Source of the DNA: a virus
DNA length: 64,000 nucleotides
IMG/VR virus record: IMGVR_UViG_3300032224_001591
Span: 83,249 to 147,248 of that record
Reading direction: 5' to 3' (one strand)
Shown: one piece after another, positions 1 to 64,000 of the stretch
Layout of the letters: every line of letters starts with the position of its first letter
Position numbering within the stretch: position 1 is the stretch's first letter
Program-made: the position numbers and the translations under genes
The notes under the pieces: generated by a model
The model's database searches: none
The model's input: the letters and a program-made list of their open reading frames with translations, nothing else
Told to the model about the DNA's origin: nothing

Positions 1-45
1 AAATTTGGTACTGGATATGCTTTAGGCAATTTTAAAGTTCAATAA
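1..45 (+). CDS. C-terminal end of an upstream gene (partial)
   Basis: The first 14 codons are open in frame 1 and end at a TAA at bases 43-45, giving a tail that reads KFGTGYALGNFKVQ. The rest of the gene lies left of the window, so function cannot be judged. Position directly before tail and baseplate genes makes a virion protein likely; that is inference from context only. Confidence 0.55.
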   Translation, partial: KFGTGYALGNFKVQ

Positions 46-49
46 ATAA

Positions 50-59
50 AATATTTATA
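50..59 (+). promoter_or_regulatory. AATATTTATA element, candidate late promoter
   Basis: The decamer AATATTTATA lies 13 bases before the start codon at 73. The identical decamer occurs 13-21 bases before the starts at 10712, 25158 and 62221. None of the four has a TTTGG box 19 bases upstream, unlike the other promoter class in this window. It could be a -10-only late element, or simply an AT-rich leader. Confidence 0.35.
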
Positions 60-72
60 ATAAAATAATACT

Positions 73-540
73 ATGGGATTACTAAGTAAATTACAACAAG
101 GATCAAATTTAACATCATATGATGGTAATACTCCAACATCTTATAATGGAGTATCGCAATATCCGTTAGATTTAAAGGTATCACAATTAGATTTAAACGG
201 ACAAACACCACCATCATATAATGGTGTATCTCAATATCAATTAGATTTAAAAACATCACAATTAGACTTAGGCGGTTTACAACCACCGGTTTATAATCAA
301 CAAAGCCAATACCAAAAAGATTTAGCAGTATCACAATTAGATCTAGATGGTAAACAACCACTTGTTTATGATCGTAAAACTAAATATCCTGATGATTTAA
401 AAGTATCGCAATTAGATTTAGATGGTAAAACACCTCAATCTTATAATCAAGTAAGTCAATATCCTACTGATTTAAAAATATCAAGATTAGATTTAGACGG
501 TAATACTCCGGATCAATATTTAAACAATTTACCTCAATAA
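73..540 (+). CDS. Tandem-repeat virion protein (five 25-residue repeats)
   Basis: A 155-residue protein made almost entirely of repeats. After a short head (about residues 1-19) come five units of 25 residues and a partial sixth, each built on the pattern TPxSYNxVSQY, then xxDLKxSQLDLDG. No signal peptide or membrane segment is visible. It opens the tail/baseplate block, one base before the next start, so a structural or assembly role is likely. The regular DL/LDL spacing suggests a repetitive beta or fibrous fold, but I recognise no family. Confidence 0.7.
   Translation: MGLLSKLQQGSNLTSYDGNTPTSYNGVSQYPLDLKVSQLDLNGQTPPSYNGVSQYQLDLKTSQLDLGGLQPPVYNQQSQYQKDLAVSQLDLDGKQPLVYDRKTKYPDDLKVSQLDLDGKTPQSYNQVSQYPTDLKISRLDLDGNTPDQYLNNLPQ
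130..504 (+). repeat. Five 75-bp coding repeats
   Basis: Five in-frame 75-base units encode the 25-residue repeats of the 73-540 gene. The DNA copies have diverged at many third positions while the SQLDLDG and SQY cores persist, so selection on the protein rather than recent duplication keeps them alike. Confidence 0.75.
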
Positions 541-541
541 C

Positions 542-2392
542 ATGCCTTTAGTTACCTTAAAGACAAATTTAAAGTCCCTTACATATGGGCATGATCGAAT
601 TTACGGGGCTAGTAGTAAACAACCTTATATTGTTGATGCTATTCCTGAAAAGGAGACTAATCCTGACTTTACGGCCTATAATAATGATTATATTTTAAGA
701 GGAGGAACATTTGCGGCTCGAAATTCAGCTATAGATGTTTTACGTTTAGGTAAAATGTTTAAAGATGCAACTTCTCCAAGTGGTATATTTTTTACATCAA
801 AACAACAGTTATTATCTCGTACATCCGTTCGTACTCAAACAAGCGGATTATTAAATCAAGGAAATTATACTCCATTAAATACTTTAGCCGAAGCAGGATT
901 AGTTGCTTTTGGAGGACATGTTTTGAAAAATGGTTTAGGAAATAGTTTAAATCCATTTGGGGGAACAGGCGCTTATTCTACTAATGAAAACTTATACGGG
1001 GTTAGGATTACAAACCAAAGAATTAATGAAACTGATTCTGAATTAAACAGACTTTTATTAATATATAATGGTTTAATGCTCCAACAATCTATAACATCGC
1101 CTATACCTGATGGTTTTACATATAATAAAGGCATAAACCTTTTATCATACTCTGGAGGCCCCGGATCTATATTAGGAATAGGTAAAACTAATATTAGATA
1201 TGGTAGCAATACAACCTTTAGCCCCTCAGTAGGTGTAGCTGAAAAACCAAATATTAGAAAATTTTTAAACGATACTTTAGTAAATAGTGCTTTAGATAAT
1301 ATTGATGATTCTAATATTAATAATGGTAGAAGTACATATGTTTATACTCCTAAATCTTTTGATTTTAGAGCTAAATTAAGAAAAGGATTAACTAAATCCA
1401 CAGTTATGTCTGATGCTCCCTCATATATTTTAGGTGAAGGAAAAACAATTGAAAATAGAGTTAATTTAGGAAATCCAGGAAATAGAACAAATAAAAATTT
1501 AATATCTTATACTAATGGTTCAGGAACAGGTCCTGTAGATAAAATTACAGCTTTACCTATTTATAGAAGTGAGAATGCTTCAGATAAACATATAGTAAAT
1601 GATTTAGTTAAATTTAGAATTGCTGCTATTGATAATAATGACCCAACTCAAAAAACATTTATACATTTTAGAGCATTTTTAGATAATATGTCTGATGCTT
1701 ATAATGCTACTTGGAGTCCATTTACATATCTAGGACGTGGAGAAAATTTTTATACATATAGTAATTTTACAAGAACTATTAATTTAGGATGGACTGTAGC
1801 GGCTCAATCTAAAGAAGAACTTATCCCAATGTATAAAAAATTAAATTATTTAGCATCTCTTGTAACTCCCGACTATACTCCTAAAGGATACATGGCTGGT
1901 AATTTAGTTCAATTAACAGTAGGAGGATACTTATACGAACAGGTTGGCTTTATAACTTCTCTTACGTATGATGTACCCGCGGAATCACCTTGGGAAATTG
2001 GTATAACTGATAAAGCTGAAAAAAATACAGATGGTACTGTTAAAGAATTACCTCATATTATTAAAGTAACAGGATTTCAATTTACACCAATTCACGATTT
2101 TATTCCTAAAAAACAAACTATTAGTGATTTTAATGAAGCTAATCAACTTGAAACACTTGGAAGAGATGATAATAATGTGTATGGCCCTCAAAGATATATA
2201 GCTTTATCTAATGGAACAGGTAATACAGATAGTAATTATGATTATTGGGATACAGCAAATAATATAAAAAAGCCACCTAAAAATACTCCTCCTTCACCTA
2301 ATAATACTCCTCCTCCCCCACCTAATAATACTCCTCTTAAGGGACGATCGAATACATATGGTGCTGAATCTTTATTAAATAGTAGAGCTTAA
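542..2392 (+). CDS. Tail tube initiator / baseplate structural protein (gp48/gp54-like)
   Basis: 616 residues without signal peptide or membrane segments. The region around residues 360-520 is the recognisable part: WSPFTYLGRGE, the SKEELIPMYKKLNYLASL helix, then GNLVQLTVGGYL and VPAESPWEIG. This arrangement resembles the tube-like fold of baseplate tube-cap proteins of contractile-tailed phages. The last 50 residues are a low-complexity Pro/Asn linker. It sits between the repeat protein and a gp53-like wedge gene, which fits a baseplate role. The assignment to gp48/gp54 is inference from memory; another tail structural protein is possible. Confidence 0.5.
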   Translation: MPLVTLKTNLKSLTYGHDRIYGASSKQPYIVDAIPEKETNPDFTAYNNDYILRGGTFAARNSAIDVLRLGKMFKDATSPSGIFFTSKQQLLSRTSVRTQTSGLLNQGNYTPLNTLAEAGLVAFGGHVLKNGLGNSLNPFGGTGAYSTNENLYGVRITNQRINETDSELNRLLLIYNGLMLQQSITSPIPDGFTYNKGINLLSYSGGPGSILGIGKTNIRYGSNTTFSPSVGVAEKPNIRKFLNDTLVNSALDNIDDSNINNGRSTYVYTPKSFDFRAKLRKGLTKSTVMSDAPSYILGEGKTIENRVNLGNPGNRTNKNLISYTNGSGTGPVDKITALPIYRSENASDKHIVNDLVKFRIAAIDNNDPTQKTFIHFRAFLDNMSDAYNATWSPFTYLGRGENFYTYSNFTRTINLGWTVAAQSKEELIPMYKKLNYLASLVTPDYTPKGYMAGNLVQLTVGGYLYEQVGFITSLTYDVPAESPWEIGITDKAEKNTDGTVKELPHIIKVTGFQFTPIHDFIPKKQTISDFNEANQLETLGRDDNNVYGPQRYIALSNGTGNTDSNYDYWDTANNIKKPPKNTPPSPNNTPPPPPNNTPLKGRSNTYGAESLLNSRA

Positions 2393-2415
2393 ATAAGTAA
2401 TAAAATATAAAATAA

Positions 2416-2739
2416 ATGAATAGATATCAACAAATACCTCAAACAAAAATAAACGGACGATTAGTCTACAGAACATCTCGTTACCCACAAGTACCGTTAA
2501 CTGCAGACGATATTTATGTTTATACTGTTCAAGGAGATAGATTTGATACACTAGCAAATCAATATTATAGAGATAGTTCATTATGGTGGATTATTTCAAT
2601 TGCTAATACAGCAACCGCAGGTACTTCTAGCCCTTCAGATTTACCACAAAATTCATTATTAATACCTGAAGGATTACAAATTAGAATACCAGCAAACCCA
2701 CAATCAATAATAAGTGCTTTTAAATTAATAAACCAATAA
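2416..2739 (+). CDS. LysM-like baseplate wedge protein (gp53-like)
   Basis: 107 residues. The core DRFDTLANQYYRDSSLWW, then IAN and later SLLIPEGLQIRIP, has the LysM/tail-protein-X pattern: a residence helix followed by a hydrophobic strand ending in a proline-rich I-R-I-P. In T4 the wedge protein gp53 carries such a fold, and small LysM proteins are usual in baseplates of contractile systems. The next gene starts five bases after its stop and encodes the hub, which supports the assignment. Confidence 0.7.
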   Translation: MNRYQQIPQTKINGRLVYRTSRYPQVPLTADDIYVYTVQGDRFDTLANQYYRDSSLWWIISIANTATAGTSSPSDLPQNSLLIPEGLQIRIPANPQSIISAFKLINQ

Positions 2740-2743
2740 AGTT

Positions 2744-5700
2744 ATGAATATAGTAGGAGAAGGATTTGCCAAAGAAATTATTGATCAAATAGACACTCGC
2801 CAAAAATTAAAAGGTAAACGTGATCGAAATCTTGGAGGAAATCCAGAATGGTTAGTTTGGCAAAATGGAAATACAGGATGGGTTAAAATGATATCATCAA
2901 TAGATGTTGATCCTGAAAAAAAATATTTTAATACTGGATCCGTTGTAACAAACCCCGGTGTAGCACCTGGACCCGATAACTATATTAAACTTGAAAATAG
3001 TAATACCCCTATTTATTACTCAGGCAGAGGATCAGCATCTACTAATCCTAATCAAAATCTTACTAGAGGAGATGCTAATAATTTATTAGCTAGATCAAAC
3101 ATATTAATGGGGGGAATTTATACTCCATATAATTTAATCCGATCAGAGGAAAATAATAATCTTCAAGCAGGTATATCTCGTAATGGTTCTTTTCAAAATC
3201 CAAACGCTTATGGGTTTGGTGGTTTAGAATTTGGTTTACAACCAATTCCAGGTATTACTTCATTTAATATTAGAAGTGAAAATAGAGGTTCAATAAGAAC
3301 GGCAACTATTGGTATTCGTGCTTATAATAAAGTACAATTTGATATTATTAATACACTGTATATGAGTTTAGGTTACACTATGCTTATTGAATGGGGAAAT
3401 ACTATGTATTATGATAATAATAAACAATTTCAATCTAATAATCAATACAGTTTACAAGATGAATTTTTATTAGGACAACCAAAATGGACTGGGCTTTTAA
3501 AATTAATGAAAGAAAAAAGAGCAGCATCAAATGGAAATTATGATGCTGCTTTAGGTAGAGTAGTAAATTTTAATTGGAAATTAAATAAAGATATGAGTTA
3601 TGATATTACTGTAACTTTATTAACAGTAGGTGATATAATTGAATCTTTAAAAATAAATACTTTATCTAATAATTTCTCATTAAATATTAAAAATCCAACA
3701 GCACCCCAACCAAATACACCTATAACTCAATCCGTAGATAAATTCGCAGGGTTAGGATTAACAGAGCAACAAAAAGAAATATTTAATTCTATTAATGCTT
3801 CTATAAATAAAAATGTTCCTTTAGGTCAAGTAGCAGATATTTCAAATTATGCTAATTCTCACGATATTGGAGCTTTATTATATCAACATAAACAAAATTT
3901 AGATGCTAACGGAATAGAATCAACTATTAATAAAACAACAAGATTTTTAAAAGATAAAGATATTGTTACTGATATATCTCAAACTTTTAATAATATTTCT
4001 AATCCAAAAGATATTCAAAGTCAAACAGTTTATTACATGCATTTAGGATATTTTTTGTTTTTATTAGAAAAATATATTATACCTAATATTAATGGTGATG
4101 ATACATTAAAATCAATTAAAATAGATTATGCTATAAATTCTAATATTATTTCTATAGATCCTCTTTTAGTAAGTGCTGATCCTACAGTTTGTTTACTTAG
4201 TCGAAATATAACTTTAAAACCAAGTAATACAACTATATCTTTTATACCTGAAGGAAATAAATTTCCATTTCAATTAAAAAATAAAGATGGTAGTAAAAGT
4301 AAAGAATTTTATGGATATTTAATGAATATTTATATTAATTATAATTGGATACTTAATAATTTAAATACTTTAGTTGACAATGAGGGAAATGTTGTTTTAA
4401 TTGATTTTTTACAAAGATTATGTATTGATATTTGTCGTGCTACGGGTAATTATAATAAAATTCAACCTGTAGTAAATAATGAAGATTTAACTATACGTTT
4501 TATAGATGAAGTAGCTCTTCCTAATAGAGATTATTTTTTAAAAAAATTCGACCTTCCAACTAATCCCGCACATTTTAGAATGTACGGATATTATCCTACA
4601 GATACCACTTCAGATAGTGTATTAGAAGCAGGAATAGTTAGAGATTTAAATTTAGTAACTACTGTATCTCCTAGATTAGCTAATATGCTTACTATATCTG
4701 CTCAAGCTCATTCATATGTGGTAGGTGAAGATGCAACGGCATTATCAACGTTAACTAGAGGATTAACTGATCGGATAAAAGAAAAAGTTTATTATCCGGG
4801 ACAAAAAACAGATATAGCAACTGAAAAAAATTTATATGAACAATATACTAAAGTTATTGAAAACTTTAATAATTTTTTGAAAAAAATAGGATCGGAACCT
4901 GGTACTCCACCTTCTTGGAATCTTAATGAAATTGAAATATATTTAAATACTAATAAAGCTTTTATTGAGTATAACCAAGCAAAAGCCACATTAGAAAAAC
5001 AAAAAACAGATCCTAGTGCTGGGTCAGCTAAAACAGGATTTTTACCTTTTAATTTAAATTTTACAATAGATGGAATTTCAGGTATAAACATATATCAACG
5101 ATTTATAGTTGATACAGAATATTTACCCCCTAATTATCCGGCAAATATAGAATTTTTAGTAATGGGGGTAACACATGAAATAAAAGAAAATCAATGGCTT
5201 ACTCATATAGACTCTGTAGGTATTCCTAAAAATCCTCTTAATGGTAATTTTGAAGATACAACAACAGAAGATAGACAACCTACTATGGAAAAAATTCCTG
5301 GTAAACAACCTACTCCTGTTAAATCATCTACTAATCCAGTACCAACACTTAAACAAGCTGTTAAAGATCAAGCAGAATATTATTTCGGAAAATATGGAGA
5401 GGGTCTTAAATGTGCTCGTTGGACTTATAATATAGCTTATAAGTTAAAAGAATACATAGATACTAATAGTACAAAAGCTATTCCTTTTAATTTACAATTC
5501 TCCGATAATGCTGACTCAAACGCATGGAGAGATTATGTAAATAAATTAGGTTTTTATGATAAAGTTTTTGTAGGTGACATGAATCTTGATCAATTAAAAG
5601 CATGGATAAATAACAGTACATTTAATTATGGAGATATTTTAAATTATTATGCCCCAGGACACACTGCTAGAACTAACATGCATACCCAAATATATACAGG

Positions 5701-5878
5701 AAATATTTTCTCTACTGGAGGCTCAGCTGGTAAAAATAAAAATATAATACCTAACTCCGCAGGAAACTCAGGGTGGTCAACATCTACAAAAACAAACTAT
5801 GGAACAAAAGTAGTTTATAATAATAATTATACTTATAAAGTGTACTATTTTAAAGTTAAATCACAATATATAAAATAA
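2744..5878 (+). CDS. Baseplate hub protein with C-terminal peptidase-like domain
   Basis: 1044 residues, much longer than T4 gp27 (about 390). The middle has hub-like stretches: FGLQPIPGITSF with SIRTATIGIRAYN near residues 170-200, and GISGINIYQRFIVDTEYLPPNY then FLVMGVTHEIKENQW near 780-825. From about residue 870 a new domain begins with KCARWTYN (Cys near 890) and has MHTQIYTG (His near 980), the Cys/His order of NlpC/P60 or CHAP peptidases. I infer a hub fused to a cell-wall-cleaving tip, doing the job shared by gp27 and the gp5 lysozyme in T4. Peptidase activity is not certain from motifs alone. Confidence 0.65.
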   Translation: MNIVGEGFAKEIIDQIDTRQKLKGKRDRNLGGNPEWLVWQNGNTGWVKMISSIDVDPEKKYFNTGSVVTNPGVAPGPDNYIKLENSNTPIYYSGRGSASTNPNQNLTRGDANNLLARSNILMGGIYTPYNLIRSEENNNLQAGISRNGSFQNPNAYGFGGLEFGLQPIPGITSFNIRSENRGSIRTATIGIRAYNKVQFDIINTLYMSLGYTMLIEWGNTMYYDNNKQFQSNNQYSLQDEFLLGQPKWTGLLKLMKEKRAASNGNYDAALGRVVNFNWKLNKDMSYDITVTLLTVGDIIESLKINTLSNNFSLNIKNPTAPQPNTPITQSVDKFAGLGLTEQQKEIFNSINASINKNVPLGQVADISNYANSHDIGALLYQHKQNLDANGIESTINKTTRFLKDKDIVTDISQTFNNISNPKDIQSQTVYYMHLGYFLFLLEKYIIPNINGDDTLKSIKIDYAINSNIISIDPLLVSADPTVCLLSRNITLKPSNTTISFIPEGNKFPFQLKNKDGSKSKEFYGYLMNIYINYNWILNNLNTLVDNEGNVVLIDFLQRLCIDICRATGNYNKIQPVVNNEDLTIRFIDEVALPNRDYFLKKFDLPTNPAHFRMYGYYPTDTTSDSVLEAGIVRDLNLVTTVSPRLANMLTISAQAHSYVVGEDATALSTLTRGLTDRIKEKVYYPGQKTDIATEKNLYEQYTKVIENFNNFLKKIGSEPGTPPSWNLNEIEIYLNTNKAFIEYNQAKATLEKQKTDPSAGSAKTGFLPFNLNFTIDGISGINIYQRFIVDTEYLPPNYPANIEFLVMGVTHEIKENQWLTHIDSVGIPKNPLNGNFEDTTTEDRQPTMEKIPGKQPTPVKSSTNPVPTLKQAVKDQAEYYFGKYGEGLKCARWTYNIAYKLKEYIDTNSTKAIPFNLQFSDNADSNAWRDYVNKLGFYDKVFVGDMNLDQLKAWINNSTFNYGDILNYYAPGHTARTNMHTQIYTGNIFSTGGSAGKNKNIIPNSAGNSGWSTSTKTNYGTKVVYNNNYTYKVYYFKVKSQYIK

Positions 5879-5879
5879 T

Positions 5880-6512
5880 ATGCCTTACTATCCACTGTCA
5901 CAAATAACATCTAATTTACATACTAATGGACTTGAATACGCTGTTAATTTAAAAAACCCAAGTAATTCATACTCCGGTTATTACTGGAAAACATCTGATG
6001 GAAAATACTTTACAGGTAAAACTCCACAAGATACTCCTTGTGTTGAATTATTTGTTATTCCTAATTTAGAAGGAGGCGAAAACGGTGATTCTACATTTAG
6101 TCAAGTTACTATTAATAATGTAACCGTATTTGAAGGTGATCCTTTAATAGATAACTATTTACGTCTTAAAAATATATCACCAACAACAGTTACATCTATA
6201 CCTCCATATTATTCACCCCAACCAACTCAATCAGATTATCAAACAGGTGAATTTAGACGTTATTTTTGTAAAAAAACAAACGAAATACAATATACGGAAA
6301 TTAGTGAAGCAACATATGCTTTATTATTAAATAAAGACCCACAAATATTATGGCAGTTATATTTTCCATTTTATATTCCGTGGAGTTTAACGGGGACTAA
6401 GGAACAGGTCGCAAATACTAATAGAAATATTGTAGCTTTAAATATAAAAAATTTAAAATTACCGCGTTTTAATGATTATCTCAAAAACGATTACACAAAA
6501 TATTATAAATAG
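5880..6512 (+). CDS. Probable baseplate or tail protein, unrecognised
   Basis: 210 residues, starting one base after the hub gene stops, so co-translated with it. The N-terminal half has the tail-module-like phrase SGYYWKTSDGKYFTGKTP followed by an acidic Gly-rich loop. No signal peptide or transmembrane segment is visible. The sequence matches no family I can name; location in the baseplate operon is the only functional hint. Its stop is followed directly by a promoter, so it ends this structural transcription block. Confidence 0.6.
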   Translation: MPYYPLSQITSNLHTNGLEYAVNLKNPSNSYSGYYWKTSDGKYFTGKTPQDTPCVELFVIPNLEGGENGDSTFSQVTINNVTVFEGDPLIDNYLRLKNISPTTVTSIPPYYSPQPTQSDYQTGEFRRYFCKKTNEIQYTEISEATYALLLNKDPQILWQLYFPFYIPWSLTGTKEQVANTNRNIVALNIKNLKLPRFNDYLKNDYTKYYK

Positions 6513-6544
6513 TTTGGAGATTTAAAAAACAGGTCGTATATTTA
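6513..6544 (+). promoter_or_regulatory. Promoter TTTGG-N19-TATATTTA
   Basis: TTTGG at 6513-6517, a 19-base spacer, then TATATTTA at 6537-6544. It resembles the Bacteroidota -33 TTTG / -7 TAnnTTTG layout and recurs with the same 19-base spacing at ten other sites. It overlaps the stop region of the preceding gene and lies 20 bases before the 6565 start. Confidence 0.7.
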
Positions 6545-6564
6545 TAACAATAAAAACATAAAAC

Positions 6565-7230
6565 ATGAAAAAACAAATTAACGAAATTAAAAGAATGCAG
6601 CATATTGCTGGATTAATCACTGAAAGCGAATACCGTCAATCATTAAATGAAGAAACTAATGAAGAAACACTTGATGATGTTACTTTTACTTTAGATATGG
6701 CATTAAATAATATGTTTCCAATGTATGGATTTAAAGCAGGAGACACAGTTACAGGTATTTTACCAGCTGAAGAATTTGCTGATGAAACTAAACGCAATAG
6801 TGCTGAGGATTTTCAAGCAGCACAAGCTTACATTAAGAATAAGGGAGGAGAAATAAAAATTAATTCAAGTGATCCTTATCTTATGTTTAGAAATATAAAC
6901 ATAACATATAAATTGAAAGATAATGGAGATATTGAATACGCAGTAGAAGTTCCAGCTAAAAAAATGGACGAAGCTGAAATAAAAGAAGAAGAAAAAGGTC
7001 TTCCTTTTTTACTAGCTAAAACATGGTTAAACGAATATAATGGTAATATTCAATTTGCGGTCCGTACAGAAGAGATTATAGGTTTTTTATACAATTTAAG
7101 AGATAAAGAATTTAAACAATATAAAGGAGAAATTGAACGTATGTACTTACCATATAAAAAAGCTAAAGACGCTTTTGAAAAGTTATGGGATGAAGCATCT
7201 GTTTTTTCAGATAAAGATCTTAAAGACTAA
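6565..7230 (+). CDS. Candidate internal head protein with cleavable N-terminal tag (1 of 5)
   Basis: 221 residues. The first 20 residues form a tag with NEIKRMQHIAGLITE, then SEY, which recurs on four other proteins in this region. The tag ends in I-T-E, matching the [L/I]-x-E site used by T4 prohead protease gp21, which cuts the capsid-targeting peptides off internal proteins IPI-IPIII and Alt. The remaining mature part (acidic, with a GLPFLLAKTWLNEY stretch) resembles nothing I know. It has its own promoter. I infer packaging into the capsid; a general regulatory tag is the alternative. Confidence 0.6.
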   Translation: MKKQINEIKRMQHIAGLITESEYRQSLNEETNEETLDDVTFTLDMALNNMFPMYGFKAGDTVTGILPAEEFADETKRNSAEDFQAAQAYIKNKGGEIKINSSDPYLMFRNINITYKLKDNGDIEYAVEVPAKKMDEAEIKEEEKGLPFLLAKTWLNEYNGNIQFAVRTEEIIGFLYNLRDKEFKQYKGEIERMYLPYKKAKDAFEKLWDEASVFSDKDLKD

Positions 7231-7232
7231 AT

Positions 7233-7306
7233 AAATAATAAAAACATAAAACATGGCAAACGATTTTAAAAGAATGCAAAAATTAGCAGGTTTAATTACC
7301 GAAGCA
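7233..7306 (+). repeat. Direct repeat copy A: leader plus tag-coding sequence
   Basis: 74 bases covering a 20-base A-rich leader and the first 18 codons of the 7253 gene. It matches 7790-7863 with one mismatch (tta against ttg, both Leu). Identity stops at the end of the tag, exactly where the two proteins become unrelated. Confidence 0.9.
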
Positions 7307-7795
7307 AAGGCTGAAGTATATTCTTATGAGGCAACTCCGGAAAAACAAGCTTTATACGATAAAATTGCTACAGAATTAGAAAAACTTATTAAGGATATAG
7401 CTTCAAAACTAAAAATTAAACCATCTAACATTAGAATATCATGTGATGGGTTATGGGATGATGGAGGTTATAAAAACAGAGGATTAGTAGTTCAAATTAA
7501 AGCTAATGATAATACATGGGAAAAACCATGGAAAGGAAATAATAGAATTATCCAAACCCCAAATAGTGAAGGTATATTAATACACCCCGGAATATCAGGT
7601 AATGGAATAGTTGGTCTAAAGTTAGATATGGATAACACGTATAATAAAGAATTAGAAACTATTTACAAAAAAGCACGAGAACAAAATTTAGGTAAGTATG
7701 TATCCGATTTTAATGTTCAATTAGCAAACTCTCTTACACCACAAGAAATAAAATTAATAGCACCAAACACTCCAATAATAGTAACCGGTAAATAA
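7253..7795 (+). CDS. Candidate internal head protein with cleavable N-terminal tag (2 of 5)
   Basis: 180 residues. The tag reads NDFKRMQKLAGLITE followed by A18, so predicted cleavage after E17 leaves a 163-residue protein beginning AKAEVYS. The mature part has an amphipathic helix (KIATELEKLIKDIASKLK) and an alternating beta-type second half. No membrane segment, signal peptide or known domain is seen. The leader and tag are almost identical in DNA to the next gene, so the two arose by duplication or tag transfer. Function after delivery is unknown. Confidence 0.6.
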   Translation: MANDFKRMQKLAGLITEAKAEVYSYEATPEKQALYDKIATELEKLIKDIASKLKIKPSNIRISCDGLWDDGGYKNRGLVVQIKANDNTWEKPWKGNNRIIQTPNSEGILIHPGISGNGIVGLKLDMDNTYNKELETIYKKAREQNLGKYVSDFNVQLANSLTPQEIKLIAPNTPIIVTGK

Positions 7796-7863
7796 TAAAA
7801 ACATAAAACATGGCAAACGATTTTAAAAGAATGCAAAAATTGGCAGGTTTAATTACCGAAGCA
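7790..7863 (+). repeat. Direct repeat copy B: leader plus tag-coding sequence
   Basis: Second copy of the 74-base unit at 7233-7306. Its left end overlaps the stop codon of the preceding gene, so the copied leader also supplies part of that gene's end. Confidence 0.9.
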
Positions 7864-8319
7864 CAATCACAAAAATCAAAATATATCCTTACAGATGAAG
7901 AGGGTGATGTTTATTTAAACGACGATGCTATCAAATCATATCTTAAATCAGTAATCAATTCAGAAGAAATTGAATCTGTAAACGATTTTATGAACGATGA
8001 AGAAGGATTTGGAGAATCAGCAATGCATTTCTTTAAAGATGGTAGTGAAGATATATCGGATAAAGATGTTGAAGATTGGGCTAAACAAGAAATGAGCTAC
8101 TATTTATATTCTGAACCTGATGAATTTCCAGGCAAAGAATTAAATGAAAATATATCTGATGAAGCTATTGACCGTATGGAAGGTTTAGCTAACACACATC
8201 ATTTATCAACTTTAAAATTCAGTTTAGAAAACCTAGTTCCAGAATGGATACAAGATGGAGGATTTGATGAAGATGATGTAATTGATTATTTAACACATTT
8301 AGTAAGAAACTCATACTAG
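7810..8319 (+). CDS. Candidate internal head protein with cleavable N-terminal tag (3 of 5)
   Basis: 169 residues with the same tag as the previous gene (LITE, then A18). The mature part is very acidic, rich in Asp/Glu, with the phrase DEEGDVYLNDDAIKSYL and a helical C-terminus (DEDDVIDYLTHLV). A strongly negative small protein behind a head-targeting tag could be a nucleic-acid mimic, as with T4 IPI-type inhibitors of host enzymes, but that is speculation; no specific family is recognised. Confidence 0.6.
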   Translation: MANDFKRMQKLAGLITEAQSQKSKYILTDEEGDVYLNDDAIKSYLKSVINSEEIESVNDFMNDEEGFGESAMHFFKDGSEDISDKDVEDWAKQEMSYYLYSEPDEFPGKELNENISDEAIDRMEGLANTHHLSTLKFSLENLVPEWIQDGGFDEDDVIDYLTHLVRNSY

Positions 8320-8363
8320 TAAAAAAAATCATATATTTATTATAAACATATAACTGATAAAAC

Positions 8364-8873
8364 ATGAAAAAACAAATTAACGAAATCAAAAGAATGCAAC
8401 TTATCGCTGGTTTAATTACTGAAAGTGAATATCAAGAGTCAATGACTAAAATAGACGAATCTAAAGATATTAACCAAACCCTAACATCAGGAGGTTTTGA
8501 TCCTATCGATGATGAAAAATTATTGATGAAAGCATCAAAAATTCTATCTTTAATAGGTGGTAATCCAAGTGCAGAAGCAGTTAATGCTCTTGTTATGGTT
8601 ATTGAAGATGCTGAAGGTGGAAATATATCTTGGAATGAATCAATGAACGAAGCTGAAGATACTTTATCATCATTTAAATCATTAGATCAAATGAATGATT
8701 ATCTTGAAAAAGGTGGTTGGGATCCATATGAAGTAGCAGATGAAAAAGCAGAAAAAAAAGGTTTAATGTTAATCAACAAATATATTAAATCTAATATTTT
8801 AGATAAAGGAAAAACTTTATCCCCAAATAAATTAAATGCTTTGTTAATAAAAATCGAAGATTTACTTCCTTAA
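8364..8873 (+). CDS. Candidate internal head protein with cleavable N-terminal tag (4 of 5)
   Basis: 169 residues. Its tag (NEIKRMQLIAGLITE, then SEY) pairs it with the 6565 protein rather than the two between them. The mature domain is acidic and predicted helical; the stretch KALLIKIEDLLP-like C-terminus (actual ending LNALLIKIEDLLP) and the segment MNDYLEKGGWDPYEVADEKA are distinctive. No known domain. It is the last gene before a strong terminator, so the 6565-8873 cluster forms one transcription unit. Confidence 0.6.
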   Translation: MKKQINEIKRMQLIAGLITESEYQESMTKIDESKDINQTLTSGGFDPIDDEKLLMKASKILSLIGGNPSAEAVNALVMVIEDAEGGNISWNESMNEAEDTLSSFKSLDQMNDYLEKGGWDPYEVADEKAEKKGLMLINKYIKSNILDKGKTLSPNKLNALLIKIEDLLP

Positions 8874-8903
8874 TAAAACATAATTAAAATAAAAATTTAA
8901 ATT

Positions 8904-8928
8904 AAGCTTGGGAAACCAAGCTTTTTTT
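8904..8928 (+). terminator. Rho-independent terminator
   Basis: Perfect 8-bp stem AAGCTTGG (8904-8911), GAAA tetraloop, CCAAGCTT (8916-8923), running into a T tract to 8928. It closes the tagged-protein cluster. Confidence 0.92.
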
Positions 8929-8956
8929 ATTATCGTTATCGGAGACAATAGAGGTT

Positions 8957-10237
8957 ATGGCATTTTACTTAATAGAAAATACGGAACAATTATCAACGTT
9001 TTATTACCAAGAGTTCAAACGAGCTTTTGTAGAAGTAATTCCGTTTAATGATTTAGTACACCCAACCTTAAATAAAGTATCATTAGTGTATATTAAACCC
9101 TTAACGGATGATAACGAAAAAGGTTACATGATATGCATTGACCATAGTGAAGCATTAAACGTGCAAATAAAACACGTAAATCAAGTACTTAAAAGCTTTG
9201 ACGAAATATATGTTAGAGACAAGAAAACGTTTTTATACTACTTTCAACTTAAAAGCAGCTTAGACATTACCCACACCACTCCTACGTATATACACCCCAC
9301 AACGCAAGTCCACACACATTTTTATAATACGTATTCTTCGCGACTTGATATAAACCGCATTATACCGCTAGTTAAACACTACCAACGTTGTGAAGCCATA
9401 TTTGAACAAGTAAAAGATCATTGTGTAACCTTAACTAGTAAAACAAATGATGTCTTAGCATATTCATTTCTATTTATTGAAAAAAACGGCATCAAAATAG
9501 ATGAAACATTATTTAAACAATACTTTAAACCTACAAATGAGTCATTTAGCATTAAAGACGGTAAGATTTATACACAATATAACTTACATACTACAACCGG
9601 ACGCCCCTCAAATAGTTTTAACGGCGTTAATTTCGCGGCTCTAAACAAAGACAACGGCTGCCGACAAGCATTCATACCGGAACATGATCGATTTATGGAA
9701 ATCGATATTTCCGCCTATCACCCAAATATAGTAGCGCAACTTGTTGATTATCGGTTTGATAAACCGATTTACGAGGCATTTGCCGAATATGCTGGTGTTG
9801 AAATAAAGCAAGCGAAGGAATTGATGTTTAAACAACTATACGGAGGAATATATACGGAATATAAACAATGGGAGTTTTTCATTAAAGTACAGGAATATAT
9901 AGATAAAATCTGGGAACATTTTGAAACGCTTAATTGGGTTATGGTTCCGAATTCGGGTAAGTATTTTTATAAGGATAGATTGGGTGAAATGAATCCGCAA
10001 AAGTTGTTTAATTATTTTTTACAAAATTTGGAGACCGTAAATAACAGTCGTATCATTCAGGATATAATTAAGGTTTTAAGAGGTAAAAATACAAAGTTGG
10101 TTCTTTATACTTACGATGCGTTCCTGTTTGACTTAGATGATACGGAAAAAGATATTATTGACGAATTAAAAGAGATATTCAGTTCCAGGGAACTGCAAAT
10201 AAAATATAAATATGGAACAGATTACGACTTTGAATAA
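8957..10237 (+). CDS. Reduced family A DNA polymerase
   Basis: 426 residues. Three polymerase motifs can be read: motif A as MEIDISAYHPNIVAQL (usual DYSQIELR), an O-helix-like KELMFKQLYGGI, and motif C as LVLYTYDAFLFDL (usual VHDE). Upstream, TTTGRPSNSFNGVNF corresponds to the TGRLSS..PNLQN lead-in. Both metal-binding Asp residues are present, while the motif C His and Glu are replaced. There is no room for a 3'-5' exonuclease domain. The phage also has a complete family B polymerase at 36683, so this is probably an accessory or repair enzyme. Codon use is richer in C/G-ending codons than in neighbours, hinting at separate origin. Confidence 0.72.
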   Translation: MAFYLIENTEQLSTFYYQEFKRAFVEVIPFNDLVHPTLNKVSLVYIKPLTDDNEKGYMICIDHSEALNVQIKHVNQVLKSFDEIYVRDKKTFLYYFQLKSSLDITHTTPTYIHPTTQVHTHFYNTYSSRLDINRIIPLVKHYQRCEAIFEQVKDHCVTLTSKTNDVLAYSFLFIEKNGIKIDETLFKQYFKPTNESFSIKDGKIYTQYNLHTTTGRPSNSFNGVNFAALNKDNGCRQAFIPEHDRFMEIDISAYHPNIVAQLVDYRFDKPIYEAFAEYAGVEIKQAKELMFKQLYGGIYTEYKQWEFFIKVQEYIDKIWEHFETLNWVMVPNSGKYFYKDRLGEMNPQKLFNYFLQNLETVNNSRIIQDIIKVLRGKNTKLVLYTYDAFLFDLDDTEKDIIDELKEIFSSRELQIKYKYGTDYDFE

Positions 10238-10685
10238 GCAGCGTAATATTTATTGGGAGAATCTAAACGAAAGTTTTAACCTATTAAATATTACAGAATT
10301 GAATAATAGATTATTTTGTAGCTTTACTACCTTAGATGGCATCGATCCATTAGTAGAGAGTATAACAAATTCATATACGATAATGTACAACAAAATGTTT
10401 GTACTTTATATTAAGAGTACTGATGAGTACGTAGTTACATATAACGTTGAGCAAGGCAATGTTAGTGATATTCCTGACAATACTATATTGGTTCACAGGA
10501 AAAAGGAAAGCAATACATTATATACAATCAATGCGTTAAACGAGTTGATTAAAAAATTAAATGGTGGTGTTGTTAATCCTAAATTTATTATTGATTGGCA
10601 ACATTATAGAAATTGTGTGTTGTTAACCAATCATAACGAGTTGAAACAATTGAATACTAAGATTTACAAGATAGTAGAGCTATAA
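10212..10685 (+). CDS. Unrecognised protein overlapping the polymerase gene
   Basis: 157 residues; its ATG lies 26 bases inside the end of the polymerase gene, in another frame, so the two are translationally coupled and may act together. No signal peptide, membrane segment or motif cluster is visible. The phrases FIIDWQHYRNCVLL and TNSYTIMYNKMFVLYIKS suggest a compact alpha/beta protein. I cannot name a family. Confidence 0.6.
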   Translation: MEQITTLNKQRNIYWENLNESFNLLNITELNNRLFCSFTTLDGIDPLVESITNSYTIMYNKMFVLYIKSTDEYVVTYNVEQGNVSDIPDNTILVHRKKESNTLYTINALNELIKKLNGGVVNPKFIIDWQHYRNCVLLTNHNELKQLNTKIYKIVEL

Positions 10686-10693
10686 TATTTATA
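10684..10693 (+). promoter_or_regulatory. AATATTTATA element, candidate late promoter
   Basis: Same decamer as at 50, 25127 and 62198; here it overlaps the preceding stop codon and ends 18 bases before the 10712 start. No TTTGG box is present 19 bases upstream. Confidence 0.35.
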
Positions 10694-10711
10694 CCGTACA
10701 AATAGAACACG

Positions 10712-11278
10712 ATGAACGAGTTTAAAAAAATGCAAAAATTGGCTGGTATTATTACCGAGTCTCAATTAAACGAAGCTGAATTAGAAAATTATATGTTCTT
10801 TTCAAATTTAAAACAAATGAAAAGACAAATTGAAATGATGATGGAGATGGATCCTGTTATGATTGATAGTATTCTTCAAAATGGCCATGATTGGGCTGAC
10901 GATCATATTTCTGAAGCAAAAACTAATATGGATCAAGTATTTGATTTTTTAAAAAATGAAATGGATAAAAGTTATCCATTAAACGAAGAAGTATATGGTG
11001 GTCAATCCGTAGATAGAGGTGAAACTGGATCTTCAATTGAATTTGAAGTAAAAGAAAACACACCAGAATATTATACAATTGATTATACTATTACTCCTAA
11101 TTCAAAATATTCATCTAGATCTGCTGCTAGAAATTATGTACGTACTAAAAAAAGCGGAACAGCACGAATTAAAAAAAATTACGATTCATCTCAAAAAGAA
11201 TGGATAACAGTAGAAGGCGATAGTTTTCTCGTAGGTAAACAGTTCGCAAAAGAAATATTCGGCGATAAAATGGATTAA
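10712..11278 (+). CDS. Candidate internal head protein with cleavable N-terminal tag (5 of 5)
   Basis: 188 residues. The tag is a shorter version, NEFKKMQKLAGIITE then S17, set apart from the other four by the polymerase gene and having its own upstream element. The mature part starts with a Met-rich helical stretch (KQMKRQIEMMMEM), then a Lys-rich beta-type C-terminal half (YVRTKKSGTARIKKNYD) that would be basic enough to touch DNA. No named family. It shows the tag is used on unrelated cargo at separate loci. Confidence 0.58.
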   Translation: MNEFKKMQKLAGIITESQLNEAELENYMFFSNLKQMKRQIEMMMEMDPVMIDSILQNGHDWADDHISEAKTNMDQVFDFLKNEMDKSYPLNEEVYGGQSVDRGETGSSIEFEVKENTPEYYTIDYTITPNSKYSSRSAARNYVRTKKSGTARIKKNYDSSQKEWITVEGDSFLVGKQFAKEIFGDKMD

Positions 11279-11284
11279 AATAAA

Positions 11285-11304
11285 GAGCTTTCGAAAGAAA
11301 GCTC
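11285..11304 (+). terminator. Hairpin between tagged gene and ssb, weak terminator candidate
   Basis: Stem GAGCTTTC (11285-11292), GAAA loop, GAAAGCTC (11297-11304). It has the same GAAA tetraloop as the terminator at 8904 but no T tract follows, so termination is uncertain; it may instead protect an RNA end. Confidence 0.45.
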
Positions 11305-11311
11305 AAATAAA

Positions 11312-11343
11312 CTTGGCTTAGCCAAAATAGGTTATTATATTAA
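11312..11343 (+). promoter_or_regulatory. Promoter CTTGG-N19-TATATTAA with palindromic -33 region
   Basis: CTTGG at 11312-11316, 19-base spacer, TATATTAA at 11336-11343. The -33 box is part of a perfect inverted repeat, TTGGCT-T-AGCCAA (11313-11325), which recurs at the sliding-clamp promoter (39269-39283). A repressor bound there would block -33 recognition, so it may be a shared operator. Confidence 0.7.
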
Positions 11344-11366
11344 TGTTATAAAAAAATAGATTAGTT

Positions 11367-12197
11367 ATGGATTTATCAGAAATCAAATCGAGACTGAACG
11401 CAATGCAGTCAAACTCCAAAGGAAACGGAGGCGGTGAAAGGAAACAAGTATTCTTTAAACCAAGTGTCGGTAAACAAGCCGTACGCGTTGTACCAAACAA
11501 GTACAATAAGAAAAACCCATTTACCGAAGTATTAATTCACTATACTATCGGAAACAAAGCAATGATCTCTCCATTGAACTGGGGTGAAAAAGATCCAATT
11601 GTAGAATTTGCAAAAGAACTTCGTAAAACAAGTGACAAAGACAACTGGCGTTTGGCTAAGAAATTAGAACCAAAAATGCGTGTATTTGCTCCTGTAGTAG
11701 TACGTGGCCAAGAAAGTGACGGTGTCAAATTATGGCAGTTCGGTAAAGAATTATATATGGATTTCTTGAACCTTGCAGACAATGAAGATGTAGGTGATTT
11801 TACTGACATCGCTGAAGGTAGAGACATTACTTTAACCACAGTAGGACCTGAAGTAACTGGTACTGCGTATAATAAAACAACTATTATGCCACGTACAAAA
11901 CAAACACAGTTATCAGATGACAAAACATTGGTTAAATCATTGTTAGAAAATCAACCTAACCCAATGGAAATCTTCAAGAAATATTCTTATGATGAGATGA
12001 AACAAGCTCTACAAGAATGGTTAAATCCTGAAGATGAAGCACCAGAAGAAGGTTCAATTATCGATGATGAAAAAGAACCAGAAAGTGACTTACCTTGGGA
12101 AGATCCAGCTCCTAAAAAAGCAAATTATAGCTTAAACACAGCTAAAAAACCAGTGAGCAAAGCAGACAAATTTGATGCTATGTTCGACGACGAATAA
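11367..12197 (+). CDS. 32: Single-stranded DNA-binding protein (gp32-like)
   Basis: 276 residues. Order of parts follows T4 gp32: basic N-terminal stretch (KGNGGGERKQVFFKP) for cooperative binding, an OB-fold core with the typical KLWQFGKELYMDFLNL motif, and a long acidic C-terminal tail (EEGSIIDDEKEPESDLPW) ending FDAMFDDE for partner binding. The whole protein contains no cysteine, so the structural zinc site of T4 gp32 is absent. It starts the replication operon just ahead of uvsX and would coat ssDNA at the fork and in recombination. Confidence 0.9.
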   Translation: MDLSEIKSRLNAMQSNSKGNGGGERKQVFFKPSVGKQAVRVVPNKYNKKNPFTEVLIHYTIGNKAMISPLNWGEKDPIVEFAKELRKTSDKDNWRLAKKLEPKMRVFAPVVVRGQESDGVKLWQFGKELYMDFLNLADNEDVGDFTDIAEGRDITLTTVGPEVTGTAYNKTTIMPRTKQTQLSDDKTLVKSLLENQPNPMEIFKKYSYDEMKQALQEWLNPEDEAPEEGSIIDDEKEPESDLPWEDPAPKKANYSLNTAKKPVSKADKFDAMFDDE

Positions 12198-12221
12198 TCA
12201 CAAAATAAAAATTAGTTATAT

Positions 12222-13304
12222 ATGGCAAAAGGTAAAAATTCAGCATCGCTGACAGCGGCAGTGTCTTCTGAACTTAGAAGTAAGTTCGACTTGAATAAAT
12301 TCAAGGAAAAAAAGATGTTGTCTGCGAACACAAAGTTCAAAGAACAAAAGTGGATTCCCCTTAGCCCTGCATTTCAAGAAATAACCTCTGTGCCCGGTAT
12401 TCCTGCCGGTCACATTGTGTTACTTCGAGGTCACAGTGATACAGGTAAAACAACCGCAATGATTGAAGCAGCAGTTTCTGCTCAAAAAATGGGTACATTA
12501 CCTGTATTTATTGTTACTGAGATGAAGTGGAATTGGGAACACGCAGTACAAATGGGATTAGAAATTACTCCTGTACCGGATCCAACAACCGGCGAAATTA
12601 CTAGTTATGAAGGTAATTTCATTTATGTTGACCGTGAATCATTACATACAATTGAAGATGTAGCAGCATTTATTTTAGATTTAGTAGACGAACAGAAAAA
12701 AGGTAACTTACCATTTGATTTATTATTCTTATGGGATAGTATTGGTTCAGTACCTTGCGAATTATCAGTTCGTTCAAATAAAAATAATAATGAGTGGAAC
12801 GCAGGCGCAATGTCAACTCAATTTGGTAATGGTGTAAATCAAAGAATAGTATTATCACGTAAAGAAAGTTCACCATATACAAATACTCTGGTTTGTGTTA
12901 ATAAGGTATGGACAGCAAAAGCTGAAGTTCCAATGGGACAACCAAAACTTATGAATAAAGGTGGTTTTGCAATGTGGTTTGACGCAACATTTGTTATTAC
13001 CTTTGGTAACGTATCAAATGCTGGAACTAGCAAAATTAAAGCTATTAAAGATAGTAAACAAGTTGAATTTGCTAAACGTACAAACATTCAGATTGATAAA
13101 AACCACATCAATGGTATTACCACAAGAGGTAAAATCATTATGACACCACATGGTTTCATTAACGATACTGAGAAGGATCTTAAAGCTTATAAAGAAGCTC
13201 ATGCTAAAGAATGGGTTAAAGTATTAGGCGGAATGGATTTTAACATCTATGAAGAAGAAGAGACATCAGAATCAATGAACACATTTGACCAAGAACCAGA
13301 TTAA
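12222..13304 (+). CDS. uvsX: UvsX RecA-like recombinase
   Basis: 360 residues, close to T4 UvsX (391). The RecA-fold core has Walker A GHSDTGKTT near residues 70-78 and Walker B LLFLWDSIG near 167-175, followed by the DNA-binding loop region (STQFGNGVNQRI) and VCVNKVW. The acidic C-terminal tail (EEEETSESMNTFDQEPD) is typical. It would form filaments on gp32-coated ssDNA for strand invasion and recombination-dependent replication. The first 50 codons use many more C/G-ending codons than the rest. Confidence 0.92.
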   Translation: MAKGKNSASLTAAVSSELRSKFDLNKFKEKKMLSANTKFKEQKWIPLSPAFQEITSVPGIPAGHIVLLRGHSDTGKTTAMIEAAVSAQKMGTLPVFIVTEMKWNWEHAVQMGLEITPVPDPTTGEITSYEGNFIYVDRESLHTIEDVAAFILDLVDEQKKGNLPFDLLFLWDSIGSVPCELSVRSNKNNNEWNAGAMSTQFGNGVNQRIVLSRKESSPYTNTLVCVNKVWTAKAEVPMGQPKLMNKGGFAMWFDATFVITFGNVSNAGTSKIKAIKDSKQVEFAKRTNIQIDKNHINGITTRGKIIMTPHGFINDTEKDLKAYKEAHAKEWVKVLGGMDFNIYEEEETSESMNTFDQEPD

Positions 13305-13305
13305 T

Positions 13306-14346
13306 ATGAGCAACAAAAAAGACTTACTTAAACTTCTCGACAACATGTCTGAGGATAACGCCAATGACGACAAAGTTCATGACCGAGTTATTTTAATAGA
13401 TGGATTAAATCTATTCTTAAGAAACTTTGCAATGATAAACTTTGTAAACTCTTCAGGATCGCACATTGGCGGTTTAGGTGGTTTTCTAAGATCGTTGGGT
13501 GCTCTGATTAATCAGATACAACCTACCTCTGCCTATATGATATTCGACGGAATAGGTTCTTCTACTAACAGGAAGAACTTACTCCCCGAATACAAATCAG
13601 GACGTAATATTACTCGTATTACTAACTGGGATGTATTCGAAGATTTAGGAGATGAAAACGATGCTAAAGTAGATCAAATTCGCAGATTAATACATTATCT
13701 GGATTGCCTACCAGTTAAAACCATCTCAATCGATAAGGCCGAAGCCGACGATATTATCGCTTATTATAGCGATATATTACCCAAAAAATATGGCTCTAAA
13801 GTATACATTGTTTCAAGTGATAAGGATTTCTTACAGTTAATAAACGAAAACGTTATTGTATATCGTCCAACTGAAAAAGAATTCTATAACCGTGAAATGA
13901 TTAAAAATAAATTTGGAGTATTAGCTGAGAATTTTATATTATATAAAACACTTTTAGGTGATAATTCCGATAAAATACCAGGTGTAAAAGGTTTAGGTGA
14001 AAAAGGAATATTTAAAAAATTCCCTGAATTACAAACCACACCTATGACATTAGAAGATTTATTTGAATTAAGCGCTTCTAAATATAAAGAACACGTAGTT
14101 TATTCTCGAATCGTAATGGAACGAGATCGTTTAGAAAATACTTATAAAATAATGAATTTAAAAAGTCCGTTGTTAAGTGATGTAGAAAAAGAGTTTTTAG
14201 AAGAAGTTGCAGAAGAGCCAACTCCTACTTTGAATATTGAAAAATTTTTACGATATTACGGAGAAGATGGCTTAGGTCATTTAATTAAAAACACAGAGTA
14301 TTGGTTAAACAACACATTTAAAGTATTAAACAGTTTTAATAAATAA
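13306..14346 (+). CDS. rnh: 5'-3' exonuclease / RNase H (FEN-1 family)
   Basis: 346 residues from the ATG at 13306, one base after the uvsX stop; a TTG 21 bases earlier keeps the frame open but is less likely. Catalytic acidic clusters of the PIN/FEN fold are visible: ILIDGLNLF near the N-terminus, DKAEADDIIAYY, then VSSDKDFLQLI, followed by the helix-hairpin-helix LLGDNSDKIPGVKGLGEKG. T4 Rnh, which removes RNA primers and flaps, has this layout. Its place between uvsX and the helicase fits lagging-strand processing. Confidence 0.9.
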   Translation: MSNKKDLLKLLDNMSEDNANDDKVHDRVILIDGLNLFLRNFAMINFVNSSGSHIGGLGGFLRSLGALINQIQPTSAYMIFDGIGSSTNRKNLLPEYKSGRNITRITNWDVFEDLGDENDAKVDQIRRLIHYLDCLPVKTISIDKAEADDIIAYYSDILPKKYGSKVYIVSSDKDFLQLINENVIVYRPTEKEFYNREMIKNKFGVLAENFILYKTLLGDNSDKIPGVKGLGEKGIFKKFPELQTTPMTLEDLFELSASKYKEHVVYSRIVMERDRLENTYKIMNLKSPLLSDVEKEFLEEVAEEPTPTLNIEKFLRYYGEDGLGHLIKNTEYWLNNTFKVLNSFNK

Positions 14347-14349
14347 GTT

Positions 14350-15720
14350 ATGACATTAATAAATTTATCACAATATGGACCTGGTTTCCAGATCAAAGTA
14401 TTGTCTTCATTATTAACACACAAAGGATTCTTATTGAATATCCATGATGTACTAAGTGAAGATTACTTTGATAACTCAGCCCATAAATGGGTGGTGAGAG
14501 AAATTCTTAAGTATTATCAAAAATACCACACTACTCCTACAATGGAAGTGTTAAAGGTAGAATTGAAAAAAATTGACAACGAAGTTATGCAGTTGTCAAT
14601 TAAAGAACAACTTAAGGAAGCATATAAAGCATCAGATGAAGATTTAAAATACATCGAAGAAGAATTTAGCAATTTTTGTAAAAACCAACAATTAAAAAAA
14701 GCACTATTATCTAGTGTTGATTTATTAAACGCAGGTGATTATGATTCTATTAGACATTTAGTTGACAACGCTTTAAAAGCAGGTCAAGATAAAAACATAG
14801 GTCATGAATATGAAAAAGATACTGAATCACGTTATCGTGAAGAACATAGAATAGCAATCGCTACTCCATGGGATAAATTTAATGATTTATTACAAGGCGG
14901 ACTTGGTGGAGGTGACTTTGGTTTGATATTCGGTAATCCTGGTGGTGGTAAATCTTGGTCATTAATCGCATTAGGCGGACACGCTGTTAAAATGGGATAT
15001 AATGTTATCCATTACACACTAGAATTAGGTGCGGATTATGTTGGAAGACGTTATGACGCTTTCTTTACAGGATGTGATGTTGGTAAAATTACTAAACATA
15101 AAGCACGAGTGGAAGAAATTATCGCAGAATTACCTGGTAGATTAATTATTAAAGAATATTCACCAGGCAAAGCAACAATATCAACATTAGAATCACATAT
15201 TAAAAAATGTATCGATTTAGAATTCAAACCTGATTTAATCATTATCGACTATGTTGATCTATTGAGATCAAAACGTAATAATCGTGAACGTAAAGAGGAA
15301 ATTGACGATATTTATCTTAGTACTAAAGGATTAGCTCGAGAATTAAACATACCAATTTGGTCAGTTTCTCAAGTAAATCGCGCGGGTGCAAAAGACGATA
15401 TTATTGAAGGCGATAAAGCAGCAGGATCTTATGATAAAATCATGGTCACTGACGTAGCAATATCCCTTTCACGTAAACGTCAAGATAAAGTAAACGGTAC
15501 TGGTAGATTTCATATTATGAAAAACAGGTATGGTATGGATGGTTTAACTTACTCGGTTAGAGTTAATACAGCAAATGGTCATTTCGAAGTGAATGATACT
15601 ATAGAAGACGATGACGAACCATCCCAACCAACTCAGAATAATAATAGTTTCAACCAAATCGATACTTTCGACAAAAAGCATCTTGCACAAAAGTTTTTTG
15701 AATTAACTCCAAACATATAA
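14350..15720 (+). CDS. 41: DnaB-type replicative helicase (gp41-like)
   Basis: 456 residues. The N-terminal helical domain (about 1-120) is followed by a RecA-fold motor with Walker A GNPGGGKS near residue 195, Walker B LIIIDYVDLLR near 296, and motif H4-like VSQVNRAGAKD near 343. The GAKDDIIEGDKAAGSYDKI stretch is typical for this family. The acidic, Gln-rich tail may bind partners. It would be the hexameric fork helicase working with the polymerase at 36683. Its start follows a short AAGTTATG leader context used by many genes here. Confidence 0.93.
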   Translation: MTLINLSQYGPGFQIKVLSSLLTHKGFLLNIHDVLSEDYFDNSAHKWVVREILKYYQKYHTTPTMEVLKVELKKIDNEVMQLSIKEQLKEAYKASDEDLKYIEEEFSNFCKNQQLKKALLSSVDLLNAGDYDSIRHLVDNALKAGQDKNIGHEYEKDTESRYREEHRIAIATPWDKFNDLLQGGLGGGDFGLIFGNPGGGKSWSLIALGGHAVKMGYNVIHYTLELGADYVGRRYDAFFTGCDVGKITKHKARVEEIIAELPGRLIIKEYSPGKATISTLESHIKKCIDLEFKPDLIIIDYVDLLRSKRNNRERKEEIDDIYLSTKGLARELNIPIWSVSQVNRAGAKDDIIEGDKAAGSYDKIMVTDVAISLSRKRQDKVNGTGRFHIMKNRYGMDGLTYSVRVNTANGHFEVNDTIEDDDEPSQPTQNNNSFNQIDTFDKKHLAQKFFELTPNI

Positions 15721-15726
15721 AAATAA

Positions 15727-16716
15727 ATGAATAAAAATATTTTAACACCACGCATAATTTATAAACCCTTTGAATACCCCGAAGCATATGACTACTGGTT
15801 AAAACAACAACAAGCACATTGGTTACATACAGAAGTTCCCATGATGTCAGATTTAAATGACTGGAATCAAAATTTAACCGCAACTGAAAAAAATGTAATA
15901 GGTTCTATTTTAAAAGGTTTTGCCCAAACCGAAACAATTGTGAATGATTATTGGAGTGGATTAGTTACAAAATGGTTTCGTAAACCTGAAATTATAATGA
16001 TGGCTGTTACATTTGCTAATATGGAAACAGTACATGCTGAAGCATATGCATTATTAAATGAAACTTTAGGTTTAGATAATTTTAGCGAATTCCTTGAAGA
16101 TGAAGCTACAATGGCGAAAATCCAAACACTAATGGACGTTAGAGATCACCACACATCAGAAGAAAATTTACCTGAAATTGCTAAATCATTAGCTATATTC
16201 TCAGCGTTTACTGAAGGTGTAAATTTATTTAGTTCGTTTGCTGTATTATTATCATTCAAACTAGAAAATAAACTTAAAGGTGTAGGTCAAATAGTTGAAT
16301 GGAGTATTAGAGATGAATCAATGCACTCAGAAGCCGGTTGTTGGTTGTTTAGAACATTAATGGAAGAAAAACCAGAATTAAAAACTGACGAATTAATTAA
16401 AAGTATTAAAGAAGCAGCATTATTATCGTTAAAATTAGAATTAGATTTTATTAATAAAGTTTTTGAATTAGGTGATTTAACAACTATATCAAAATATGAT
16501 TTAATTAATTTTATCAAACATAGAGTAAATACCAAAATGAATGATTTAGGTTTACGTGCTGTGGTTCCTACAAAGGATATAGATAAAGAAGCAGTTAAAA
16601 GAATGAAATGGTTTGACTCATTAAGTGCTGGAAAACAACATACAGATTTCTTTGCATCACGAGTAACCAATTATAGTAAAGGAACAATGACTTGGGACGA
16701 ATCAGCAATTTTTTAA
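15727..16716 (+). CDS. nrdB: Ribonucleotide reductase small subunit (class I NrdB)
   Basis: 329 residues. Di-metal ligands and the radical site are readable: METVHAEAY supplies Glu, His and the radical Tyr; TEGVNLF supplies Glu; RDESMHSEAG supplies Glu and His. At the first ligand position (E. coli Asp84) the sequence FAQTETIV shows Glu instead of Asp, while the radical Tyr is kept. It pairs with NrdA 12 bases downstream to make deoxynucleotides for phage replication. Confidence 0.94.
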   Translation: MNKNILTPRIIYKPFEYPEAYDYWLKQQQAHWLHTEVPMMSDLNDWNQNLTATEKNVIGSILKGFAQTETIVNDYWSGLVTKWFRKPEIIMMAVTFANMETVHAEAYALLNETLGLDNFSEFLEDEATMAKIQTLMDVRDHHTSEENLPEIAKSLAIFSAFTEGVNLFSSFAVLLSFKLENKLKGVGQIVEWSIRDESMHSEAGCWLFRTLMEEKPELKTDELIKSIKEAALLSLKLELDFINKVFELGDLTTISKYDLINFIKHRVNTKMNDLGLRAVVPTKDIDKEAVKRMKWFDSLSAGKQHTDFFASRVTNYSKGTMTWDESAIF

Positions 16717-16728
16717 TAAAACAAATTT

Positions 16729-18441
16729 ATGGACAATAACTTAATATCAGATTATACACAGTGGGAAGCAGGTAAAGATTATCCCGAATTTTTCGACGAA
16801 ATCTCTCTTGCTACAATATCAAAAGGTTATCTTTTACCTGGTGAAACGCCTAAAAAAGCATATAAAAGAGTTGCGGCGGCTGTAGCACAACGTATTAACC
16901 GCCCTGACTTAGAAAGTAAATTTTTTAAATACATTTGGAATGGATGGATTGGACTTGCAAGCCCTGTTCTCTCAAACACGGGAACTGACAGGGGATTGCC
17001 AATCAGCTGCTTTGGGATCGATACTCCGGATTCAATCAGAGGCATTGGCCTTACAAACGCTGAACTTATGCGACTCACAAGCCTTGGAGGCGGTGTCGGG
17101 ATCTCATTGTCAAGAATTAGACCTAGAGGAAAAGAAATTACCGGAAACGGAAAATCAGAAGGAGTAGTACCTTGGGCTAAAATTTATGATTCTTCAATTA
17201 TTGCTACAAATCAAGGTAGTGTAAGAAGAGGAGCAGCATCAGTAAACTTAAATATCGAACACCCTGATATTAAGGAATTTTTAAATATTCGTAGACCTAA
17301 AGGTGACCCAAATCGCCAATGTTTAAACTTACATCAGTGTGTTGTGATAAATGATAGTTTTATGCGTAGAATTGAAAACCGCGACCCTGAAGCAATTTCA
17401 TTGTGGTTAGAGGTATTAAAAACACGTATGGAAACTGGTGAACCTTACGTTATGTGGGAAGATAATGTTAATAAAGATAATCCTATTGCTTATGCAATGA
17501 ATAATCTTAAAGTATCAATGACAAACATTTGTACTGAAATTACATTATTCACAGATGAAGAACATAGCTTTATTTGTTGTTTATCTTCACTTAACTTAGC
17601 AAAATATAATGAATGGAAAGATACGGATTGTGTTGAAACAGCAATTTACTTCTTAGATGGTGTAATGGAAGAATTTATCCAAAAAACCAATGGTAAAGAA
17701 AGTATGCGTCGTACACATAATCACGCTAGAAAAGGTAGAGCATTAGGTTTAGGTGTAATGGGATGGCATACATTCTTACAAGCACAAAACTTACCATTCA
17801 ATTCAGTTGCATCAACAGCTTGGACACATAAAATATTTAGTGATATTAAGACTAAAGCAGAAGCGGCGTCAATGAAATTAGCACAAGAATATGGTGAACC
17901 GCAATGGTGTAAAGGTACTGGTATGAGAAATACTCACTTGTTAGCTATCGCACCTACCGTGTCAAATTCGGTTATAACGGGCGGAATAAGCGCAGGCATC
18001 GAACCTTTACCCGCTAACATATACACGTTTAATGGAGCGAAGGGTACGTTCATTAGAAAAAATAAATCATTAGAAGCTTTATTGGAATCTAAAGGACATA
18101 ACACTGAAGATGTTTGGGATAGAATATTAGGAGATGGTGGTTCAGTACAAAATCTATCAGATGATATTTTAACACCAACTGAAAAAGAAATATACTTAAC
18201 ATTCAGCGAAGTTAACCAATTAGAATTAGTTCGTCAAGCAGCAATTCGCCAAAAATATATTGACCAAACACAGTCATTAAATTTAAGCTTTGACCCTACA
18301 GATTCACCAAAATGGATTAATCAAGTACATATGGAAGCGTATAAATTAGGTATTAAAACGCTTTATTATTTACGTACCGATTCAGTCATAAAAGGTGATT
18401 TAGGTTCTCGCACAGCTGATTGTATCGCCTGTGAGGGGTAA
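16729..18441 (+). CDS. nrdA: Ribonucleotide reductase large subunit (class I NrdA)
   Basis: 570 residues, against about 750 for T4 or E. coli NrdA. The shortfall is mainly N-terminal: no ATP-cone precedes the catalytic barrel, so dATP shut-off by that site is not expected. Active-site landmarks are present: ISCFGIDT, NICTEITL, CCLSSLNL, PTVSNSVITGG with GIEPL, and the C-terminal DCIACEG cysteine pair that takes electrons from thioredoxin. Two stretches (about 16950-17120 and 17945-18060) have clearly atypical, GC-rich codons at the most conserved sites. A terminator follows. Confidence 0.93.
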   Translation: MDNNLISDYTQWEAGKDYPEFFDEISLATISKGYLLPGETPKKAYKRVAAAVAQRINRPDLESKFFKYIWNGWIGLASPVLSNTGTDRGLPISCFGIDTPDSIRGIGLTNAELMRLTSLGGGVGISLSRIRPRGKEITGNGKSEGVVPWAKIYDSSIIATNQGSVRRGAASVNLNIEHPDIKEFLNIRRPKGDPNRQCLNLHQCVVINDSFMRRIENRDPEAISLWLEVLKTRMETGEPYVMWEDNVNKDNPIAYAMNNLKVSMTNICTEITLFTDEEHSFICCLSSLNLAKYNEWKDTDCVETAIYFLDGVMEEFIQKTNGKESMRRTHNHARKGRALGLGVMGWHTFLQAQNLPFNSVASTAWTHKIFSDIKTKAEAASMKLAQEYGEPQWCKGTGMRNTHLLAIAPTVSNSVITGGISAGIEPLPANIYTFNGAKGTFIRKNKSLEALLESKGHNTEDVWDRILGDGGSVQNLSDDILTPTEKEIYLTFSEVNQLELVRQAAIRQKYIDQTQSLNLSFDPTDSPKWINQVHMEAYKLGIKTLYYLRTDSVIKGDLGSRTADCIACEG

Positions 18442-18463
18442 TGGACTTTTATATAATTTGATA

Positions 18464-18484
18464 GGGGGTCTTTTGACCCCCTTT
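18464..18484 (+). terminator. Rho-independent terminator after nrdA
   Basis: Perfect 7-bp stem GGGGGTC (18464-18470), TTTT loop, GACCCCC (18475-18481), followed by TTTC. It separates the replication/nucleotide operon from the exported-protein cassette. Confidence 0.88.
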
Positions 18485-18546
18485 CATATTTATGTATAAC
18501 AAGTTGTCTTAAATAGTTCTATAAACCCTTAAATTATTTAAACAAC

Positions 18547-19653
18547 ATGAAAAAACTTCTTTTAGCACTATTGTGCTTGATCCCTGCGGTAACATTCGCG
18601 CAAACGGGTCCCGCTGCTCCCGGAGCAGGTAATTACCTATTAATTGACACCACTTACACCGTAGGTACGTCAGTAGCAAACCAAACCAAAGCAAAAATCA
18701 CGTACAAAAACTCAACAGGTACGAAAGTAACCGGGGTTCAGTTCCGTGTATTCTATGATAAGGTTGCGTTTAAAACACCATCAGTAGCATTAGTTACAGC
18801 AAATTCAGATTTGAACTTGCAATATGTAAATGATACTACAAATGGTAATATCACTATTACATTAGTGTACATTGGTAGTTCTTCTACTTATACACTACCA
18901 AATGCTGAAACGTTTGAAATTACGTTCAACCACGCTCCAGCAGCAACATTCCAGTATTTAACAGCAATTGATTCGATGAAGTTTACAGGTGCTTTATCTT
19001 ATAGTCAATTAGCATCTAAACAATCAGGTATGGATACTACCTTAAGCTTATATAGCTATGGTGGTTATTTTTACAGACCTAGATTTACTTACACAGCTAC
19101 ATTTACAAACGTAACTGGTACTCCATCTAAAAACATCACTGTATCATTAGAGAAAAAACCTAAAACAAGTGGTGCTTGGACTATCGTTACAACTAAATCA
19201 ACTGGATTAACGGGTACTGTATCTTATGATGAATTCATTGATACTACTTATTGGGCAGTTAGATTAGAAGTTAAAGGCGATACAATATCAACGGGTAATA
19301 TAGTTTCAGTAGCAGATGCTCAAAAAGTAAACCAATTCGTATTAGGCACAGCAACACCAGCAGGATTTGATTTTTATTCATCTGATGTAAATGGTGATAA
19401 TCAAATCTCAATCTCAGATGCTTATGTAATATTTGGTAGAATTGCAGGTAGATTTAATACTTGGGTTAACAACGTTAAAGATATTAAATTCTTTACAGCA
19501 ACCGAATACAATACAATTAACACATCAACAACTAACTTAACAGCAACTACACCAGGAGTAACCAATTTCACATACAATATCGTAGCAGGCCAACCAAACT
19601 CAGTAACATATTACGTGTTAGGTATGGGTGATGCTAATGGAACGGGTATATGA
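18547..19653 (+). CDS. Secreted cohesin-like/dockerin protein, N-terminal part of a split T9SS cargo
   Basis: 368 residues. A clear signal peptide (KKLLLALLCLIPAVTFA, cut before QTG) leads into a cohesin-like beta domain (about 30-150; KITYKNSTGTKVTGVQFRVFYD), a second beta domain, and near residue 280 a dockerin-type calcium loop DVNGDNQISISD. The frame stops at a TGA (19651-19653) directly before the ATG of the next ORF, which is in the same frame and continues the domain series to a T9SS sorting signal. I infer one ancestral 630-residue protein broken by a nonsense codon, or expressed as two coupled parts. Location: periplasm or cell surface. Confidence 0.75.
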   Translation: MKKLLLALLCLIPAVTFAQTGPAAPGAGNYLLIDTTYTVGTSVANQTKAKITYKNSTGTKVTGVQFRVFYDKVAFKTPSVALVTANSDLNLQYVNDTTNGNITITLVYIGSSSTYTLPNAETFEITFNHAPAATFQYLTAIDSMKFTGALSYSQLASKQSGMDTTLSLYSYGGYFYRPRFTYTATFTNVTGTPSKNITVSLEKKPKTSGAWTIVTTKSTGLTGTVSYDEFIDTTYWAVRLEVKGDTISTGNIVSVADAQKVNQFVLGTATPAGFDFYSSDVNGDNQISISDAYVIFGRIAGRFNTWVNNVKDIKFFTATEYNTINTSTTNLTATTPGVTNFTYNIVAGQPNSVTYYVLGMGDANGTGI

Positions 19654-20439
19654 ATGGCAAGACTGACGCCTATAAAAATTACTAACCCAAACAATAGTGA
19701 CTATATTATAGACGAAACAGTCGAATACTTGGCTAACTTGAATACGATTGAAGTTAGATTGCCATCTTTATCAGTTGATGAAGGTAATTTAGTAAACATA
19801 CCTATAAAGGTTTTTACTAATGGTGAAAGATTAGGAGCATTACAGCTTGCGATGAAATTTGATACAACATTATTAGCATTTAAAGGTGTAATAGCTGAAG
19901 AAAAAGTTGGTAATTGGATGTCATTTGTGAATCCAAATAGCGGAGTGATTGAGTGGGGTGGATATGATGTTACTAATAACGAACACTTATTAAATAATGA
20001 AGAACAAGTTTTAACGCTTCAATTTCAAGCATTAAAACCTAAAGCAAATTGGAATACATCACCGTTGTATGTTACTCGCAAATTTGCGGGTAACAGTACA
20101 GCGACTGACTTAAACATAACCCCAACTGATGGTAGAGTTGAGATTAAAAGAATTAAAAATCCAAACGCGATTCAAGACGATGCTGTAGCAACTATACAAG
20201 TAAGTCCAAATCCAACAACAGGAGAAATAACAGTTCAATTCTCAGTACCTAAAGACGGACAAACAATGGTTGCACTATATGACCAAAATGGAAGAAAAAT
20301 ATATACAGTTGTCGAGGGAAACATGCCTAAGGGTATTTATACGTATAAAGCAAACATTAGTGATTTTAAAGCAGGTATGTACGTAGCTAATTTAAGTACT
20401 AGTGAATATAAAACATATAGTAAATTAATATTAAATTAA
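19654..20439 (+). CDS. Cohesin domain plus Por/T9SS C-terminal sorting domain
   Basis: 261 residues starting right after, and in frame with, the TGA that ends the previous ORF. The first 40 residues (ARLTPIKITNPNN) read as the continuation of the upstream domain. A cohesin-type domain follows (about 45-150; LPSLSVDEGNLVNIPIKVF, LGALQLAMKFD). The last 75 residues are a Por secretion tail: SPNPTTGEITVQF, ALYDQNGRKIY, GIYTYKANI, GMYVANL. In Bacteroidota this tail sends proteins through the type IX system to the cell surface. Alone it has no signal peptide, so export depends on being joined to the upstream part by readthrough. Confidence 0.75.
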   Translation: MARLTPIKITNPNNSDYIIDETVEYLANLNTIEVRLPSLSVDEGNLVNIPIKVFTNGERLGALQLAMKFDTTLLAFKGVIAEEKVGNWMSFVNPNSGVIEWGGYDVTNNEHLLNNEEQVLTLQFQALKPKANWNTSPLYVTRKFAGNSTATDLNITPTDGRVEIKRIKNPNAIQDDAVATIQVSPNPTTGEITVQFSVPKDGQTMVALYDQNGRKIYTVVEGNMPKGIYTYKANISDFKAGMYVANLSTSEYKTYSKLILN

Positions 20440-20440
20440 A

Positions 20441-20569
20441 ATGAAAAAATTATTAATATTTATAGTTATAACAATGTTAAGTTCTTGCGTTGTTATGGTA
20501 AAACCAAAATACGGATGTAAAGGTAATTATTTCCACCATCCAATCCATAAAATAAAACACCATTTTTAA
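20441..20569 (+). CDS. Small lipoprotein, possible outer-membrane spanin
   Basis: 42 residues (MKKLLIFIVITMLSSC and onward), with a signal sequence ending in the lipobox LSSC, leaving a mature lipoprotein of about 28 residues that is rich in His and Lys. Its start is one base after the previous stop and its stop abuts the next ATG. Small size, lipobox and position among holin- and spanin-like genes suggest an Rz1-type outer-membrane lysis lipoprotein; a surface-associated role is also possible. Confidence 0.62.
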   Translation: MKKLLIFIVITMLSSCVVMVKPKYGCKGNYFHHPIHKIKHHF

Positions 20570-20920
20570 ATGAAAAATCCATTTAATAAATTACTAGGAC
20601 AACCAGATCCAGTACAAGTAGAAGATAAAAATCGCTTCTATTACATGTTGCAACAAATGCAAGTTAATCGTTGGAAAATTACAGGTATTGTATTATTCCT
20701 ATTTTTCTTTATCATATTCGGTATTAATATGGCCGTTATGTTTAAATTAGAAATAGCTGAAAATTGGAAAGAAATGTTACTTATATTATTAGGTGCATTC
20801 GTAGGTAACTTAAATAAAGTAGTAGACTACTGGTTTAACTCTGAAGACAGAGATAAAATGCTAATTCAGAAAGTAGACGAAGAAGACGGAGTATCATTAT
20901 CAAACACTTTAAATCCATAA
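20570..20920 (+). CDS. Two-span membrane protein, holin-like
   Basis: 116 residues. A cytoplasmic N-terminal 35 residues precede a strongly hydrophobic helix (ITGIVLFLFFFIIFGINMAV), a short charged loop and a second helix (MLLILLGAFVGNLNKVVDYW), then an acidic tail. The topology fits class II holins or small accessory membrane proteins. It starts immediately after the lipoprotein stop. There is another two-helix holin-like gene at 25158, so one of the two may be an antiholin or unrelated to lysis. Confidence 0.55.
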   Translation: MKNPFNKLLGQPDPVQVEDKNRFYYMLQQMQVNRWKITGIVLFLFFFIIFGINMAVMFKLEIAENWKEMLLILLGAFVGNLNKVVDYWFNSEDRDKMLIQKVDEEDGVSLSNTLNP

Positions 20921-20924
20921 TAAA

Positions 20925-21257
20925 ATGTCAGAAGAACAAAATGTAGAGACTAACGACGGAACTTGGTCAGGTCTTAAAAAAACAATCGTTGGTGCAATTT
21001 CAACAGCAGTATTAGCAGGTGGTACTTGGGTTACTACAACATTATTTGGTGGTGGTCACGATAAAGAAGAGACTAAAACTGAACAACCCGCAGCCGCTCC
21101 TGTTATTAATGTTAATTTAGAAAATAACAATACTAACCAACAAAAACAATCAGGTGGAACTACTACAATTATTAAAGAAAAAACTGTAGAAAAAGCAGCT
21201 CCAGCTAAAGAAGAAAAACCAGCTAAAAAATCTGAAACAGAAGACGCTCCATGGTAA
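20925..21257 (+). CDS. Single-span membrane protein with low-complexity tail
   Basis: 110 residues: acidic N-terminus, one likely membrane helix (TIVGAISTAVLAGGTWVTTTLF), then a Pro/Ala/Lys/Glu-rich and Asn-rich tail (NVNLENNNTNQQKQSGG). It overlaps the CsgG-like gene downstream by 7 bases. No enzyme motif is seen; an envelope tether is a reasonable guess. Confidence 0.55.
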   Translation: MSEEQNVETNDGTWSGLKKTIVGAISTAVLAGGTWVTTTLFGGGHDKEETKTEQPAAAPVINVNLENNNTNQQKQSGGTTTIIKEKTVEKAAPAKEEKPAKKSETEDAPW

Positions 21258-21958
21258 GATTATTAATCATATTATTGTTTTTACCTTTGTTTTCTTGTGC
21301 TCAAATTGGTAGCATAAAAACAGAAAAATTTAAAGCTAAATTTGAAACCGGGATCTCTATAGACTCGGTTTCAAACTATACTGATACTATCAAAGTACCA
21401 ATTCAATTATTAAAAATTGGATTTACTGAAGAATTATATGAAATGTATCCTGAATTAAAGGATAAACGTGTTGGTTTAGGTGTAACAAATATTGTTATTG
21501 AATACCTTGAAATGACTAATCGTTTTGAATTTACAGAAGATAAATTGGAAATTAAAGAAAGAATGATTAACCAATTTAAAGCATCTGCTAAAGGATTTAC
21601 TGAAAACAAATTAGATGGTAAAGGTAAAATTAAACTAGCTAAATATTTCGTTTATATTGAAGTATATGACTTCAGTGTTTCCGAAGACGAAGTTGTAAAA
21701 GTAAAAGGTAAAGCAACAGCAACACAAACTACTCGTTTAGGTTTACAAGTTAAATTTGTAGATGCTGAATCAGGAACTATTATTACAGGTAGTGATATGG
21801 GTGAAGCATCAACTGTAAAAACATCTTCAATCTTAAGCGATGTAGATGAAATTAAATTTAACCAATCTACAATTGGTATTACAACTAAAAAAGCACTTGA
21901 ATCAGCTAGTGCTAATGTTATTGTAAAATTAATTAAAAAAGGAGTATTTAAGTCATAA
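21251..21958 (+). CDS. CsgG-like outer-membrane lipoprotein
   Basis: 235 residues. An N-terminal signal (RLLIILLFLPLFSC) ends in a lipobox-like FSC, and the second half carries the CsgG pattern: KGKATATQTTRLGLQVKFVD, AESGTIITGSDMGEAS, and FNQSTIGITTKKALESA. CsgG forms a nonameric outer-membrane pore for curli subunits in E. coli, and CsgG-like genes have been annotated in some marine myophages (from memory). Here it lies between envelope genes and overlaps its downstream neighbour (TAATG). It would sit in the host outer membrane; whether it exports cargo or permeabilises the membrane is unknown. Confidence 0.68.
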   Translation: MVRLLIILLFLPLFSCAQIGSIKTEKFKAKFETGISIDSVSNYTDTIKVPIQLLKIGFTEELYEMYPELKDKRVGLGVTNIVIEYLEMTNRFEFTEDKLEIKERMINQFKASAKGFTENKLDGKGKIKLAKYFVYIEVYDFSVSEDEVVKVKGKATATQTTRLGLQVKFVDAESGTIITGSDMGEASTVKTSSILSDVDEIKFNQSTIGITTKKALESASANVIVKLIKKGVFKS

Positions 21959-22278
21959 TGAAAACAAAATTATTTGTACTAGCACTTATTTTAATAGTTG
22001 TAACAAACGCTTATTTTAAATATACTGAGCGTAAGGAAATAATTAAACAAAATGAAGAATTAGTTCAAACCATAAATGCTGTAGAAAAAACAGTTAAAGA
22101 TTATAAAAAAATAGTTACTGAAGTAGAAAATGATCCTTGCTTAACAGAAGGAGCAGCTGCCGCTATTATAGATAGTGCAATTACTGGAAGTGATAGTTAT
22201 ACTGAAACAGGTTACCAAGATCCCTCAATGGTTGTAATAGATTCAGTATTGGCTATAACTTCAAAAGTAAACAAATAA
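21958..22278 (+). CDS. Membrane-anchored coiled-coil protein, i-spanin-like
   Basis: 106 residues. One N-terminal membrane helix (KLFVLALILIVVTNAYF) is followed by a charged coiled-coil stretch (ERKEIIKQNEELVQTINAVE, KTVKDYKKIVTEVE) and a small periplasmic tail with a single Cys. This is the layout of Rz-type inner-membrane spanins. Its start overlaps the CsgG-like stop and its own stop overlaps the next start, so it is translated with envelope partners. Spanin function is inferred from topology only. Confidence 0.55.
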   Translation: MKTKLFVLALILIVVTNAYFKYTERKEIIKQNEELVQTINAVEKTVKDYKKIVTEVENDPCLTEGAAAAIIDSAITGSDSYTETGYQDPSMVVIDSVLAITSKVNK

Positions 22279-23519
22279 TGAAATATTTACTAACCATATT
22301 GTTAGTAATAGTTGGATTGGTTAGCTACGGCCAATCCTTCAACTATGCTTACTTCGATCCGTGTGACGGTAATTTAAAAACAGTAGCTGTTCCTTTAGGA
22401 CAAAATCAAATAGCAGTTACTTACTTTAATCAAGTAAAATCATTTGACTTAATAGATTTAACAAATGGTGTATTTGATACTTGGGTAAAAAATACTTATA
22501 ACACTTATAGAACAACTTCACCTTGTGCTGGTGTAGGTATTACAAATGTAATAACACAATCTCAAGGTACAACTGTTACTTTAACAGGTATAATAAATAC
22601 AGTTGCTAATCTATCATTTCCTAGCCCTAACGCTCCTGATCCTAACGAACCACCAGCAACACCTGATATAGATGTAAGTAGTGATGTTGGAGGTGGAGAA
22701 GGAACTGGAGGTGATATAGGTGGAGGTGGAGACGCAGCAGGCGGAGGATCAGATGTAATGAGTGGAACAAGCAATAGTATTAAATCATCAGACGGAGGAG
22801 GAGATAGCGGAGGAGGAAGTGGAGGTTCATCTGGTGGTGGGAGTAAAAGTGGAGGTGGTAGTAATAAATCATCTTCAAACCAAAAACAAAATGTTTTAAA
22901 ACCAACAGTAATTGGCTCAAGTGATTTAGTGGCTTATAGTTCAGCTGATAAAACTAGAGGTGGTAAAATATCAGGTGGTTATACTTCAACTAGATGGGAT
23001 GGATTAAGAACAAGTGGTTGTTTATTTGATTATTCAACTCAAATACAAGGACCTAACATTACTGGTTTTTATGGTTGGATAGGTAAGAAACGAACTACAT
23101 TATTATCAAACACAGTATCAATTGGATTTGAAGGTAAAGGTTCACTTTACAATTCAGTTGCGTTTGGTCAAGTAGTTAACTGGGCTGGTATTAAATTAGT
23201 TTATATGGCTTCGGCTTCATATGGACATATTTATAAACAGCAACTAATTGGTACTTCAGCGATTGTAGGTGCAATGTATGATTTTAAAATAGCAAAAGTT
23301 ATAGGTGTTAAGTTAACTAGTTTATTAGTTTATTCTCCTTACATGCAATACTATAACGATTTACTTTTAAAATCACCATTAGTAGTATTACCATCAATAG
23401 GTACTAATGTTAGTTTAACTAAAAACTTTAAAATTAATTTGAATTTAGGAGGTGCTTATCAAGTAGGTACTGGTGCTCTAAATTATTCATTTATTATAGG
23501 TTCTAGAATAGCATTATAA
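22278..23519 (+). CDS. Secreted outer-membrane beta-barrel-like protein with Gly-rich linker
   Basis: 413 residues. A signal peptide (KYLLTILLVIVGLVSYG) leads to a small N-terminal domain (about 20-120), a 70-residue Gly/Ser/Asp-rich linker (about 130-200), and a C-terminal half of alternating strands (GFYGWIGKKRTTLLSNTVSI, GKGSLYNSVAFGQVVNWAGI) ending YSFIIGSRIAL, as expected for an outer-membrane barrel. It overlaps both neighbours by a base or so. A surface receptor-masking or anchoring protein is one possibility; no specific family is recognised. Confidence 0.6.
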   Translation: MKYLLTILLVIVGLVSYGQSFNYAYFDPCDGNLKTVAVPLGQNQIAVTYFNQVKSFDLIDLTNGVFDTWVKNTYNTYRTTSPCAGVGITNVITQSQGTTVTLTGIINTVANLSFPSPNAPDPNEPPATPDIDVSSDVGGGEGTGGDIGGGGDAAGGGSDVMSGTSNSIKSSDGGGDSGGGSGGSSGGGSKSGGGSNKSSSNQKQNVLKPTVIGSSDLVAYSSADKTRGGKISGGYTSTRWDGLRTSGCLFDYSTQIQGPNITGFYGWIGKKRTTLLSNTVSIGFEGKGSLYNSVAFGQVVNWAGIKLVYMASASYGHIYKQQLIGTSAIVGAMYDFKIAKVIGVKLTSLLVYSPYMQYYNDLLLKSPLVVLPSIGTNVSLTKNFKINLNLGGAYQVGTGALNYSFIIGSRIAL

Positions 23520-24676
23520 TGAAACATTTATTAACTATATTATTCGTTTTATTATCATTTGTAGGTTACAGTCAATTTACTTACAGTGGTTATATTTATA
23601 ATTCAGATGGATCAGGAGCAAATAATGTGCCTGTTAAAGTATATAAACGTACAACCACAACTACATCTACAGGTACTACATCAGTAAGAATATTTAGAAC
23701 ACACGCTGGTAATGGTAGTACAAATCAATATGCTCAGTGGCCACTGAGTAGAGTAGAAATGGATAAATGTTTTAATACCGCTTATACAAATACTACTTTA
23801 TGGTGGAGTGGCAGTTTAGCAGCTACAGCATCTTTAAATTTTAACGCTTATACAACATTAACATCAGCTGGAGCATCAGTACCAGGTGGTGGGGATTATT
23901 ATGCTACTGAAGTTACATTTGTAATTTATCCTAAAGAAACAGGAACATATACTTTTGGATTAACATCAGACGATGGTGGTGATTTATGGTTAGTTGGATA
24001 TGGAAATGTAATTGAATGGTATGGAGGTAAAGGTACAGGTCAATATGTTTATGGTAGTGTTAGTTTAACAGCAGGAACCGCTTATACATTTATAGCTAGA
24101 ATGCAAGAATATGCTGGGGGTGATGGTTTATTAGTTTATTGGAAACGTCCTTCACAAGTGAGTTATTCATTACAAACAGACGAAATAGGACAATCATCAA
24201 CTTCAACTACAGCTTGGGCTTTAGATGCTACTGCTTATACAAATTCGTCAGGATTATATTCAATATCAAGACCAACAGGTACAGGTGTTGAATGGTATTT
24301 ACAATATGATGCTCCAACACCCGTTACAGCGCTCACAAATACTGATATAACAGCAGTAAGTAATATAGTTAATACTAAAACAGCATTTAATGGTATTTAC
24401 TATTACATGTATGATGTAAATGGAGATAACAAAGTAACAATATCAGACGCCTATTATATTAGTGGTAGAAAATGGAATATATTTACTGATTGGATTAGTT
24501 CATTTAAATCAAGATACTTTACTCCAGCGCAATATAATGCTATTAAAGCAACAACATCAAATCTAAAAACAACATATCCAGGTGTAAGTTCAATTACAAC
24601 AAATAGCCCTACATCAGGCGGCACAGCAAACTATTATTTAATCGCACCTGGTTATTCAGGAGCAGTAAGTTACTAA
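23519..24676 (+). CDS. Secreted PA14-like plus dockerin-like protein
   Basis: 385 residues. The signal peptide (KHLLTILFVLLSFVGYS) precedes a PA14-like beta domain (about 110-230; FVIYPKETGTYTFGLTSDDG, GGDGLLVYWKRPSQ), known as a carbohydrate-binding or adhesive fold. Near residue 299 a dockerin-type loop DVNGDNKVTISD begins a C-terminal module that matches the one in the 18547 gene (ISDAY, FTPAQYN against FTATEYN, TSNL and PGV). It lacks a T9SS tail, so it may reach the surface by binding the cohesin protein. Adhesion or glycan binding is inferred. Confidence 0.65.
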   Translation: MKHLLTILFVLLSFVGYSQFTYSGYIYNSDGSGANNVPVKVYKRTTTTTSTGTTSVRIFRTHAGNGSTNQYAQWPLSRVEMDKCFNTAYTNTTLWWSGSLAATASLNFNAYTTLTSAGASVPGGGDYYATEVTFVIYPKETGTYTFGLTSDDGGDLWLVGYGNVIEWYGGKGTGQYVYGSVSLTAGTAYTFIARMQEYAGGDGLLVYWKRPSQVSYSLQTDEIGQSSTSTTAWALDATAYTNSSGLYSISRPTGTGVEWYLQYDAPTPVTALTNTDITAVSNIVNTKTAFNGIYYYMYDVNGDNKVTISDAYYISGRKWNIFTDWISSFKSRYFTPAQYNAIKATTSNLKTTYPGVSSITTNSPTSGGTANYYLIAPGYSGAVSY

Positions 24677-24678
24677 TT

Positions 24679-25128
24679 ATGAAAAAACTATTATTTTTAT
24701 TGTTATTATTACCTACAATGTCTTTTGCACAAAACTGTATTAAAATTGATTCGGTATGGTGTAATAAAAAAGTTAAACAAATAAGCACAAGAAACGTATT
24801 ATTTGGTATAAAACAAGTAGCCGAAGAAATATTATCTGAAAAATACAATTTATGCGACTCTAATGCTACTTCAGTTAAAATTGAAGTAACTCGTATAGGA
24901 ATGCCATCAAGTACATTTAAAATAGGTGGTGTAGGAGAAGCAACACAAATTACACAAGTCTATATTAAACTTTATTTTGGAGACAAAATCATAGATGGTA
25001 TGGGTGAGTCCGAGACCCGCGCAGGATTCGTCCTTATTGAACTAACAGACGGCAAAGTACCATTTAATAATACAACTATAGGAACGGCTATAAAAAAGGC
25101 GATATTAAACGCTTCTGAAAAACTTTAA
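24679..25128 (+). CDS. Short secreted CsgG-like protein
   Basis: 149 residues with signal peptide (KKLLFLLLLLPTMSFA). The mature part has ITQVYIKLYFGDKIIDGMGE and ends FNNTTIGTAIKKAILNASEK, closely echoing the FNQSTIGITTKKALESAS end of the 21251 protein. I read it as a second, shorter member of the CsgG-like group, soluble or Cys-linked rather than lipidated, possibly a partner subunit. The gene is the last of the exported series and is followed by a candidate late promoter. Confidence 0.55.
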   Translation: MKKLLFLLLLLPTMSFAQNCIKIDSVWCNKKVKQISTRNVLFGIKQVAEEILSEKYNLCDSNATSVKIEVTRIGMPSSTFKIGGVGEATQITQVYIKLYFGDKIIDGMGESETRAGFVLIELTDGKVPFNNTTIGTAIKKAILNASEKL

Positions 25129-25136
25129 TATTTATA
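25127..25136 (+). promoter_or_regulatory. AATATTTATA element, candidate late promoter
   Basis: Decamer identical to those at 50, 10684 and 62198; 21 bases before the holin-like start at 25158. Confidence 0.35.
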
Positions 25137-25157
25137 ATTAACCAAAAACTAACGAAC

Positions 25158-25406
25158 ATGAATTTTAAACAATGGATCATTGATCTTTTTAAAGATGAAA
25201 GAGGATCAACATCAGTAAAACCAGTAGTAGCCATGATGGGTACTTTATTTTTATGTGTTACAATGACTTTAAACAGTTATTCACATGCAGATTTCGCTCC
25301 ATCTCCAGATTTAGTACAAGCAGTATTAGTAATTACAGCAATTGGAATGGGGGCGGACTCTATTGACAAATTTACACATAAAAAAGAAAATAAAACAGAA
25401 GAATAA
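25158..25406 (+). CDS. Holin-like two-helix membrane protein
   Basis: 82 residues. A short basic/acidic N-terminus (KDERGST) is followed by a membrane helix (VVAMMGTLFLCVTMTLN), a loop with Pro-Ser-Pro, a second helix (LVQAVLVITAIGMG) and a charged tail. It overlaps the endolysin gene by one base (TAATG), the classical holin-endolysin arrangement. It would form the inner-membrane lesion that releases the enzyme. Confidence 0.75.
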   Translation: MNFKQWIIDLFKDERGSTSVKPVVAMMGTLFLCVTMTLNSYSHADFAPSPDLVQAVLVITAIGMGADSIDKFTHKKENKTEE

Positions 25407-26005
25407 TGGACTTACAAAAATTAAAAGGACACGTTCCGGATGCAGTTATTGAAATGTTACCGGACACAATGGCAAAATTTGAATTAAACACTCCATTACG
25501 TTTAGCACATTTTCTAGCTCAAGCTGGTCACGAAAGTGGTGGTTTTAAAGCTGTAAATGAAAATTTAAACTATGGTGCTAAAGGTTTACGTGGTATTTTT
25601 GGAAAATATTTCCCAACAGATGCTAAAGCATTAGAATATGAGCGCAAACCTGAAAAAATTGCTAACCTAGTTTATGGTAGCCGTATGGGTAATGGTGCAG
25701 AAGCAACAGGTGAAGGATACAAATTCAGAGGCCGTGGTTATATTCAATTAACTGGTAAAGATAATTACGTTGCTTTCGGTAAAGCTATTAACGAAGACTT
25801 AACAGCAAATCCTGATTTAGTAGCAACTAAATATCCATTAGCATCAGCTGCATGGTTTTTTCACAAAAATGGTTTACATAAAATAGCTGACGAAGGTGCT
25901 AACGAAGCAACAGTTACTAAAGTTACGAAACGCGTTAATGGTGGAACAATCGGTTTAGCTGATCGTTTAAAACACTTTAACGAATATTATAAATTATTAG
26001 CATAA
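25406..26005 (+). CDS. Endolysin, GH19 chitinase-type muramidase
   Basis: 199 residues, a single catalytic domain of usual size. GH19 landmarks: AQAGHESGGFKAVNENLNY near residue 40 with the catalytic Glu, a second part ANLVYGSRMGN, and GYKFRGRGYIQLTGKDNY. It would cut the peptidoglycan glycan strand in the periplasm at the end of infection. It carries no signal peptide, so it needs the holin encoded immediately upstream. Confidence 0.92.
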   Translation: MDLQKLKGHVPDAVIEMLPDTMAKFELNTPLRLAHFLAQAGHESGGFKAVNENLNYGAKGLRGIFGKYFPTDAKALEYERKPEKIANLVYGSRMGNGAEATGEGYKFRGRGYIQLTGKDNYVAFGKAINEDLTANPDLVATKYPLASAAWFFHKNGLHKIADEGANEATVTKVTKRVNGGTIGLADRLKHFNEYYKLLA

Positions 26006-26008
26006 AAC

Positions 26009-26956
26009 ATGAATGAAATAAGGAAACGAATATTTCCGTTGTTGATAGCACTCTCGGCTTTGTCCGTGAGTGCTTCTGCAGCGTTTTATAGCGTAACAGG
26101 TCTTACTAAACTATTTGCTGGAGCTGCTTTTGCAGTTGGTATAATGGCTGGTTCTTTAGAATTTGCTAAATTAATAATAGCATCTTTACTTTACCAATAT
26201 TGGGATAATATAAATAAGGTTTTAAGAACATACCTAACCATTGCTGCAGGAGTTTTAATATTAATCACTTCAGCTGGTATCTATGGTTTCTTATCTTCAG
26301 CCTATCAAGATACAGCAAATAAAGAAGCAATTGTTGAACAACAAGTAGCTGCTTTAGAAACTAAAAAACAATTATTTGAGCAAAATCGTGATAACTATCT
26401 TACAGAGAAAAAATCACTAACTCAGAATACAGCTCAACTTCGTTCTGCTTTGACAAGTGAAAAACTTAAAGGTAAAAAATCATTTGAAAGACAAATTACA
26501 AGTGCTTCTAAATCAGATGAAAAAGTAACTGCTAAACTAGACATAGTGAATGATTCTATTTTTGCTTTAGAAAATAGAATATTAGAAATCAAAACAGCAA
26601 GCACTACTACTTCAGAACTAGGTCCTTTAAAATATATAAGCAATCTTACAGGACAGCCTATGGATAAAATTATAAATTGGTTTTTACTAATCATAATTTT
26701 TGTTTTTGATCCGTTAGCTATAGCTTTAGTAATAGCTGCTAACTATGCTTTTGCACAAATTAAAAAAGACGATAAAGTTATTGGTGAAGAACCTGAAAAA
26801 GGTATTCCTTTAATGGTAGATCCTGAAACTAATGAATTATTTTATGATGATGGAAATGACGATTCTCAAATAGATTATGAAAATGCGCCGTCTTTTGAAG
26901 AAAGCGGATTAGAACCCAAAGAATATGCGCGAATTTACCGAAAACGCCCATATTAA
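26009..26956 (+). CDS. Multi-span membrane protein with coiled-coil
   Basis: 315 residues. Three N-terminal hydrophobic helices within residues 10-100 (including AGVLILITSAGIYGFL), a 90-residue charged coiled coil, then a fourth helix near 215-240 (WFLLIIIFVFDPLAIALVI) and an acidic C-terminal tail. Similar proteins are common near phage lysis or structural genes, but I cannot name a function. It is the last gene of the cassette. The first 25 codons use atypical C/G-rich codons. Confidence 0.62.
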   Translation: MNEIRKRIFPLLIALSALSVSASAAFYSVTGLTKLFAGAAFAVGIMAGSLEFAKLIIASLLYQYWDNINKVLRTYLTIAAGVLILITSAGIYGFLSSAYQDTANKEAIVEQQVAALETKKQLFEQNRDNYLTEKKSLTQNTAQLRSALTSEKLKGKKSFERQITSASKSDEKVTAKLDIVNDSIFALENRILEIKTASTTTSELGPLKYISNLTGQPMDKIINWFLLIIIFVFDPLAIALVIAANYAFAQIKKDDKVIGEEPEKGIPLMVDPETNELFYDDGNDDSQIDYENAPSFEESGLEPKEYARIYRKRPY

Positions 26957-27019
26957 TATCATATATAACGCGTTAATTACTAACGCTCTATAAAAATTTT
27001 TAAGAAAAACGCAAAAAAA

Positions 27020-27051
27020 CGTGGCTACCGCAAGGTAGCTTCGTATATTTA
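27020..27051 (+). promoter_or_regulatory. Promoter CGTGG-N19-TATATTTA with hairpin in the spacer
   Basis: CGTGG at 27020-27024, 19-base spacer, TATATTTA at 27044-27051. The spacer contains a perfect 6-bp inverted repeat GCTACC-GCAA-GGTAGC (27024-27039). The -33 box is a weaker match than at the other sites. The hairpin could be a terminator for upstream RNA or a protein-binding site. Confidence 0.55.
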
Positions 27052-27075
27052 CGTATAATAAAAAATGAAAAAAAT

Positions 27076-27273
27076 ATGGAAAATCAAGTAAAATTATCAA
27101 TGGTTATCAAATCGCACCTTTCAGATGCTGAATATGAAGTAGAAATATTTCCAGTATTAGCTGCAAAACGTATTAATTTTGTTAAAATGTTATTACACAA
27201 ATACCCGGATACTGATGTAAGAATTAATGAAGATGAGTTAAACAAATTGTGGGAAACATTTGGAAAAGCGTAA
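27076..27273 (+). CDS. Small unrecognised protein
   Basis: 65 residues (MENQVKLSMVIKSHLSDAEYEVE...), soluble, with a mixed strand/helix pattern and no motifs. It is the first gene after the spacer-hairpin promoter, and the promoter of the next gene lies inside its last codons, so it can be transcribed alone as an early gene. Confidence 0.5.
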   Translation: MENQVKLSMVIKSHLSDAEYEVEIFPVLAAKRINFVKMLLHKYPDTDVRINEDELNKLWETFGKA

Positions 27274-27290
27274 AAAAAGTCGTATATTTA
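27259..27290 (+). promoter_or_regulatory. Promoter TTTGG-N19-TATATTTA
   Basis: TTTGG 27259-27263, spacer 19, TATATTTA 27283-27290; overlaps the end of the preceding gene and lies 30 bases before the ATG at 27321. Confidence 0.72.
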
Positions 27291-27320
27291 GGTATAATAA
27301 AAAATAAAAATAAAGGTTTT

Positions 27321-28160
27321 ATGATTAACATCGAAATGAAAAAAAGAGGTCGTCCTTCAAAAGCTATGAACACAAACGAAACTAAACGTAGAGGACGTCC
27401 GTCCACAAAATTATTTGTTAGTACTTTTAATCCTGACGAAGTAAAGTTATTTCGTGGTAGTGATTTAAGATTTAGTGATTCATTGTTTCAACCAATGAAA
27501 ACTAATCGTGAAATAGATACTATCTTATCTACAGATGGTGGTTTAATGCCAGGTACAAATATGGTACTAGTTGGTGGTCCAGGATCTGGTAAATCTACAG
27601 TAGCATTAGATATGTTAGCTGATTTTACAAATCAAGGATATAAATGTTTATTCGTTTCAGCTGAAATGGATGAAATCGCTCACTACAAATATTGTAAGCG
27701 TATGCCTAAATTTCAAAATGTACAAACGTTATTTTTGAAAAATTATGCTGATAATATTAAAGATGCTATTGAATATGTTTTTGATCAAGGATATGATGTT
27801 ATAGCAATCGACTCAATTGCTGAAGTTATTGAAATGTACAAAGATACTTATCGTACAACTGAATCTGCTGCTGAATTTTGGTTTTTAAATTTACAAGATA
27901 AACATAAAAAAGGCGGTAATGGTCCTGGTTTTTATACAACATTTATTAATATTCAACAAGTTACTAAAGCTGGTGATTTTGCTGGTAGTAACAGATTAAA
28001 ACACATGACTGACGCCATGTGCCATGTTGAACGTGATAAAGATGGTTTACAACGTAGTTTACATTTTAGTAAAAATCGTGATTGCGATAAAGATTATAAA
28101 GTATACTTCAATATATTTCAAGATTTTGTTCATTATTCATACGAAACAGTTAGCGAATAG
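27321..28160 (+). CDS. RadA/RecA-fold ATPase with two N-terminal AT-hooks
   Basis: 279 residues from the ATG at 27321, which follows the promoter; an upstream in-frame non-ATG extension would overlap that promoter. The first 35 residues hold two AT-hook motifs (KKRGRPSK and RRGRPST). The motor has Walker A GGPGSGKST near residue 85, FVSAEMDE, and Walker B VIAIDSIAEV, resembling RadA/Sms or DnaB cores without a Lon-like domain. AT-hooks would fix it to AT-rich DNA, which describes this genome. A role in recombination or helicase loading is inferred. Confidence 0.72.
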   Translation: MINIEMKKRGRPSKAMNTNETKRRGRPSTKLFVSTFNPDEVKLFRGSDLRFSDSLFQPMKTNREIDTILSTDGGLMPGTNMVLVGGPGSGKSTVALDMLADFTNQGYKCLFVSAEMDEIAHYKYCKRMPKFQNVQTLFLKNYADNIKDAIEYVFDQGYDVIAIDSIAEVIEMYKDTYRTTESAAEFWFLNLQDKHKKGGNGPGFYTTFINIQQVTKAGDFAGSNRLKHMTDAMCHVERDKDGLQRSLHFSKNRDCDKDYKVYFNIFQDFVHYSYETVSE

Positions 28161-28162
28161 TT

Positions 28163-28669
28163 ATGGCTTATTCTCACGTATTAGACGGCTTTAAAACGTC
28201 ACCAAAGGAAATTGTTGATTATGAAATTAGCAAATTACAAAGGTTAAATTACAATCGTTTCTTTTGGTGGCGTAATTTTGCCATTAAACAAAAACCACTA
28301 CACAAATATTCTCCATTAATAGATAAAATAAAAAATGGTGATTATGATCCTTCACCATATCGTTGGATGGCTCAACACGCTGTTTTAGAAGCATATCCTA
28401 AAATTGATGTTGAAAAAGATGACCCTGTAAAACAATCAGAAATATTAGTATTAGATGTAGCTCGTTATCGCCGTTTAATGGCTGATTTTGAAAAAGATGA
28501 AGCAGAACGAATGAGTAATTTGTACAAAGAGTTTAAAATTAACTTCAAATTAGATGAAGAAACAGTGCAAAACGAAATGCTTAATTTTGATGGTACCTTA
28601 GAAGAATTTTATCACTATATCAGAAAAAAATATAGGGAAAATAATAGAGTTTTTGGAGATTTCAGTTAG
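28163..28669 (+). CDS. Unrecognised soluble protein
   Basis: 168 residues, starting two bases after the ATPase stop, so it shares its mRNA. Rich in aromatic and charged residues (NRFFWWRNFAIKQK, SPYRWMAQHAVLEAYP), predicted mostly helical, with an acidic helix (DFEKDEAERMSNLYKEF). It could be a partner of the RadA-like ATPase, on position alone. No domain recognised. Confidence 0.6.
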   Translation: MAYSHVLDGFKTSPKEIVDYEISKLQRLNYNRFFWWRNFAIKQKPLHKYSPLIDKIKNGDYDPSPYRWMAQHAVLEAYPKIDVEKDDPVKQSEILVLDVARYRRLMADFEKDEAERMSNLYKEFKINFKLDEETVQNEMLNFDGTLEEFYHYIRKKYRENNRVFGDFS

Positions 28670-28683
28670 ATTAATTATATTTA
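28652..28683 (+). promoter_or_regulatory. Promoter TTTGG-N19-TATATTTA
   Basis: TTTGG 28652-28656, spacer 19, TATATTTA 28676-28683; 17 bases before the DpdA-like start. It would drive the 7-deazaguanine operon. Confidence 0.75.
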
Positions 28684-28700
28684 TAGATACAACATAGGTT

Positions 28701-29501
28701 ATGAATAAAAAAATAAAAGTTTTTCATGAAGTTCCTTTTGAACTATTAGAATTAAGTAGAGAATTTACAGATGGAGACTATTGTCTTCCTCATTTAATGG
28801 ATCAATATGAAATCTATCGTGATTATTTTTACGATTCAAAACAACAAGGACGTTATATCATTATGGATAACTCCTTACATGAGCTAGGTACAGCTTATGA
28901 TACTGAACGTTTATTATATTGGATAAACGAACTTAAACCAAATGAATTTATAGTACCGGATGTTTGGGAAAATACAACTCAATCAATTGTTAATGCTAGA
29001 AAATGGTCTCAAATTAAATTACCGGACGAAGTAACTAAAGTAGCAGTTGTTCAAGCAACAAGTATTGGAGATGCTATTACTTGTTATCAAACATACAAGG
29101 ATTTAGGTTATAAGAAAATAGCATTTTCATATGGTGCTTCTCATTATAATAATATAAGCGATCATCCCCATAAAGACTTAGGTAAAGCATTAGGCCGAAT
29201 TAAATTGATAAGTCAAATGTATAGAACCAAAGTAATATCAGCAACTGATAGAGTGCATCTTTTAGGATGTGCTGTGCCTCAAGAATTTGGTTGGTATGTT
29301 GATATGCCTTTTATTGAAAGTATTGATACATCAAATCCGATTATGGCAGCTTTAGAAGGTACAGCTTATGGTTTTAATGGATTAAATGAAAAACCAAAAT
29401 TAAATATGAATCAAGCTCAAACTTGCCCTTATGATGAAATTAATATTGATTTAGTACGTCATAATGTAGAGTTATTTCGATCAATAAACAATTTAAACTA
29501 A
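28701..29501 (+). CDS. dpdA: DpdA-like DNA transglycosylase (TGT-fold)
   Basis: 266 residues. The pattern IIMDNSLHELG near residue 55, NEFIVPDVWENT, VAVVQATS, KIAFSYGAS and VHLLGCAVPQEFGWY follows the barrel of the phage DpdA branch of tRNA-guanine transglycosylases. Known phage DpdA enzymes exchange guanine in DNA for preQ0 or a derivative, protecting DNA from restriction. QueC, QueD, QueE and FolE genes follow on the same strand, which strongly supports a DNA-modifying rather than tRNA role. No tRNA-specific zinc site of bacterial TGT is visible. Confidence 0.75.
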   Translation: MNKKIKVFHEVPFELLELSREFTDGDYCLPHLMDQYEIYRDYFYDSKQQGRYIIMDNSLHELGTAYDTERLLYWINELKPNEFIVPDVWENTTQSIVNARKWSQIKLPDEVTKVAVVQATSIGDAITCYQTYKDLGYKKIAFSYGASHYNNISDHPHKDLGKALGRIKLISQMYRTKVISATDRVHLLGCAVPQEFGWYVDMPFIESIDTSNPIMAALEGTAYGFNGLNEKPKLNMNQAQTCPYDEINIDLVRHNVELFRSINNLN

Positions 29502-29507
29502 TATATC

Positions 29508-29756
29508 ATGTCAAATCAAACAGAATTAATTTCACTTTACGATTATTTAGGTAAAGCAGCAGGTAAAGAATTAGGAGGTAAAGTATATCAATTTGCCGTA
29601 ATTATGGGAGCTAGAACAGGTACTAAAACTGTATCTCATTCTCCATCCCCTCAGGGCCGTATTATGACATATGAAAAACACTTTTTAGATCAATTTTTTT
29701 ACGTACAATCATTATTTACAAATACAACTATTAAACAATTAGAATTACCATTTTAA
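29508..29756 (+). CDS. Small unrecognised protein in the deazaguanine operon
   Basis: 82 residues, between the DpdA-like gene and queC with gaps of six and one bases. It includes LGGKVYQFAVIMGARTGTKTV and a hydrophobic-aromatic C-terminus. No cysteines, no membrane helix, no recognised fold. Tight packing inside the operon suggests a helper of base modification, but nothing in the sequence proves it. Confidence 0.55.
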   Translation: MSNQTELISLYDYLGKAAGKELGGKVYQFAVIMGARTGTKTVSHSPSPQGRIMTYEKHFLDQFFYVQSLFTNTTIKQLELPF

Positions 29757-29757
29757 T

Positions 29758-30657
29758 ATGAAAAATAAAAAATACGCAGTACTAAGTCTATCAGGTGGGA
29801 TGGATAGCAGTACATTATTGCTCCATTTATTGGCAACAGGACATCAGGTGTGTGCTCTCTCATTTGATTATGGACAAAAACATAAAATAGAACTAGAACG
29901 AGCAGCATCATTAGTAGAATATATCAATTCAGATCCATCACAAGGATGGTTATCTAAAGATTATCCTAAAGTAAGACATCAAATTATCAAATTAGATGGT
30001 TTATCTCAGTTATTAAATTCATCATTAGTTGAAGGCGGAAGTGATGTTCCTGAAGGACACTATGCTGAAGAAAATATGAAAGCAACTGTAGTACCTAATC
30101 GTAATAAAATATTTGCATCTATTATTCAAGCAGTAGCATTATCAATTACTGAACAAAATAATGCTGAATGTACTATTGCGATGGGGATTCATGCTGGAGA
30201 CCACCAAATTTATATGGACTGTAGACAAGAATTTAGAGATGCTGATTTTGAAGCATTCAAACTAGGTAATTGGGGTTCTGAAAAAGTAACAATATCAACT
30301 CCATTTTTAGAAGTAGATAAATTTGATATTTTAAAACATGGTTTAGAATGTTGTACTGAATTAGGTTTAGATTTTGATGAAGTATATAAACGTACTAACA
30401 CATCTTATAAACCAATTTATATCCCACACATAGCTGTATTAAATACAACAACTGGGAAATATGACGATGTTTTAGATAAAGGTAATTGGTACTCAGATTA
30501 TAAATCAGCAGCATCAGTAGAACGTATTGAAGCATTTATTAAACTAGGTCGTCCTGATTCAGTAGCATATGCGGATGAAACTGGTCCTGTAAGTTGGGAA
30601 GTAGCTAGGGCACATGCAGAACAAGTTCTTGCAAATCATTTGGAAAACCAAAAATAA
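29758..30657 (+). CDS. queC: QueC-like preQ0 synthase lacking the zinc cysteines
   Basis: 299 residues, longer than bacterial QueC (about 220-230). The ATP-pyrophosphatase loop SGGMDSST is near residue 12, and VVPNRNKIFASI, AMGIHAGDHQIYMDCR and TISTPFLEVDK match QueC. QueC makes preQ0 from 7-carboxy-7-deazaguanine, ammonia and ATP. The C-terminal zinc site (TCY, then CGxCxxC before an Arg) is instead TSY and DYKSAAS, so all four cysteines are replaced by Ser or Asp. A C-terminal extension of about 40 residues follows. The enzyme may fold without zinc or have changed specificity. Confidence 0.85.
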   Translation: MKNKKYAVLSLSGGMDSSTLLLHLLATGHQVCALSFDYGQKHKIELERAASLVEYINSDPSQGWLSKDYPKVRHQIIKLDGLSQLLNSSLVEGGSDVPEGHYAEENMKATVVPNRNKIFASIIQAVALSITEQNNAECTIAMGIHAGDHQIYMDCRQEFRDADFEAFKLGNWGSEKVTISTPFLEVDKFDILKHGLECCTELGLDFDEVYKRTNTSYKPIYIPHIAVLNTTTGKYDDVLDKGNWYSDYKSAASVERIEAFIKLGRPDSVAYADETGPVSWEVARAHAEQVLANHLENQK

Positions 30658-30670
30658 GGTTGTATATTAC
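30639..30670 (+). promoter_or_regulatory. Promoter TTTGG-N19-TATATTAC, probably giving a leaderless mRNA
   Basis: TTTGG 30639-30643, spacer 19, TATATTAC 30663-30670, inside the end of queC. Only four bases separate the -7 box from the ATG at 30675, so transcription would begin at or within the start codon. Confidence 0.6.
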
Positions 30671-30674
30671 GGAC

Positions 30675-30881
30675 ATGAAAAGAAAAAAAGATGAAGTACC
30701 ACAACCATTTTATGTCGTTATGAATCAAGATGGACAAGTATATGTTGGGTTAAAAGGCGGTAAACCTAAATATTCAGATAAATGGAGTGAGTATAAACCA
30801 CTACATGAATGTAACACAACATTACTTCGTTTTTTAGATTCTAAAATTGAATTAATTAAAGAAGAAGAATTTATAAATTAA
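30675..30881 (+). CDS. Small basic/mixed protein, unrecognised
   Basis: 68 residues beginning KRKKDEVPQPFYVVMNQDGQ; start chosen at the ATG just after the promoter, not the in-frame TTG that overlaps the -7 box. The phrase YVGLKGGKPKYSDKWSEYKPL resembles a small beta-sheet domain. No known family. It lies between queC and a thioredoxin. Confidence 0.55.
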   Translation: MKRKKDEVPQPFYVVMNQDGQVYVGLKGGKPKYSDKWSEYKPLHECNTTLLRFLDSKIELIKEEEFIN

Positions 30882-30886
30882 AAAAC

Positions 30887-31132
30887 ATGAAACAATTATT
30901 TTATTTTAGTGCTGGTTGGTGCCAGCCATGTAAAGCCTTAGGTCCTACAATGGATCAAGTTGCTAAAACAATTCCCGTTAGAAAATTTAACGTTGATTAT
31001 GAACCCGAAGTAAGTATACGTTTTGGTATTACTAGTATTCCTACGGTTATACTTGTGGAAAACGAACAAGAAGTTCGTAGATTTAGTGGAGTAAAAACTT
31101 ATAACGAAATTATTAATTGGGTAAATCAGTAA
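30887..31132 (+). CDS. Thioredoxin-like protein (WCQPC)
   Basis: 81 residues. FYFSAGWCQPCKALGP gives the redox CxxC active site, and the cis-proline loop TSIPTVIL follows, with GV near the end. It is shorter than E. coli thioredoxin (109), like phage minimal thioredoxins or NrdC. It may reduce the phage ribonucleotide reductase. A second thioredoxin-like gene lies at 34719 with a different active site. Confidence 0.88.
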   Translation: MKQLFYFSAGWCQPCKALGPTMDQVAKTIPVRKFNVDYEPEVSIRFGITSIPTVILVENEQEVRRFSGVKTYNEIINWVNQ

Positions 31133-31134
31133 AA

Positions 31135-31614
31135 ATGGCTAGATACATTTCAACAAAAACATTTGACAACTATTCAGTTGCAATTAGACAATGGAGAGCA
31201 CAACATTCACACTGTCAACTATTACACGGTTACGGAATGTATTTTAAAGTATGGTTTGCAAGTAATGAACCCGATATCGAAAATCAATTAGACGATATGA
31301 ATTGGATAGTTGACTTTGGTGGTTTTAAAGAAGCACCTAGAGGTAATGGACTTAAAGCTTGGATGGATCATATGTTTGATCATACTCTACTTATTGAAAA
31401 AGATGATCCATATTTAGATTTTTTTAGAGCAGCAGAAATGGAAGGATTATGTCATTTAAGAGTTATGGACAAGATGGGATGTGAAAACTTAGCCAAACTT
31501 GTTTATGATAAATTCAATGATGTGTTATCTAAAAATGATGCTGGTCGTTGTAAAGTAATTAAAGTAGAATGTTTCGAACACGAAAAAAATTCTGCAATAT
31601 TTCAAGAAGACTAA
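31135..31614 (+). CDS. queD: QueD-like 6-carboxytetrahydropterin synthase
   Basis: 159 residues from the ATG at 31135; a TTG 18 bases upstream would overlap the thioredoxin gene. The catalytic Cys motif is CQLLHGY (usual CxxLHGH), followed by DDMNWIVDFGGFK, WMDHMFDHTLLIE and the closing VECFEHEKNSA. The second zinc His of HGH is Tyr here, and the usual upstream AAH zinc His is not obvious; QHSHC may supply another ligand. The family converts dihydroneopterin triphosphate from FolE to carboxytetrahydropterin. Confidence 0.82.
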   Translation: MARYISTKTFDNYSVAIRQWRAQHSHCQLLHGYGMYFKVWFASNEPDIENQLDDMNWIVDFGGFKEAPRGNGLKAWMDHMFDHTLLIEKDDPYLDFFRAAEMEGLCHLRVMDKMGCENLAKLVYDKFNDVLSKNDAGRCKVIKVECFEHEKNSAIFQED

Positions 31615-31624
31615 ACTAACAATT

Positions 31625-31801
31625 ATGGAAATCAAAGAAATTATCATATGCGAGCGTTGTAAAGGAAATGGTACCGAATACAAACCCATTCTAGCACAAC
31701 CCGTTAAATATGTTACATGTGAAGCCTGTAACGGTTCAGGTAGATTAGTTAAAGAAACAACCGTTAAATATTATCCATTTAAAAACAATAACGATGAGTA
31801 A
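31625..31801 (+). CDS. DnaJ-type zinc-finger mini protein
   Basis: 58 residues carrying two CxxCxGxG motifs (CERCKGNG and CEACNGSG), the zinc-binding repeat of DnaJ chaperones, without a J domain. It overlaps the start of queE by 8 bases. Such mini proteins might help metal loading or folding of pathway enzymes; the operon position between queD and queE is the only hint. Confidence 0.68.
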   Translation: MEIKEIIICERCKGNGTEYKPILAQPVKYVTCEACNGSGRLVKETTVKYYPFKNNNDE

Positions 31802-32624
31802 AATAGACCCACACAAACTACTTATTAGTAGTGACTTCTACTCAGTACAAGGAGAAGGTATTAGTACAGGTGTTCCATCTTACTTTATTAGACTAGGTTT
31901 ATGTAATTTAACCTGTGGTATGTCTAACCGTTTTTTAAAAGCGCTAATTAATGAGAAAGAATTAGCTGACGGTGAGATATTCAAAGGTGACTTAGAACTA
32001 GAAGGTAAAGCAACTTGGACTTGTGATAGTACATCTCAATGGGCTTGGAGAGGTGAAGATAAAGATTTTCAATATCTAATTGATAGATGGAAAGAACAAG
32101 ACATTTATGATGATATTAAAAACGGAACAATTCATTTAATTTGGACTGGTGGTGAACCTACAATTAAAGGACATCAAGAGGCAATTACTAATTTCTTAAC
32201 TTACTGGTACGAACAGGATGCTTCAATTGAACCATATAATGAAATTGAAACAAACGGTACTGTAGAAATTGGAGATAATTTATTCGAACAACTACACCAA
32301 ATCAATAGCTCACCTAAGTTATCAAACTCAGGTATGACTGAGAAACAACGTATTAAACCAGAAGCGATTAAACGCATTATGGAACATTCTAATTACCAAT
32401 TTAAATTTGTTATATCTAATGAAGAAGACGTACAAGAAATATTCCGTGACTTTATCGTACCATTTAGCATACCTCTTGCCAATGTGGTTTGTATGCCAGG
32501 ACTAGATAGCCAAACTGATTTTCATGAGCGTACTCAATTTGTATTAGAGATGAGTAAAAAATATCGCTTCAGAGGCCTTACACGCCTGCATATATCAGCC
32601 TGGGATAAAACGTTGAATGTTTAG
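31794..32624 (+). CDS. queE: QueE-like radical SAM 7-carboxy-7-deazaguanine synthase
   Basis: 276 residues. FYSVQGEG and the SAM-binding IWTGGEPTIKG plus NEIETNGT are characteristic. The iron-sulfur motif starts CNLTC, but the third cysteine is 35 residues further on (WTCDST) instead of two; an inserted charged segment lies in that loop. Otherwise the length and the C-terminal WDKTLNV are normal. It would rearrange carboxytetrahydropterin to 7-carboxy-7-deazaguanine, the substrate for QueC. Four iron ligands remain possible because the insertion may loop out. Confidence 0.88.
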   Translation: MSKIDPHKLLISSDFYSVQGEGISTGVPSYFIRLGLCNLTCGMSNRFLKALINEKELADGEIFKGDLELEGKATWTCDSTSQWAWRGEDKDFQYLIDRWKEQDIYDDIKNGTIHLIWTGGEPTIKGHQEAITNFLTYWYEQDASIEPYNEIETNGTVEIGDNLFEQLHQINSSPKLSNSGMTEKQRIKPEAIKRIMEHSNYQFKFVISNEEDVQEIFRDFIVPFSIPLANVVCMPGLDSQTDFHERTQFVLEMSKKYRFRGLTRLHISAWDKTLNV

Positions 32625-32662
32625 TAGAAAACGAAATAAATAAAACATTAAACAAATAATAT

Positions 32663-33229
32663 ATGAAATCAGTATTAGCAGAAAAATTAATGAGCATATG
32701 CTCACCAGACAAAGATCTATCAAATGATCACAACCCGGATAATACATTCGGCATTGACAATTTAACAGACAAGCAACGCACTCAGATAGAAGAGGAGTTG
32801 ATCAAACATTTTGGATTTGAAAGGATAATATGGATGGATCTACCATCAGGCCTAACAGAAGATGGTAATCCTATAGTAGCCAAAACAATTAAAATAAACG
32901 ATACGGACAATCCAGACTATGCAGGTAAAGTAGGATACCTATATAAAGTATTATTTACTCCGCTAGTATACGATCCAAATAGCCTCCACCAGCCAATAAA
33001 AGACGGATGCGTAATAACACCTTTGATTTACAATCCAATATCATTTCTACCAAAAAGAAGTATTACGATTGAATGGTCGCCTGAGTTTCCTCAAGATATA
33101 GATAATCCTATAACTTGGGAAGATCAAAAGAAAATGCTACACGATAAATTAGAAACTATATTAGAAAATCCAGACTTATTCTTACCAGAAGGATATAGAG
33201 GATGTTTAGTAAGATTTGCAGCAGTATAA
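32663..33229 (+). CDS. Unrecognised protein downstream of queE
   Basis: 188 residues, soluble, with an acidic helical N-terminal part (LTDKQRTQIEEELIKHFG) and a Pro-rich central part (LVYDPNSLHQPIKDGCVITPLIYNPISFLP). The protein repeats the theme PLxYxPxS twice, hinting at an internal duplication. Codon use is somewhat richer in C/G-ending codons than in most neighbours. No family recognised. Confidence 0.58.
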   Translation: MKSVLAEKLMSICSPDKDLSNDHNPDNTFGIDNLTDKQRTQIEEELIKHFGFERIIWMDLPSGLTEDGNPIVAKTIKINDTDNPDYAGKVGYLYKVLFTPLVYDPNSLHQPIKDGCVITPLIYNPISFLPKRSITIEWSPEFPQDIDNPITWEDQKKMLHDKLETILENPDLFLPEGYRGCLVRFAAV

Positions 33230-33247
33230 AACATTAAATGTATAATT

Positions 33248-33427
33248 ATGGATAATTCTATTGAGCAGCACTTAAAAGATATCTTAGTAGAAAAAGGAAT
33301 TGAACTATCACTAATAAGCGATTATATAGAAGATATATTCGCTTTTAGTGGGTTCGAATCTTACGAAGGGATATCAGATAAAGAAGTATACGAAGACTTT
33401 AAACAATGGCAACTACATGCAGGATAA
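33248..33427 (+). CDS. Small acidic protein, unrecognised
   Basis: 59 residues (MDNSIEQHLKDILVEKGIEL...) ending EDFKQWQLHAG. It overlaps the next start by 11 bases. Predicted helical and acidic; the FESYEGISDKEVYEDFKQW stretch is reminiscent of small phage regulators, but there is no firm match. Confidence 0.5.
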   Translation: MDNSIEQHLKDILVEKGIELSLISDYIEDIFAFSGFESYEGISDKEVYEDFKQWQLHAG

Positions 33428-34079
33428 CAAATATAGTATTATCATAGAATATCAAAATGGACTTAGAATTACATGTTACGATTTACATGATGATACAACT
33501 GAATTTTGGGTTAAAATTTATATTAAACAACAAAAACAAAACCGAAAATTAGTTTGGGAATATAACAATGTTGGTGGTCAAATTGTTGATGAAGTTATAA
33601 TTAATAATGAGATTTTTAAAATACCATTTGCTGAAAGTGCAATTAAACATGCTTATTTTGTAGATTATTTCTATAAAGGATTAGTCCCTTATCATATCGA
33701 AATTTATAAACGTTATACAGATGAACTTATACATTCCGAATCATTTGATTGTCGTCATAAATTAGTTAATTTTACTTTACACAGTGATGATCCTAAAGAA
33801 TTACATACTTGGGCTTGTGCTATTAAAAAGTTTAAGGAAGAAAATAATTGTGAAATATCAGTTATAAATGATGTATTATGGGAAACTAAAGAATATGACT
33901 TTGTAGATGCTTATTATCGTGTTGAAGATAATTTTTCACAATATTATGCTGGATTTACTGTTGGAGAATTTGGTGATGAAAATGCTCCGGATTTATTTCG
34001 TAATCCTGATGGTATAAAAAATAAAACATCATTAGATATTATTGAAGACATTTTATATCATTATACTAAGAATCTATGA
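33417..34079 (+). CDS. Unrecognised protein preceding a glycosyltransferase-like gene
   Basis: 220 residues from the ATG at 33417 inside the previous gene's end; a GTG 69 bases upstream also keeps the frame but would overlap more. The N-terminal third is beta-rich (YSIIIEYQNGLRITCYD, TEFWVKIYIKQQ), and later ELHTWACAIKKFKEENNCEI and YYRVEDNFSQYYAGFTVGEF are distinctive. It overlaps the next gene by the ATGA pair, indicating coupled translation with it. Confidence 0.55.
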   Translation: MQDNKYSIIIEYQNGLRITCYDLHDDTTEFWVKIYIKQQKQNRKLVWEYNNVGGQIVDEVIINNEIFKIPFAESAIKHAYFVDYFYKGLVPYHIEIYKRYTDELIHSESFDCRHKLVNFTLHSDDPKELHTWACAIKKFKEENNCEISVINDVLWETKEYDFVDAYYRVEDNFSQYYAGFTVGEFGDENAPDLFRNPDGIKNKTSLDIIEDILYHYTKNL

Positions 34080-34750
34080 GAAACGTTTTAATAATAATGA
34101 ATGCTCGAAACATGGCTCCTTTTAAAGAGTGTGTTGATAAACTAAATATAGATAAAGTTTGGTTTAAGGGCTATACTGAGTTTGAACTAAATACCCACAT
34201 TAATAAATTCATCCAGGAAACAGATTATGACAATTATTTTTTAGCACCTGATGATTTATTAATTAAAAAACATCATTTTGAATTATTAGAACGAAAGCTT
34301 CAACATCATGATATTGTTACGGGATGGGGTGTTTGGAGACAAAACTATACATGGACTACTATCTATAAACAAAATAGATTATACACTTATGGTCAAGGAC
34401 CGGCATTACCATTATTTAAAAAACATTATAATCTAGTCAAAACATATGAGGTAGACTCATTACCAGACGAAATAGAAACCGCTTTTACCGGCTGGTTTTT
34501 TACAGGAGCTAAACGACAAGTATGGTTAGAATATCCTTACCAAACATTAGCTATACATGATTATCAACCCGGAGCTTCTACGGATTTACATTGGTCTAAA
34601 AGAATATTATCCGATAAAAAATATAAGCAAATATGTATTAAAGACGCTAAAGTAATACACATATCATATATTGGTAAAGATTACTTAGATTTAAAATTTG
34701 ATACTAAAGAAATTAAATATGAACAAGCAACTATTAAAAGAGTCAATTAA
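34076..34750 (+). CDS. Putative GT-A-type glycosyltransferase
   Basis: 224 residues. The sequence begins with a beta strand NVLIIMNARN, has a metal-type LAPDDLLI near residue 58, VTGWGVWRQ, and a C-terminal AKVIHISYIGKDYL, the order expected of small GT-A enzymes. No membrane helix. It is separate from the large sugar cluster at 45993-54908. The DNA base modified by the neighbouring pathway, a virion protein or a surface sugar could be the acceptor; not decidable here. Confidence 0.5.
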   Translation: MRNVLIIMNARNMAPFKECVDKLNIDKVWFKGYTEFELNTHINKFIQETDYDNYFLAPDDLLIKKHHFELLERKLQHHDIVTGWGVWRQNYTWTTIYKQNRLYTYGQGPALPLFKKHYNLVKTYEVDSLPDEIETAFTGWFFTGAKRQVWLEYPYQTLAIHDYQPGASTDLHWSKRILSDKKYKQICIKDAKVIHISYIGKDYLDLKFDTKEIKYEQATIKRVN

Positions 34751-35003
34751 TCGCAAAGAAAAATCAATTTTATTCTTTAACGCTACATGGTGTGGCGCTT
34801 GTAGGGATAGTTATGAAATAGTAGACCAAATCAAAGAATCAAAACCCGATTATAAATTTCATGACATTGATGTTGATGATAAAGATTCGAATGAAATTGG
34901 TGAATTATTCGAAGTTGACTTTTTACCTACCATAGTTATAATATCTGAAACAGGATATAAAACATACAGTGGTAAAAGCCAAATAAAGAAATTATTAAAA
35001 TAA
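34719..35003 (+). CDS. Thioredoxin-like protein (WCGAC)
   Basis: 94 residues from the ATG at 34719, inside the end of the previous gene; an in-frame TTG 21 bases earlier is less likely. SILFFNATWCGACRDSYE gives the CxxC site with Gly-Ala between cysteines, and VDFLPTIVII gives the cis-proline. Together with the WCQPC protein it supplies two reductants, one possibly for NrdA and one for the deazaguanine enzymes. Confidence 0.85.
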   Translation: MNKQLLKESINRKEKSILFFNATWCGACRDSYEIVDQIKESKPDYKFHDIDVDDKDSNEIGELFEVDFLPTIVIISETGYKTYSGKSQIKKLLK

Positions 35004-35035
35004 TTTGGTTTCTTAAAAATTAGTTATTATATTAT
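35004..35035 (+). promoter_or_regulatory. Promoter TTTGG-N19-TATATTAT
   Basis: TTTGG 35004-35008, spacer 19, TATATTAT 35028-35035, directly after the thioredoxin stop and 19 bases before folE. folE therefore has its own promoter apart from the rest of the deazaguanine genes. Confidence 0.72.
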
Positions 35036-35054
35036 AGAAATAAAATTTATACAA

Positions 35055-35690
35055 ATGGAGTTATTAAAAAAATCAAATGGTAGTTTACCACGTACACAAG
35101 ACGAAGTTAATCAAATGATTGACCAAGCTGAAAAAGCGTATGGTGAATTTCTCACAGCAGTAGGTTTTGACTATAAAGCAGATCGTCAAACTGAAGATAC
35201 ACCTCGTCGTGTAGCTAAAGCATGGTTAAAAGATTTAATCGTGGGTTCAATTACAGATGAACCAAATATTACAGTATTCCCTAATGACGATGGTTATGAT
35301 GGATTAGTAATCCAATCAGGTATTCCTATTGTTAGTATGTGTGCACATCACAACTTAGCATTTACTGGATTTGCTACAGTAGCATACGTACCAGGTGAAA
35401 ATGTAATTGGATTATCTAAATTAAATCGTATTGTAGAATGGTTTAGTCGTCGTCCACAAATGCAAGAGTCATTAACACAACAAATTCATGATTACTTAGC
35501 TACTAAAATGGATTGTCCCTCTGTAGCAGTAAGTATTGCTTGTAAACATACATGCTGTAGTTCAAGAGGAATAAAGCATAATTCAACAATGACAACTAAC
35601 AAATTTTCTGGGGTATTTATGGATCCTAGTAACTTAATTCGTGAAGAATTTTTACACGCAATTGAAGTTAATGGAACTAAAATGAAATAA
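35055..35690 (+). CDS. folE: GTP cyclohydrolase I (FolE)
   Basis: 211 residues, a usual size. Zinc and catalytic motifs are intact: MCAHHNLAFTG near residue 95, GLSKLNRIVEWFSRRPQMQE, and the second cysteine in CKHTCCSSRGI. It converts GTP to dihydroneopterin triphosphate, the first step towards both folate and preQ0. Here it feeds QueD. Unlike QueC and QueD, its metal ligands are fully conserved. Confidence 0.95.
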   Translation: MELLKKSNGSLPRTQDEVNQMIDQAEKAYGEFLTAVGFDYKADRQTEDTPRRVAKAWLKDLIVGSITDEPNITVFPNDDGYDGLVIQSGIPIVSMCAHHNLAFTGFATVAYVPGENVIGLSKLNRIVEWFSRRPQMQESLTQQIHDYLATKMDCPSVAVSIACKHTCCSSRGIKHNSTMTTNKFSGVFMDPSNLIREEFLHAIEVNGTKMK

Positions 35691-35691
35691 T

Positions 35692-35853
35692 ATGCAACCA
35701 AAAGAATCAAAATCAAGTAGACACTTTAAAATTAGCTTAATTAAATCAGCATTTAGAATAATAGCGGGTGCTGCTCTAGCAATGGGAAATTTATATATAG
35801 CAGGAGCAACGCTTGTAGTAGCTGAATTATTAGGTATTGTAGAAGAATTATAA
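35692..35853 (+). CDS. Small hydrophobic membrane protein
   Basis: 53 residues: a Lys/Ser-rich N-terminus, then about 30 hydrophobic residues (AGAALAMGNLYIAGATLVVA) that could make one or two membrane passes, and an acidic end. It starts one base after folE. Function unknown. Confidence 0.5.
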   Translation: MQPKESKSSRHFKISLIKSAFRIIAGAALAMGNLYIAGATLVVAELLGIVEEL

Positions 35854-35864
35854 AAATATAAGTT

Positions 35865-36347
35865 ATGGAAAAAACAAATTATGTTCCATTTGTAAGTGAA
35901 GTAGAAATATTTAACGCTACAATGGGAAAACCAAACAATTACTCCCCTGTAATTCCAGAAGAAAAAGAATGGATGTTTGTGTATAATTTTATTCTTGAAG
36001 AATTAGAAGAATACAAACACGCTTGTGAAACTGGAAATATTGTTGAAGTATTAGATGCACTTTGCGATATCGCTTATGTATCAATAGGTAATGGAGTAAT
36101 GTTACACGGTTTAAAAGATCAAATATTACCAGCATATGCTGAAGTGCAAGCATCAAATATGTCTAAAGCTTGTAAAACTGAAGAAGAAGCAATTGAAACC
36201 GTAAAAGTAAGAAGCGTTGAACAAAATGCTGATTGCTATTATGAAAAACAAGGTGAATTTTGGGTTGTGTATCGTACGTATGATCGTAAAGTAATGAAAA
36301 GTATAAATTACTTTAAACCAAATCTTAAACAATTTTTAAATAAATAA
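35865..36347 (+). CDS. MazG/HisE-like nucleoside triphosphate pyrophosphohydrolase
   Basis: 160 residues. The all-alpha NTP-PPase metal motif is visible as FILEELEEYKHACETGN, then VEVLDALCDIAYV (ExxE and ExxD types). The C-terminal third is a small beta domain (CYYEKQGEFWVVYRTYDRKV). These enzymes hydrolyse dNTPs or alarmones; in phages they may clear unmodified or host nucleotides. Its location near folE and the deazaguanine genes fits nucleotide-pool control. Confidence 0.78.
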   Translation: MEKTNYVPFVSEVEIFNATMGKPNNYSPVIPEEKEWMFVYNFILEELEEYKHACETGNIVEVLDALCDIAYVSIGNGVMLHGLKDQILPAYAEVQASNMSKACKTEEEAIETVKVRSVEQNADCYYEKQGEFWVVYRTYDRKVMKSINYFKPNLKQFLNK

Positions 36348-36349
36348 AC

Positions 36350-36655
36350 ATGACACAAGAAACAAGAAATGCAATTAATGCTTTAAAAGAAGTTATTTTT
36401 TCATCTAACCCAAATCCAAGATATGGAGCTATGATTGAAGCTTTAAACGCTTTAGAAGCAACATTACCTGTAGAAGAAGTAGTTGTAGCTAAATTAGAAG
36501 AAGTTAAAGCAGAAATTATCCATGAGATGCAAGAATTAGGTGCTACTGAAGAACAAATAGAAAATGTTGTAGAAGAAGTACAAGAAGCAATTGAGGAAGT
36601 AGTTACTCCTAAAAAGAAAACTACTAAAAAAACAACTGACACTCCAACAGTATAA
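36350..36655 (+). CDS. Acidic helical protein with Lys-rich tail
   Basis: 101 residues: an N-terminal helical domain, a long Glu/Val-rich helix (EEVKAEIIHEMQELGATEEQ), and a basic tail KKKTTKKTTD. The strong charge split suggests a small adaptor that could touch nucleic acid with its tail. No family recognised. It lies between the MazG-like gene and DNA polymerase. Confidence 0.5.
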   Translation: MTQETRNAINALKEVIFSSNPNPRYGAMIEALNALEATLPVEEVVVAKLEEVKAEIIHEMQELGATEEQIENVVEEVQEAIEEVVTPKKKTTKKTTDTPTV

Positions 36656-36682
36656 TTTAATTTAAAAACGGTTTTGTAAATA

Positions 36683-39277
36683 ATGTATCAAAGTATATAT
36701 TACGATAGAGAAGAAAAACAATATTATCTTAGAGATGATAAACGAGGATGGAAACAATTTCAATATTGGCCTACTTACTATTTCCCTCATGAAGATGGAG
36801 AGTTTGAAACTCTAGATGGTAATAGAGTAATGCCTACTAAAAAAATAGCTGACTGGAATGATGTTAGTTATTATGAAAAAGATGTAGACAAATGTACTCG
36901 ATTGCTTGTAGATTATTATTACGAATCTGACGATACGCCTAATTATCACAATATCGTTTACCTGGATATTGAGTGTGAAATAGCAGGAGCATTGACTGAA
37001 GAAAGCATCAAAAATGCTCCTACTAAAATCACATCGGTAGCTCTATATGATAACAATAGTAAAAAATACTACTGTTTAATTCTAGATGAAACCAAATCAA
37101 TGAAATCAGTAAGCGATGAAAGTAAAGAAGTAATTCCGTATCACACTGAAAAAGAATTATTACGTGGATTTTTAGATTTTTGGATTGAACTAGATCCAAC
37201 AATCATTTCAGGTTGGAACAGTGGTTTCTTTGATATCCCTTATTTGTATTATCGTATTAGTAAGGTATTAGGAGAAGCAGTTGCTAATACTTTATCCCCA
37301 CTAGGTAAAATTACATTTACACCTCAATTCCCAGAACAACCTGTAAACATAGCAGGTGTTAGTCACTTAGACTATTTATTATTATTTAAGAAATTTATAA
37401 CAAAACAAGAACCGAGTTATCGTTTAGGTGACATAGGTACAAAATATGTTAAGTTAGGCAAAATTGATTATCATGGTTCGTTAGACAAATTATTTAAAGA
37501 AGATGTAAATAAGTTTATTGAGTATAATATTCGTGACGTTGAGATTATTGTTGAATTAGAAAAGAGTCAAAAATTTATTGATTTAACAGTTGCAATTGCT
37601 CACTTATGCCATACTGAATATGAACAAATATTCTTCTCAACGGTGTTAAATGAAGGTGCTATTTTAACTTACTTAAAACGTAAAGGTATTGTTTCACCTA
37701 ATAAACCAACTACATACAATCCAGCTTTAAGAGAGTTAAAGGAAGAATATGCTGGTGGTTACCTAAAAGATCCGGTTCCGGGTTTATATGAGTGGGTTAT
37801 TGACTTGGACTTTACATCACTATATCCTTCAATCATTCGTTCTCTTAATATGGGAATTGAAACATTAGTAGGACGTGTTGTAAATAGAGGTAAATTTGAT
37901 AATCAATGGTCACTTAAAGAATTAAAGGAAATGGATCCTGAATTCGTTGTAACTATTGAAAAAGTAAAAAAAGATAAACGATTATCTCAAGCACAAATCA
38001 CTGTAGGTAAATTAATCGAATTAATCGAAGGAAATGATTTATTAATTTCAGCACCCGGTGTTATGTTCCGTAAAGACAAAACAAGTGTAGTGTGTGAAAT
38101 TCTATCTGACTGGTTTGCTAAACGTCAAGAATATAAAAAGTTGATGAAGAAAGCATACAAAGAAGATAAAGATCCGGTTATGGGCGAATTTTATAATCGC
38201 CGTCAACACGCATATAAAATTAAATTAAACGACGTTTATGGTGTATTCGCTATCAATAGTTGGAGATACACAGACGGAAATAAATTCATTTCTAAAGCAA
38301 TTACTTTAACCGGTCAACGTTTAATCCAAGAATCTATCAAATTCACAAATGATTGGATAAATGAACAATTAGGTACCAAAAATAAAGATTACATTGTAAC
38401 TTCAGATACCGATTCATTGTTTATTCAAGTTAAGGATTTAATATTAAAACGTAATCCAAGTCTAAAAAATGCACCACGTAACGAAATCACAGCTGAAGTA
38501 TTAAAAGTAGCTACTGAAATACAAAAATTAGCAAATAATAATCTTCACATAATGGTTAAGGAATTATTTAATGTTGATTATCCTAACGAACCTCATTACT
38601 TTGAATTAAAACAAGAGGTTATACTTGAAAGGGGCTATTTCTCAGGTAAAAGAAGATATGCTCAATTTATTGTAAATAAGGAAGGTGTACCCGTAGAAGA
38701 ACTAGACATGAAGGGCTTAGATCTAATGAAATCTAATTTTCCACCATTGTTTAGAGATTTTGGAGAACATATCCTTAAAGAACTTATGTTTGGTAAAACT
38801 AAATCTTCTATTGATAAACAAATTTTAGACTTTAGAACATCACTACGAACAGTAGAATGGGAAAAAATACTTAAACCAACTGGTTTAAAGAAATTAGAAG
38901 AATATATTGCACGGGGACCAAGTGCAGGTGAAATATTTTCTAAATTAGCACTAAAATGTCCTATTAATACTAAAGCAGCAATTTATTATAACGATATGCT
39001 TCGTTTTAAAAAATTAGATAAAAAATTTCCATGCTTTCAAATTGGTGATAAAATGTTTATTGCTTATTTAAAAGAAAATCCATATCAAATAGAGGTTATA
39101 GGATTCAACGGATACAATGATCCTCCAGAAATAATGGAATTTATTGAAAAATATATTGACCGTGATGGTATCTTTGAATCAGTTATGAAAAATAAATTAG
39201 AATCGGTTTATAGTGATTTAGGATGGGGTGCGCCGGTATTTAATAACAACGTAAGCAAGTTTTTCTCATTTGGCTAA
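36683..39277 (+). CDS. 43: Family B replicative DNA polymerase (gp43-like)
   Basis: 864 residues, near T4 gp43 (898). Exonuclease motif I VYLDIECE near residue 92; polymerase motif A DLDFTSLYPSI near 373, motif B KIKLNDVYGVF near 513, motif C TSDTDSLF near 573. The exonuclease domain also has the SGWNSGFFDIPYL motif, so proofreading is expected. The C-terminal NVSKFFSFG resembles a clamp-binding end, and the clamp gene follows 29 bases later. No intein is present. Confidence 0.96.
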   Translation: MYQSIYYDREEKQYYLRDDKRGWKQFQYWPTYYFPHEDGEFETLDGNRVMPTKKIADWNDVSYYEKDVDKCTRLLVDYYYESDDTPNYHNIVYLDIECEIAGALTEESIKNAPTKITSVALYDNNSKKYYCLILDETKSMKSVSDESKEVIPYHTEKELLRGFLDFWIELDPTIISGWNSGFFDIPYLYYRISKVLGEAVANTLSPLGKITFTPQFPEQPVNIAGVSHLDYLLLFKKFITKQEPSYRLGDIGTKYVKLGKIDYHGSLDKLFKEDVNKFIEYNIRDVEIIVELEKSQKFIDLTVAIAHLCHTEYEQIFFSTVLNEGAILTYLKRKGIVSPNKPTTYNPALRELKEEYAGGYLKDPVPGLYEWVIDLDFTSLYPSIIRSLNMGIETLVGRVVNRGKFDNQWSLKELKEMDPEFVVTIEKVKKDKRLSQAQITVGKLIELIEGNDLLISAPGVMFRKDKTSVVCEILSDWFAKRQEYKKLMKKAYKEDKDPVMGEFYNRRQHAYKIKLNDVYGVFAINSWRYTDGNKFISKAITLTGQRLIQESIKFTNDWINEQLGTKNKDYIVTSDTDSLFIQVKDLILKRNPSLKNAPRNEITAEVLKVATEIQKLANNNLHIMVKELFNVDYPNEPHYFELKQEVILERGYFSGKRRYAQFIVNKEGVPVEELDMKGLDLMKSNFPPLFRDFGEHILKELMFGKTKSSIDKQILDFRTSLRTVEWEKILKPTGLKKLEEYIARGPSAGEIFSKLALKCPINTKAAIYYNDMLRFKKLDKKFPCFQIGDKMFIAYLKENPYQIEVIGFNGYNDPPEIMEFIEKYIDRDGIFESVMKNKLESVYSDLGWGAPVFNNNVSKFFSFG

Positions 39278-39300
39278 GCCAAAAAAATTTATTATATTAA
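39269..39300 (+). promoter_or_regulatory. Promoter TTTGG-N19-TATATTAA with palindromic operator, leaderless
   Basis: TTTGG 39269-39273, spacer 19, TATATTAA 39293-39300. The -33 box is the left arm of the perfect inverted repeat TTTGGCT-A-AGCCAAA (39269-39283), like the one before ssb. It overlaps the polymerase stop codon. Only six bases separate the -7 box from the clamp ATG, so the message is probably leaderless. Confidence 0.7.
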
Positions 39301-39306
39301 TAGTAT

Positions 39307-40047
39307 ATGATTAGCAAATTAGATTTAGTATCCGTTATTTCAAAGTATTATTTGAACGGAATGAATGAAGCAGTTAGATGGGAAATTAAAGACGAAACAG
39401 TAAACATTAAATTTACTTCCCCTGCAAAAGAAATGATTGGTAGTGTTGTTTTCAAAGGAATGCCTCTTGAAGATTCAACTATTGCTATTAGTAATACTAC
39501 TCAATTGATTAAATTGTTATCTATTACAAGTGGTTATTTAAAATTAGATTATGTTAAACAACATAAACTGATTGAAAAACTTATGGTAGCTGATAATCAA
39601 TTTACACTTAATTATGCTTTAGCAGATTTGATGATTATTCCTAAAACAGGTGAATTGAATGGAGAAATTGCATTTAATATGGAAGCTGATTTAGACAATG
39701 AAAGTATCAATGCTATTGTAAAAGCAAAATCAGCATTAGCTGAAAGTGAAACTGTAGTAATTAAACCAACTTCAAACGATGATGGTGAATTTCAATTAGA
39801 ATTGGAATTTGGTGGTAATGTAGAATATGCTAATAAAGTATCATTTTATATTCCTAATGTAGAAACTACAAACATACCAGATGAATTTAAAGTACATTAC
39901 AATTCAAACATGATTAAAGAAATTATGTATTGTAATAAAGATATGGCATCAGGTCGTATTGCTATAAATTTAGATGGTTTAATGAAATTAGAGTTCGAGA
40001 ACGATACTCTTAAAAGTACTTATTACCTTGTTGCAAATGAAATATAA
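39307..40047 (+). CDS. 45: Sliding clamp (gp45-like)
   Basis: 246 residues; T4 gp45 has 228. The repeated strand pattern (VNIKFTSPAKEMIGSVVF, QLIKLLSITSGYLKLDY, QLELEFGGNVEYANKVSFYI) fits a trimeric clamp, and position after gp43 and before the clamp loader agrees. It would encircle DNA, tether the polymerase and, by T4 analogy, could activate late transcription. Confidence 0.85.
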   Translation: MISKLDLVSVISKYYLNGMNEAVRWEIKDETVNIKFTSPAKEMIGSVVFKGMPLEDSTIAISNTTQLIKLLSITSGYLKLDYVKQHKLIEKLMVADNQFTLNYALADLMIIPKTGELNGEIAFNMEADLDNESINAIVKAKSALAESETVVIKPTSNDDGEFQLELEFGGNVEYANKVSFYIPNVETTNIPDEFKVHYNSNMIKEIMYCNKDMASGRIAINLDGLMKLEFENDTLKSTYYLVANEI

Positions 40048-40060
40048 GGCAACATATTTA
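40028..40060 (+). promoter_or_regulatory. Promoter TTGTTG-N19-CATATTTA
   Basis: TTGTTG 40028-40033, spacer 19, CATATTTA 40053-40060, overlapping the clamp stop. The -33 box differs from the usual TTTGG and equals the longer Bacteroides -33 form. It is 32 bases before groES. Confidence 0.6.
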
Positions 40061-40092
40061 TAATATATAAACAAAGTTTTAAAAAATAGTCT

Positions 40093-40383
40093 ATGAAATT
40101 ACAAGCAGTTTACAATGCAATTATTGTAAAGCCCTTCGATGAAGAGGAAACAATGTACGGAAACATTATCGTTCCAGATTTAGGAAAAGAAAGAAATTTA
40201 AGCGGCACTATTGTGTCTGTAGGACCTGGTCAACATTCCATCTCAGGTGAACTTTTACCTACATTATTAAAAGTAGGTCAAAAAGTTATTTTACCCCAAA
40301 TGGGACCTGTAAAAGTAGAACATGATGGTATTGAATATTATGTGTGCCCAGAAAACCAAGTATTGGCAATTATAAACGATTAA
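40093..40383 (+). CDS. groES: Co-chaperonin GroES
   Basis: 96 residues, normal for GroES. AIIVKPFDEEETMYGNIIVPD includes the mobile loop, GTIVSVGPGQ and QKVILPQMG follow, and IEYYVCPENQVLAII closes the fold. It caps GroEL; the groEL gene follows ten bases later. A phage-encoded pair suggests folding of capsid or tail proteins independent of host supply (T4 instead replaces GroES by gp31). Confidence 0.93.
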   Translation: MKLQAVYNAIIVKPFDEEETMYGNIIVPDLGKERNLSGTIVSVGPGQHSISGELLPTLLKVGQKVILPQMGPVKVEHDGIEYYVCPENQVLAIIND

Positions 40384-40393
40384 AATAAGTTAT

Positions 40394-42010
40394 ATGAGTA
40401 AAATTATAGAATTCGGCCCAGAAGCCCGTAGAAAGTTATCTAGTGGTGTTGACAAATTGTCAAACGCAGTAACCGCAACTTTAGGTCCTAATGGACGTAA
40501 CGTTGTTATTTCAAAACCAGGTGAATACCCTCAATCAACTAAAGATGGTGTTACAGTAGCTAAAGCTATTACCTTAGAAGATCCAATTGAAGAATTAGGT
40601 GTTCAAATGGTTAAACAAGCAGCTATCAAAACTGCAGAAACAGCAGGTGATGGTACTACAACATCTACTTTATTAGCACAAGAAATGGTTAAACAAGGTT
40701 TAACTTATTTAAACAATGGAGCTAACGCTGTAGAAATTAAACGTAGTATTGATGTTGCTGTTAGAGATGTTTTAAAACATATTCGTGAAGAAATTAAAGA
40801 AAATATTTCATCTGAAGATCAATTAAAACAAGTAGCATCCATTTCAGCTAACAATGATCCAGCAATTGGAGAATTGATTGCAACGGCAATGCAAAAAGTA
40901 GGACGTGAAGGTGTTGTTCACATTGAAGAATCAAAATCAGGTGAAACGTATCTTGAAACAGTAGAAGGTATGCAATTTGATCGTGGTTATAAATCACCTT
41001 ACTTTGTTACTGATAACAATACAATGTCTAGTACTTTAAATGATATTTTAGTTCTTATCTTAGATAAAAAAATTACTCAAGTAAAAGAATTATTACCTAT
41101 TTTAGAAACAGTATCTGCTCAAAATAAATCATTATTGATTGTAGCTGAAGATATTGATGGTGAAGCATTAGCAACGTTGATCGTAAATAAAGCAAGAGGT
41201 ATTTTAAAAGTATGTGCTGTTAAAGCTCCTGATTTTGGTGATCGTCGTAAATTAATTCTTGAAGATTTAGCTATTTTAACAGGTGGTCAAGTAGTTAGTT
41301 CTGAAAAAGGAATGAAATTAGATCGTTTTAATACTGATTGGTTTGGTAAAGCTAGAGTAGCTACCATTGATAAAGACAATACAACTATTGTTGATGGTAA
41401 AGGTGAAGAAACAGCAATTAATCAACGAATTGAAGAATTACAAATCCAAATTGAAAATGCAAAATCACCATTTGAACAAGAAAAATTACAAGAACGTTTA
41501 GCTAAATTCATTGGCGGTGTAGCAATTATTCACGTTGGTGGAAACACTGAAACTGAAATGAAAGAAACTAAAGATCGTGTTGACGATGCTTTACACGCTA
41601 CAAAAGCAGCAATTGAAGAAGGTATTGTACCCGGTGGTGGAGTTACATTATTACACGCACGTAACGGTATTAATAACCGCGATACTATTGGTTCTAAAAT
41701 CGTTTGGAATGCTTGTGCTGCTCCATTTAAGAAAATACTTGAAAACGCAGGTTACGAACCTGAAAATGTTTACAATGCTATCAATGCCGTTACAGGTGGT
41801 GATTATTGGTTCGGATGGGATTTAAAAGCAGAAACATTTACTGATATGAAAGAAGCAGGAATTATTGATCCAGCCAAAGTAACACGTTGCGCTTTAGAAA
41901 ATGCAGCATCCGTAGCAGGAACAATTTTATTAACAGAATGTACTGTTGTTGACAAACCTGAAGAAAAGAAAGACCAACAAGGATTTGGAGACATGGGAGG
42001 AATGTATTAG
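40394..42010 (+). CDS. groEL: Chaperonin GroEL
   Basis: 538 residues, complete. ATP-site motifs LGPNGRNVVI, KDGVTVAKAI and TAGDGTTTSTLL are intact, as is the Asp in VDDALHATKAAIEEGIVPGGG. The GGM-rich tail is reduced to GFGDMGGMY. The equatorial domain differs from bacterial forms by an extra WFGWDLKAETFTDM stretch near the end, common in Bacteroidota-type sequences. It would form a folding chamber with the adjacent GroES. Confidence 0.96.
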   Translation: MSKIIEFGPEARRKLSSGVDKLSNAVTATLGPNGRNVVISKPGEYPQSTKDGVTVAKAITLEDPIEELGVQMVKQAAIKTAETAGDGTTTSTLLAQEMVKQGLTYLNNGANAVEIKRSIDVAVRDVLKHIREEIKENISSEDQLKQVASISANNDPAIGELIATAMQKVGREGVVHIEESKSGETYLETVEGMQFDRGYKSPYFVTDNNTMSSTLNDILVLILDKKITQVKELLPILETVSAQNKSLLIVAEDIDGEALATLIVNKARGILKVCAVKAPDFGDRRKLILEDLAILTGGQVVSSEKGMKLDRFNTDWFGKARVATIDKDNTTIVDGKGEETAINQRIEELQIQIENAKSPFEQEKLQERLAKFIGGVAIIHVGGNTETEMKETKDRVDDALHATKAAIEEGIVPGGGVTLLHARNGINNRDTIGSKIVWNACAAPFKKILENAGYEPENVYNAINAVTGGDYWFGWDLKAETFTDMKEAGIIDPAKVTRCALENAASVAGTILLTECTVVDKPEEKKDQQGFGDMGGMY

Positions 42011-42019
42011 ATTCAACCA

Positions 42020-42283
42020 ATGGCAAAGCAAGTAAAAGAAGTAAACATATTAATCGCTACAAGAGTTCCACCTTCTGATAGGTGGAAACTTGTAAGTGAT
42101 GGTCCTGAGGGAACAATTTACAAGTCGCTTACTGAAACATTAGAAGCATATTTTCAAAAAACAAAAGAACCTTGTGAATTTAGATTAGCTCCTTTAAAAG
42201 GAGAGTTGTATATGATTACAACAAAAGAAGAAACAATAAAGCAAGATCCTCCTAAGAAATACAACATTTACGGAGATCATTAA
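42020..42283 (+). CDS. Unrecognised small protein after groEL
   Basis: 87 residues: VNILIATRVPPSDRWKLVSD suggests a beta strand and loop; GPEGTIYKSLTETLEAYFQK follows. No cysteine pair or membrane helix. It lies ten bases after groEL and just before the clamp loader, so it is co-transcribed with both. Confidence 0.55.
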   Translation: MAKQVKEVNILIATRVPPSDRWKLVSDGPEGTIYKSLTETLEAYFQKTKEPCEFRLAPLKGELYMITTKEETIKQDPPKKYNIYGDH

Positions 42284-42299
42284 GTTATAAAAATTAGTT

Positions 42300-43229
42300 A
42301 TGAAACAACACACAATTTGGAACGAATTGTATAGGCCAACGACCTTAGAAGGTTATGTTTGTACCGAAGAGAACAGAGACAAATTTCAGGAATTTATTGA
42401 TAAACAAGATATTCCACACTTATTATTTGCTGGTAAACCTGGCTCAGGTAAAACCACATTAGCAAAAATATTAGTTAATAACATTGATTGTGATTTTCTT
42501 TATATTAATGCTGCTGATGAAAGAAGTATGGATGTTATGAGAGAAAAAGTAGGTTCATTTGCTGCTGCTAGTAGCTTTAAACCACTTAAAATTGTAATAC
42601 TAGACGAGGCAACTCATATATTGCAAGCATCTCAGGTAGTATTATTAAACATGATGGAAACGTATAGTTTAAAAACCCGTTTTATATTAACAGGTAACTA
42701 TCCAGAACGTTTAATAGATCCGCTTCGTAGTCGTTGTCAGGAATTTGATTTACAACCACCATCAAAAAAGGTAATTGCTCAACATATTGACAATATCTTA
42801 AATAGTCAAAACATAGAACACACATTAGAAGATATTGCTGTTATAATTAAAAAATTCTACCCTGACTACAGACGAATTATTAACAGTTGTCAAAAATATA
42901 CTGTAAATAATGTATTAAAATTAGATAACACAATCAATGTATCTAATGACTATAAACAGCAAATACTGGCCGAATTAAAAGCACCAAATGCTAAATCGTT
43001 TAATACACTTAGACAAATATTGGCCGACGCTGATTTAAATGATTATGAGGATTTATATCGATTTTTATATGATTCGTTAGGTGAATATTCTAAGAACAAT
43101 GATGGTATTTTAATCATTTATATTGAAGAATACAAATTTCATTCATTATCAAGAGTAGACCAAGAAATATGTTTCATGGCTCTATTATCAAAAATATTAC
43201 AAACAATTTCAAATAAAAAAGTACTATGA
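42300..43229 (+). CDS. 44: Clamp loader large subunit (gp44-like AAA+ ATPase)
   Basis: 309 residues; T4 gp44 has 319. Walker A AGKPGSGKTT near residue 45, Walker B VILDEATH near 100, sensor 1 FILTGNY and the Arg finger motif DPLRSRCQEF are in the usual order, followed by the lid and collar helices. It would load the gp45 clamp together with gp62, encoded two genes later. Its stop overlaps the next start (ATGA). Confidence 0.93.
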   Translation: MKQHTIWNELYRPTTLEGYVCTEENRDKFQEFIDKQDIPHLLFAGKPGSGKTTLAKILVNNIDCDFLYINAADERSMDVMREKVGSFAAASSFKPLKIVILDEATHILQASQVVLLNMMETYSLKTRFILTGNYPERLIDPLRSRCQEFDLQPPSKKVIAQHIDNILNSQNIEHTLEDIAVIIKKFYPDYRRIINSCQKYTVNNVLKLDNTINVSNDYKQQILAELKAPNAKSFNTLRQILADADLNDYEDLYRFLYDSLGEYSKNNDGILIIYIEEYKFHSLSRVDQEICFMALLSKILQTISNKKVL

Positions 43230-43462
43230 ACCAACCAAAATTAAACATTGACATTAAGTCAACAACATCAATCACGTCTCCTGAAGGAAACAAATTATTT
43301 GCTGAAGGAGTTATTTTACGTAAAGTATCTAAATTTGTAGCTGGCACTCCAGAAGATGCAGTTATACCAGTACCAGTTTTTTATGATATAAAAACAGGAA
43401 ATATATTAGTTGAAATGTTACCTAAAGAATTAAGAGAAGAATTTAGCAATGACAATATTTGA
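43226..43462 (+). CDS. Small unrecognised protein between clamp loader subunits
   Basis: 78 residues, beta-rich (ILRKVSKFVAGTPEDAVIPV, then VFYDIKTGNILVEMLP). It overlaps gp44 by 4 bases and gp62 by 14, so it is translated with the loader. Might be a loader accessory; no family is recognised. Confidence 0.58.
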   Translation: MNQPKLNIDIKSTTSITSPEGNKLFAEGVILRKVSKFVAGTPEDAVIPVPVFYDIKTGNILVEMLPKELREEFSNDNI

Positions 43463-43871
43463 TTGGCTTAAACAAATAACAGGAGAGAAACGTAGATGGG
43501 AATTATTTACAGAAGTTGAAAAGGAGTCATTTAACCCTTATATGACTCATCGTTTCATCAGTATGTATGAAGGATATATTAATATAGCAAATTACATTCA
43601 AACCATACCATACACCGAAAAAGAAAAAATCTATAAAATCTATTGCGACATGATTCCGAAAAAAAATGTTTTTTTAAAGTACATTAAGTCATCTAAAAAA
43701 CGTACCCCCGACACTCTTTTACAGTACATTGCTAAAGAATATACCGTTTCGCTTGGAGAAGCCGAAGAATATTCGTATATTCTAGGTAAAGCTGGCATTA
43801 TTCATATTCTACATAAACATGGTGTAGATGAAAAAGAACAGAAAAAATTATTAAAAGACTTAATTCTATGA
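43449..43871 (+). CDS. 62: Clamp loader small subunit (gp62-like)
   Basis: 140 residues; T4 gp62 has 187. The C-terminal half, FLKYIKSSKKRTPDTLLQYI, then AKEYTVSLGEAEEYSYIL and GKAGIIHILHKHGV, matches the T4 gp62 pattern of a basic strip followed by LAKxYxV and a YxxIL helix. Position right after gp44 supports the call. It lacks an ATPase domain and would act as the non-catalytic collar subunit. Confidence 0.7.
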   Translation: MTIFDWLKQITGEKRRWELFTEVEKESFNPYMTHRFISMYEGYINIANYIQTIPYTEKEKIYKIYCDMIPKKNVFLKYIKSSKKRTPDTLLQYIAKEYTVSLGEAEEYSYILGKAGIIHILHKHGVDEKEQKKLLKDLIL

Positions 43872-44245
43872 CAAAAAACAATGAGTTATATCCTTACTCA
43901 TATGAGAATCAAAATGCAATAAAAGCATTTGAAGAAACATATCCTACATTAGCTGAAGAATTTAAAAAAATTCAAACCGAACAATACGCTTTGTTTGCTA
44001 AAAAAATGATGGATTACGGAATTGGAAATATTGCTTTAGGATCAGATTTATCAGATGCTGAAGATGTAAAATTCTCAATTATGGGAATTTGGTTGCGTTG
44101 CAGTGATAAAATTAACCGCCTAAAAAACTTACTTAAAAATGGTAAGAATTATGTTGGTGGAGAAGGAATGATTGATAGTTTTATAGACATTGCTAATTAT
44201 GGAATTATAGCAATGATGGTTTTACGAAATAAATGGAAAAAATAA
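43868..44245 (+). CDS. DUF1599 (Nmad1-like) nucleotide-modification associated protein
   Basis: 125 residues. FAKKMMDYGIGNIALGSDL, then IMGIWLRCSDKINRLKNLL, and GEGMIDSFIDIANYGIIAMM follow the DUF1599 pattern: a K-x-DYG motif, a GI-x-x-R-DK-RL helix and a final D-x-x-Y helix. The family is linked by context to modified nucleotides in phages. Here it shares a strand and region with the deazaguanine genes and polymerase. Confidence 0.72.
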   Translation: MTKNNELYPYSYENQNAIKAFEETYPTLAEEFKKIQTEQYALFAKKMMDYGIGNIALGSDLSDAEDVKFSIMGIWLRCSDKINRLKNLLKNGKNYVGGEGMIDSFIDIANYGIIAMMVLRNKWKK

Positions 44246-44246
44246 A

Positions 44247-44780
44247 ATGCCCTCAAGTTTACACGATTTAAAAGAAGCTATATTTGAACACATCAGAACG
44301 ATGGTGTTAGAACATTTACCTCAACGATATAAAATATTAGATGTAGGTCCAGGAATAGGTATTTATGGAAGTAATTTAACAGATTTAAATATAGATGCTG
44401 TTGAAATTCATGAACCCTATATTGAAAAATATAATATTAAAAGATATTATAAAAATGTATTTGTAGGAGATATTACTGAATTTGATATAGACGATTATGA
44501 TTATATCATTATGGGAGATGTTTTAGAACATATTCCGGTTTGGAAAGCTCAAAGATTAATCCAATCAATTACTGAAAAAAATATTAAGTGTTTAGTTGCT
44601 GTTCCTTATTTATGTCCCCAAGACGCAGTTGATGGAGTAGAATCAGAAATACATTATCAATGGGATTTAACTCCTAGAGTTATGAAATCAAGGTATCCTG
44701 AATTAGAATTATTTTTAAGTACTAACCATGTAAACGGATACGCTTACTATACAAATTACCATACATTCAATAAGTTTTGA
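44247..44780 (+). CDS. Class I SAM-dependent methyltransferase
   Basis: 177 residues. Motif I ILDVGPGIGIYG near residue 30, motif II-like VEIHEPY, and YIIMGDVLEHI for motif IV. The target is not evident. It starts one base after the DUF1599 gene, so a role in nucleotide or DNA modification is possible, although sugar or protein methylation cannot be excluded. Confidence 0.78.
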   Translation: MPSSLHDLKEAIFEHIRTMVLEHLPQRYKILDVGPGIGIYGSNLTDLNIDAVEIHEPYIEKYNIKRYYKNVFVGDITEFDIDDYDYIIMGDVLEHIPVWKAQRLIQSITEKNIKCLVAVPYLCPQDAVDGVESEIHYQWDLTPRVMKSRYPELELFLSTNHVNGYAYYTNYHTFNKF

Positions 44781-45736
44781 GTAAAAAGAAAAAGGTTATA
44801 CCCGCAATAATAAAGGAAGTCAGACAACGTACTTTTTTACCAATTGAATATGCATATCAAAAATCGATATCATTTAGTCAGTTGTCTGTATTCCGTAGTT
44901 GCCCTCGTAAATGGTCTTTACAATATAAAGATGGACATTATACTTCAGAACAGTCTATCCATATGACGTTTGGTACAGCATTACATGAAACATTACAACA
45001 TTATATAATTACATTGTATGAAGTAAGTGCTGCTGAAGCTGATCGACTTGATTTAGAGACTTATTTTGAAGATAAATTAGGTGAGGTTTATAGAAAAAGT
45101 TATGAGGATAATAAAAAAATTCATTTTAGTAATCCTAGTGAATTAAGAGAATTTTATAACGACGGGGTTGAAATTTTAAAATATATTAAGAAAAAAAGAA
45201 ATACTTATTTTAGTAAAAAGGAATGGAGTTTAGTAGGTTGTGAATTACCTATTCAACTAACACCTAATCCACTTTACAAAAATACAATTTATAAAGGTTA
45301 TTTAGACTTAGTTTTATATCATGAACCAACAAATAAAATCAAAATTATTGATATTAAAACATCAACTCGTGGTTGGAGTGATATAAATAAAAAAGACGAA
45401 GATAAACAGTTCCAATTAATATTATATAAACAATACTTCAGCCAATTATACAATATCCCTATTGACAATATTGAAGTAGAATTTTTTATAGTCAAACGAA
45501 AGGTACCTGAAGTAAGTGATTTCCCTATTAGACGAGTTCAAATATTTGAACCAGCAAGCGGTAAAGTAAAATTGAATAAAGCGACAAGCGCTGTAAAAGA
45601 ATTTATCGAAGAAGTATTCAATATAGATGGAACTCATAAAGATAAAAATTACCAACCTCAACCAAGCAAACACAATTGTTCATTTTGTCCTTTTAAAGAT
45701 AAAAAAGAACTTTGCGATAAGGGTTTGACTTTATAA
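44777..45736 (+). CDS. PD-(D/E)XK nuclease, RecB/Cas4-like
   Basis: 319 residues. The only start that gives the N-terminal motif is TTG at 44777, overlapping the previous TGA as TTGA; the next Met is past residue 60. QLSVFRSCPRKWSLQY, FGTALHETLQHYI, GYLDLVLYHEP, then IKIIDIKTSTRGW (D-x-K) and QLILYKQYF are the PD-(D/E)XK core. Cysteines at both ends (SCPRKW; CSFCPFKDKKELC) could hold an iron-sulfur cluster as in Cas4/AddB. A recombination or DNA-end processing exonuclease is likely. Confidence 0.85.
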   Translation: MSKKKKVIPAIIKEVRQRTFLPIEYAYQKSISFSQLSVFRSCPRKWSLQYKDGHYTSEQSIHMTFGTALHETLQHYIITLYEVSAAEADRLDLETYFEDKLGEVYRKSYEDNKKIHFSNPSELREFYNDGVEILKYIKKKRNTYFSKKEWSLVGCELPIQLTPNPLYKNTIYKGYLDLVLYHEPTNKIKIIDIKTSTRGWSDINKKDEDKQFQLILYKQYFSQLYNIPIDNIEVEFFIVKRKVPEVSDFPIRRVQIFEPASGKVKLNKATSAVKEFIEEVFNIDGTHKDKNYQPQPSKHNCSFCPFKDKKELCDKGLTL

Positions 45737-45776
45737 GAATCCTAATATATTTATATACGATAACAAAATTAAATTT

Positions 45777-45968
45777 ATGAGCAAAAAAGACATGACATTG
45801 ACCTCTGTAAAGGTACAGAGCGAGTTATTCGAGAGTTTTAAAATCGCTTGTGTTAAGTACAAATTTTCCTTGCAAAAACTTGCCGACCGCACTATTCATT
45901 TGTATCTTACTGATGAGAATTTTAGAAAACAAATTCACAATCACAACAATATAGACACAAAAGATTAA
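45777..45968 (+). CDS. Ribbon-helix-helix-type DNA-binding protein
   Basis: 63 residues. DMTLTSVKVQSELFESFKIA, then KYKFSLQKLADRTIHLYL, has the beta strand plus two helices of Arc/MetJ/CopG-type repressors, with the usual xLxxRT turn. It is small enough to bind as a dimer to a palindrome. It would be a candidate for binding the TTGGCT/AGCCAA palindromes at two phage promoters, but that is a guess. Confidence 0.7.
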   Translation: MSKKDMTLTSVKVQSELFESFKIACVKYKFSLQKLADRTIHLYLTDENFRKQIHNHNNIDTKD

Positions 45969-45992
45969 TTAAAAACAACTAAAAAAAGTTAT

Positions 45993-47426
45993 ATGAATTC
46001 AGAGTTTATGTATTTGCCTCCCGAGAAGAGGAAAAAAATTCTCCTAATCACAGACGATATTCGAGTACACTCAGGTGTAGCTACAGTAGGTAGAGAAATC
46101 GTTTTACACACAGCACAACATTTTAATTGGGTTACTTTAGGGGGATCTATTAAACACCCCGAATCCGGTAAACGTTTTGATTTATCCCAATCTACCAATG
46201 ACACTACAGGATTAAAAGATTCATCAGTTATGATTTATCCAGTAGATGGATATGGCAGTCCCGAATTAATACGTAGTATTATTGATTTTGAAAAACCAGA
46301 TGCTATAATGTTGATCACTGATCCTCGTTATTTTATTCATATTTTTCAAATTGAAAATGAAATTCGTAAAAATATTCCTATAGCATATTTGAATATTTGG
46401 GATGATTATCCAGCTCCACTTTATAATAAAGCATATTATGAAGCGTGTGATTTATTAATGGGAATTTCTAAACAAACAGTTAATATTAATAAATTAGTTT
46501 TAGGTGATAAAGCTAAAAATAAAGTTATTAGATATGTTCCTCATGGTTTAAATCATAATATGATGAAACCGTTAGATAAAGATAATGTTGATTTAGTTAA
46601 ATTTAAAAAAGCATTATTTGGAAATAAAGAATATGATTTTGTTTTATTTTTTAATTCTAGAAATATTAGACGTAAACAAATTCCTGACACAATGTTAGCT
46701 TATAAATTGTTTATAGATCAATTACCTATTGAACAAGCTAAAAAATGTGCTTTTGTTTTACATACTGAAATAGTAAGTGAACATGGAACTGATTTAGAGG
46801 CAGTTAGAGAATTATTATTAGAAGGAGAACAATATAATGTTTATTTTTCTAGCAATAGATTCAGTACAGAAGAAATGAATTTATTGTATAATTGTACTGA
46901 TGCTCAAATTTTATTAACATCAAACGAAGGATGGGGATTAAGTTTAACAGAAGCTATTTTAGTAGGTAATCCAATTATCGCTAATGTAACTGGTGGTATG
47001 CAAGACCAAATGCGTTTTTCCGTTGATGGTGGATGGATTGATTTTGATGCTGATTTTCCTTCAAACCATAATGGTACTATTAAAGAATGTGGTAATTGGG
47101 CTTTCCCAGTATTCCCAACTAATAGATCGATTGTTGGTTCGCCTCAAACTCCTTATATTTGGGATGATAGATGTACAGCTGAAGATGCATCTGCTCAAAT
47201 CATGAATGCTTATAAATTAGGTAGAGAAGAATTAAAACGTAGAGGATTAGAAGGCAGAGAATGGGCGTTAGGTGCTGAAGCTGGTTTTACTGGTGAAATG
47301 CAAGGTAAACGTGTTATTGAAGCTTTTACAACTTTATTTAATACTTGGAAACCTAGAGAAAAATATGAGCTGATAAATACCAATGACACAAAAGAAAATG
47401 TTATAAACCATAAAATATTATACTAA
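45993..47426 (+). CDS. Glycosyltransferase family 4-like, first of sugar cluster
   Basis: 477 residues. KILLITDDIRVHSGVATVGREI is the N-terminal Rossmann start, and SNEGWGLSLTEAILVGNPII is the C-terminal E-x7-E nucleotide-sugar site. It opens a nine-gene sugar cluster, after a promoter-like AT-rich leader. Acceptors could be the virion, host surface polysaccharide or DNA. Confidence 0.85.
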   Translation: MNSEFMYLPPEKRKKILLITDDIRVHSGVATVGREIVLHTAQHFNWVTLGGSIKHPESGKRFDLSQSTNDTTGLKDSSVMIYPVDGYGSPELIRSIIDFEKPDAIMLITDPRYFIHIFQIENEIRKNIPIAYLNIWDDYPAPLYNKAYYEACDLLMGISKQTVNINKLVLGDKAKNKVIRYVPHGLNHNMMKPLDKDNVDLVKFKKALFGNKEYDFVLFFNSRNIRRKQIPDTMLAYKLFIDQLPIEQAKKCAFVLHTEIVSEHGTDLEAVRELLLEGEQYNVYFSSNRFSTEEMNLLYNCTDAQILLTSNEGWGLSLTEAILVGNPIIANVTGGMQDQMRFSVDGGWIDFDADFPSNHNGTIKECGNWAFPVFPTNRSIVGSPQTPYIWDDRCTAEDASAQIMNAYKLGREELKRRGLEGREWALGAEAGFTGEMQGKRVIEAFTTLFNTWKPREKYELINTNDTKENVINHKILY

Positions 47427-47427
47427 A

Positions 47428-48714
47428 ATGAAACCATTATTTGTTATATCTTGCCCCTTCGACACATACTCAGGTTACGGTTCCCGTTCAAGAGATGTTA
47501 TTAAAGCTATTATTGAATTAGATAAATACGATGTTAAATTACTTTCCCAACGTTGGGGTTCTACACCTTGGGGATTTTGTAAAGATAATTCTGAATGGAG
47601 TTTTTTATATAATCATGTATTAGACCAAGCTCAAATGAGTAGACAACCTGATATTTGGATGCAAATTACAGTTCCAAATGAATTTCAACCAGTAGGAAAA
47701 TATAATATTGGTGTTACAGCAGGTATTGAAACTACAATTTGTGCTCCTGAATGGATTGAAGGAATTAATAAAATGAATTTAACTTTAGTTTCATCTGAAC
47801 ATTCTAAAAAAGTATTTGAAACTAGTAAGTTTGAAAAAAGAGATAAAAATACAAACGCACTTCAAGGATTAATTGAACTACAAAAACCAATTGAAGTATT
47901 ATTTGAGGGTGCTAATACTGATATCTATAAAATAATAGAACAAAACCAAATCAAAACAATTGATTTATCTTCAATTAAAGAAGATTTTGCTTACCTATTT
48001 GTAGGTCACTGGTTGCAAGGTGATTTAGGTGAGGACCGAAAAAACGTTGGTTTATTGGTTAAAGCGTTCTATGAAATATTTAAAAATAAATCGAAGAAAC
48101 CGGCCTTAATATTGAAAACAGCCATAGCTGGTTCATCATACATCGATAGAGAAGAAATTCTTAAACGTATTAAGATGATTAAGAAAACAGTTAATTCTAA
48201 AGATTTACCAAATGTTTATTTACTAATAGGTGATTTTTCAGATGAAGAAATGAATGAATTGTATAATCATTCTAAAGTAAAAACAATGGTTAATTTAACT
48301 AAAGGTGAAGGTTTTGGACGTCCATTACTTGAATTTAGTTTAGTTAAAAAACCTATTATTACTTCAAATTGGAGTGGACATACTGATTTCTTAGAAAAAG
48401 AATTTAACATAATGTTAGAAGGTCAATTAACTAATGTTCATCCAAGTGCTGCCAATGAATTTTTACTTAAAGATAGTCAATGGTTTTCTCCAGATCAAGG
48501 TCAAATAGGTTATTATTTAAAAGATGTATTTGAAAATTATAAAAATTATCTAGAAGGAGCTAAACGACAAACCTATAGAAGTAAACAGAAATTTAGTTGG
48601 AATGAAATGAAAAATGAAGTTAATAGTTTATCAAATAAGTATATTCCTGAATTTCCTAAAGAAATAAAATTAAAATTACCTACTCTTAACAAAATTGAAT
48701 TACCTAAAAAATAA
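47428..48714 (+). CDS. Glycosyltransferase family 4-like
   Basis: 428 residues, one base after the previous gene. PFDTYSGYGSRSRDVIKAI at the N-terminus and TKGEGFGRPLLEFSLVKKPII near residue 290 give the two-domain GT-B layout with the acidic donor-binding residues. It is only distantly similar to its neighbour, so the two probably add different sugars. Confidence 0.85.
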   Translation: MKPLFVISCPFDTYSGYGSRSRDVIKAIIELDKYDVKLLSQRWGSTPWGFCKDNSEWSFLYNHVLDQAQMSRQPDIWMQITVPNEFQPVGKYNIGVTAGIETTICAPEWIEGINKMNLTLVSSEHSKKVFETSKFEKRDKNTNALQGLIELQKPIEVLFEGANTDIYKIIEQNQIKTIDLSSIKEDFAYLFVGHWLQGDLGEDRKNVGLLVKAFYEIFKNKSKKPALILKTAIAGSSYIDREEILKRIKMIKKTVNSKDLPNVYLLIGDFSDEEMNELYNHSKVKTMVNLTKGEGFGRPLLEFSLVKKPIITSNWSGHTDFLEKEFNIMLEGQLTNVHPSAANEFLLKDSQWFSPDQGQIGYYLKDVFENYKNYLEGAKRQTYRSKQKFSWNEMKNEVNSLSNKYIPEFPKEIKLKLPTLNKIELPKK

Positions 48715-48719
48715 ATAAA

Positions 48720-49187
48720 ATGGATAACTTAACAATATGTGATCGTTGTGGATCAGACGCTTGTTTTGTAAATGAAATTCCTACATCCGATGGTGGTGCT
48801 ATTAAAACGCACCACTGTATGGGATGTGGTTTTACTACAAACTCATTGATGAAAGAAGGAGAAGTATTTTACAATGAACAAAAAGAAATATTACCTGAAA
48901 TTTATCAATCATTATTTCATACCGACTTAGAGGGTAAAATATGGATGCCTTCAGCAGTAAATTTACCCCAAAGTGGAATGGTATTTGCTAATGGAAATAA
49001 AGCAACTAATTGGAAATGGTCAGCGGTTAAAGCAGTTCCTGTTACTGAAGAAGAGAAAGAAAAATATCCAATTAAAGGAAAAGAAGGTCAATATTATGAA
49101 TGGAGAATGGATATGACCACTATCAAACATTTTGATGAAAAAGAATATATGGATGCCTTAAGCTATATAGGAGTAATCCCTGAATAA
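48720..49187 (+). CDS. Zinc-ribbon protein, conserved phage type
   Basis: 155 residues. An N-terminal zinc ribbon has CDRCGSDAC and HHCMGCGF; the remainder has DLEGKIWMPSAVNLPQSGMVF, a phrase I have seen in phage hypothetical proteins (memory only). It interrupts the sugar cluster and may act elsewhere. No enzymatic motif is seen. Confidence 0.62.
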   Translation: MDNLTICDRCGSDACFVNEIPTSDGGAIKTHHCMGCGFTTNSLMKEGEVFYNEQKEILPEIYQSLFHTDLEGKIWMPSAVNLPQSGMVFANGNKATNWKWSAVKAVPVTEEEKEKYPIKGKEGQYYEWRMDMTTIKHFDEKEYMDALSYIGVIPE

Positions 49188-49205
49188 TTTAAAAAATAAA
49201 CTAAC

Positions 49206-49613
49206 ATGCAAGAAAGAAAGTATTTACCAACATTAAGTGAATTAGTAGATAGATTATCTATTACACAATTAAAAGAAGTATTCATTACAGATCATAAAGA
49301 AGAATACGCAAAAGAAATTTCAGACATAGTTCATGATATTCAACTATTTTTAGATGAAAATAAAACAGAACCTATTACAGCTGAAACTATTAGAGCAATC
49401 GTTGTTTTATCTCAAATGAATTTACATATTTGGCATAATGAATCCAATTATCGTAAAGGTATTAAAGATGGTAATAACTTAGAATTAACCCATGGATTAA
49501 ATGGGATTCGAAACACAGCAAAAAATAAAATCCAAGAAGTAGTAGGTGGTCGTAAAGATTATAAAATCGATTGTTTAGCTGCTGAATTTAAAGATTGGGA
49601 AATTAGTTGGTAA
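49206..49613 (+). CDS. Conserved phage protein, unknown function
   Basis: 135 residues. YLPTLSELVDRLSITQLKEV, then LSQMNLHIWHNESNYRKG, and LTHGLNGIRNTAKNKIQE form a helical protein of a type often annotated as hypothetical in T4-like phages. The HIWHNES and LNGIRNTAKN patches are likely functional, perhaps binding a nucleotide or metal. No function can be given. Confidence 0.62.
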   Translation: MQERKYLPTLSELVDRLSITQLKEVFITDHKEEYAKEISDIVHDIQLFLDENKTEPITAETIRAIVVLSQMNLHIWHNESNYRKGIKDGNNLELTHGLNGIRNTAKNKIQEVVGGRKDYKIDCLAAEFKDWEISW

Positions 49614-49637
49614 TTTAAAAAAAAGGTTGTATATTTA
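49606..49637 (+). promoter_or_regulatory. Promoter GTTGG-N19-TATATTTA, probably leaderless
   Basis: GTTGG 49606-49610, spacer 19, TATATTTA 49630-49637, overlapping the previous stop. Five bases lie between the -7 box and the ATG at 49643. It splits the sugar cluster into two transcripts. Confidence 0.7.
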
Positions 49638-49642
49638 ATAAT

Positions 49643-50284
49643 ATGAAAATAAGTTACGCTATACTAACACACAATGAAGGTCAATACATTGAAACATTAT
49701 TATCCTTCTTAACCAATAACAAACGTCCTCAAGATGAGATTGTTGTTGTAGATGATTTTTCTAAAGATGAATTAACAATTCAAATATTAGATAAATATAA
49801 ATCACAGATTATCCTAGACTATAGAGTATTTGATGGTGACCATACCCAGAAAAACTATTTAAACAGCTTATGTACTGGAGATTATATTCTCCAGTTAGAT
49901 GCGGATGAATTAATATCTGAAGATTTAATTAATGTTCTTCCTACTTTATTAGAAGATAATTCTGAAATAAATTTATTTATAATGCCTCGTATTAATACGG
50001 TTGAGGGATTAACTCAAGAATGGATTCAAAAATGGGGTTGGAATGTTAATGAAAAAGGATGGGTTAATTTTCCTGATTGGCAAATGAGATTATATCGTAA
50101 TAGTGATACTATAAAGTGGGATGGATTATTACATAGTAAAATTGATGGATATAAAACATATGTTACTCTTCCTCCTGAAGAAATTTATTGTATAATACAT
50201 CCTAAACAATTAGACAGACAAATTACTCAAAATAATCTTTATGATAAGATAGAAGCTAATGGTCGTCAAAAATATAAAGTATGA
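49643..50284 (+). CDS. Glycosyltransferase family 2
   Basis: 213 residues. ISYAILTHNEGQYIETLLSFL, IVVVDDFSKDE and the metal site YILQLDADELI follow the GT-A plan, with a C-terminal WKDxxHSK-like DGLLHSKIDGY. Start lies directly after a promoter. It overlaps the next gene (ATGA). Sugar donor unknown. Confidence 0.88.
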   Translation: MKISYAILTHNEGQYIETLLSFLTNNKRPQDEIVVVDDFSKDELTIQILDKYKSQIILDYRVFDGDHTQKNYLNSLCTGDYILQLDADELISEDLINVLPTLLEDNSEINLFIMPRINTVEGLTQEWIQKWGWNVNEKGWVNFPDWQMRLYRNSDTIKWDGLLHSKIDGYKTYVTLPPEEIYCIIHPKQLDRQITQNNLYDKIEANGRQKYKV

Positions 50285-51084
50285 TATTAAAAGATATTAT
50301 TAATAAAAGCTATTATGGTACTGTAGGTTATATAGGTAGTGAAGAAGATATAGATCGTTTAGAACAATACATTAATCTTAACCTACCTATTTTATCTCAG
50401 TTTAAAGGAATAATAAGTGCTACTACTTTTAGTCAAGATAATCCTCAAGACTTATACGATAAATTATATAAAGTATGGGAAAAATATTTTCCTGATTCTA
50501 AAAATATAAATAACGGTATTAGTAGAGGCCATTGTTTTGGAGCGGCCGACAACGATAACAGTATAATAGATTATTGTAAATCAAATCAAATAGATTGGGT
50601 TTGTAAAAGTGCTTATGATATTGCTTTATTTGAGGAATGTTTGAATATACAAATAGAAGATGCTGATTTTTATTATTTAGAAGGAATTAGTAAACATAAT
50701 ATATTAACTAACAGTTCAAATTTTGAAGCTTTATTTAATAACCATTATTCACCTCAAACAAATTTTTATTTTATAAATACTTCTAAGGTAGATTATTTAA
50801 ATAGTAAAAGTTATATAGATGAAAGTCATTATTATTCTTTAAAAATACCAAACTATAGTGGAAAAATATGGGAATATATTGAAGGATGGAGTAATGAAAA
50901 CTTATTAAAATATTGTACTGTAAGAAACGGATTAAAAAAACAACATTTAGCAGATAAAACAAAATATAAAAAATTATATGATGCTGTAATAATGTACGAG
51001 GTATGGGATCCTTCCCATAAAAATATAGTAATTAATGGTATATGCCATTATCATTACCCTGATGAAAAAATAATTAATATATGA
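50281..51084 (+). CDS. Putative GT-A-like protein in sugar cluster
   Basis: 267 residues. NLPILSQFKGIISATTFSQD and RGHCFGAADNDNSIIDYCKS, then IDWVCKSAYDI resemble a nucleotide-sugar-binding GT-A half, with ADNDNS in the place of a DxD. Overlaps on both sides (4 bases each) mean coupled translation with enzymes of sugar metabolism. The assignment is tentative. Confidence 0.5.
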   Translation: MILKDIINKSYYGTVGYIGSEEDIDRLEQYINLNLPILSQFKGIISATTFSQDNPQDLYDKLYKVWEKYFPDSKNINNGISRGHCFGAADNDNSIIDYCKSNQIDWVCKSAYDIALFEECLNIQIEDADFYYLEGISKHNILTNSSNFEALFNNHYSPQTNFYFINTSKVDYLNSKSYIDESHYYSLKIPNYSGKIWEYIEGWSNENLLKYCTVRNGLKKQHLADKTKYKKLYDAVIMYEVWDPSHKNIVINGICHYHYPDEKIINI

Positions 51085-51605
51085 AATATTCTTATAAAAA
51101 TCTTAAAGACGTACCCTTAATTGAACCCGATATTTTCTATGACCATAGAGGAGAGTATGTAGAAACATTCAATTCAGAATACTATAAAGTATTTGGTGAT
51201 ATTGAATGGAAACAAGATAGTTTTAGTACATCTGTTAAAAATACACTACGTGGATTACATGGCGACTCTAAAACATGGAAATTAATTCAATGTTTAAAAG
51301 GATCTATAATACTAGCAGTAGTAGACATGCGAGAAAATAGTTCTACTTATTTAAAACATGATTTATTTTATCTTAATGAAAAAAATAGACATCAAGTATT
51401 AGTACCTCCAATGTTTGCTAATGGACATTATGTTATAGAAGATTGTATTTTTAGTTATAAACAATCTACTCTATATACCGGAGCACAAAACCAATTTACC
51501 GTAAGATGGGATGATCCAGAATTGAATATTTTTTGGCCTAATCAATCTCCTATATTATCATCAAGAGATAAAAACGCAAACTTTTTAAATTTAAAAAACA
51601 TATGA
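51081..51605 (+). CDS. RmlC-like dTDP-4-dehydrorhamnose 3,5-epimerase
   Basis: 174 residues, the usual RmlC size. FYDHRGEYVETFN, DSFSTSVKNTLRGLHGD with the catalytic His, VVDMRENSSTYLK, and VPPMFANGHYVIED are cupin-type landmarks. It would epimerise a 4-keto nucleotide sugar. No RmlA/RmlB/RmlD is seen in this window, so the substrate may be supplied by the host or by distant genes. Confidence 0.85.
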   Translation: MKYSYKNLKDVPLIEPDIFYDHRGEYVETFNSEYYKVFGDIEWKQDSFSTSVKNTLRGLHGDSKTWKLIQCLKGSIILAVVDMRENSSTYLKHDLFYLNEKNRHQVLVPPMFANGHYVIEDCIFSYKQSTLYTGAQNQFTVRWDDPELNIFWPNQSPILSSRDKNANFLNLKNI

Positions 51606-52552
51606 AAATATTAATCACCGGAGCTGCAGGTTATTTAGGATCAGTTTTAATTGATCATTTATTTACTAAACATGATAATATGTTTGATAAAATAATCGCT
51701 GTAGATAATTTAATGTATAAACAAACATCTTTAAGTCATTATTGTCATCGTGATAAATTTGAATTTCACAAATTAGATGTTCGTAATTATGATAAAATGC
51801 TTCCTTTAGTACAACAAGCAGATGTTATTATCCCTTTAGCTTGTATTGTTGGAATGCCTGCTTGTAAAAAATTTCCTGAATTAACAGTAGCAACTAATCA
51901 GGAGGCAATTGAGTGGTTAGCTAAAGTAACTCGTCCTGATCAAAAAATAATTTTTCCAACTACAAATAGTGGATATGGAATAGGTCAAGAAGGAATTCAT
52001 TGTACTGAAGAAACTCCACTAACACCTATTTCTCTTTATGGTGTAACTAAAGTACAAGCTGAAAAAGCATTATTAGATAATGGAAATGCTGTTACTTTTA
52101 GATTAGCAACAGTATTTGGAATGTCTCCAAGAATGAGACTAGATTTATTGGTAAATGATTTTACTTATAAAGCATATAAAGATAATTATATAGTATTATT
52201 TGAATCTCATTTTAAACGTAATTTTATTCATATTAGAGATGTAGCTAAAACATTTGTATTTGCTATTCATAATTTTGATAAAATGAAAGGCCAAACATAC
52301 AATGTAGGTTTAAGCTCAGCTAACATTAGTAAAAAAGAGTTATGTGATGCTATTAAAATATTTATTCCTGATTTTTATATTGCTGAAAGTGAAATAAATG
52401 AAGATCCAGATAAACGAAATTATATAGTAAGTAATGATAAATTAGAATCATTAGGATGGTATCCTGAATATGATTTAAAAACAGGTATAGCTGAATTACT
52501 TAAAGCTTATCCAATAATAGAAAATTCAAACAATAATTTTACAAACCTATAA
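51602..52552 (+). CDS. NAD-dependent nucleotide-sugar epimerase/dehydratase (SDR)
   Basis: 316 residues. ILITGAAGYLGSVLIDHLF is the NAD-binding motif, and SLYGVTK supplies the YxxxK active-site pair. GRxFxHIRDVA-like RNFIHIRDVA and the WYPEYDLKTGI end are typical of extended SDR sugar enzymes. It could make the 4-keto sugar used by the RmlC-like epimerase upstream; the exact reaction cannot be read. Confidence 0.85.
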   Translation: MKILITGAAGYLGSVLIDHLFTKHDNMFDKIIAVDNLMYKQTSLSHYCHRDKFEFHKLDVRNYDKMLPLVQQADVIIPLACIVGMPACKKFPELTVATNQEAIEWLAKVTRPDQKIIFPTTNSGYGIGQEGIHCTEETPLTPISLYGVTKVQAEKALLDNGNAVTFRLATVFGMSPRMRLDLLVNDFTYKAYKDNYIVLFESHFKRNFIHIRDVAKTFVFAIHNFDKMKGQTYNVGLSSANISKKELCDAIKIFIPDFYIAESEINEDPDKRNYIVSNDKLESLGWYPEYDLKTGIAELLKAYPIIENSNNNFTNL

Positions 52553-52553
52553 C

Positions 52554-53171
52554 ATGAAAGAATCAGTACAAGAATTATTTGAAAGATGTATTTATTATAC
52601 ACTTTCTCAAGAACCTAGAGATAGTGATTGGCATTTAATGACTTTATTTTCTTTAGTACTACAAAATAAAAGTAAAAATATTTTAGAATTAGGTGTTCGT
52701 TATGGTGATACAACAGAACCTATGATTGCCGGTGCCTCATTAACGGGAGGTAAAATAACATGTGTTGATATTGATCAAACACTTTGGACATGTCCTGAAG
52801 ATTTAAAAGATATCTATACCTTTATAAAATCAGATACTATTAAATTTCTTGAAGAAGCAGTAGCACGAAATGAATATTATGATTTCATTTATATTGATGA
52901 TTGGCATACTTATCCTCATGTTAAAAGAGAACTTGAATTAGTTGATCAGCTTTCAGATGAAAAAACAATTATAGTACTTCATGATTTAATGGGTAGTAAA
53001 TGTGCTCCTGATTATTATAATCCAATAAGTGCCATAGGTACTGAATGGGATGAAGGTGGTCCTTTTAGAGCAGTCAATGAATTAGATTTAGCTAAATGGG
53101 AATGGATGACTATTCCTGTAAATAATGGATTAACATTATTGAGAAAACGTTCTAAAGTATTAGATTTTTAA
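52554..53171 (+). CDS. SAM-dependent methyltransferase (Methyltransf_24-like)
   Basis: 205 residues. ILELGVRYGDTTEPMIAGA (SAM site), ITCVDIDQ, and FIYIDDWHTYPHVKRELELV with the ID-x-H metal motif resemble class I sugar- or CmcI-type O-methyltransferases. It lies between two epimerases, so a sugar hydroxyl is a likely target. Confidence 0.75.
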   Translation: MKESVQELFERCIYYTLSQEPRDSDWHLMTLFSLVLQNKSKNILELGVRYGDTTEPMIAGASLTGGKITCVDIDQTLWTCPEDLKDIYTFIKSDTIKFLEEAVARNEYYDFIYIDDWHTYPHVKRELELVDQLSDEKTIIVLHDLMGSKCAPDYYNPISAIGTEWDEGGPFRAVNELDLAKWEWMTIPVNNGLTLLRKRSKVLDF

Positions 53172-54052
53172 TGAAAAAAGTATTAGTAACAGGAGCAAGT
53201 GGATTCGTAGGTAGGCATTTAGTGCCTGCCTTAGAAAATTTAGGATATGAAGTTATAAAACTAAATTCTCTTAATTTTCCAGATATGTGGAATATACAAG
53301 AAAAAATAGATTATATAGTTCATTTAGCTGTTAAAACAGCAGCCGGAGGATATTGTCAACAACACCCAGGTGAACAATATTTAATTAATACTAGTATAAA
53401 CATAGATATGTTATATTACTGGCAACAATTTCAACCTCAAGCAAAAATGATTACTTTTGGTTCTTCTTGTGGATATAGTGATAATGTACTTAAATTCGAA
53501 GAAAATTATTTAGAAGGTGAACCTGAAACCGGTTATGAAGTATATGGTAATGTAAAACGTAATTTATTAATTGGGTTAAGGGCATTAAACAAAGAATATA
53601 ACATGGATTATAGTTACTTAATTCCTTCTGTATTTTATGGCCCGGAATATGATTTACATGATAAACATTTCATATTTGATCTAATCAGAAAAATAGTAAA
53701 TGCTAAAAATACCGGTGAAAAAGTAGTGTTATGGGGTACTGGAGACCAAACTAGAGAACTTATTTACATAGAAGATGCAATTGATCTAATTCTCCAATCA
53801 CTTACTTGGAAAAGCAAAATAATTAACTTATCGTCAGGTAAGGCTTATTCGTTAAAAGAATATGCTCAGACAATTTGTAATATAGTAGGGTATGATTTTA
53901 ATTTAATAGAATGGGACGTAACGCAATTTGTAGGTTCCCGTAGTAAAAATTTAATTAATAACCAATTATACGATTATAAATTTACACCATTAAAAGATGG
54001 TTTAATAAAAACAATAAAATATTATGAAGATAGGAGTAGTAGTAGTAAATAG
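53171..54052 (+). CDS. NAD-dependent epimerase/reductase, GDP-fucose-synthase-like
   Basis: 293 residues. VLVTGASGFVGRHLVPAL is the NAD motif; FGSSCGYSD and YEVYGNVKR provide Ser, Tyr and Lys of the catalytic triad. The shape of GTGDQTRELIYIEDAIDL matches GDP-L-fucose synthase-like SDRs. The gene ends with 28 bases overlapping the next. Substrate unknown. Confidence 0.82.
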   Translation: MKKVLVTGASGFVGRHLVPALENLGYEVIKLNSLNFPDMWNIQEKIDYIVHLAVKTAAGGYCQQHPGEQYLINTSINIDMLYYWQQFQPQAKMITFGSSCGYSDNVLKFEENYLEGEPETGYEVYGNVKRNLLIGLRALNKEYNMDYSYLIPSVFYGPEYDLHDKHFIFDLIRKIVNAKNTGEKVVLWGTGDQTRELIYIEDAIDLILQSLTWKSKIINLSSGKAYSLKEYAQTICNIVGYDFNLIEWDVTQFVGSRSKNLINNQLYDYKFTPLKDGLIKTIKYYEDRSSSSK

Positions 54053-54908
54053 AAATGATGGTTACAAAGATTTTGAACGTGGGTTAATCCATTTCAAATC
54101 AATGTTAGATACTTTTGATGAAGTAACTTATATAGATTGGAACTCTCCTAATGGTTCATTTTTATGGGAAATAAAAGATCAATTACCCCAAACAGGTAAA
54201 ATAAAACACTTTGTAATCCCCCCAGAAATAGTATCTCAAATTATAGTTCATCCTAAAGCCCAACAATGTAATGAAGGTTTAAGTAGAAATATTGGTATTA
54301 AACGAAGCGAATGTGATTGGGTTGTTTCTACTAATATTGATATTATTCCTCCTAAACGAGAAGATTTAGTTAAATTAATTGAAACTTTAGACCCAAATAC
54401 TTTCTATACTATTTCAAGAAGAGAAGCACCAAAAGAAATAGTTTATAAGTATGGACATGAAAATTGGAAACAACTTCAAGAAGAATTATATAATACAATT
54501 CCTGAAAGACATTTTCCAGCAATGGTTTGTCCTAACGACCATTATAGTTTAATTAATTGCTGTGGGGATTTTCAACTTGCTCCTAAACACGTTTGGGAAG
54601 GTATAAGAGGATTTGAAGAAGAAATGGTATTCGCTTGTTTTGTAGATACTAATGCTCAGAAAAAAGCAAAATTAAAAGGATATGGGTTAGAAGTTTTATA
54701 TAATCCTCCCTTATTTCATATGGAACATGGTGCCTACTATACTAAAGAAGATGGAACACGAGTATCAGATCCAACAAATAAAGGTTCATTTAAAGGTGAT
54801 GATAAAGCGTATAATGATGTTTGGCAGTATGTTGAATTTTTTGAACAAACTGATAACAGTGAAAATTGGGGATTAGGAAATATTGAAATTGAATTTGAAA
54901 AAATATAA
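54024..54908 (+). CDS. GT-A-type glycosyltransferase (family 2/7-like)
   Basis: 294 residues. IGVVVVNRNDGYKDFERGL, GLSRNIGIKRSECDWVVSTN, then IDIIPPK form the donor site (N-x-D in place of DxD), followed by a galactosyltransferase-like LINCCGDFQLAPKHVWEGIRGF and YNPPLFHMEHG. It overlaps the upstream SDR by 29 bases and closes the sugar cluster. Confidence 0.8.
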   Translation: MKIGVVVVNRNDGYKDFERGLIHFKSMLDTFDEVTYIDWNSPNGSFLWEIKDQLPQTGKIKHFVIPPEIVSQIIVHPKAQQCNEGLSRNIGIKRSECDWVVSTNIDIIPPKREDLVKLIETLDPNTFYTISRREAPKEIVYKYGHENWKQLQEELYNTIPERHFPAMVCPNDHYSLINCCGDFQLAPKHVWEGIRGFEEEMVFACFVDTNAQKKAKLKGYGLEVLYNPPLFHMEHGAYYTKEDGTRVSDPTNKGSFKGDDKAYNDVWQYVEFFEQTDNSENWGLGNIEIEFEKI

Positions 54909-54911
54909 AAT

Positions 54912-55067
54912 ATGAAATACGGCTTTTATAGAAAAAACGACCCCAATCAAGAAATCATAGATAAAACAATTAGTTTTTCTAGATTATCAGCAGCAAAATT
55001 CTTTGCACAACGTAAAGGACTAGCTTTAAAATTATTTTTAGGTATTTACGGTGTAAAGAAAGTATAA
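54912..55067 (+). CDS. Small basic protein after the sugar cluster
   Basis: 51 residues, rich in Lys/Phe (SRLSAAKFFAQRKGLALKLF), overlapping the next start by one base (TAATG). It begins just 3 bases after the GT gene. Basic and helical; could bind nucleic acid or a membrane surface. No family recognised. Confidence 0.55.
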   Translation: MKYGFYRKNDPNQEIIDKTISFSRLSAAKFFAQRKGLALKLFLGIYGVKKV

Positions 55068-55453
55068 TGGACATTAAAAAATTTGGACAACGATTAAAAT
55101 TAGAAGAATCTAAGACAACAAAAGTACTTAAGGAAAAAGAGGTATTTATAGAAAATATTAGTATATTAGAAGAAATACTACAACGCTCAGATAAATTATT
55201 TAATGGTTATAGTATAGATTTATACATGTACGAAGAACCATTTTTACAAATTATTGAAAATCTATTTTTACTTAAATATGGAGAAATAATAAGTGAAATT
55301 GTGTTTTGGTATTTATATGATAGAAAAGATGATGATGGAAATATTTACCCTTTAGTACTTGAAGAAGAAGATAAAGAACCGGTAGATATAATTTTAAAAA
55401 CACCTACCGATTTATGGAAATTTATAAATAAAAATTTAAACAATACAAAATAA
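55067..55453 (+). CDS. Unrecognised acidic protein
   Basis: 128 residues: a charged helical N-terminus, then FLQIIENLFLLKYGEIISEI and FWYLYDRKDDDGNIYPLVL, and a conserved-looking LWKFINKNL end. The form is that of small, helical phage proteins without catalytic motifs. Function unknown. Confidence 0.6.
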   Translation: MDIKKFGQRLKLEESKTTKVLKEKEVFIENISILEEILQRSDKLFNGYSIDLYMYEEPFLQIIENLFLLKYGEIISEIVFWYLYDRKDDDGNIYPLVLEEEDKEPVDIILKTPTDLWKFINKNLNNTK

Positions 55454-55456
55454 GTT

Positions 55457-55780
55457 ATGGAAACAGCAGTACGTTATTGCAAATGCGGAGTTCAAATACC
55501 TGCAGCAAGATTAAAAATTCTACCAAATACACACACTTGTGTTAATTGTTCGGATATTAAAACTAAAAAACCCGTTATCGTACAACGTGGAGAAGGTGAT
55601 CACACTTATACTGAAACATTATTTTTAGAACATGAAGATTATGTCCAATACGTTGAAGAAGAAACTAAATTAAGAAAACGAATGGGTATTTCAACTAAAG
55701 CAGAATTATTAGATTTTGATAACGAAGTACCAATCCCAACTAGAGTACCAGATATCGATTCAGACAAAATTAAACAATAA
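55457..55780 (+). CDS. DksA/TraR-type C4 zinc-finger protein
   Basis: 107 residues. N-terminal CKCGVQIPAARLKILP, then TCVNCSD, gives the C-x-C/C-x-x-C DksA-type zinc finger, followed by a charged region (YVEEETKLRKRMGI). DksA-like proteins bind RNA polymerase; a phage copy could tune host transcription. It lacks the long coiled coil of DksA, so the role may differ. Confidence 0.68.
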   Translation: METAVRYCKCGVQIPAARLKILPNTHTCVNCSDIKTKKPVIVQRGEGDHTYTETLFLEHEDYVQYVEEETKLRKRMGISTKAELLDFDNEVPIPTRVPDIDSDKIKQ

Positions 55781-56421
55781 TGCCTAAAGCCAAACACTTT
55801 GAAAAGCAACAGATTTTAGCAGCAATGGCTAAAACAAAATCTAATAAAAGTGCAGCCCGATATATGAATTGTAGTTACATACATTACAAAAAATGGGCAC
55901 AGTTTTATAAAGGTGAGGACGGCAGAAGTTTATTTGAAATACACAAGAATCAAGCCGGTAAAGGCATTCCTAAATTCCTAAGCAATACTCCATTCGGACG
56001 TAAAGAGCCTGCGTTGCTTGATATCATTGAAGGTAGAGTTGATGCATCCCATTTCAATCCCCAAAAGATCAAGCATAGAATGATTGAACAGGGGTACTTA
56101 AAAGAAGAATGTAATTTATGCGGTTTTAAAGAACGTCGTGTACTTGACTATAAAGTACCGCTAATGATGCATTTTAAGGACGGAAATAAACAACATTATA
56201 ACCTAGGCAACGTAGAAATGTTATGTTATAATTGTACGTTTCTTACGGTTGGGGATTTATTTACTGGTAAACAAATTGAAAACATGGAAGACCATGTACC
56301 TAAATCAGGTGGACAACCAGATTGGGAAGTAGATGATTATACACAGCAACGCTTAAAAGAATTAGGATTATACGATTCAAAACCAGTGGACGACGGTTCG
56401 GAATTTATCTCAAGAAGCTAA
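55780..56421 (+). CDS. HNH-like zinc protein with N-terminal helix-turn-helix
   Basis: 213 residues. The N-terminus (QILAAMAKTKSNKSAARYMN) looks like a helix-turn-helix. Around residues 110-165, ECNLCGFKERRVLDYKVPLM, HFKDGNKQHYNLGNV, and MLCYNCTF form an HNH-type ββα-metal pattern, although the usual HH is MHF. It may be an endonuclease or a zinc-dependent DNA-binding regulator. Codon use is richer in C/G than the neighbours. No insertion into a gene is seen. Confidence 0.62.
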   Translation: MPKAKHFEKQQILAAMAKTKSNKSAARYMNCSYIHYKKWAQFYKGEDGRSLFEIHKNQAGKGIPKFLSNTPFGRKEPALLDIIEGRVDASHFNPQKIKHRMIEQGYLKEECNLCGFKERRVLDYKVPLMMHFKDGNKQHYNLGNVEMLCYNCTFLTVGDLFTGKQIENMEDHVPKSGGQPDWEVDDYTQQRLKELGLYDSKPVDDGSEFISRS

Positions 56422-56443
56422 ATATTTATGATAAAGTTTCGAT

Positions 56444-56611
56444 ATGAAAAAGAATAAAAAATCGAAAAAACATAATGAGATAATTCGTGATTACGAAGGA
56501 CAGAAATCTAAACAACTGGAAAGATTAGCAACTAAAATGTTAGAAAACGAAGAAAAGTTTGCTAAATTAAAGGGTAAAGAAACAAGTTTGAAATTCCTAA
56601 AATTATTTTAA
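56444..56611 (+). CDS. Small Lys/Glu-rich protein
   Basis: 55 residues, very charged (KKNKKSKKHNEIIRDYEGQK, then LATKMLENEEKF). One helix, no cysteine. It follows a near-match of the AATATTTAT element (56421-56430). Function unknown. Confidence 0.5.
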   Translation: MKKNKKSKKHNEIIRDYEGQKSKQLERLATKMLENEEKFAKLKGKETSLKFLKLF

Positions 56612-56612
56612 A

Positions 56613-56933
56613 ATGGCACTAGAATTAACAGTGAATAGCGTAGATGAATTTCAAGAAATGGTTGATAGTAAAGATTTTAAAATATCCGAATCAATTGTAA
56701 ATTCAATTTTAAGTAACTTAAACAGTAAAAAAAATCATATTCATATACTTTCAATAAATGTACTAGAAGAAGGATCAACATTAGATTTAACACTTGAAAG
56801 AAAATTCTTTATAGAAACATTAGAAGAAAACATTAAGTATTTTATTGAACAAGAAAGATATGAAGATTGTCAAAAAATAGTAGAAGCAATAGATAAATTA
56901 AAAACAAAAGAAAAAAAGGCAAGTAAAAAGTAA
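56613..56933 (+). CDS. Unrecognised helical protein
   Basis: 106 residues: N-terminal mixed region (FQEMVDSKDFKISESIVNSI), a strand-like TLDLTLERKF, then a long helix with Glu/Lys and a Lys-rich end (KTKEKKASKK). It overlaps the following small basic gene (TAATG). No family is recognised. Confidence 0.55.
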   Translation: MALELTVNSVDEFQEMVDSKDFKISESIVNSILSNLNSKKNHIHILSINVLEEGSTLDLTLERKFFIETLEENIKYFIEQERYEDCQKIVEAIDKLKTKEKKASKK

Positions 56934-57055
56934 TGGCAAAAGCAGTTTCAAACTCTAACAAAGTTACATTTGGTGCTCGAAAAAGAGGCAAAGCACAAAA
57001 GAGTTATAACAAGCACACTCCAAGACCAAAACGTTATAGAGGTCAAGGCAGATAA
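56933..57055 (+). CDS. Very basic 40-residue protein
   Basis: MAKAVSNSNKVTFGARKRGK and further to KRYRGQGR. About a third of the residues are Lys or Arg, with no acidic residue except none visible in the core. It overlaps its upstream neighbour by one base. It resembles ribosomal or protamine-like short peptides and should bind RNA or DNA. Conserved-looking short basic proteins like this may neutralise packaged DNA, but that is inference. Confidence 0.58.
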   Translation: MAKAVSNSNKVTFGARKRGKAQKSYNKHTPRPKRYRGQGR

Positions 57056-57062
57056 AACACAT

Positions 57063-57248
57063 ATGAATCCTAAAAAAAATCAACAGACCATAACGGCTAT
57101 GGAAACCTTCATGTCCCTTCCCGATGAATTATTGATAGAGATGATCAATAAAGACCCGGAAGGGATAGAGGTTATATGTCTCGCGCTAGGAATTGAATTA
57201 AATAACATAAAATATACGAAAAAATCCAAAATAGGGTTGGATAGGTAA
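57063..57248 (+). CDS. Small acidic helical protein
   Basis: 61 residues from the ATG at 57063 (MNPKKNQQTITAMETFMSLP...). A frame extension further upstream uses a non-ATG start and overlaps the basic gene, so is not used. Central helix DELLIEMINKDPEGIEVICL. No family is recognised; the promoter of the next gene begins in its last codons. Confidence 0.5.
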   Translation: MNPKKNQQTITAMETFMSLPDELLIEMINKDPEGIEVICLALGIELNNIKYTKKSKIGLDR

Positions 57249-57267
57249 AAAAACGGTCGTATATTTA
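57236..57267 (+). promoter_or_regulatory. Promoter GTTGG-N19-TATATTTA
   Basis: GTTGG 57236-57240, spacer 19, TATATTTA 57260-57267, inside the end of the previous gene and 17 bases before the 57285 start. Confidence 0.7.
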
Positions 57268-57284
57268 CGTAAATAATAAAGGTC

Positions 57285-57737
57285 ATGCCATTAATTCAAT
57301 TCACAAATTTAAACAAATACGGTACACTACGAAAACGTATAATGTACACCCCAGCAATGCCCTTTAGATTTAATCCTAAAGGATTAGGATCATTTGTATC
57401 TGTTACAATTTTCAAGTACAGATATGAACATTATATTCCTCCAACTTTATTCAATGCAAATGATGGTAAAAGATATATCTTACCAACTTGGCAAGAAGTA
57501 TTACCTGAAACTACTATATCAGATATAGAATGGGTTAAAATGATTTTGACTGATGGAGTGAAAGTAAAAGCAAAAGAAAAAATAGAAGAAAATACCTTCA
57601 AATTTGAATCTAAAAGCGATCCAGGTTCATTTTATACCGTTACTAAAAAAGGAGACAAATATAAATGTACTTGCCCTGGAAGTTTCAGAGCAAAAGATAG
57701 AGAGTGTAAACATATAAAACAAATAAAAAATGGCTAA
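57285..57737 (+). CDS. Protein with C-terminal SWIM-type zinc finger
   Basis: 150 residues. The N-terminal 100 residues are unrecognised (PLIQFTNLNKYGTLRKRIMY, PAMPFRFNPKGLGSF). The C-terminus has KYKCTCPGSFRAKDRECKHI, a C-x-C-x(n)-C-x-H pattern of SWIM domains found in helicase-associated and transposase-related proteins. A DNA- or protein-binding role is likely. It overlaps the AT-hook gene by 8 bases. Confidence 0.65.
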   Translation: MPLIQFTNLNKYGTLRKRIMYTPAMPFRFNPKGLGSFVSVTIFKYRYEHYIPPTLFNANDGKRYILPTWQEVLPETTISDIEWVKMILTDGVKVKAKEKIEENTFKFESKSDPGSFYTVTKKGDKYKCTCPGSFRAKDRECKHIKQIKNG

Positions 57738-58020
57738 AAGAGGAAGACCCGCAGAAATCGAAGTAGTAGAAAAACCATCTAAGTATGAAGTTAGATATGA
57801 AAATGAAGACTCAACTGAAGTTTGGAAGTACAACACTAAATTAAATGCAACTGGTCCTATTGAAGTGGTTATCACTTACAAAGGCGATGCTGTTAAAAAA
57901 TGGGGTACTAAACTTAAAGAAGCAAAAGCAATTAAAAAAGCTGCCAATCAAATGAAAAAAATTGAGGCAAAACAAACAGCTAAGAAAACAGGTAAACGTG
58001 GCCGACCAAAAAGAATGTAA
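57730..58020 (+). CDS. Protein with AT-hooks at both ends
   Basis: 96 residues. It begins MAKRGRPAEIEVV and ends GKRGRPKRM, both GRP AT-hook cores, separated by a small beta-type domain (YEVRYENEDSTEVWKYNTKL). Two hooks at opposite ends could bridge separate AT-rich DNA sites, fitting chromosome compaction or silencing. It overlaps the SWIM-type gene. Confidence 0.65.
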   Translation: MAKRGRPAEIEVVEKPSKYEVRYENEDSTEVWKYNTKLNATGPIEVVITYKGDAVKKWGTKLKEAKAIKKAANQMKKIEAKQTAKKTGKRGRPKRM

Positions 58021-58021
58021 T

Positions 58022-58777
58022 ATGAAAACAATAGTACTAGGAGATATCCACGGATTGGATGTATGGAAAAAAATAGTTAAACATGAAAATGCTGATAGAG
58101 TAATTTTCATAGGTGATTATTTTGATTCATTTGATATCCCACATTCAGATCAAATAAATAACTTTTTAGATATCATTGAATACAAAAAATCAAGTGGTAA
58201 AGAAGTTATCATGTTAATTGGTAATCATGATTATCATTATATGAATGGTATTAATGAGACTTATTCAGGATTTAAAGCAGGTTATAAACCAGCTATTTCA
58301 GCTATATTAGAAGAAAATAAAGAACACTTACAAATGGCTTATCAGATGGGTGAGTTTTTATTTACACATGCTGGTGTAAGTAATGATTTCTTAAGTCAAT
58401 TAAAAAAGATCTTGTTTGAGGATGAAATTAAGGTTGAAGGTATAGCTGACTTTTTAAACTTAGCATTTGAACATAAACCATTATTATTTGGTTTTGGTAA
58501 ATTCAAAAATCCAGAGTTTAATATAGACCCATATGGTGATGATAAAGAACAATCTTGTATATGGATTAGACCAAGATCATTATTTAAATCTAATCATGAT
58601 ACCTTAAGAAAAGAAGTCATTCAAGTAGTGGGACATACAGGTATAAAAGAAATGGATATTAAAGGTAAAGCAACAGGTAATAGATATTTTCTTATAGACT
58701 GTTTGGAAACGTCAGGAGAATATCTTATCATTGAGAACGGAATTATAACAAGTAACTCACACAGAAACTATGAATAA
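58022..58777 (+). CDS. Calcineurin-like metallophosphoesterase
   Basis: 251 residues from the ATG at 58022. Metal motifs are GDIHG near residue 8, GDYFDS near 30, GNHDYHY near 66, THAGVSN near 115 and VVGHTG near 205. This is the lambda-phosphatase/PP2A layout. It may act on proteins, nucleotides or an intermediate of base modification; no specific role can be read. It overlaps the next gene by 8 bases. Confidence 0.88.
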   Translation: MKTIVLGDIHGLDVWKKIVKHENADRVIFIGDYFDSFDIPHSDQINNFLDIIEYKKSSGKEVIMLIGNHDYHYMNGINETYSGFKAGYKPAISAILEENKEHLQMAYQMGEFLFTHAGVSNDFLSQLKKILFEDEIKVEGIADFLNLAFEHKPLLFGFGKFKNPEFNIDPYGDDKEQSCIWIRPRSLFKSNHDTLRKEVIQVVGHTGIKEMDIKGKATGNRYFLIDCLETSGEYLIIENGIITSNSHRNYE

Positions 58778-58979
58778 TCAAGAAGATTTAGACTATATCA
58801 GTCGCAGAGATGATTTTGTAAGAACAATGCGTAAGCAGAATTTCCTAATGGAAATGGGTTTTTATCGTGAAAGCAAAATCAAAGGTAAACGAGGTAGAAA
58901 ACCTGCACCTTCAAAACGCATAGCAAACATAGACAAATCAAACCCAAGAAATCACTTATCACCACATTTTACAATATGA
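58770..58979 (+). CDS. Small basic protein with AT-hook-like motif
   Basis: 69 residues: acidic N-terminus, then RTMRKQNFLMEMGFYRESKI and KGKRGRKPAPSKR, an AT-hook-like GRKP core. It overlaps both neighbours, which encode the phosphoesterase and the carbamoyltransferase, so it may link their activity to DNA. Confidence 0.58.
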   Translation: MNNQEDLDYISRRDDFVRTMRKQNFLMEMGFYRESKIKGKRGRKPAPSKRIANIDKSNPRNHLSPHFTI

Positions 58980-60622
58980 AATTATACGATAGCAAATATA
59001 ATATTTTAGGTATAATAGGCGGCACTCACTCTTGTGGTGTTGCTTATGTTGAAAAAGGAAACGTAGTAGCCGTTTTAGAAGAAGAACGTTTAACACGAGT
59101 TAAACCTTGGAAAGATTTTGAAGCTGATTTTTGGCGTTATCCACTTCAAGGTTTACAATTATTAAAAATAAAATACAATGTTGATTTTGATAAGATTGAT
59201 TATGTTACAAGTTTTTTAGAATATGATGTCATAAAAAACATGTTGAAGTCAACAATTGGATTTGACTTACCTGAAGATAAATTTATTAAAACAGAACATC
59301 ATGAAACACATTGTGCTTTAGCTTATTATTTATCTGGATTTAAAGATGATACCTTAGTTATAGCAATTGACGGTAGTGGAGAATATCATAGTTCCAAATA
59401 TTATTTAGGCAGTAACGGTGAAATGAAATACATTGATGGAATTAGTATTTATCAAAATTCATTAGGTATGTTTTATGCTGCTATAACTGAATTATTAGGA
59501 TTTAAACGTCTTAAAGATGAAGGTAAAGTAGTTGGAATGGCTGCGCATGGTGAATTAATGAAAGATATCTACGATGCTTTAGATAAAGTAGTTACAATTG
59601 AAGGATTACAAACCAATAAATCATTCTACCCAGGTTCAGATAGTGCTGGTGGAGATGTATTTTTAAATACTTATAAGAATTTCTTTGAAGTAGTAGGAAG
59701 TAGATGTTGGAAAAATCCTCAAACCATCAAAAATATAGCTTATACAGCACAATTATTATTTGAAAATAAAATACTCGAATTAGTAGATAATATTCATAAA
59801 ATGTACCCTGATGTTAAAAAATTAGCATTGTCCGGAGGTATATTTGCTAATGTTAAGTTAAATAAAAAAATAAATGAGTTAGATTGGGTTGATGAAGTAT
59901 TCATTACACCGCCGATGGGCGATGAAGGATTAATGTTAGGTTCTATAATATTAGCAATGAAACAACTACATCCTCATTTTCATGTAACTAAATTACCTAA
60001 TGTTTATTTTGGAAATGAATACAGTGAAGATGAAGTAAATAATGCTGCTAAATCAATTTTAGGTACTTACAACTATATTCCTTACAATATTGATTTTATT
60101 ACTAGTTTATTATTAAATAAGAAAATATTAGGTTTATATCAAGGTAAAAGTGAACATGGGCCTAGAGCATTAGGTAACAGAACAATTATGTGTGATGCAA
60201 CTCACCCTGAAACATATGATATAATCAACGGTAAATTGCAACGTAATGACTATATGCCATTTGCTCCTGCTGTTTTAGATGAAGATGCAAGTAAATTATT
60301 CCAAATCAAAAAATCAGCTTATACAGCAGAATTTATGACAATGTTATATGATACTAATCCTGAATGGGCTGATAAATTACCTACAGTAACACATCCTAAA
60401 GACAAAACAGCACGTATTCAAATTGTAACTGAAGATAGTAATTTAATGTTTCATCAAATACTTAAGTCATATAAAGAAAAAACAGGATTTGGATGTTTAG
60501 TAAATACATCATTCAATATTCATAACGAACCAATAGTAGATAAACCTGAAGAAGCATTTACACATTTGAAAAATGATATAATAGATTATTTAATAACCCC
60601 TTACGGAATTTACAGCAAATAA
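58976..60622 (+). CDS. Carbamoyltransferase, TobZ/NodU family
   Basis: 548 residues, the full two-domain size. The YrdC-like/kinase-like N-terminal part has IIGGTHSCGVAYVEKG, EHHETHCALAYYLSGF and AIDGSGEYHSS; the C-terminal domain has SEHGPRALGNRTI near residue 390 and LVNTSFNIHNEPIV. The family transfers carbamoyl phosphate to hydroxyl groups of sugars or nucleosides. In this phage the acceptor could be a modified base or a sugar from the 45993-54908 cluster. The thymidylate synthase gene is three genes downstream. Confidence 0.92.
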   Translation: MKLYDSKYNILGIIGGTHSCGVAYVEKGNVVAVLEEERLTRVKPWKDFEADFWRYPLQGLQLLKIKYNVDFDKIDYVTSFLEYDVIKNMLKSTIGFDLPEDKFIKTEHHETHCALAYYLSGFKDDTLVIAIDGSGEYHSSKYYLGSNGEMKYIDGISIYQNSLGMFYAAITELLGFKRLKDEGKVVGMAAHGELMKDIYDALDKVVTIEGLQTNKSFYPGSDSAGGDVFLNTYKNFFEVVGSRCWKNPQTIKNIAYTAQLLFENKILELVDNIHKMYPDVKKLALSGGIFANVKLNKKINELDWVDEVFITPPMGDEGLMLGSIILAMKQLHPHFHVTKLPNVYFGNEYSEDEVNNAAKSILGTYNYIPYNIDFITSLLLNKKILGLYQGKSEHGPRALGNRTIMCDATHPETYDIINGKLQRNDYMPFAPAVLDEDASKLFQIKKSAYTAEFMTMLYDTNPEWADKLPTVTHPKDKTARIQIVTEDSNLMFHQILKSYKEKTGFGCLVNTSFNIHNEPIVDKPEEAFTHLKNDIIDYLITPYGIYSK

Positions 60623-60626
60623 AATT

Positions 60627-60833
60627 ATGGCACGACAACACATTGTAGAAAAACTAAACGCAGTACCCTTTAATCCAAATCTTGAATTCACTCAAGAAGA
60701 AATTGAATACATGGTAAAAAGATATTTATCATCTCACTCTAAAAGTAAGGTTGGAGATATCAAACTTCATCATTATATTGATAACAATAAAGAAAAAATT
60801 GGATTAAAAGCAACTTTAAAACCTAAACAATAA
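60627..60833 (+). CDS. Small conserved-looking phage protein
   Basis: 68 residues with RQHIVEKLNAVPFNPNLEFT and a Lys-rich second half (VGDIKLHHYIDNNKEKIGLK). Overlaps the next gene by one base. Probably helical; function unknown. Confidence 0.5.
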   Translation: MARQHIVEKLNAVPFNPNLEFTQEEIEYMVKRYLSSHSKSKVGDIKLHHYIDNNKEKIGLKATLKPKQ

Positions 60834-61057
60834 TGGAAGCAATATTAAAATTCAATCTACCTGAAGACAATGATAGTTTTGAATTAGCAACTAAAGCATC
60901 AGGTATGTTTCATGTTTTATGGGAAATGGATAGGTATTTAAAGCAACATACTAAATATGCTCCTGATGATATGAATGAAGAGGCTTATAAAGCATATACA
61001 AATTGTAGAGAAACACTTAATGAACTTATGTCCCAAGAAAATATAAATTTTATTTAA
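60833..61057 (+). CDS. Conserved phage protein, unknown function
   Basis: 74 residues. AILKFNLPEDNDSFELATKA and VLWEMDRYLKQHTKYAPDDM, then LNELMSQENINF is a pattern I remember from hypothetical proteins of T4-like and other phages. It overlaps the thymidylate synthase start by one base, so may modulate nucleotide synthesis. Confidence 0.6.
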   Translation: MEAILKFNLPEDNDSFELATKASGMFHVLWEMDRYLKQHTKYAPDDMNEEAYKAYTNCRETLNELMSQENINFI

Positions 61058-62199
61058 TGAACAACATAGATAAACAATACCAGGACTTACTAAGAGATAT
61101 CTTATATCATAACAATCCTAAAGTAGACAGAACTGGAACAGGTACAATAAGTGTATTTGGTAGACAAATCAGACATAAAATGAGTGATGGATTTCCTTTA
61201 CTCACAACTAAAAAGATGCCATTTAAAACTATTGTAACTGAATTAATATGGTTCTTACGTGGTGATACAAACATCAAGTACCTTGTTGACAATAACTGTC
61301 ATATTTGGGATGGTGATGCATATAAGAATTATTCAACATACGTTAAAGAAGAATGGGAGAATGGTTCAATAAATGAATTATTTGAAGACAATTTGATTGT
61401 TGAAGAATCAAACGACGGTAAAAATATATTTTATAGAAAACTGACACAAGAAGAATTCATCAACAAAATCAAAACAGATGATGAGTTTGCTAAACAGTGG
61501 GGTGAATTAGGTCCAATTTATGGTAAGCAATGGAGAAATTGGGGAGCTGGATTTGGAAATAAAAATACTGACCAAATTGCAAACCTAATCTCCGACCTTA
61601 AAACAAATCCAGACTCAAGAAGATTAATGGTTAATGCTTGGAATGTTGGAGAATTAGACCAAATGGTACTTCCACCTTGTCATTATGGATTTCAAGTTTA
61701 TACAAGAGAGTTGAGTGCTAGAGAAAGAACAGCTTTAAAATCTAATGGGAGTACTAGACTTTACGATAGTATTAAAGAAGAAAACTACCAAACAGTTGAT
61801 GCTGATGATGTAATGCATGCAATATGTGATGAATATAATGTACCTAAACGAGCAATCTCTCTAATGTGGAATCAACGTTCAGTAGATACATTCTTAGGTT
61901 TACCATTCAACATAGCGAGTTATGGATTATTATTAGAAATCATTGCTAAAGAAGTTAATATGGTGCCTGATGAATTAATTGGTAACTTGGGTGATGTACA
62001 TTTATATAATAATCATATTGATCAAGCTAAATTACAAATTGAAAGAACACCATTTGAATTACCTAAATTAAAATTCAATCCAATATTTTTAGCTAATTTA
62101 GAACATAAAGGATTAGATGAAGCAATTAATGGTCAAGTTAATTTTGAATTAGAAAATTATAAATCACATCCATCAATTAAAGCACCATTAAGTAATTAA
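61057..62199 (+). CDS. thyA: Thymidylate synthase (ThyA-type) with insertions
   Basis: 380 residues, about 100 more than E. coli ThyA (264). Catalytic residues are intact: DRTGTGT, TELIWFLRG, LGPIYGKQWRNW, Cys in LPPCHYGFQVY near residue 208, QRSVDTFLGLPFNIASY with the Asn that selects dUMP, and GDVHLYNNH. Extra segments lie between the IWDG strand and LGPIYG, and between QVYTRE and MWNQRS. The Asn predicts a dUMP substrate, giving dTMP or a hydroxymethyl derivative rather than acting on dCMP. Confidence 0.9.
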   Translation: MNNIDKQYQDLLRDILYHNNPKVDRTGTGTISVFGRQIRHKMSDGFPLLTTKKMPFKTIVTELIWFLRGDTNIKYLVDNNCHIWDGDAYKNYSTYVKEEWENGSINELFEDNLIVEESNDGKNIFYRKLTQEEFINKIKTDDEFAKQWGELGPIYGKQWRNWGAGFGNKNTDQIANLISDLKTNPDSRRLMVNAWNVGELDQMVLPPCHYGFQVYTRELSARERTALKSNGSTRLYDSIKEENYQTVDADDVMHAICDEYNVPKRAISLMWNQRSVDTFLGLPFNIASYGLLLEIIAKEVNMVPDELIGNLGDVHLYNNHIDQAKLQIERTPFELPKLKFNPIFLANLEHKGLDEAINGQVNFELENYKSHPSIKAPLSN

Positions 62200-62207
62200 T
62201 ATTTATA
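62198..62207 (+). promoter_or_regulatory. AATATTTATA element, candidate late promoter
   Basis: Decamer identical to those at 50, 10684 and 25127, overlapping the thyA stop and 13 bases before the 62221 start. Confidence 0.35.
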
Positions 62208-62220
62208 CCAAAACATAGCT

Positions 62221-64000
62221 ATGAAAAAATTGCTACTAGTACTCGCGTTTCTGTTATCATTTATTGGCACAACCAAAGCATCTCACTGTGCTGGAGGTGA
62301 GTTATTATATACTTGGATTTCGGATTCAACATATAAAATTACATTCAAATTTTATAGGGATTGTACTGGAATTGCAGAACCACCTTGTGTTTTGTGCTAT
62401 TGTGTAAATACTTGTGTACCACCATCATCCACTAGTTGTTTTACTGTGTGTCTTAATAAAGTAACAAATATTCCAAATGGTCAAGAGGTAAGTACCGGTT
62501 GTCCGGGTTATCCAAGCACTTGTAGTGGAGGTACATTTCCAGGTTATCGTGAGTGGATATATGAAAATATAATCACACTCCCATCAAGATGTAATCAATG
62601 GAAATTTTATATTACTGAAGGAGCAAGGAATAATGCAATTACTAATTTATACCAACCTGGTACTCAGAACATGTATGTTGAAGCAATGCTTAACAATCAA
62701 TATGCTCAAGGTAATTCATCACCTTACTTTACAGTAAAACCAGTACCATATCTTTGTGTTAATAATCAATATAACTATAATAATGGTGCTGTTGACCCTA
62801 ATAATGACTCCATGTCATTTTCTATCATTCAACCAAAAACAAGTTCAGGGGTTTGTAATGTCATTGCAGGTTCAGACATAGGTTTTACAAATACAACTTC
62901 ACCACCCGTAACCTATAACTTAACTAATAATCCATTAAGTACAAACAATACCTTTACTATTAGTCCAACAACGGGACAGATATCATTTACACCTAATATT
63001 CAACAAGTTGCAGTTGTTACTGTTTTTGTAAAAGAATGGAGAAATGGTGTGTTAATAGGTTCTGTAATGAGGGATATACAAATTATTGTTAAGTCCTGTA
63101 ATATACCTCCACCTAGTTTTATTTTGGATACTGCAACTATTGTAGGTGGTACTTGGAACAATGGTAGAATAGAAGGATGTGGTGGTCATACAATATCATT
63201 TTGTTTTGATGCTAAATCAACCAACTCAAATGCTATATTAGTAGTATCATCTAACAACAATATTACCACTCCTGGCTCAACACTTACGACAACTCATCCA
63301 TTTACGGATTCAGTTAGAACTTGTTTTAATTGGTCTCCTTCATTAATTGATACAGGTTTAAGGATATTAACATTTACAATTAAAGATTCAACCTGTACAC
63401 CTCCTGGTATTCCTGTATCACAAACATTTATTGTTCCAATTTACATTTGGCAACAAACTCATATTACCACATACCCAACAATATGTATTGGTGATTATGC
63501 TATGTTGCAAGTTGCTGGAGGTACCCAATTCACTTGGTCGGTTCTACCTGGTGGTTCACCTGTAACTTCATTAACTTGTACGAATTGTCCTGCACCATTT
63601 GCTAATCCAACTGTAACAACCCAATATGTGGTTACAAGTAATTTAATGGGTGTTTGTGATAAGTACAAAGATACGACTACCGTAACAGTATCACCAATCC
63701 CGATATTCAATTTGGGACCCGATACCGTAACTTGTATCAATAACTCTTTATTGTTGAATACCAATTTGATTCCAAGTCCTAACACAATTTATAGTATCAA
63801 ATGGTTCCCTTCAACTTTTTTGAATAAAGACACCATCAATAAACCAATTTGCACACCAACCAAAGATACGACTTACATTGTTAAAATAACTCCAAACGGA
63901 TTGAACCAATGTGCTCGTTATGATACGTTGAAAATAAAAGTGTTACAAGGATTTAAATTAAATAATAAAGATACAGCAATATGTGCTGGTAATACAGTTA
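62221..64000 (+). CDS. Large secreted Cys-rich surface protein (partial, continues right)
   Basis: An open frame of 593 codons runs to the window edge without a stop. It opens with a signal peptide (KKLLLVLAFLLSFIGTTKAS) and continues SHCAGGELLYTWISDSTYKI, then TFKFYRDCTG, the start typical of very large Bacteroidota surface or gliding-motility-type proteins. Many cysteines and repeated beta domains follow (TYVVTSN-like, TTTVTVSP, PTKDTTYIVKI, all PKD/Ig-type endings). A C-terminal T9SS signal would be expected off the window. A phage-encoded surface-displayed protein is unusual; a tail fibre is the alternative but would not need a signal peptide. Confidence 0.8.
   Translation, partial: MKKLLLVLAFLLSFIGTTKASHCAGGELLYTWISDSTYKITFKFYRDCTGIAEPPCVLCYCVNTCVPPSSTSCFTVCLNKVTNIPNGQEVSTGCPGYPSTCSGGTFPGYREWIYENIITLPSRCNQWKFYITEGARNNAITNLYQPGTQNMYVEAMLNNQYAQGNSSPYFTVKPVPYLCVNNQYNYNNGAVDPNNDSMSFSIIQPKTSSGVCNVIAGSDIGFTNTTSPPVTYNLTNNPLSTNNTFTISPTTGQISFTPNIQQVAVVTVFVKEWRNGVLIGSVMRDIQIIVKSCNIPPPSFILDTATIVGGTWNNGRIEGCGGHTISFCFDAKSTNSNAILVVSSNNNITTPGSTLTTTHPFTDSVRTCFNWSPSLIDTGLRILTFTIKDSTCTPPGIPVSQTFIVPIYIWQQTHITTYPTICIGDYAMLQVAGGTQFTWSVLPGGSPVTSLTCTNCPAPFANPTVTTQYVVTSNLMGVCDKYKDTTTVTVSPIPIFNLGPDTVTCINNSLLLNTNLIPSPNTIYSIKWFPSTFLNKDTINKPICTPTKDTTYIVKITPNGLNQCARYDTLKIKVLQGFKLNNKDTAICAGNTV

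Follow-up and report, generated by a model that had tools for sequence, protein, structure and literature searches.

A phage gene for a bacterial-type surface protein, probably captured as cargo of the host type IX secretion system

Why does a phage contig end in a gene for what looks like a secreted bacterial surface protein? The contig is the 147,248-base virus record IMGVR_UViG_3300032224_001591 (hereafter G000), of which bases 83249–147248 form the 64,000-nucleotide stretch analyzed here (the window). An initial annotation, made from the letters alone, had taken the gene to be encoded by a phage, and the contig bears this out: it carries a terminase match, baseplate wedge proteins, an endolysin, and a ribonucleotide reductase.

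A truncated surface-protein gene and its phage setting

How much of the gene can be read, and what does it encode? An open frame of 593 codons without a stop (+ strand; 62221–63999 in the list of open reading frames) far exceeds chance at ∼33% GC and reads off the end of the record. Because the last base of the window is also the last base of the record (G000:C1:147248), the gene was cut by assembly and not merely by the window. What remains at 62221–64000 (+) is the 5′ part of a gene for a surface protein resembling type B cargo of the type IX secretion system (T9SS). The uninterrupted frame of at least 593 codons running off the window is therefore confirmed, and the whole fragment is homologous to proteins of 978 aa. 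The words "very large" and "giant" fit less well: complete orthologues measure ∼975–1000 aa, only paralogues reach 1760 aa and more, and from these relatives we expect a full length of about 980 aa.

The first 20 residues (62221–62280, +) read by eye as a Sec signal peptide, MKKLLLVLAFLLSFIGTTKA, followed by SHC, before which cleavage probably occurs; this region is a helix (residues 2–13) in the structure model and, by inspection, the kind of export signal that marks T9SS type B cargo. It leads into a conserved N-terminal all-beta domain (residues 21–290; 62281–63090, +), with a mean column identity of 51% over 12 homologues and modeled mostly at pLDDT 72–95. The protein opens with ASHCAGGELLYxWxxDSTYxITFKFYRDC, which it has in common with large Bacteroidota surface proteins, and over its full available length it belongs to the Bacteroidota SHxAGGE...YRDC surface-protein family (65% identity to the cellular orthologue L047; position inside the family tree). 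PHROG, NCBIfam, and Pfam yielded no family for the N-terminal domain, and a profile search of the PDB (E up to 10) found no sequence relative of it.

Ig-like domains follow (residues 291–593; 63091–64000, +) and continue beyond the contig end, as judged from the strands of the model and from a profile match to the repeats of the grappling-hook protein GhpA (profile positions 402–579; E = 1.4e-56). As a whole, the protein is modeled as all-beta and multi-domain (mean pLDDT 87.2; 34-row alignment), and the fold matches to the model are Ig and cadherin chains—uninformative beyond suggesting strings of Ig/cadherin-like domains. No PKD or Ig model of Pfam reached its cut-off on the window protein, and phmmer, with the protein as single sequence, found no match in the PDB. 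Of the Ig/PKD-type segments first proposed, the Ig-like part thus stands, while the PKD part has no profile match at cut-off; the signal peptide, the many Cys (26 of 593 residues), and the opening akin to large Bacteroidota surface proteins were all recovered.

The gene starts 21 bp downstream of a phage thymidylate synthase gene, thyA (61057–62199, +; phrog_160, E = 1.3e-108), which comes after a Nol-like carbamoyltransferase gene (58976–60622, +) that is 80% identical in a sister phage. The contig of this sister, IMGVR_UViG_3300032241_002220 (89 kb), is syntenic with ∼138.1–145.4 kb of the G000 record, through thyA—the last gene in common—and also with its first 2.8 kb. In the sister phage another gene lies 3′ of thyA; the window gene is therefore a lineage-specific insertion at a variable place and is not essential. 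Just before the part equal to the start of the G000 record, the sister contig encodes a 107-aa protein composed of a signal peptide plus CHU_C. Two further features were seen in passing: L002 (record bases 3267–3866) holds a tRNA-Gln and a predicted tmRNA, whose tag (AVELSTMTFEDVMSFVGADYAVAA) is unusually long, and at L042 (record bases 42848–44644) two TAG codons and one TAA fall inside the terminase match, where an intron or insertion may interrupt the gene.

Does the window hold a second locus for host-surface display, as had been suggested for a cassette at 18547–25128? This locus is real: at 19654–20439 (+) a cohesin domain (PF00963, E = 3.2e-6) is joined to a T9SS type A sorting domain (PF18962, E = 9e-11; TIGR04183, E = 4.2e-10). 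The ORF before it (18547–19653, +), in the same frame and with no Pfam match, shows by eye a signal peptide and, at its end, a dockerin-like motif. A single in-frame TGA (19651–19653), followed at once by ATG, separates the signal-peptide half from the half with the cohesin and T9SS-sorting domains. In the relatives L152 and L235 the same gene is fused, with no stop; in the viral contigs L227 and L228 the TGA is retained, and the flanking changes on both sides are mostly synonymous. The TGA is a candidate site of programmed readthrough or of stop-start coupling, through which surface display would be controlled. A PA14 protein at 23519–24676 (+; PF07691, E = 4.9e-6) has a weak dockerin match (PF00404, E = 7e-4, below the curated cut-off), and it may form, with the cohesin of 19654–20439, a cohesin–dockerin display pair adjoining the lysis genes.

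A complete copy in a second phage and relatives in bacteria

What lies beyond the contig end? Among 2.9 million viral contigs there is a single near-identical relative: a complete 978-aa gene, 91% identical in amino acids and 89% in nucleotides to the window gene, in the interior of IMGVR_UViG_3300032236_002285 (G001; 476,236 bases). This copy ends in CHU_C (PF13585, E = 1.8e-12; 47.6 bits vs. a curated cut-off of 27), which is Pfam's type IX secretion signal, type B in the Bacteroidota T9SS. The complete copy thus has the kind of C-terminal domain (Por or gliding-motility) that the initial annotation had named as a sign of secretion. We infer that the window copy carries a sorting domain on its own C terminus, beyond the contig end. 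Elsewhere in G000 no TIGR04131 or CHU_C match was found, nor does the contig have a terminal repeat, and we therefore rejected the idea that the gene resumes at its opposite end.

G001 encodes four TIGR04131 proteins above cut-off, two of them in the window gene's family; besides the near-identical copy there are a paralogue of 987 aa (47% identical), a protein of 935 aa, and one of 111 aa that consists of a signal peptide and sorting domain only. Its single type A match lies at the contig end. The two phages are otherwise distant (some two dozen protein matches, nearly all at 21–57% identity), and nucleotide similarity between them at this gene sets in at 62274, where the signal peptide is nearly complete; thus, their upstream DNA is unrelated. 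Against the INPHARED phages, the 593-aa fragment had no match and the complete copy weak matches only, including two unannotated records of ∼640 kb from uncultured phages (GenBank LR745206.1 and LR756502.1), which weakly match the Ig-like and sorting-domain part. A third viral contig, L104 (IMGVR_UViG_3300008267_006518), encodes near its edge a 1109-aa protein that shares the N-terminal domain (∼29% over 290 aa) and has a C terminus resembling CHU_C.

Where could such a gene have come from? Homologues are found in 223 of the 296 genomes of one bacterial family, with the closest cellular orthologues in G021 (L047/L079; 977 aa, ∼65% identity) and G120; G021 is a genome of Chitinophagales-type Bacteroidota. 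Like other complete cellular orthologues, that of G021 has a CHU_C-like C-terminal sequence, and the C-terminal domains of the host orthologue and the G001 copy share 67% identity, this part being no less conserved than the remainder. The surroundings of the cellular orthologue are chromosomal (rodA, fmt, aroQ, xerD, purB, and waaF-like genes, with names read off translations).

In the tree, the window copy pairs with that of G001, and their neighbors are G021/G120 (support 99); the second G001 copy groups with G083/G161 (support 99). Viral copies are thus nested within the bacterial family at two separate places, and a minimum of two switches between cell and virus is needed to explain the starred branches; most likely, then, viruses acquired host genes on two or more occasions. 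A single origin of all viral copies was considered and rejected, such a group having no tree support. That the phage mimics or has captured a host surface protein, one of the options raised at the outset, is strongly supported by the tree. As for the near-identical pair itself, phages may have exchanged the gene, or it may have been captured twice from the same unsampled host lineage.

Proposed export by the host and competing explanations

How would the protein reach the cell surface? T9SS cargo carries a Sec signal peptide and a C-terminal signal, and type B cargo requires a PorP/SprF-like shuttle, to which it may remain bound on the surface (PMC12618676, PMC9143113). SprA was absent from both phages tested (G000 and G001) and the PorP/SprF family from 12 of 12 virus records, G000 and G001 among them (these records being incomplete), whereas SprA is present in two presumed host genomes, and two such genomes contain eight (G021) and five PorP/SprF family copies. 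For its export the phage protein would thus depend on the host machinery. Several orphan cargos can share one shuttle, and those of Flavobacterium johnsoniae use a distant one (PMC12618676); thus, a host shuttle could also serve phage cargo.

We consider it likely, and hold with some confidence, that the window gene is a host T9SS surface cargo captured by a phage, although its nearest cellular relative is just ∼65% identical. The captured bacterial gene would serve as cargo for the T9SS of the host. We infer that during infection the protein would be made, exported by Sec, and freed of its signal peptide; guided by its C-terminal type B (CHU_C) domain, it would cross the outer membrane via host SprA and a host PorP/SprF-like shuttle and end up as a surface-bound rod of Ig-like domains. 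Such a host-like copy would most likely change the face that an infected cell presents to other phages or to its surroundings. In Flavobacterium columnare, gld/spr mutations confer phage resistance (PMC9233685), so T9SS-displayed surface components matter for infection. By analogy, we tentatively favor superinfection exclusion as the benefit, with the phage protein crowding, or taking the place of, receptors displayed through the T9SS; it may also serve in adhesion or in evading other threats.

How widespread are type B sorting domains among viruses? A degenerate-pattern scan of IMG/VR built on the alignment of the C-terminal domain returned at least 58 loci on about 56 viral contigs—a lower bound, in which contaminant single contigs may be included. 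They encode 47 distinct proteins, of which 25 are shorter than 200 aa and 22 have at least 400 aa, and the N terminus is hydrophobic in all 41 proteins with a start codon inside the stretch. Neighboring genes match phage families (thymidylate synthase, head maturation protease, clamp loader, and homing endonuclease). Some of the proteins are miniature, with 107–113 aa comprising a signal peptide, a type B sorting domain, and little else (L004:7231-7566; L129:4938-5261; L148:7450-7791; L167:9792-10127). Mini-proteins lie close to thyA in the viral contigs L148, L167, L170, and L188, and a 45-residue probe from one mini-protein returned no matches.

These small proteins may be competitors for the host T9SS, and a variant of the proposal above extends this to the window gene: phage sorting-domain proteins would compete for SprA or shuttles and so lower the display of host adhesins and receptors. 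It differs from capture for display in the place of the block, so our confidences in the two overlap. The many phage type B proteins that scarcely exceed a signal peptide and sorting domain speak for such jamming, as does the phage resistance that follows gld/spr loss (PMC9233685). However, a whole body of 590 residues, unneeded for plain jamming, has been kept under strong constraint, and for the window gene we find this variant unlikely.

Could the gene instead be a passenger, transduced host DNA of no benefit to the phage? Its patchy presence, with the closest viral homologues confined to G000 and G001, would fit, but the gene has been kept intact in two different phages with a Ka/Ks of 0.115 between the copies. 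This ratio indicates that the viral copies are under purifying selection, part of which could be explained by selection in the host before capture. Together with the phage-like codon usage, the at least two captures, and the similar sorting domains on many viral contigs, it leaves the idea of a passenger improbable.

An assembly chimera, in which the final 1.8 kb would be host DNA misjoined to phage, could account for the position of the gene as the last on its contig, for the other gene that the sister phage carries there, and for the shift in nucleotide skew at the gene. The codon usage of each viral copy, however, is closest to that of its own phage and clearly off that of the host, as expected of a gene resident in a phage and not of host DNA joined by misassembly. 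A close copy also lies inside another phage contig (G001), the gene begins cleanly after thyA and co-directionally with nearly all phage genes (168/173 ORFs), and the nearest cellular orthologues stand in quite different surroundings; we regard a misjoin as very improbable. To a virion protein—a tail fibre or decoration whose Ig-like domains bind host surfaces—we give almost no credence, because the viral fold matches at low E, tail and Ig phage proteins included, have TM-scores of ∼0.13–0.24 that titin, cadherins, and contactins equal, the window protein has no PHROG match (tail families included) and no tail-assembly feature was found in it, its gene follows thyA, outside the tail module, with the baseplate genes at the opposite end of the contig, and the signal peptide and T9SS sorting domain of the full-length copy would be superfluous for a virion protein assembled in the cytoplasm.

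Comparison with known systems

How does a captured surface cargo relate to what has been described? The cellular G021 orthologue is alike in its full-length match at 65% identity, N-terminal domain, Ig-like body, and CHU_C-like end; it differs in being cellular and in preceding another gene whose product has a CHU_C-like end, whereas the phage copy stands alone after thyA. SprB of F. johnsoniae is likewise a surface protein with a type B C-terminal domain that relies on a PorP/SprF-like shuttle (PMC9143113, PMC12618676), but it is a motility adhesin with its own sprF, and the phages here have no shuttle gene. GhpA, the Aureispira grappling-hook protein (PDB 9flp), is T9SS-exported and, besides its repeats, matches the sorting-domain profile (E = 1.2e-10); it is, however, 5898 aa long, and the phage N-terminal domain has no match in it. 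Kinship with GhpA outside the Ig-like repeats and sorting domain was rejected, as the N-terminal domain profile finds no PDB chain.

Among phages, Cryophage encodes proteins with a T9SS type A sorting domain, for which use of the host T9SS has been proposed (Bellas et al. 2020, PMC7468147). In that phage, of 76 kb, the type A domains belong to enzymes and a PA14 protein (PMC7468147), whereas here a type B domain is found on a captured, nonenzymatic surface protein that is also present in a 476-kb phage. Contigs of the gut phages with BACON repeats (cluster 2) include T9SS sorting-domain proteins; there the BACON repeats lie near head genes, and the accessible portion of that paper describes no capture of host genes (PMC6949934). 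In the literature searched—mostly freely accessible papers—we saw neither type B cargo nor the mini-proteins described for phages, and no account of a host surface protein captured whole. Thus, phage T9SS sorting domains are already on record as type A (PMC7468147) or unspecified (PMC6949934), and type B cargo and capture are new in the literature searched.

Do large Bacteroidota phages commonly remodel the surface of infected cells via the host T9SS, with whole host proteins repeatedly captured and passed between unrelated phages and with minimal competitor proteins excluding phages that need T9SS-displayed receptors? As a general strategy this is speculative and, in our view, rather doubtful, and the viral contigs found to encode such type B domains, about 56, provide a list on which to test it. 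Some Bacteroidota hosts mutate T9SS genes to resist phages (PMC9233685), and cargo-encoding phages would exploit the same machine. The gene described here offers a testable example: one host surface protein in two unrelated phages, one of them megaphage-sized.
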